A stretch of 14,624 nucleotides of DNA from Deltaproteobacteria bacterium (GTDB lineage: Bacteria > Desulfobacterota > JADFXK01): NCBI GenBank assembly GCA_015233285.1, contig JADFYA010000045.1, positions 1 to 14,624 on the forward strand. Direction: 5' to 3'. Shown here in pieces: positions 1 to 14,624 of this stretch. A model generated the notes under the pieces. That model saw only the letters and a list, made by a program, of their open reading frames with translations, had not been told where the DNA came from and ran no database searches. Made by a program: the position numbers and the translations under genes. The first letter of the stretch is position 1, and every line of letters begins with the position of its first letter.

Positions 1-1
1 C

Positions 2-928
2 CGGGTCGAAAACCCCAACTTGGGCTATAAGCCGCGGTATAAGGAAGGCTATTTCCCGGTTCCGCCGACCGACAAGTTCCAAGACCTGCGGACCGAGATG
101 GTCATGGTCCTGCAAGAGGCCGGGCTGGAAATCGAAGCCCAGCATCATGAAGTGGCCACCGGCGGCCAGGCCGAAATCGATCTGAAGTTTGGACCGCTGA
201 CCAAGATGGGCGACAACTTGATGCTGTATAAGTACATTGTCAAGAACGTGGCCTACCGAAATGGTTACACCGTGACTTTCATGCCCAAACCTCTATTTAA
301 GGATAATGGTTCGGGGATGCACGTTCACCAAAGTCTGTGGAAGGGCGGCACGCCGCTGTTCGCCGGTGATTGTTACGGTGGCTTAAGCCAGATGGCCTTG
401 TATTACATCGGCGGCATCTTGAAGCACGCCAAGGCCCTGTGCGCCTTCACCTCACCCACCACCAACTCCTACAAGAGATTGGTCCCCGGCTACGAAGCCC
501 CGGTAAATCTGGCCTACTCCAGCCGGAATAGAAGCGCCAGCGTCCGTATTCCCATGTACTCCGCCTCGCCCAAGGCCAAACGGGTCGAGGTCCGTTTCCC
601 AGATCCTTCCTGCAATGGATATCTGGCCTTCTCCGCCATGCTCATGGCCGGCCTGGACGGCATCGAAAATCAAATCGATCCCGGTCAGCCGCTGGACAAA
701 GACATTTATCATCTGTCACCCGAAGAGCTGGCCAACGTGCCCAGCACCCCAGGCTCCCTGGAAGAAGCCCTTGCAGCCCTTAAGGAAGATCACAAGTTTA
801 TGTTAAAGGGCGACGTATTTACTCAGGACGTCATTGACACCTGGATCGAATACAAAACCGTAAATGAAGTGGACGCCCTTAAGTTGAGACCACATCCCTA
901 TGAGTTTGGCCTTTACTTTGACGCCTAA
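2..928 (+). CDS. glnA: Glutamine synthetase, class I (partial, 5' end outside window)
   Basis: ATP-dependent ligation of ammonia to glutamate, forming glutamine; a cytoplasmic dodecamer in this family. The reading frame is open from base 2, and a class I enzyme is about 470 residues, so the 308 codons seen are roughly the C-terminal two thirds. Visible family blocks include EGYFPVPP near the left edge, a metal/glutamate-site block around [16 protein letters not shown], the HVHQSL histidine block, and the glutamate/ATP block [12 protein letters not shown] followed by [10 protein letters not shown]. In the segment [10 protein letters not shown] the tyrosine (codon 707-709) sits where enteric class I enzymes carry the adenylylated tyrosine (NLYDLPPEE), which agrees with glnE being the next gene. 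The frame is intact to the TAA stop. The family assignment is secure, and only the missing N-terminus is unknown. Confidence 0.97.
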
Positions 929-988
929 GCCGATTTTTTCTCTGTCGGTGGATTAATTTGCTTACCGTTTCATTCTCCCTCCTGTCCC

Positions 989-1014
989 GGCCGGTCCGAA
1001 TTTTCGGTCCGGCC
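989..1014 (+). other. GC-rich stem-loop downstream of glnA
   Basis: An imperfect inverted repeat has arms 989-999 and 1004-1014: GGCCGG pairs with CCGGCC, one T-T mismatch follows, then CCGA pairs with TCGG around a 4-base loop. It lies 61 bases after the glnA stop and could be a transcript 3' end or RNA stabiliser. There is no T-run after the 3' arm, so a standard intrinsic terminator cannot be claimed. A T-rich stretch (933-941) lies before it instead. Confidence 0.4.
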
Positions 1015-1032
1015 TGGACTATGTTGGGGGGG

Positions 1033-1074
1033 ACGAGTTTCGGGTTGCGAGTTACGAGTTTCGAGTTGCGTGTT
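1033..1074 (+). repeat. Heptad array A (six NNNNGTT units)
   Basis: Six consecutive 7-base units each end in GTT, with consensus close to NCGRGTT: acgagtt, tcgggtt, gcgagtt, acgagtt, tcgagtt, gcgtgtt. As a result a 17-base block at 1033-1049 recurs at 1054-1070 with one mismatch, 21 bases apart. The block 1041-1056 is complementary at 15 of 16 positions to 1278-1293 in array B, so the two arrays could fold together across the intervening region. It lies in the glnA-glnE gap and contains no gene. Confidence 0.8.
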
Positions 1075-1108
1075 GGCATTTATACTTATAACCGAATGAT
1101 CTTCATAG

Positions 1109-1160
1109 TAACATCAATCTGTTGATAATTATTAAATAACATCAATTAGGTAGATAATAT
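1109..1160 (+). repeat. 24-base imperfect direct repeat in AT-rich spacer
   Basis: Two copies (1109-1132 and 1137-1160) share an identical first 10 bases (taacatcaat) and a similar AT-rich end (gataattat versus gataatat), with starts 28 bases apart. The first copy also contains an inverted repeat, ATCAA-TCTG-TTGAT (1113-1126). The stretch 1076-1170 is much richer in A+T than its surroundings and is the natural place for a glnE promoter or operator. No convincing -35/-10 pair with normal spacing was found. Confidence 0.45.
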
Positions 1161-1245
1161 CCATCATGTCTTAGACCAGACGGCAATGAGGTTCACAGTT
1201 TTGAGAAGTCCCAGCAGGGGCATATGAAGCATGCGTCAACCCCGT

Positions 1246-1294
1246 AACCCGCAACGCGTAACCCGCAACACGGGACCCGTAACCCGCAACCCGT
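1246..1294 (-). repeat. Heptad array B (seven units, opposite orientation to array A)
   Basis: Seven consecutive 7-base units begin with AAC on the + strand (one with GAC): aacccgc, aacgcgt, aacccgc, aacacgg, gacccgt, aacccgc, aacccgt. Read on the - strand they have the NNNNGTT form of array A. The 13-mer CGTAACCCGCAAC occurs perfectly at 1243, 1257 and 1278, with start spacings of 14 and 21 bases. The array ends 3 bases before the AGGAG ribosome binding site of glnE, so any pairing with array A could affect glnE translation. Confidence 0.82.
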
Positions 1295-1297
1295 GAT

Positions 1298-1302
1298 AGG
1301 AG
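1298..1302 (+). promoter_or_regulatory. Ribosome binding site deciding the glnE start
   Basis: AGGAG at 1298-1302 leaves 7 bases before the ATG at 1310, an ideal spacing. An in-frame GTG at 1304 is only 1 base from it and is therefore a poor start. Confidence 0.75.
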
Positions 1303-1309
1303 TGTGCCC

Positions 1310-4300
1310 ATGCTCCGTGAAGACAGGCTACAGGATCTCATCGAACGGTCGGCCGACCCGACGGGGGTGTCGCCACGGCTGGAAAGATTGATATCGTCCG
1401 CCGATTTCCCCGGGTTGGATGAAAAGAGCATGGGGCATCTGGTGACCATCCTGGCCGCCTCTTCTTATTTTGCCAGGCTCCTGGCGGCTGATGTGTCGTT
1501 GGTGCACTGGTTGTTTCATGACCGGGCCCTATACCAGCCGGTCCGTAAAAAGGATATCTCCAGAGAACTTGACCAGTTTATCGGCGAGAAGGCCGATTTC
1601 GATGCCCTCTGCCGGGCGTTGAGAGTGGTTAAGCGCCGGGCTTTCTTAAGAATCGGTGCCCGTGACCTGCTGGGCCTGACCGGGATGCCGGAAACGACCA
1701 GATCCCTGTCTATGCTGGCGGAGCTTTGCCTTGACCGGGCCGTAGTGATGAGCACCGCCCAGTTGAAGCGTGACTACGGCACCCCGGTCCAAGAACCTGA
1801 CAACGGCATCGGCAAAAAAGCCAAATTCGTCGTTATGGGTATGGGCAAGTTTTCTGGTTGGGATTTAAATTTTTCCTCAGATGTGGACTTGATCTATCTT
1901 TATTCTTCCCGCAACGGCCAGACAGATGGGATAAATCCATTTACGGGAGACACCGTCAAGCCGATTTCTCTGACAGAATTTTATAACAAACTGGCCATGT
2001 TAATTACAAAGGCCATTGGCGCACCGATTGACGGCGAATGGGTCTTTCGGGTGGATTTGGGTTTGCGGCCGGGGGGCAAAGAAGGTGAGATGGCCCAGAC
2101 GGTGTCCTCTGCCGCCCTCCATTACCAGTTCCGTGGAGATCCCTGGGAGCGGTTGGCCTTGATGCGGGCCCGTCCCGTGGCCGGTGACCTGCTCTTAGGC
2201 AAGGTCTTTTTAGACAACATCAACTCGTTTATTTTCCGCCGCTCTCTGGATTATACGGCTATTGAAGAAATCAGAGCCCTAAAGAGGCGGATTGAGAGAG
2301 AAGGCCAAACCAGCACCAGGGCCGGGCGACTTAATATCAAGCTTTGTCAAGGGGGGATCCGGTCGCTGGAGTTTTTTGTCCAGACACTCCAGATGATCTA
2401 TGGCGGACGCGTCACCGGATTGCGCAAGCGCGGCACTTTGGCCGCCCTGAGAGCCTTGGTCTCGGCCGGGATCATCCAGGAAGCGGATAAGAGCCTCTTA
2501 GATACCGGATATCGTTTCCTAAGAAACGTGGAGCACCGGCTTCAAATGTTTGACCAGCAGCAAACTCAAGATCTGCCGACCGCCCCGGAAGACCTCTACC
2601 GGTTGGCCGTAAGTATGGGGTTTCCACCTGTTGAGGGCCGGGAAGGGGTGGCTGATTTTCTGGATACGCTTGATCGCGTCCTGGCTGATGTGAGACGATT
2701 TTTTGATCAACTTTTTCATGATCCCGAACAGGAAGGCGTGCGGGATTACATGGAAAAATTTGATGTTTTGATGGATGTTCCAGAGGTTGAGGCGAAAGAA
2801 ACACTGGGGAAAATCGGTTTTACCAATCCCGGCGCGGCATTTGAGTGTCTGAAGAAATTTGTCCACCCGGTCAAGCCGGGCTTATATAGCCAGTCGATTC
2901 GTCGGCATATGAAGAAGACCGCCGCCTTATTTCTGGATCTGGTGCCCCATTTGCCCAATCCTGACCGGGCGGCTTATCGTTTTGGGCAATTCCGGGACCG
3001 GATCGGGGCTGGGGGAGAAGGCATCTACGCCTTACTGGCTGAGAATCCAGCCACCTTGACCTTGTTGACCCGGATATTTTCTTTAAGCCCATTCCTGTCC
3101 CAAATATTTATAGCCACCCCGGAAATGCTGGACTCCCTGGTTTTGAGATCGGAAGGTTTACGAATTAAGACTCGCGGCGATATGATCCAGGAACTGGGCC
3201 GGATGATGAATCAGACCGCCACCCGGGAAGAACGCTACGAAGTCCTGAGACGTTATAAGAACGAAGAAATCCTTCGGATTGGGGTTCATCATCTGGCCGG
3301 CAGCTTAAACTCGCTGGAAGCAGAGGCTCAGCTCACCTCCATGGCCCGGGTTGCGCTCAAAGCGGCGATGGATCTGGCCCATCAAGACCTGATTAAAAGA
3401 TATGCCTTACCCTTGGGTGATGGAAAGCTGCCCTTCGCCATTATGGGCCTGGGCAAACTCGGTGGCGGAGAACTGTCGTATAACTCGGATCTGGATGTCG
3501 TTTTCGTTTATACCCGGCAACGGGGTTACACGGCCATGGCCTCCGAGGATAAATTTTCGGAACAGATCAAGGATCGGTTGACGCCCATCACTCTTCAGGA
3601 GTACTTCTTGCGTCTGGCCCAACGGATTATCTCGATTTTATCTGTGCCGCTAAAAGAAGGGCCGGGATATGCCATCGACTCAGAGTTGCGGCCGTCAGGC
3701 ACCTTTGGCCCGCTGGTCGTGTCCGTAACCGGTTTTGAAGAGTATCATACCACCTCCCAGTTGTGGGAACGTCAGGCCCTGCTGAAGATGAACCCGGCCA
3801 CCGGCAATGAGGAATTGTGCCTGGCCATTACCCGGCTGACCTGGGAGATTATCAAGCAGACCGGGGAAAACGAAGAGAAGATCGCCTCTCAGATCAGGTC
3901 CATGCGAGATCGTGTCCGGCAAGAGAGACGCAAAGGAGATCCTCGGGCGATTCACCTCAAGCTTGACCCAGGTGGGCTGCTGGATGTGGAATTCGCGGTG
4001 CAATGCCTCCAACTCAAGCACGGCAAGGATGCCCCGCAGGTCTTAACACCCAATACCGTGGCCGCCATCGACCAACTGGAACAAGCCGGGATTATGGGCT
4101 TAGATCAGGCTGAACCATTGCGGAACGGCTATGTCTTTCTCAAGCAACTGGATCATCGGATGCGGCTGATGACCAACCTGACCGGAGATGAAGCCGTTAG
4201 CCGGGCAGAGGAAATCATGGCCGGGGCCTCCGGCCTGAGCCAGGTAAGCGGTGATCCGCTCCAGACGCTGAAAAAGACCATGACCGGCATTGCCGCCACT

Positions 4301-4327
4301 ACGGAGGAGATACTGAGCACGGATTAG
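1310..4327 (+). CDS. glnE: Bifunctional glutamine synthetase adenylyltransferase/deadenylase
   Basis: Transfers AMP from ATP to the regulatory tyrosine of glutamine synthetase, and removes it by phosphorolysis, to tune nitrogen assimilation; in the family this responds to PII and glutamine. The product is 1005 residues, slightly longer than the roughly 946 of E. coli. It shows the two expected nucleotidyltransferase modules. The N-terminal one (deadenylase half in the family) has a GMGKFSG motif and FSSDVDL with the DxD pair at residues 191/193. The C-terminal one (adenylylase half) has GLGKLGGGELSYNSDLD with DxD at 727/729. Each is followed by an alpha-helical GlnE/GlnD-UTase-like segment (EFFVQTLQ...HRLQMFDQQQTQDLP in the first half, HLKLDPGGLLDVEFAVQ in the second). 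The start ATG 1310 is chosen from the ribosome binding site. It follows glnA after a 381-base gap that contains repeats. Confidence 0.97.
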   Translation: MLREDRLQDLIERSADPTGVSPRLERLISSADFPGLDEKSMGHLVTILAASSYFARLLAADVSLVHWLFHDRALYQPVRKKDISRELDQFIGEKADFDALCRALRVVKRRAFLRIGARDLLGLTGMPETTRSLSMLAELCLDRAVVMSTAQLKRDYGTPVQEPDNGIGKKAKFVVMGMGKFSGWDLNFSSDVDLIYLYSSRNGQTDGINPFTGDTVKPISLTEFYNKLAMLITKAIGAPIDGEWVFRVDLGLRPGGKEGEMAQTVSSAALHYQFRGDPWERLALMRARPVAGDLLLGKVFLDNINSFIFRRSLDYTAIEEIRALKRRIEREGQTSTRAGRLNIKLCQGGIRSLEFFVQTLQMIYGGRVTGLRKRGTLAALRALVSAGIIQEADKSLLDTGYRFLRNVEHRLQMFDQQQTQDLPTAPEDLYRLAVSMGFPPVEGREGVADFLDTLDRVLADVRRFFDQLFHDPEQEGVRDYMEKFDVLMDVPEVEAKETLGKIGFTNPGAAFECLKKFVHPVKPGLYSQSIRRHMKKTAALFLDLVPHLPNPDRAAYRFGQFRDRIGAGGEGIYALLAENPATLTLLTRIFSLSPFLSQIFIATPEMLDSLVLRSEGLRIKTRGDMIQELGRMMNQTATREERYEVLRRYKNEEILRIGVHHLAGSLNSLEAEAQLTSMARVALKAAMDLAHQDLIKRYALPLGDGKLPFAIMGLGKLGGGELSYNSDLDVVFVYTRQRGYTAMASEDKFSEQIKDRLTPITLQEYFLRLAQRIISILSVPLKEGPGYAIDSELRPSGTFGPLVVSVTGFEEYHTTSQLWERQALLKMNPATGNEELCLAITRLTWEIIKQTGENEEKIASQIRSMRDRVRQERRKGDPRAIHLKLDPGGLLDVEFAVQCLQLKHGKDAPQVLTPNTVAAIDQLEQAGIMGLDQAEPLRNGYVFLKQLDHRMRLMTNLTGDEAVSRAEEIMAGASGLSQVSGDPLQTLKKTMTGIAATTEEILSTD

Positions 4328-4353
4328 GGCCAGGGGCATTTGCAGGTTTTTCC

Positions 4354-4358
4354 GGAGG
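4354..4358 (+). promoter_or_regulatory. Ribosome binding site deciding the ATPase gene start
   Basis: GGAGG at 4354-4358 is 5 bases upstream of the in-frame GTG at 4364. An in-frame TTG at 4340 has only a weaker AGGGG 3 bases upstream. The protein from GTG begins VAEGNRFIRSV, just before the first conserved strand, as in similar ATPases that begin shortly before that strand. Confidence 0.6.
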
Positions 4359-4363
4359 GAATT

Positions 4364-5584
4364 GTGGCTGAGGGAAACAGGTTCATCAGATCGGTGGGTT
4401 TGAAAAATATCTTGTCTTTTGGGGCAACGGAAAGGCAGATTGAGTTTGGGCCGCTCAATGTTATGATTGGTCTGAATGGCTCCGGAAAATCAAATCTTAT
4501 CGAGGTGTTGAGCCTGCTGCAGGCCTCTCCCAAAGATTTTCTTGTACCCATTCGTCAGGGTGGGGGAGTCCGCGAGTGGCTGTATAAAGGATCGGATATC
4601 GCTCCGATTGCCGAGATCAACGCCGTCGTCGATTACCCTGATGGGAGTATGCCGCTCAGGTACAAGTCGGCCTTCACGATGGTGGGGCAACGCCTGGAAA
4701 TGTACGACGAAGCAGTGGAGGATGAACGCCCTTTGCGCGGGGAAGAAGATGACGTCTATTTTTACTACCGATATCAGCGAGGTAATCCGGTAGTTAACAT
4801 CCAGACATCCCACTCTGAATCAGCCGACCAGGCCCCGGAACGCACCCGTCGCTTCCTTCGGCGGCAGGATTTGGACCCTGAACAGTCGGTGCTGTCTCAG
4901 CGAAAAGATCCAGACCAAGATCCGGAACTGACTTACCTGGCGGATAGCTTTTCAAAGATGAAATTCTACCGGGAATGGAATCAGGGCCGACTCAGCCCCG
5001 CCAGATTGCCTCAAAAAACAGACCTCCCGGCAGACTTCTTGCTGGAAGATGCCAGTAATCTGGGATTAGTCTTAAATAACTTACAACACCATCCCTCTAT
5101 AAAAAAAAGAATCGTTGAACGACTGAGAAAAATTTATGAACCCGTCGAAGAGATAGACATTAATGTGTATGGAGGGACGGTTCAATTATTTTTCCACGAA
5201 ACAGACCTTCTTCAGCCTGTCCCAGCCACCCGCCTATCGGACGGGACCATCAGGTTTCTCTGTCTGCTGACCATACTCTTGCATCCTTCTCCGCCTCCGG
5301 TCATCTGTTTGGAGGAACCTGAACTGGGGCTTCATCCCGATGCCCTGTCCACCGTTGCCGATCTATTGAAGGAGGCCTCAAAAAGGACCCAATTGTTCGT
5401 CACCACTCACTCCGACCTGCTGGTCTCAGAATTATCCGACGTTCCGGAAAGCGTTCTTGTTTGCGAGCGAGACCCGGACGGCACCTATTTCCGCCGTCTG
5501 GAAAAAGACAAGCTCCAGGACTGGTTGGAGAAATATTCCTTAGGCGGACTCTGGCTCATGGGCGAACTCGGGGGGACCAGGTGA
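4364..5584 (+). CDS. AAA family ATPase, ABC/RecF-like (AAA_21 type), paired with DUF4276 protein
   Basis: A 406-residue cytoplasmic ATPase of the ABC/SMC/RecF type; no signal peptide or membrane segment is visible. An N-terminal strand pair (IRSVGLKNILSFG) leads to Walker A GLNGSGKS at residues 36-43. An ABC-like signature LSDGT lies near 290, Walker B with catalytic glutamates (VICLEEPELGLHP) near 312-324, and a switch histidine in VTTHSD near 346. The region between about 130 and 230 is charged and variable and replaces the long coiled coil of SMC proteins. It starts 36 bases after glnE, so read-through from glnE is possible, and its stop overlaps a potential GTG start of the next gene. Families with this architecture include OLD-like ATPases and the AriA ATPase of PARIS defence systems. 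A defence role here is inference. The ATPase assignment is firm but the biological function is unknown. Confidence 0.88.
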   Translation: MAEGNRFIRSVGLKNILSFGATERQIEFGPLNVMIGLNGSGKSNLIEVLSLLQASPKDFLVPIRQGGGVREWLYKGSDIAPIAEINAVVDYPDGSMPLRYKSAFTMVGQRLEMYDEAVEDERPLRGEEDDVYFYYRYQRGNPVVNIQTSHSESADQAPERTRRFLRRQDLDPEQSVLSQRKDPDQDPELTYLADSFSKMKFYREWNQGRLSPARLPQKTDLPADFLLEDASNLGLVLNNLQHHPSIKKRIVERLRKIYEPVEEIDINVYGGTVQLFFHETDLLQPVPATRLSDGTIRFLCLLTILLHPSPPPVICLEEPELGLHPDALSTVADLLKEASKRTQLFVTTHSDLLVSELSDVPESVLVCERDPDGTYFRRLEKDKLQDWLEKYSLGGLWLMGELGGTR

Positions 5585-5586
5585 CA

Positions 5587-6201
5587 ATGGAAATTCGAAT
5601 TTACGTTGAAGGGGGCGGGGATGCCAAAGAAGGAAAATTGGCCATCCGGAACGGCTTCAACGATTTCTTCAGGTCGCTGCGCCAACGCGCCCGACAGAAA
5701 AGGATAAGATGGAGCATTATTGCTTGCGGGTCGCGGGGAGAGGCATTTAGGGGTTTCAAAATCGCTTTGCGGGACCAACCGGACGCCCACCTCGTTCTTC
5801 TGGTAGATTCCGAGGCGTTTGTTGCCGCCAAGGACCCCTGGCAACATTTGGCTACCAGTGACGGATGGGAAATTACCGGTCTAACGAACCGGCCGTGCTA
5901 CATGATGGTCCAGGCCATGGAGGCATGGATCATTGCCGACCCGGATAAATTGTCGACTTATTACGGCCAGGGATTCAATCCCAATGCAATTCCCAAGAAT
6001 CCCAACGTCGAACAAATAGAAAGGGATTCGCTTGAGCCGGCCTTGAAGGCAGCCACCCGCCTGACCACTAAAGGCGAGTATCATAAGATCAAACATGGGC
6101 CTAAGCTGCTGGCGCTGCTTTCACCGGAGGAAGTGTGCCGAAAAGCCGAACACTGCCGAAGGCTGTTTGAGGATTTGAACTTATTGTTGTCATCGTCCTA
6201 A
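5587..6201 (+). CDS. DUF4276 family protein (TOPRIM-like), partner of the upstream ATPase
   Basis: A 204-residue protein that I recognise as DUF4276. Visible blocks are YVEGGGD near the N-terminus (E8, D12), ACGSRGEAF, LLVDSE (D74, E76), a MMVQAMEAWIIAD helix at 106-118, YGQGFNPNAIPKNPNVE, and TTKGEYHKIKHG at 160-171. An early Glu in an EG turn plus a later acidic Dx(D/E) pair is the arrangement of TOPRIM metal-binding folds, so a Mg-dependent nuclease-like active site is plausible but inferred. Start: ATG 5587, which gives MEIRIYVEGGGD. An in-frame GTG at 5581 would overlap the ATPase stop by 4 bases and is a real alternative; a GGGGGA at 5570-5575 could serve either. The tight coupling suggests the two proteins act together. 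An ATPase plus a TOPRIM protein is the logic of PARIS (AriA/AriB) and OLD-type defence, but AriB uses a different domain (DUF4435). Confidence 0.85.
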   Translation: MEIRIYVEGGGDAKEGKLAIRNGFNDFFRSLRQRARQKRIRWSIIACGSRGEAFRGFKIALRDQPDAHLVLLVDSEAFVAAKDPWQHLATSDGWEITGLTNRPCYMMVQAMEAWIIADPDKLSTYYGQGFNPNAIPKNPNVEQIERDSLEPALKAATRLTTKGEYHKIKHGPKLLALLSPEEVCRKAEHCRRLFEDLNLLLSSS

Positions 6202-6688
6202 GACGCGTGACCATCCATCTGAAGACCCAGAGGAATGGACACGACGTGGTGCATTTTCTTTTTCTGCCCGGTCGGGTGGCACCCCCGGCCCAAAAAAATT
6301 GAGGTCAAAATATTTTTCTATTGCATTTCCATCTCAAAGAAGGTAAAAGCGGTAACTTTGCCGTAGCGGCTACTTTCAGGTAATTTTATGGCATTAAGAA
6401 AAGAAACGATAACGATAAACCAGGTTTTCCTCCGGCCGTTGGGCGACAACCCTCAGGCCCGTCTTTATCGGATTAGTCTCGCGGCGGGCATCACTTAGCG
6501 ACTAGTCCCTTTCCGGCCATCAGCCAAATCGGCACTGTTTCTGCGGGACCGGGGGCAAAGAAACAAAAATGCCGCATCGGAATGGCTGTTCCTCGGCGTC
6601 ATCTCTATGTTCATTGTTGCTTTGATTGGCGAAAGGCAACTTGGGCGACCGGTTAAGATATTGAAAAGTCCCAGGACAAGGACCAACC
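6202..6688. other. 487-base intergenic region without a convincing gene
   Basis: This gap separates the ATPase/DUF4276 pair from mvhD and must hold the start of the mvhD-metV-metF transcript if that operon has its own promoter. It contains a GC-rich stem-loop at 6270-6290, A+T-rich stretches (6291-6330 and 6381-6420), and several short inverted repeats between about 6430 and 6510. One of these is GTTG-GGCGA-CAAC enclosed by GGCC arms; another is TAGTC pairing with GACTA. Two short open frames exist (6235-6366, 43 codons; 6388-6498, 36 codons), but neither looks like a known protein. I recognise no riboswitch consensus, tRNA or transposon end. The AAGGA at 6678-6682 is the mvhD ribosome binding site. 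Confidence 0.5.
6270..6290. other. GC-rich stem-loop between a T-tract and an A-tract
   Basis: A 7-bp stem (6270-6276 with 6284-6290, including one G-T pair) closes a 7-base loop. T-rich sequence precedes it (6254-6263) and seven A residues follow (6292-6298), so the two tracts could extend the stem. A T-run follows the stem on neither strand, so it is not a normal intrinsic terminator in either direction. It lies 69 bases after the DUF4276 stop. Confidence 0.35.
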
Positions 6689-7114
6689 ATGAAAAAAAAT
6701 GTTGAAACCACTCTGACTGTTTTCTATTGTCAAAACAGCTTTAAAGAAAATAAGCGGACGCTGGAAGCCCAGGCGGGACCAAGGGTCAGACTCTTCCCCA
6801 TTCCCTGCAGCGGCCGACTGGAGCCTCTGTTCTTATTGCGGGCTCTGGAAGGTGGCGCTGATGCCGCCTGCCTGTTTGTCTGCCCGGAGGGGGCTTGCCG
6901 CTATTTTGAAGGCAACCGCAGGGCGTCCAAGCGGGTGGCTTATACCCAAAAAATGCTCAAAGAGATCGGCCTGGAGGAGGACCGGGTGTTCATCACTTTT
7001 ATGTCGGCCAATGAGAAACGCCCGCCCAAAAAGATGATTCTGGACGCCTTGGCCGCCGCGGAAAAATTGGGGCCGTCCCCCTTGAACAAGGCGCCCCTAA
7101 AGGAGAAAAAATAA
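6689..7114 (+). CDS. mvhD: MvhD/FlpD-like hydrogenase iron-sulfur subunit
   Basis: A small 141-residue electron-transfer protein of the MvhD/FlpD family. In methanogens MvhD links a hydrogenase or formate dehydrogenase to heterodisulfide reductase HdrA through a [2Fe-2S] cluster. Family features visible here are an N-terminal strand ending FYCQNS (C14), PCSGRLEPLFLLRALEGGAD (C40), FVCPEGACRYFEGN (C65, C70), and a terminal RVFITFMSANE block. The usual N-terminal CxxC appears as C14-Q-N-S17, so the second cysteine is absent; C61 is an extra cysteine. The start ATG is preceded by AAGGA at 6 bases. The gene overlaps metV by 1 base (TAATG). In acetogens such as Moorella, MvhD accompanies HdrABC and MetVF; no HdrA, B or C is in this window. 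The family call is good, but the electron partner is unknown. Confidence 0.87.
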   Translation: MKKNVETTLTVFYCQNSFKENKRTLEAQAGPRVRLFPIPCSGRLEPLFLLRALEGGADAACLFVCPEGACRYFEGNRRASKRVAYTQKMLKEIGLEEDRVFITFMSANEKRPPKKMILDALAAAEKLGPSPLNKAPLKEKK

Positions 7115-7782
7115 TGATCACCGCAACCAGAAAACCCTTAGACGATATCAAGGCCATGATTCGTCCGTTTAAGAAAGTTCTTATCGCCGGATGCGGGTCT
7201 TGCGTGGCCGAATGTGCGGCGGGTGGCGAAAAGGAGGTGGCGCAACTGGCTTCATCCTTGCGAATGGCCTTCAAACTTGAGGGGCAAGCCATCGAACTGA
7301 ATGAGATCACCGTAGACCGACAATGCGTGAATATCTTTTTGGACCAACTTGAGCAACCTACCCAGGCCAATGAAGCGGTCCTGTCTTTGGCTTGCGGCGC
7401 CGGGGTCCAGGCCCTGGCCGAACGGCATCCCGACCGCCACGTCTTCCCTGCCTTAGACACCCAGTTTCTCGGCCAGACCAAACAGCCGGGGCTGTGGCTG
7501 GAAAATTGCCTGGGCTGCGGCCAGTGCAAGCTTTATTACTTTGGCGCCGTTTGTCCCTTAGCCCGGTGCGCCAAGCAGTTGTTTAACGGACCATGCGGGG
7601 GTTCCCAAAAGGGTAAGTGCGAAGTGGATCCGGATAAGCCCTGTGCCTGGCAATTAATCATTGATCGTCTTGGTGCCCTTAACGCCCTCGACCGGCTGGA
7701 AGAAGTCTATGAGCCCGTTGACTGGTCTTGTAAGCAAGGACGGGGACCGCGGAAAATCGTGAGGGAGGATCAACAAAGTTGA
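7114..7782 (+). CDS. metV: MetV: methylenetetrahydrofolate reductase Fe-S partner subunit
   Basis: A 222-residue protein carrying the zinc/Fe-S C-terminal-type domain of methylenetetrahydrofolate reductase, made as a separate subunit. In acetogens MetV forms a complex with MetF and feeds it electrons. The N-terminal GCGSCVAEC (C27, C30, C34) is typical of the family, as is the C-terminal cysteine cluster LGCGQCKLYYFGAVCPLARC followed by GPCGG, KCEV and KPCAW, enough cysteines for at least one cluster or zinc site. AGGAG at 7101-7105 precedes the ATG by 8 bases. Translation is probably coupled to mvhD (1-base overlap) and to metF (4-base overlap). The assignment is supported both by motifs and by position directly before metF. 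No frameshift or truncation is seen. Confidence 0.9.
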   Translation: MITATRKPLDDIKAMIRPFKKVLIAGCGSCVAECAAGGEKEVAQLASSLRMAFKLEGQAIELNEITVDRQCVNIFLDQLEQPTQANEAVLSLACGAGVQALAERHPDRHVFPALDTQFLGQTKQPGLWLENCLGCGQCKLYYFGAVCPLARCAKQLFNGPCGGSQKGKCEVDPDKPCAWQLIIDRLGALNALDRLEEVYEPVDWSCKQGRGPRKIVREDQQS

Positions 7783-8729
7783 AGACAACAAGCCACTTAA
7801 AACAGGTACTCGCCCAGGGTCATTTTGCCGTAACCGCGGAAGCCGGGCCGCCCAAGGGTTGTGATCCGGAAGTAATTAATAAAAAAGCCGAGATACTCAA
7901 AGGATCGGTGGATGCAGTGAACGTCACCGACAACCAGACCGGGATCGTCCGCATGTCCAGTATGGCCGCCTGTGCTTTGCTCCTCCGGGCCGGGATCGAG
8001 CCGGTGCTTCAAATGGTCGTTCGTGATCGAAACCGGATCGCCCTGCAATCGGATATTCTGGGCGCGGCAGCTCTGGGAATACAAAATGTGATGTGCTTAT
8101 CCGGTGATCATCAAACCTTCGGCAATCAACCCGGGGCCATGGGGGTATTTGACCTGGACTCCATCCAATTTGTGGCCACGGTCAAGAAGATGCGGGATGA
8201 AAGCGTTATCTTAGGCGGGGATCCACTCACCTCGGCGCCACCCATGTTTATCGGTGCGGCCGCCAATCCCTTTGCTGATCCTCTCCCCTTCCGAGTGACC
8301 CGGCTGGCCAAAAAGATCAAGGCCGGGGCGGATTTCATCCAAACCCAATGCATATTTAATCTGCCTCGGTTTAAGGAATTCATGACCATGGTCCGGGACC
8401 GGGGGCTGGACCGGCAGGTGGCCATCTTAGGCGGCATCACACCCATCAAATCGGTAGGTATGGCCAAGTACATGGCCGAAAAAGTCGCCGGTATGGATGT
8501 CCCGCCCGAAATCATCGCCCGAATTAACGGCGTGCCCAAAAAGAATCAGCGGGATGAAGGGCTGAAGATCTGTCAGGAAACCATCCAAGCTTTAAAAGAG
8601 ATCGAGGGAGTGCGGGGCATCCACATTATGGCCATTGAATGGGAGGAAGCTGTTCCCCAGATCGTCAAGGAGGCCGGGCTGCTCCCACGGCCGGCTGTAA
8701 GTGGTGACGGAGGTCCCCATGCCGGCTAA
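7779..8729 (+). CDS. metF: Methylenetetrahydrofolate reductase (MetVF type)
   Basis: Reduces 5,10-methylene-THF to 5-methyl-THF, a step of the methyl branch of the Wood-Ljungdahl pathway and the source of methyl groups for methionine. The product is 316 residues, a normal length for the FAD-dependent TIM-barrel enzyme. Conserved pieces are TAEAGPPKG with E21 in the position of the E. coli catalytic Glu28, VNVTDNQTGIVRMS, QMVVRDRNRIALQSDILGA, CLSGDH with D110 at the place of E. coli Asp120, and DFIQTQCIF. The start is TTG 7779, overlapping the metV stop by 4 bases, with GGGAGG at 7763-7768. The 3' end overlaps the next gene by 11 bases. It lacks the C-terminal regulatory region of eukaryotic enzymes. 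Reductant is likely delivered through MetV and perhaps MvhD rather than by direct NAD(P)H, which is inferred from the neighbours. Confidence 0.95.
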   Translation: MKTTSHLKQVLAQGHFAVTAEAGPPKGCDPEVINKKAEILKGSVDAVNVTDNQTGIVRMSSMAACALLLRAGIEPVLQMVVRDRNRIALQSDILGAAALGIQNVMCLSGDHQTFGNQPGAMGVFDLDSIQFVATVKKMRDESVILGGDPLTSAPPMFIGAAANPFADPLPFRVTRLAKKIKAGADFIQTQCIFNLPRFKEFMTMVRDRGLDRQVAILGGITPIKSVGMAKYMAEKVAGMDVPPEIIARINGVPKKNQRDEGLKICQETIQALKEIEGVRGIHIMAIEWEEAVPQIVKEAGLLPRPAVSGDGGPHAG

Positions 8730-10107
8730 GTATCATATCCATACCCAGGAAACTCCTCCCCGGTTTAAGGCGCTGATTCGTTCCGGCGTCATTGCCTGGG
8801 AAGAGGGCTGTTTGAAGTGCGCGGTGTGCGTGAAAAAACAGTGTGTCTATAAGGTCTACGACCAGCGGAATTTAGATGGACGGCAGATGCTTGATTCCAT
8901 AGACACCCTGTGCAAAGACTGCTACCGGTGCGTCCAGGGATGCCCGGCCCGGCTGATCAATAAAGCGATTAATCCGGAATACTTACAAATCGGGGACGAG
9001 ACCTTTACCCCGGAAATCATCACCAAGACCTGGAACCAGGCGGCCACCGGCAAAATTCCGGTGAGTGGAGCCGGGTACGGCGGTAAGTTCAGCGGCAAAG
9101 GCTTTGATGCCATGTGGACGGACATGTCCGAAATTGTCCGGCCCACCCGAGACGGGATTCACGGCCGGGAATACATCAGCACCGGGGTGGACTTGGGCCG
9201 GAAGGATATGTATTTAAAAACCGGGAAAAACGGCGAGATGAAACTGCCGACTTATCCCTCGGTCCGAATAGAACATCCGGTCCTTCTTCAGGTGCCCTCC
9301 TTCGGCGCGATCAAAAAGCCCTTTTTGCTGGGCCTGGCCGCGGCCGCCCATAACCTGCTGACCCAGGCCATCATTCCCGCCGCGGCGATTGACCGGGACT
9401 TCAGGCCGCATCTGGCCCATGTTGTCCCGTCTCTGGAGCCAAACATCGGCTTAGACGAAAAGATGCTCAGCAAGGTGTCCATGGTGGAGATCGTCGACCA
9501 CCCCAAGGTCATGCATCAGGTCGCTAAAATAAAAAAGAAATCGTCCAAAGTGACGGTTATCGTCAAGGTGCCCCTGAATAAAAAATCACCGGCTCGATGC
9601 CTGGATCTGGTCCAGACCGGGGCTGAGGTGATTCATCTGGCCGGGAATGATGACGGCCGGGAAAATACTCCCAAAAACGCCCGCTATATCAAAGATGCCA
9701 TCGCCGACGTGCATCAGAAACTGGTGGAAAACAACGTGCGGGACATGGTCAGTCTGATCACCTCCGGCGGCATTGCCCTGGCCGAGCATGTGGCCAAAGG
9801 CATTATCTGCGGATCCGACGCCATAGTGGCTGATGTGGCCCTGCTGGTGGCGGTGGAATGCCGGGTCTGCCGAGGCTGTAAGCAGGGGCTGCCCTGTCCG
9901 GTTTGCATCGAAGACATCAATGCTGATTGGGCGACCCATCGGATGGTCAATTTGCTGGGCGCCTGGCATAACCAGTTGCTTGAAATTTCCGGAGCCATGG
10001 GAATCAGGGACATTCGCCGCATGAGAGGCGAGCGCGGCCGGGCCATGTTTTTTGAGGAATTGGAGAAGATGGTCTTTGCCGGACTGGGAAAACCTGCCGC
10101 GAAATAA
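8719..10107 (+). CDS. Divergent glutamate synthase FMN-domain-like iron-sulfur protein
   Basis: A 462-residue protein. The N-terminal ferredoxin part has two cysteine sets, C31xxC34xxC37xxxxC42 and C65xxC68xxC71xxxC75P, suited to two [4Fe-4S] clusters. The rest resembles the FMN/Fe-S domain of glutamate synthase: VLLQVPSFGAIKKPF, a late barrel strand SLITSGGIALAEHVAKGI, then a cluster motif C381xxC384xxC387xxxxxC393PxC396 and a DWATHRMVNLLGAWHNQ tail paralleling DWVAQRLINMYQAWRAE of the downstream paralogue. It lacks the TGEGG, QGAKPG and SVEDH-type motifs of active FMN subunits, so catalysis at this site is doubtful; it may act as a structural or electron-transfer partner. The start ATG 8719 follows GGAGG (8709-8713) by 5 bases. 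In-frame GTG codons at 8701 and 8704 are less suited. It overlaps metF by 11 bases, which suggests co-expression. Confidence 0.85.
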   Translation: MPAKYHIHTQETPPRFKALIRSGVIAWEEGCLKCAVCVKKQCVYKVYDQRNLDGRQMLDSIDTLCKDCYRCVQGCPARLINKAINPEYLQIGDETFTPEIITKTWNQAATGKIPVSGAGYGGKFSGKGFDAMWTDMSEIVRPTRDGIHGREYISTGVDLGRKDMYLKTGKNGEMKLPTYPSVRIEHPVLLQVPSFGAIKKPFLLGLAAAAHNLLTQAIIPAAAIDRDFRPHLAHVVPSLEPNIGLDEKMLSKVSMVEIVDHPKVMHQVAKIKKKSSKVTVIVKVPLNKKSPARCLDLVQTGAEVIHLAGNDDGRENTPKNARYIKDAIADVHQKLVENNVRDMVSLITSGGIALAEHVAKGIICGSDAIVADVALLVAVECRVCRGCKQGLPCPVCIEDINADWATHRMVNLLGAWHNQLLEISGAMGIRDIRRMRGERGRAMFFEELEKMVFAGLGKPAAK

Positions 10108-10110
10108 ACT

Positions 10111-10214
10111 ACGGGTTGCTGGTTTCAAGTTGCCGGTTGCATGTTACTTGTTACTCGTTGAAGACAACTAGCGACAGGTAACGAGTAACCAGTGACCAGC
10201 AACGAGCAGCCAGT
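10111..10214. repeat. Palindromic heptad array C (seven NNNNGTT units, then seven AACNNNN-type units)
   Basis: Bases 10111-10159 are seven unbroken 7-base units ending in GTT (acgggtt, gctggtt, tcaagtt, gccggtt, gcatgtt, acttgtt, actcgtt). After 6 bases, 10166-10214 are seven units in the opposite sense (aactagc, gacaggt, aacgagt, aaccagt, gaccagc, aacgagc, agccagt). A perfect 10-bp inverted repeat joins the halves: 10150-10159 with 10180-10189. The array starts 4 bases after the stop of the upstream gene and ends 41 bases before the GTG of the next, so it would be transcribed within the operon. It is the same repeat family as the two arrays before glnE. Confidence 0.85.
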
Positions 10215-10255
10215 GACAAAACATAAGTCAAAATAGGAAACAGAGGACGGCATCA

Positions 10256-11761
10256 GTGAACGCTCCAACAAAAGCTTTTGATCCATCGCAAGTGAAGGAA
10301 GCCCCTTCACGGTTTCGAACCGCCCTTGGAAAATATCGGGTCTCCAGGTCGGCCAAATGCACTGTCTGCGGACTGTGTGTGGACGTCTGCCCCTTGGGAG
10401 TAAATGAAAAGACCGGCGGGCGGATCACCAGTCCACGGGACTATAAGTGTCTGGGGCCGAAGTGTCCGACCGCATGTTTCAAGCAGTGCCCGGTTCAAGC
10501 CATTACCGTCAGGACAGACCCCACTTTCGAGACAATGGGTGACTACCGCTGGACCGGAGATATGCTGGTCAGCACCTATTACATGTGCGAGACCGGGCGG
10601 ATTCCCCAAAACGGGTTGGAATACCGGACAGGCGCCTCCGAAGGCGGCTTCGATAAGCTGCGGCTTATTTTTCCTAAAGATCCGGCCCAGGTTTCTCCCG
10701 AGGAAGTGGACACTTCCATCGAATTGAACCGCACCGGCGACGGGCGGCCTCAAATAGACATTCCTTTTCCGGTCTACGGCGGCGGGATGTCCTTCGGGTC
10801 GGTCAGTATCCGGGCTATTGTCGGCCGGATGAAAGCGGCCCAGGCCCTTAATTCCTTTTGCTGCACCGGTGAGGGCGGCTACCCTGATGATCTTATCCCC
10901 TATGACAATCATGTCATCACTCAGGTGGCCACCGGGCTCTTCGGGGTCCGGGAAGAGACTATCCAGCGCGTCCGGATCGTGGAATTTAAATATGCCCAAG
11001 GGGCTAAACCGGGTCTGGGCGGGCACTTGCTGGGTGATAAGGTGACCCCGGCCGTGGCCAAGATGCGTGAGGCTGTGGTCGGCAGCGCTTTGTTCTCCCC
11101 CTTTCCTTTCCACAGCGTTTATTCGGTAGAGGATCACAAAAAACACATCGACTGGATTAAGGCCACCAACTCCAAGGCCCTGGTCTCGGTAAAGGTATCC
11201 ACTCCGACAGATGTGGATATGGTCGCGGTGGGGAGCTACTTCGCCGGGGCTCATATTATTCATCTGGACGGTTCCTACGGCGGAACCGGCGCGGCCCCGG
11301 ATATCGCAAAGAAAAATATCGCCATGCCCATCGAATATGCCGTCCCCATGGTGCATCGATTCCTGGTCGCCGAAGGGATCAGAGACAAGATCACCTTGAT
11401 CGCCAGCGGCGGTATTCGGACCCCCCACGACCTGATCAAAATTGTGGCCCTGGGCGCGGATGGAATAGTGACCGGAACGGCCGATATGGTGGCCATGGAA
11501 TGCGTCCGGTGTCATAACTGCGAAAGTGGCCGGGGCTGTGCCCGAGGCATCGCCACTACCGACACGGGCCTGGTCGAAATCATGAAGGCGGATTGGGTAG
11601 CCCAGAGATTGATCAATATGTATCAGGCCTGGCGGGCGGAAGTTCAAAGAATACTGGCCAAGATGGGACTGAAAAGCATCCGCCAACTGGTTGGTCGCAC
11701 CGAATTTCTGGCTCATTTAGACTACCTGCCGGATCACGTCGATGGCGAAATAGAGTATTGA
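10256..11761 (+). CDS. gltB: Glutamate synthase FMN-domain subunit with ferredoxin domain (archaeal-type GltB)
   Basis: A 501-residue FMN/Fe-S synthase subunit that would reduce the 2-iminoglutarate formed from 2-oxoglutarate and ammonia to glutamate. The N-terminal ferredoxin has C35xxC38xxC41xxxC45P and a second set around C65, C70, C74, C78P. The FMN domain has GGGMSFGSVS near 172-181, CCTGEGGYP near 203-211, KYAQGAKPGLGGHLLGDKVT near 245-265, SPFPFHSVYSVEDH near 281-294, GSYGGTGAAPD near 338-348 and a late SGGIRTPHD strand. A cysteine cluster C416xxC419xxC422xxxxxC428 corresponds to the [3Fe-4S] motif of glutamate synthases. It lacks the amidotransferase and GXGXG domains, which are supplied by the next gene, as in split archaeal enzymes. 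Start GTG 10256, with AGAGGA at 10242-10247. No NAD(P)H-oxidising GltD is in the window. Confidence 0.93.
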   Translation: MNAPTKAFDPSQVKEAPSRFRTALGKYRVSRSAKCTVCGLCVDVCPLGVNEKTGGRITSPRDYKCLGPKCPTACFKQCPVQAITVRTDPTFETMGDYRWTGDMLVSTYYMCETGRIPQNGLEYRTGASEGGFDKLRLIFPKDPAQVSPEEVDTSIELNRTGDGRPQIDIPFPVYGGGMSFGSVSIRAIVGRMKAAQALNSFCCTGEGGYPDDLIPYDNHVITQVATGLFGVREETIQRVRIVEFKYAQGAKPGLGGHLLGDKVTPAVAKMREAVVGSALFSPFPFHSVYSVEDHKKHIDWIKATNSKALVSVKVSTPTDVDMVAVGSYFAGAHIIHLDGSYGGTGAAPDIAKKNIAMPIEYAVPMVHRFLVAEGIRDKITLIASGGIRTPHDLIKIVALGADGIVTGTADMVAMECVRCHNCESGRGCARGIATTDTGLVEIMKADWVAQRLINMYQAWRAEVQRILAKMGLKSIRQLVGRTEFLAHLDYLPDHVDGEIEY

Positions 11762-11794
11762 TGCCATAAAAATACTTAGGAGTCGTAACCAAAT

Positions 11795-14443
11795 ATGAAC
11801 AGCCATGAATATGTCCGAAGTATCTTGGCCGCCAGGCAGGACCTCTACAAGGGGATGCCCAAAAATTTGAGCCTTTCGACAGAAGAAGAGGGCGGCTGCG
11901 GCGTTACCGGATTCTGCTGCAGCATTCCCGTCCGGGGCCGGCACATCTTCAAACCTTCCGCCCAGATGCACAACCGGGGCAACGGCAAGGGCGGCGGCAT
12001 TGCGGCCATGGGGTTTATCCCGGAGATGTTGGGCGTAGACCAGACCACCCTTAACGAGGATTACCTGATCCATATCGCCGACCTCGACGGCGAGGGGCTG
12101 AAGGCCCTGGAAGATAAGTTCATCTATCCCTTCCTGGATGTCCATCTGGCCGAGAATATCCCCCATGTGGACGACTACCGGGACATCGCGGGGCTGGAGG
12201 TGCGGCCGCCGGACATCTATCGTTACTTTGCCCGGGTTAAGCCCAACGTCCTAAAAGCCTTTGCCGCTAAAAAAGGGCTGACCAAAATGGCCCCCAGGGA
12301 TCTGGAAGACGAATTCATTTATCAGAATTCAGTCAGTATAAACAGAACCTTCTATGATCCTCAGGGTAAGATGAAGGCCTTTGTTATGTCCCATGGCCGG
12401 AATTTCTTCGTCCTGAAAATAGTCGGTTATGCCGAATGGGTGGTGCAGTACTATAAGCTGGACAATTTTAAGGCCAATATTTGGATCGCCCATCAACGCT
12501 ACCCCACTAAAGGCCGGGTCTGGCATCCGGGCGGGGCGCATCCGTTTATCGGCTTAAACGAAGCTCTGGTGCACAACGGGGATTTCGCCAATTATTACTC
12601 CGTGGCCGAATACCTCAAGCAACGGAATATCTTCCCGCTATTCCACACCGACACCGAGGTGTCCGCCCTGCTGTTTGATCTCTATAGCCGGGTTTACGGA
12701 TATTCCCTGGAGCATCTCATCGAGGCGCTGGCCCCGACCCAAGAGATGGATTTCGATTACCTGTCTAAAGACCGCCAGCGGATCTACCAGGAAATTCAGA
12801 AGACCCACATCCATGCTTCGCCGGACGGCCCCTGGTTCTTTATCGTGGCCCGGAACGATACCAAAAATAACGAGCTGCAGCTTCTGGGCATCACGGATAC
12901 GGCCATGCTGCGGCCCCAGGTCTTCGCCCTTCAGGAAGGCTCGATCAAAATCGGTCTGGTTTGTTCTGAAAAACAAGCCATTGACGCCACCCTGGACAGT
13001 CTGGCGGCGGAAGACCCCAGATTCGGCACCGTGGCTGATATGTACTGGAATGCCCGCGGGGGAAGCCATACTGATGGCGGAACTTTCATTTTCCGGTTGG
13101 ATAATTCCAAGAGCAACGGTGAAGAGAAGCCGATGACCTGTACCGACAAGTTCGGTCGGGAAATCAAGGCCCCCCAAAACCAGGTTCCCTTTCTTCCCGG
13201 CCGGGTGTTCTACCTGATGGACGACGGTCAGAAACCCATGCTGGACCTGACAGAGGAATATGCCAAAGGTGATGCGGACGCACTCTACAAAATGTTCATC
13301 GCCTCCATCCGGGATTGGGATTATGCCGAGACTCTCGATTGTTTAAAGGAGCTTAAACGGCAGGCCAATGAATCGGACGGAAATCTTGACTTGACCCTGA
13401 GTGTCATGACCAGGTTAATCGATTTGCGGTATCCGACCTTCGAGAAGAAAAGAAGATCTTTGCTTCAGATGTACAACTATACCTTGAATCGGATTCTCTG
13501 CGGTGTGGCCCCCTTGAATTCGGACCAGGCCCAAGGGAAATACCGCTACATCGATTTTGAAAGCCGGAAGACCTTGCGGGCGCCCTTACCGGGTGAAGCC
13601 GTCCTGGTAGTAGACTCAGCCTTGTTCCCACCAGAAGGCGACGAGGCCGACGGGGTCTTGCTTCGGGAAGCTTATCGCCTGGGCTGGAAACAGTTCATTA
13701 TTTTCCGGTGCCGCGGGCAAAGGTTCTATGGATGTGGCTTCGGGCCGGCCACTCAGGGCGTCCGGATGGACATCTACGGCAGCTCCGGGGATTATATCGC
13801 CTCCGGGGCAGACGGACTGGAGATCTATATCCACGGCAATGCCCAAGACCAGTTGGGCCAGATCATGAAAGAAGGCAAACTGGTTATTTACGGCGACGTG
13901 GGGCAGACCTTCATGTATGGCGCCAAGGGCGGCGATGTTTACATCATGGGTAATGCCGCGGGCCGGCCTCTGATTAACGCCGTGGGTCATCCTCGGGTGG
14001 TCATCAATGGGACCTGTCTCGACTTCCTGGCTGAATCATTCATGGCCGGTGATCCCCTCAACGGAGGCGGTTTCGTCGTGGTTAACGGCATGACTATCGA
14101 CCACCAGGGCAACGTCATTCCGCAGGCATCACCTTATCCCGGCTCCAATCTCTTCTCTCTGGCCTCGGGTGGGGCGATCTATGTGCGTGACCCCCATAAG
14201 CTACTGGTGGAAGAGCAGCTCAACGGCGGTGTCTACGCCGACATGACCGAAGCCGACTGGGAATTGATCTTGCCCTATCTTCAAGAAAACGAGCGGCTGT
14301 TCAATATCTCGGTCGAAAATCACTTGCTTAAAGTGGATGGCCAACCCCGGACCTACGATGAGGTTTACCGCAAAGTAGCCGCCCAGAAACTGGCCGTGCT
14401 CACCGGGAAAGCCCAAAAAGACGGCTTAGAAGAGTATAAATAG
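11795..14443 (+). CDS. Glutamate synthase amidotransferase-GXGXG fusion subunit
   Basis: An 882-residue protein. The N-terminal class II glutamine amidotransferase would hydrolyse glutamine to release ammonia. The presumed nucleophile is C35 in GGCGVTGF; it would be exposed after removal of a 34-residue propeptide, as family members use an N-terminal Cys. Glutamine-site motifs follow: HNRGNGKGGG, HQRYPT (R235) and HNGDF (residues 260-264), then HTDTEVSAL. A long middle region (roughly 430-600) is less conserved. From about 658 to 770 lies a right-handed GXGXG beta-helix (DIYGSSGDYIASGADG, IHGNAQDQLGQ, GDVGQTFMYGAKGG, MGNAAGRP), the glutamate synthase domain 3. The FMN domain normally between the two is absent and is encoded by the preceding gene 33 bases upstream. 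AGGAG at 11778-11782 precedes the ATG by 12 bases. Together with the preceding gene it would complete a split GOGAT large subunit. Confidence 0.92.
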   Translation: MNSHEYVRSILAARQDLYKGMPKNLSLSTEEEGGCGVTGFCCSIPVRGRHIFKPSAQMHNRGNGKGGGIAAMGFIPEMLGVDQTTLNEDYLIHIADLDGEGLKALEDKFIYPFLDVHLAENIPHVDDYRDIAGLEVRPPDIYRYFARVKPNVLKAFAAKKGLTKMAPRDLEDEFIYQNSVSINRTFYDPQGKMKAFVMSHGRNFFVLKIVGYAEWVVQYYKLDNFKANIWIAHQRYPTKGRVWHPGGAHPFIGLNEALVHNGDFANYYSVAEYLKQRNIFPLFHTDTEVSALLFDLYSRVYGYSLEHLIEALAPTQEMDFDYLSKDRQRIYQEIQKTHIHASPDGPWFFIVARNDTKNNELQLLGITDTAMLRPQVFALQEGSIKIGLVCSEKQAIDATLDSLAAEDPRFGTVADMYWNARGGSHTDGGTFIFRLDNSKSNGEEKPMTCTDKFGREIKAPQNQVPFLPGRVFYLMDDGQKPMLDLTEEYAKGDADALYKMFIASIRDWDYAETLDCLKELKRQANESDGNLDLTLSVMTRLIDLRYPTFEKKRRSLLQMYNYTLNRILCGVAPLNSDQAQGKYRYIDFESRKTLRAPLPGEAVLVVDSALFPPEGDEADGVLLREAYRLGWKQFIIFRCRGQRFYGCGFGPATQGVRMDIYGSSGDYIASGADGLEIYIHGNAQDQLGQIMKEGKLVIYGDVGQTFMYGAKGGDVYIMGNAAGRPLINAVGHPRVVINGTCLDFLAESFMAGDPLNGGGFVVVNGMTIDHQGNVIPQASPYPGSNLFSLASGGAIYVRDPHKLLVEEQLNGGVYADMTEADWELILPYLQENERLFNISVENHLLKVDGQPRTYDEVYRKVAAQKLAVLTGKAQKDGLEEYK

Positions 14444-14477
14444 GCAAATCAGCCGTAACCGATAAAATAAACTTCAG

Positions 14478-14520
14478 ATTAAGGGCGCCGGGGATTATGA
14501 ACGGTGCCCTTAATTTCTTT
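14478..14520 (+). terminator. Intrinsic terminator after the glutamate synthase genes
   Basis: A 12-bp stem, 14478-14489 pairing with 14503-14514 (ATTAAGGGCGCC with GGTGCCCTTAAT, one G-T pair), closes a 13-base loop and is followed by a T-rich tail (TTTCTTT). It begins 35 bases after the last stop codon. This is the clearest terminator in the window and likely ends the transcript containing the glutamate synthase genes. Confidence 0.85.
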
Positions 14521-14567
14521 GGCCCTGAGTTGGACGAGTTCTATTGATTGAAAAATAGAAATTAATC

Positions 14568-14619
14568 CGCAGATTACTGAAATCCATAGTCACTGATCAT
14601 TCGTCTTTTTTAATCTGCG
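14568..14619. repeat. 9-bp perfect inverted repeat at the right edge
   Basis: CGCAGATTA at 14568-14576 is matched by its reverse complement TAATCTGCG at 14611-14619, with 34 bases between, in the A+T-rich sequence after the terminator. A T-run (14605-14610) lies just before the right arm. It could belong to the control region of the next gene or be a dispersed repeat, and the window ends too soon to tell. Confidence 0.4.
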
Positions 14620-14624
14620 CAAAT

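Follow-up and report, generated by a model that had tools for sequence, protein, structure and literature searches.

What function is served by two overlapping open reading frames, here called ORF A and ORF B, that lie between glnE and a group of C1 genes in a deltaproteobacterial genome, and do they represent a new defence system? The window, i.e., the entire stretch of DNA analyzed here (14,624 nucleotides), encodes around this pair, according to Pfam, glutamine synthetase, GlnE, FlpD, the MTHFR C-terminal family DUF5981, MTHFR, and glutamate-synthase proteins. The upstream boundary of the insertion is glnE, encoding glutamine synthetase adenylyltransferase (1304..4327, + strand; Pfam GlnE, 3e-103), and the downstream boundary is flpD (6689..7114, + strand; Pfam FlpD, 1.4e-24), the first gene of a C1/glutamate-synthase cluster. 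The gap from the glnE stop codon to the start of ORF A is 36 bases, as given in the initial annotation, which had called the placement among nitrogen-metabolism genes unusual.

ORF A (4364..5584, + strand) runs from GTG 4364 to the TGA at 5582-5584 and encodes 406 amino acids. It is preceded by GGAGGG (4354..4359, + strand), which by direct reading is the probable ribosome-binding site and is identical in L001, the sister locus. Pfam assigns the protein to AAA_21 (E 1.9e-38), and it belongs to the SMC/Rad50/OLD-type ABC ATPases with its ATP-binding and hydrolysis motifs intact. These comprise the Walker A motif GLNGSGKS (residues 36-43; 4469..4492), the ABC signature LSDGT (residues 291-295; 5234..5248), the Walker B and D-loop region EEPELGLHPD (residues 317-326; 5312..5341), and the switch-His motif TTHS (residues 347-350; 5402..5413), all on the + strand. 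In an alignment of 41 sequences, the copy from the window counted in, G36, N38, G41, K42, and S43 of Walker A, S292 and G294 of the signature, E317 and E318 of the Walker B region, and T347, T348, H349, and S350 of the switch motif are invariant. All four motifs on which the initial annotation had based its ABC/RecF-like ATPase are thus present. In the database, the protein of ORF A is P0121 (373 amino acids), which begins 33 residues late, so that the first strands before Walker A are missing (window 4364-4462).

ORF B (5581..6201, + strand) encodes a DUF4276 protein (Pfam, E 2.1e-22) and a putative TOPRIM nuclease. It may be read from GTG 5581, which overlaps the stop codon of ORF A and gives 206 amino acids, or from ATG 5587, giving 204. 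Since the sister locus has AGG where the window has ATG 5587, while the GTG overlapping the stop of A is kept, GTG 5581 is the likely start codon as judged from the two sequences, and the frames of A and B would then overlap. The frames had earlier been described as overlapping or near-touching; the former probably holds, with the start corrected from ATG 5587. Residue numbers in B are nevertheless counted from ATG 5587 throughout.

Two motifs of B correspond by their order to the known motifs of TOPRIM domains, and we take them to be the candidate metal site: E8 in YVEGGGD (5608..5610, + strand) as motif 1 and D74-S-E76 (5806..5814, + strand) as the DxD-type motif. E8, D74, and E76 are invariant both in 44 close sequences and in 20 sequences picked for divergence, each set including the copy from the window. 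The predicted structure of B has a pLDDT of 90, and the six best rows in the structural comparison are the TOPRIM domains of OLD, PARIS AriB, and GajA, with OLD C-terminal domains at the top and modest Z scores. The fold of B is therefore probably TOPRIM-like, with a predicted core related to those of OLD, AriB, and GajA. No credible match to a solved structure was found by searching with the sequence of B, and Foldseek alone found nothing at E ≤ 1e-3 for the model of B, either in the PDB or in viral libraries. The earlier reading of the pair as an ATPase and a TOPRIM nuclease is accordingly backed by the predicted fold of B together with its conserved residues.

The two genes belong together in relatives as well. 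Of 81 loci fetched, i.e., one viral locus (L081) and 80 genome loci, the latter being the best 80 of 194 confirmed, 79 have an ATPase ORF in front of B, and chance juxtaposition is thereby excluded. The ORF of A ends within ~130 bases of the ORF start of B in 77 of those 79 loci, counting in L033 the latter of its two ATPase pieces; the exceptions are L005, where 393 bases separate the two, and L068, where the ORF call for B is extended upstream and too long. In the two loci with no upstream ATPase, B is located at a contig end (L066) or was not found by ORF calling (L064). The ATPase is split or shortened in a few relatives. Few long proteins contain DUF4276 (4 among 2174 candidates). Among the three that were read, P0243 is apparently frameshifted and the ATPase of P0244 is missing its second half, while P0242 (600 amino acids) has both Pfam domains and may, from its sequence, be either a true A/B fusion or a frameshift product.

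Comparison with PADLOC identified both proteins. The best match of ORF A is HEC-01A (PDLC04177, 9e-173, residues 6-406 of 406) and that of ORF B is HEC-01B (PDLC04201, 3.6e-74, residues 1-198 of 204), an assignment that rests on E values and coverage and not on PADLOC's own score cut-offs. The gene arrangement is also that of HEC-01, with A and B adjacent on the same strand and with overlapping ORFs. Because PADLOC matches the pair to these two families, it is not a new system but HEC-01, a defence candidate already catalogued in PADLOC-DB 2.0.0. The proposal of a related but distinct system thus stands insofar as B is not the DUF4435 AriB of PARIS, and fails insofar as the system had already been catalogued. 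HEC denotes Hma-embedded candidate; the copy in the window, however, is flanked by glnE and the C1 genes and lies in no defence locus, Hma included. In published work, several HECs are described as antiviral, with HEC-06 but not HEC-01 named (PMC12988326), HEC-04 is an ABC ATPase fused to TOPRIM that acts against T4 and T5 and not against T7 or lambda (PMC12111858), and HEC-01 is listed in Desulfovibrio piger (PMC12724379). TOPRIM-linked OLD-ABC pairs have been assigned the role of backup effectors within BREX loci (PMC12839542), and the split ATPase/TOPRIM form has been reported under a proposed OLD class 4 (PMC10568477). In a literature search with preprints outside its scope, nothing on HEC-01 was found beyond the mention in PMC12724379, nor any paper containing "DUF4276" or both "HEC-01" and "PADLOC".

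Among known systems, PARIS resembles the pair in having an OLD/Rad50-like ATPase encoded by a neighbouring gene, and the profile of A matches AriA chains at E 5e-6; AriA is absent from the 50 rows listed in the fold search with the ATPase model. PARIS is characterized by Ocr-like anti-restriction proteins as trigger and by tRNA cleavage by its nuclease. AriB is, however, a DUF4435 protein, whereas all 11 PADLOC families matching B at E ≤ 1 are HEC-01B, DUF4276 is its only Pfam match at E ≤ 1e-3, and hhalign of the B profile against one DUF4435 protein gave a probability of 0.5%, i.e., no profile-level match. Membership in PARIS was rejected on these grounds. OLD classes 1-3 (P2 Old, Gabija GajA, and retron Eco8 OLD) share the combination of ATPase and TOPRIM, and Eco8 OLD is among both the sequence and the fold matches of ORF A, but in these classes the two domains form one chain. 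With its domains on two separate ORFs, the pair was not assigned to any of them. Gabija further has the UvrD-like helicase GajB next door, where the pair is flanked by glnE and flpD, and neither a helicase nor a reverse transcriptase was found among the ten window proteins scanned. PDC-M07 has a similar type of ATPase (PDC-M07A matches ORF A at 6.8e-27) but another nuclease partner, PDC-M07B, which reads as PIN-domain-like and has no Pfam match. PtuA of Septu appears among the fold rows of ORF A; its partner PtuB is an HNH nuclease, unlike the DUF4276 protein of the window.

We consider it likely that the pair is an HEC-01 module in the form of a two-gene, split OLD-type, PARIS-like abortive-infection system, acquired after glnE and vertically inherited since. 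By analogy with AriA and AriB of PARIS, A would serve as a scaffold holding B inactive and, upon detecting a phage-linked trigger, would release or activate it. B would then cleave nucleic acid by two-metal catalysis, with either host tRNA or host DNA as the likely substrate and neither favoured, and the cleavage would halt or kill the cell and so stop the infection.

The neighbourhoods of some relatives contain defence genes. In L050 the gene row reads BrxC, A, B, PglXI, one gene with no PADLOC match, and a BrxHI/HII helicase, and on the viral contig L081 a similar BREX-like set, named by reading the proteins, surrounds the pair; a second viral scan with the ATPase as query returned the same contig. 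In L008 (Laspinema) an AriA-like ATPase and a DUF4435/AriB protein are located directly upstream of the HEC-01 pair. A type I REase lies directly upstream of the pair in L019, with an MTase further up, and a type I specificity subunit and an NsnB-like ATPase are found upstream in L029. L058 has an NsnB ATPase in its neighbourhood, and L015 a nearby PDC-M07A/B pair with clustered homologues at L057 and L060. The defence reading put forward in the initial annotation thus gains support from the PADLOC match as well as from the relatives located within or adjacent to BREX, restriction, and PARIS-like genes. Overall, what the initial annotation observed holds, and most of its interpretation stands.

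In order to survey the surroundings more broadly, 35 loci were taken from 49 with long flanks, 14 in which B was at least 75% identical to that of a kept locus being dropped, and L001 and L081 set aside. Their 109 and 101 neighbour proteins matched 48 and 53 PADLOC families at E ≤ 1e-30, against 15 families for 112 control proteins from 17 regions (20 were asked for, one was non-existent, and two shorter than 5 kb were dropped; of 113 proteins one very long one was left out). These counts favour defence enrichment around the relatives, but they are counts of families and not of member loci, in sets of unequal size, and with members not listed the survey is not a clean enrichment test. The neighbourhood survey proposed earlier hence yielded higher family counts and some BREX, restriction, and PARIS-like contexts, along with the recurrent downstream mutS described below. 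One of the 109 neighbour proteins matches Cas12k and is, judged by length, probably that of L003:14219-16135. At L008:4963-10600 a metallophosphatase, the AriA-like ATPase, the DUF4435 protein, and the HEC-01 pair follow one another, so that two split ATPase-TOPRIM modules adjoin. The next gene after the pair in L014 (10865-12604) encodes a TerD-domain and pentapeptide-repeat protein, the cluster of which spans five loci (L002, L004, L011, L014, and L021).

A more specific proposal, which we regard as possible but put forward only tentatively, is that HEC-01 might be a second, independently built split-OLD alarm, in which the ATPase keeps the DUF4276 TOPRIM nuclease off until an anti-restriction or anti-BREX factor from a phage is sensed, the copy at glnE being a long-domesticated stand-alone alarm. 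Such an alarm would account for the relatives located within BREX operons or adjacent to type I restriction genes and PARIS-like pairs.

The position after glnE has its own history. The gene order of L001 is the same as that of the window, with identities of 99% for glnA, 94% for glnE, 91% for A, 84% for B, 96% for flpD, and 97% for both metV and metF. In G003, the third genome of the family, glnE (95%) is followed by A (90%) and then by the contig end, which accounts for the absence of B; the pair beside glnE is thus seen in the window, in L001, and, as the ATPase alone, in G003. In G002, another member, glnE itself was not found. G048 has glnE (33% identical) followed by flpD-metV-metF with no pair between, and as glnE is not located in front of flpD in the other four closest C1 clusters (G006, G011, G022, and G041), G048 is the one example of the empty arrangement. 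From these comparisons, the pair probably entered the gap that separates glnE from the C1 operon before the organism of the window, L001, and G003 diverged, and has been inherited vertically since. The site is probably an old insertion kept within one family, and the location a secondary feature of one lineage. The dip in composition over the pair is slight, and a search for flanking direct repeats and tRNAs at the pair gave nothing informative. Terminator-like sites numbered 3 against a shuffle mean of 3.6, and promoter-like sites 5 against 2.0.

This constancy of position in the window and L001, together with glnE followed by A at the contig end in G003, could also be expected of a housekeeping or stress-related nucleic-acid pair, with a RecF/SMC-like DNA sensor and B processing DNA or RNA in repair or growth. 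Such a role is also suggested by the archaeal OLD-family ATPase Cran1, whose described function is in the cell cycle and apparently outside defence (PMC12796447), and by the recurrence of mutS. When 79 genome loci and L081 were inspected, 20 of these 80, by record title all cyanobacterial, had mutS at most a few genes downstream of B, and 17 of the 20 had it as the next gene; MutS was identified by Pfam in two and by clustering in the rest. However, among 80 genomes of the cyanobacterial order of G061 (Anabaena subtropica, the genome of L003), MutS is found in 78 (limit 1e-100) and B in 11 (limit 1e-15), and 3 of these 11 have mutS no more than 1.5 kb from B; in G089 it is on the same contig ~6 kb away. 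A required partnership with MutS was rejected from these numbers. Three of the 11 copies of B (L152, L154, and L155) contain an internal stop, which suggests decay after acquisition, and among 59 genomes around G001, itself included, B is present in G001 only. Based on the genomes compared, the scarcity of B compared with MutS and the stops in its copies identify the pair as accessory, i.e., gained, lost, and decaying. With the relatives found within BREX loci or adjacent to restriction or PARIS-like genes in addition, the housekeeping role, which had been offered as the alternative from the outset, is unlikely. L002 likewise has an in-frame stop in its B gene. In filamentous cyanobacteria (L003, L015, L057, L060, and others), the DNA immediately before mutS carries HEC-01 and sometimes PDC-M07 and may be an insertion hot spot.

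Alternatively, the ATPase could neutralise B in a stand-alone toxin-antitoxin or addiction module, persisting by addiction or anti-plasmid action and not by acting against phages. The strict pairing and the overlapping genes are in line with this, as are the Pfam description of AAA_21 ("putative AbiEii toxin, Type IV TA system") and a PDB entry in which the PARIS ATPase is called "AriA antitoxin". Set against these are the relative inside the BREX operon of L050 and the plasmid and phage records, where no B was detected at E 1e-5, and we find such a module quite improbable, although mechanistically it overlaps with abortive infection.

Compared with L001, A has a dN/dS of 0.139 and B, the fastest-evolving of the 10 genes compared, one of 0.248; seven of the eight neighbours have values of 0.019-0.093, and flpD, with a low dS, 0.193. 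As values this far below 1 indicate, both A and B are under purifying selection at the codon level, with B changing fastest. A formerly mobile and now functionless passenger decaying after glnE, to which the rate of B and the broken cyanobacterial copies might point, is very improbable given these values and the open ORFs and intact motifs in both the window and L001.

Considering an HEC-01 abortive-infection module as the preferred reading, the locus concerns a named candidate with little in print, preprints lying outside our search. The probable TOPRIM fold and the candidate catalytic residues E8, D74, and E76 make a simple mutant test possible, and the occurrence of HEC-01 within BREX loci on the one hand and as a stable chromosomal pair standing alone on the other is relevant to how defence modules become established in core genome regions.

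The remainder of the window (6689-14443) contains flpD-metV-metF and three glutamate-synthase-like genes, linking C1 and nitrogen metabolism, and this order is kept in L119, L121, L122, and L123 over the stretches fetched. Between ORF B and flpD, the non-coding 487 bases at 6202-6688 are 92% identical to L001, compared with 90.7% for ORF A and 87.1% for ORF B, with near-identical blocks at ~6310-6375 and just before flpD. Rfam gave no match in 6202-6688, a region where the C1/glutamate-synthase operon may have its promoter or leader. An open frame of 469 amino acids on the - strand (10307-11716), antisense to a glutamate-synthase gene, is probably a by-product of composition.
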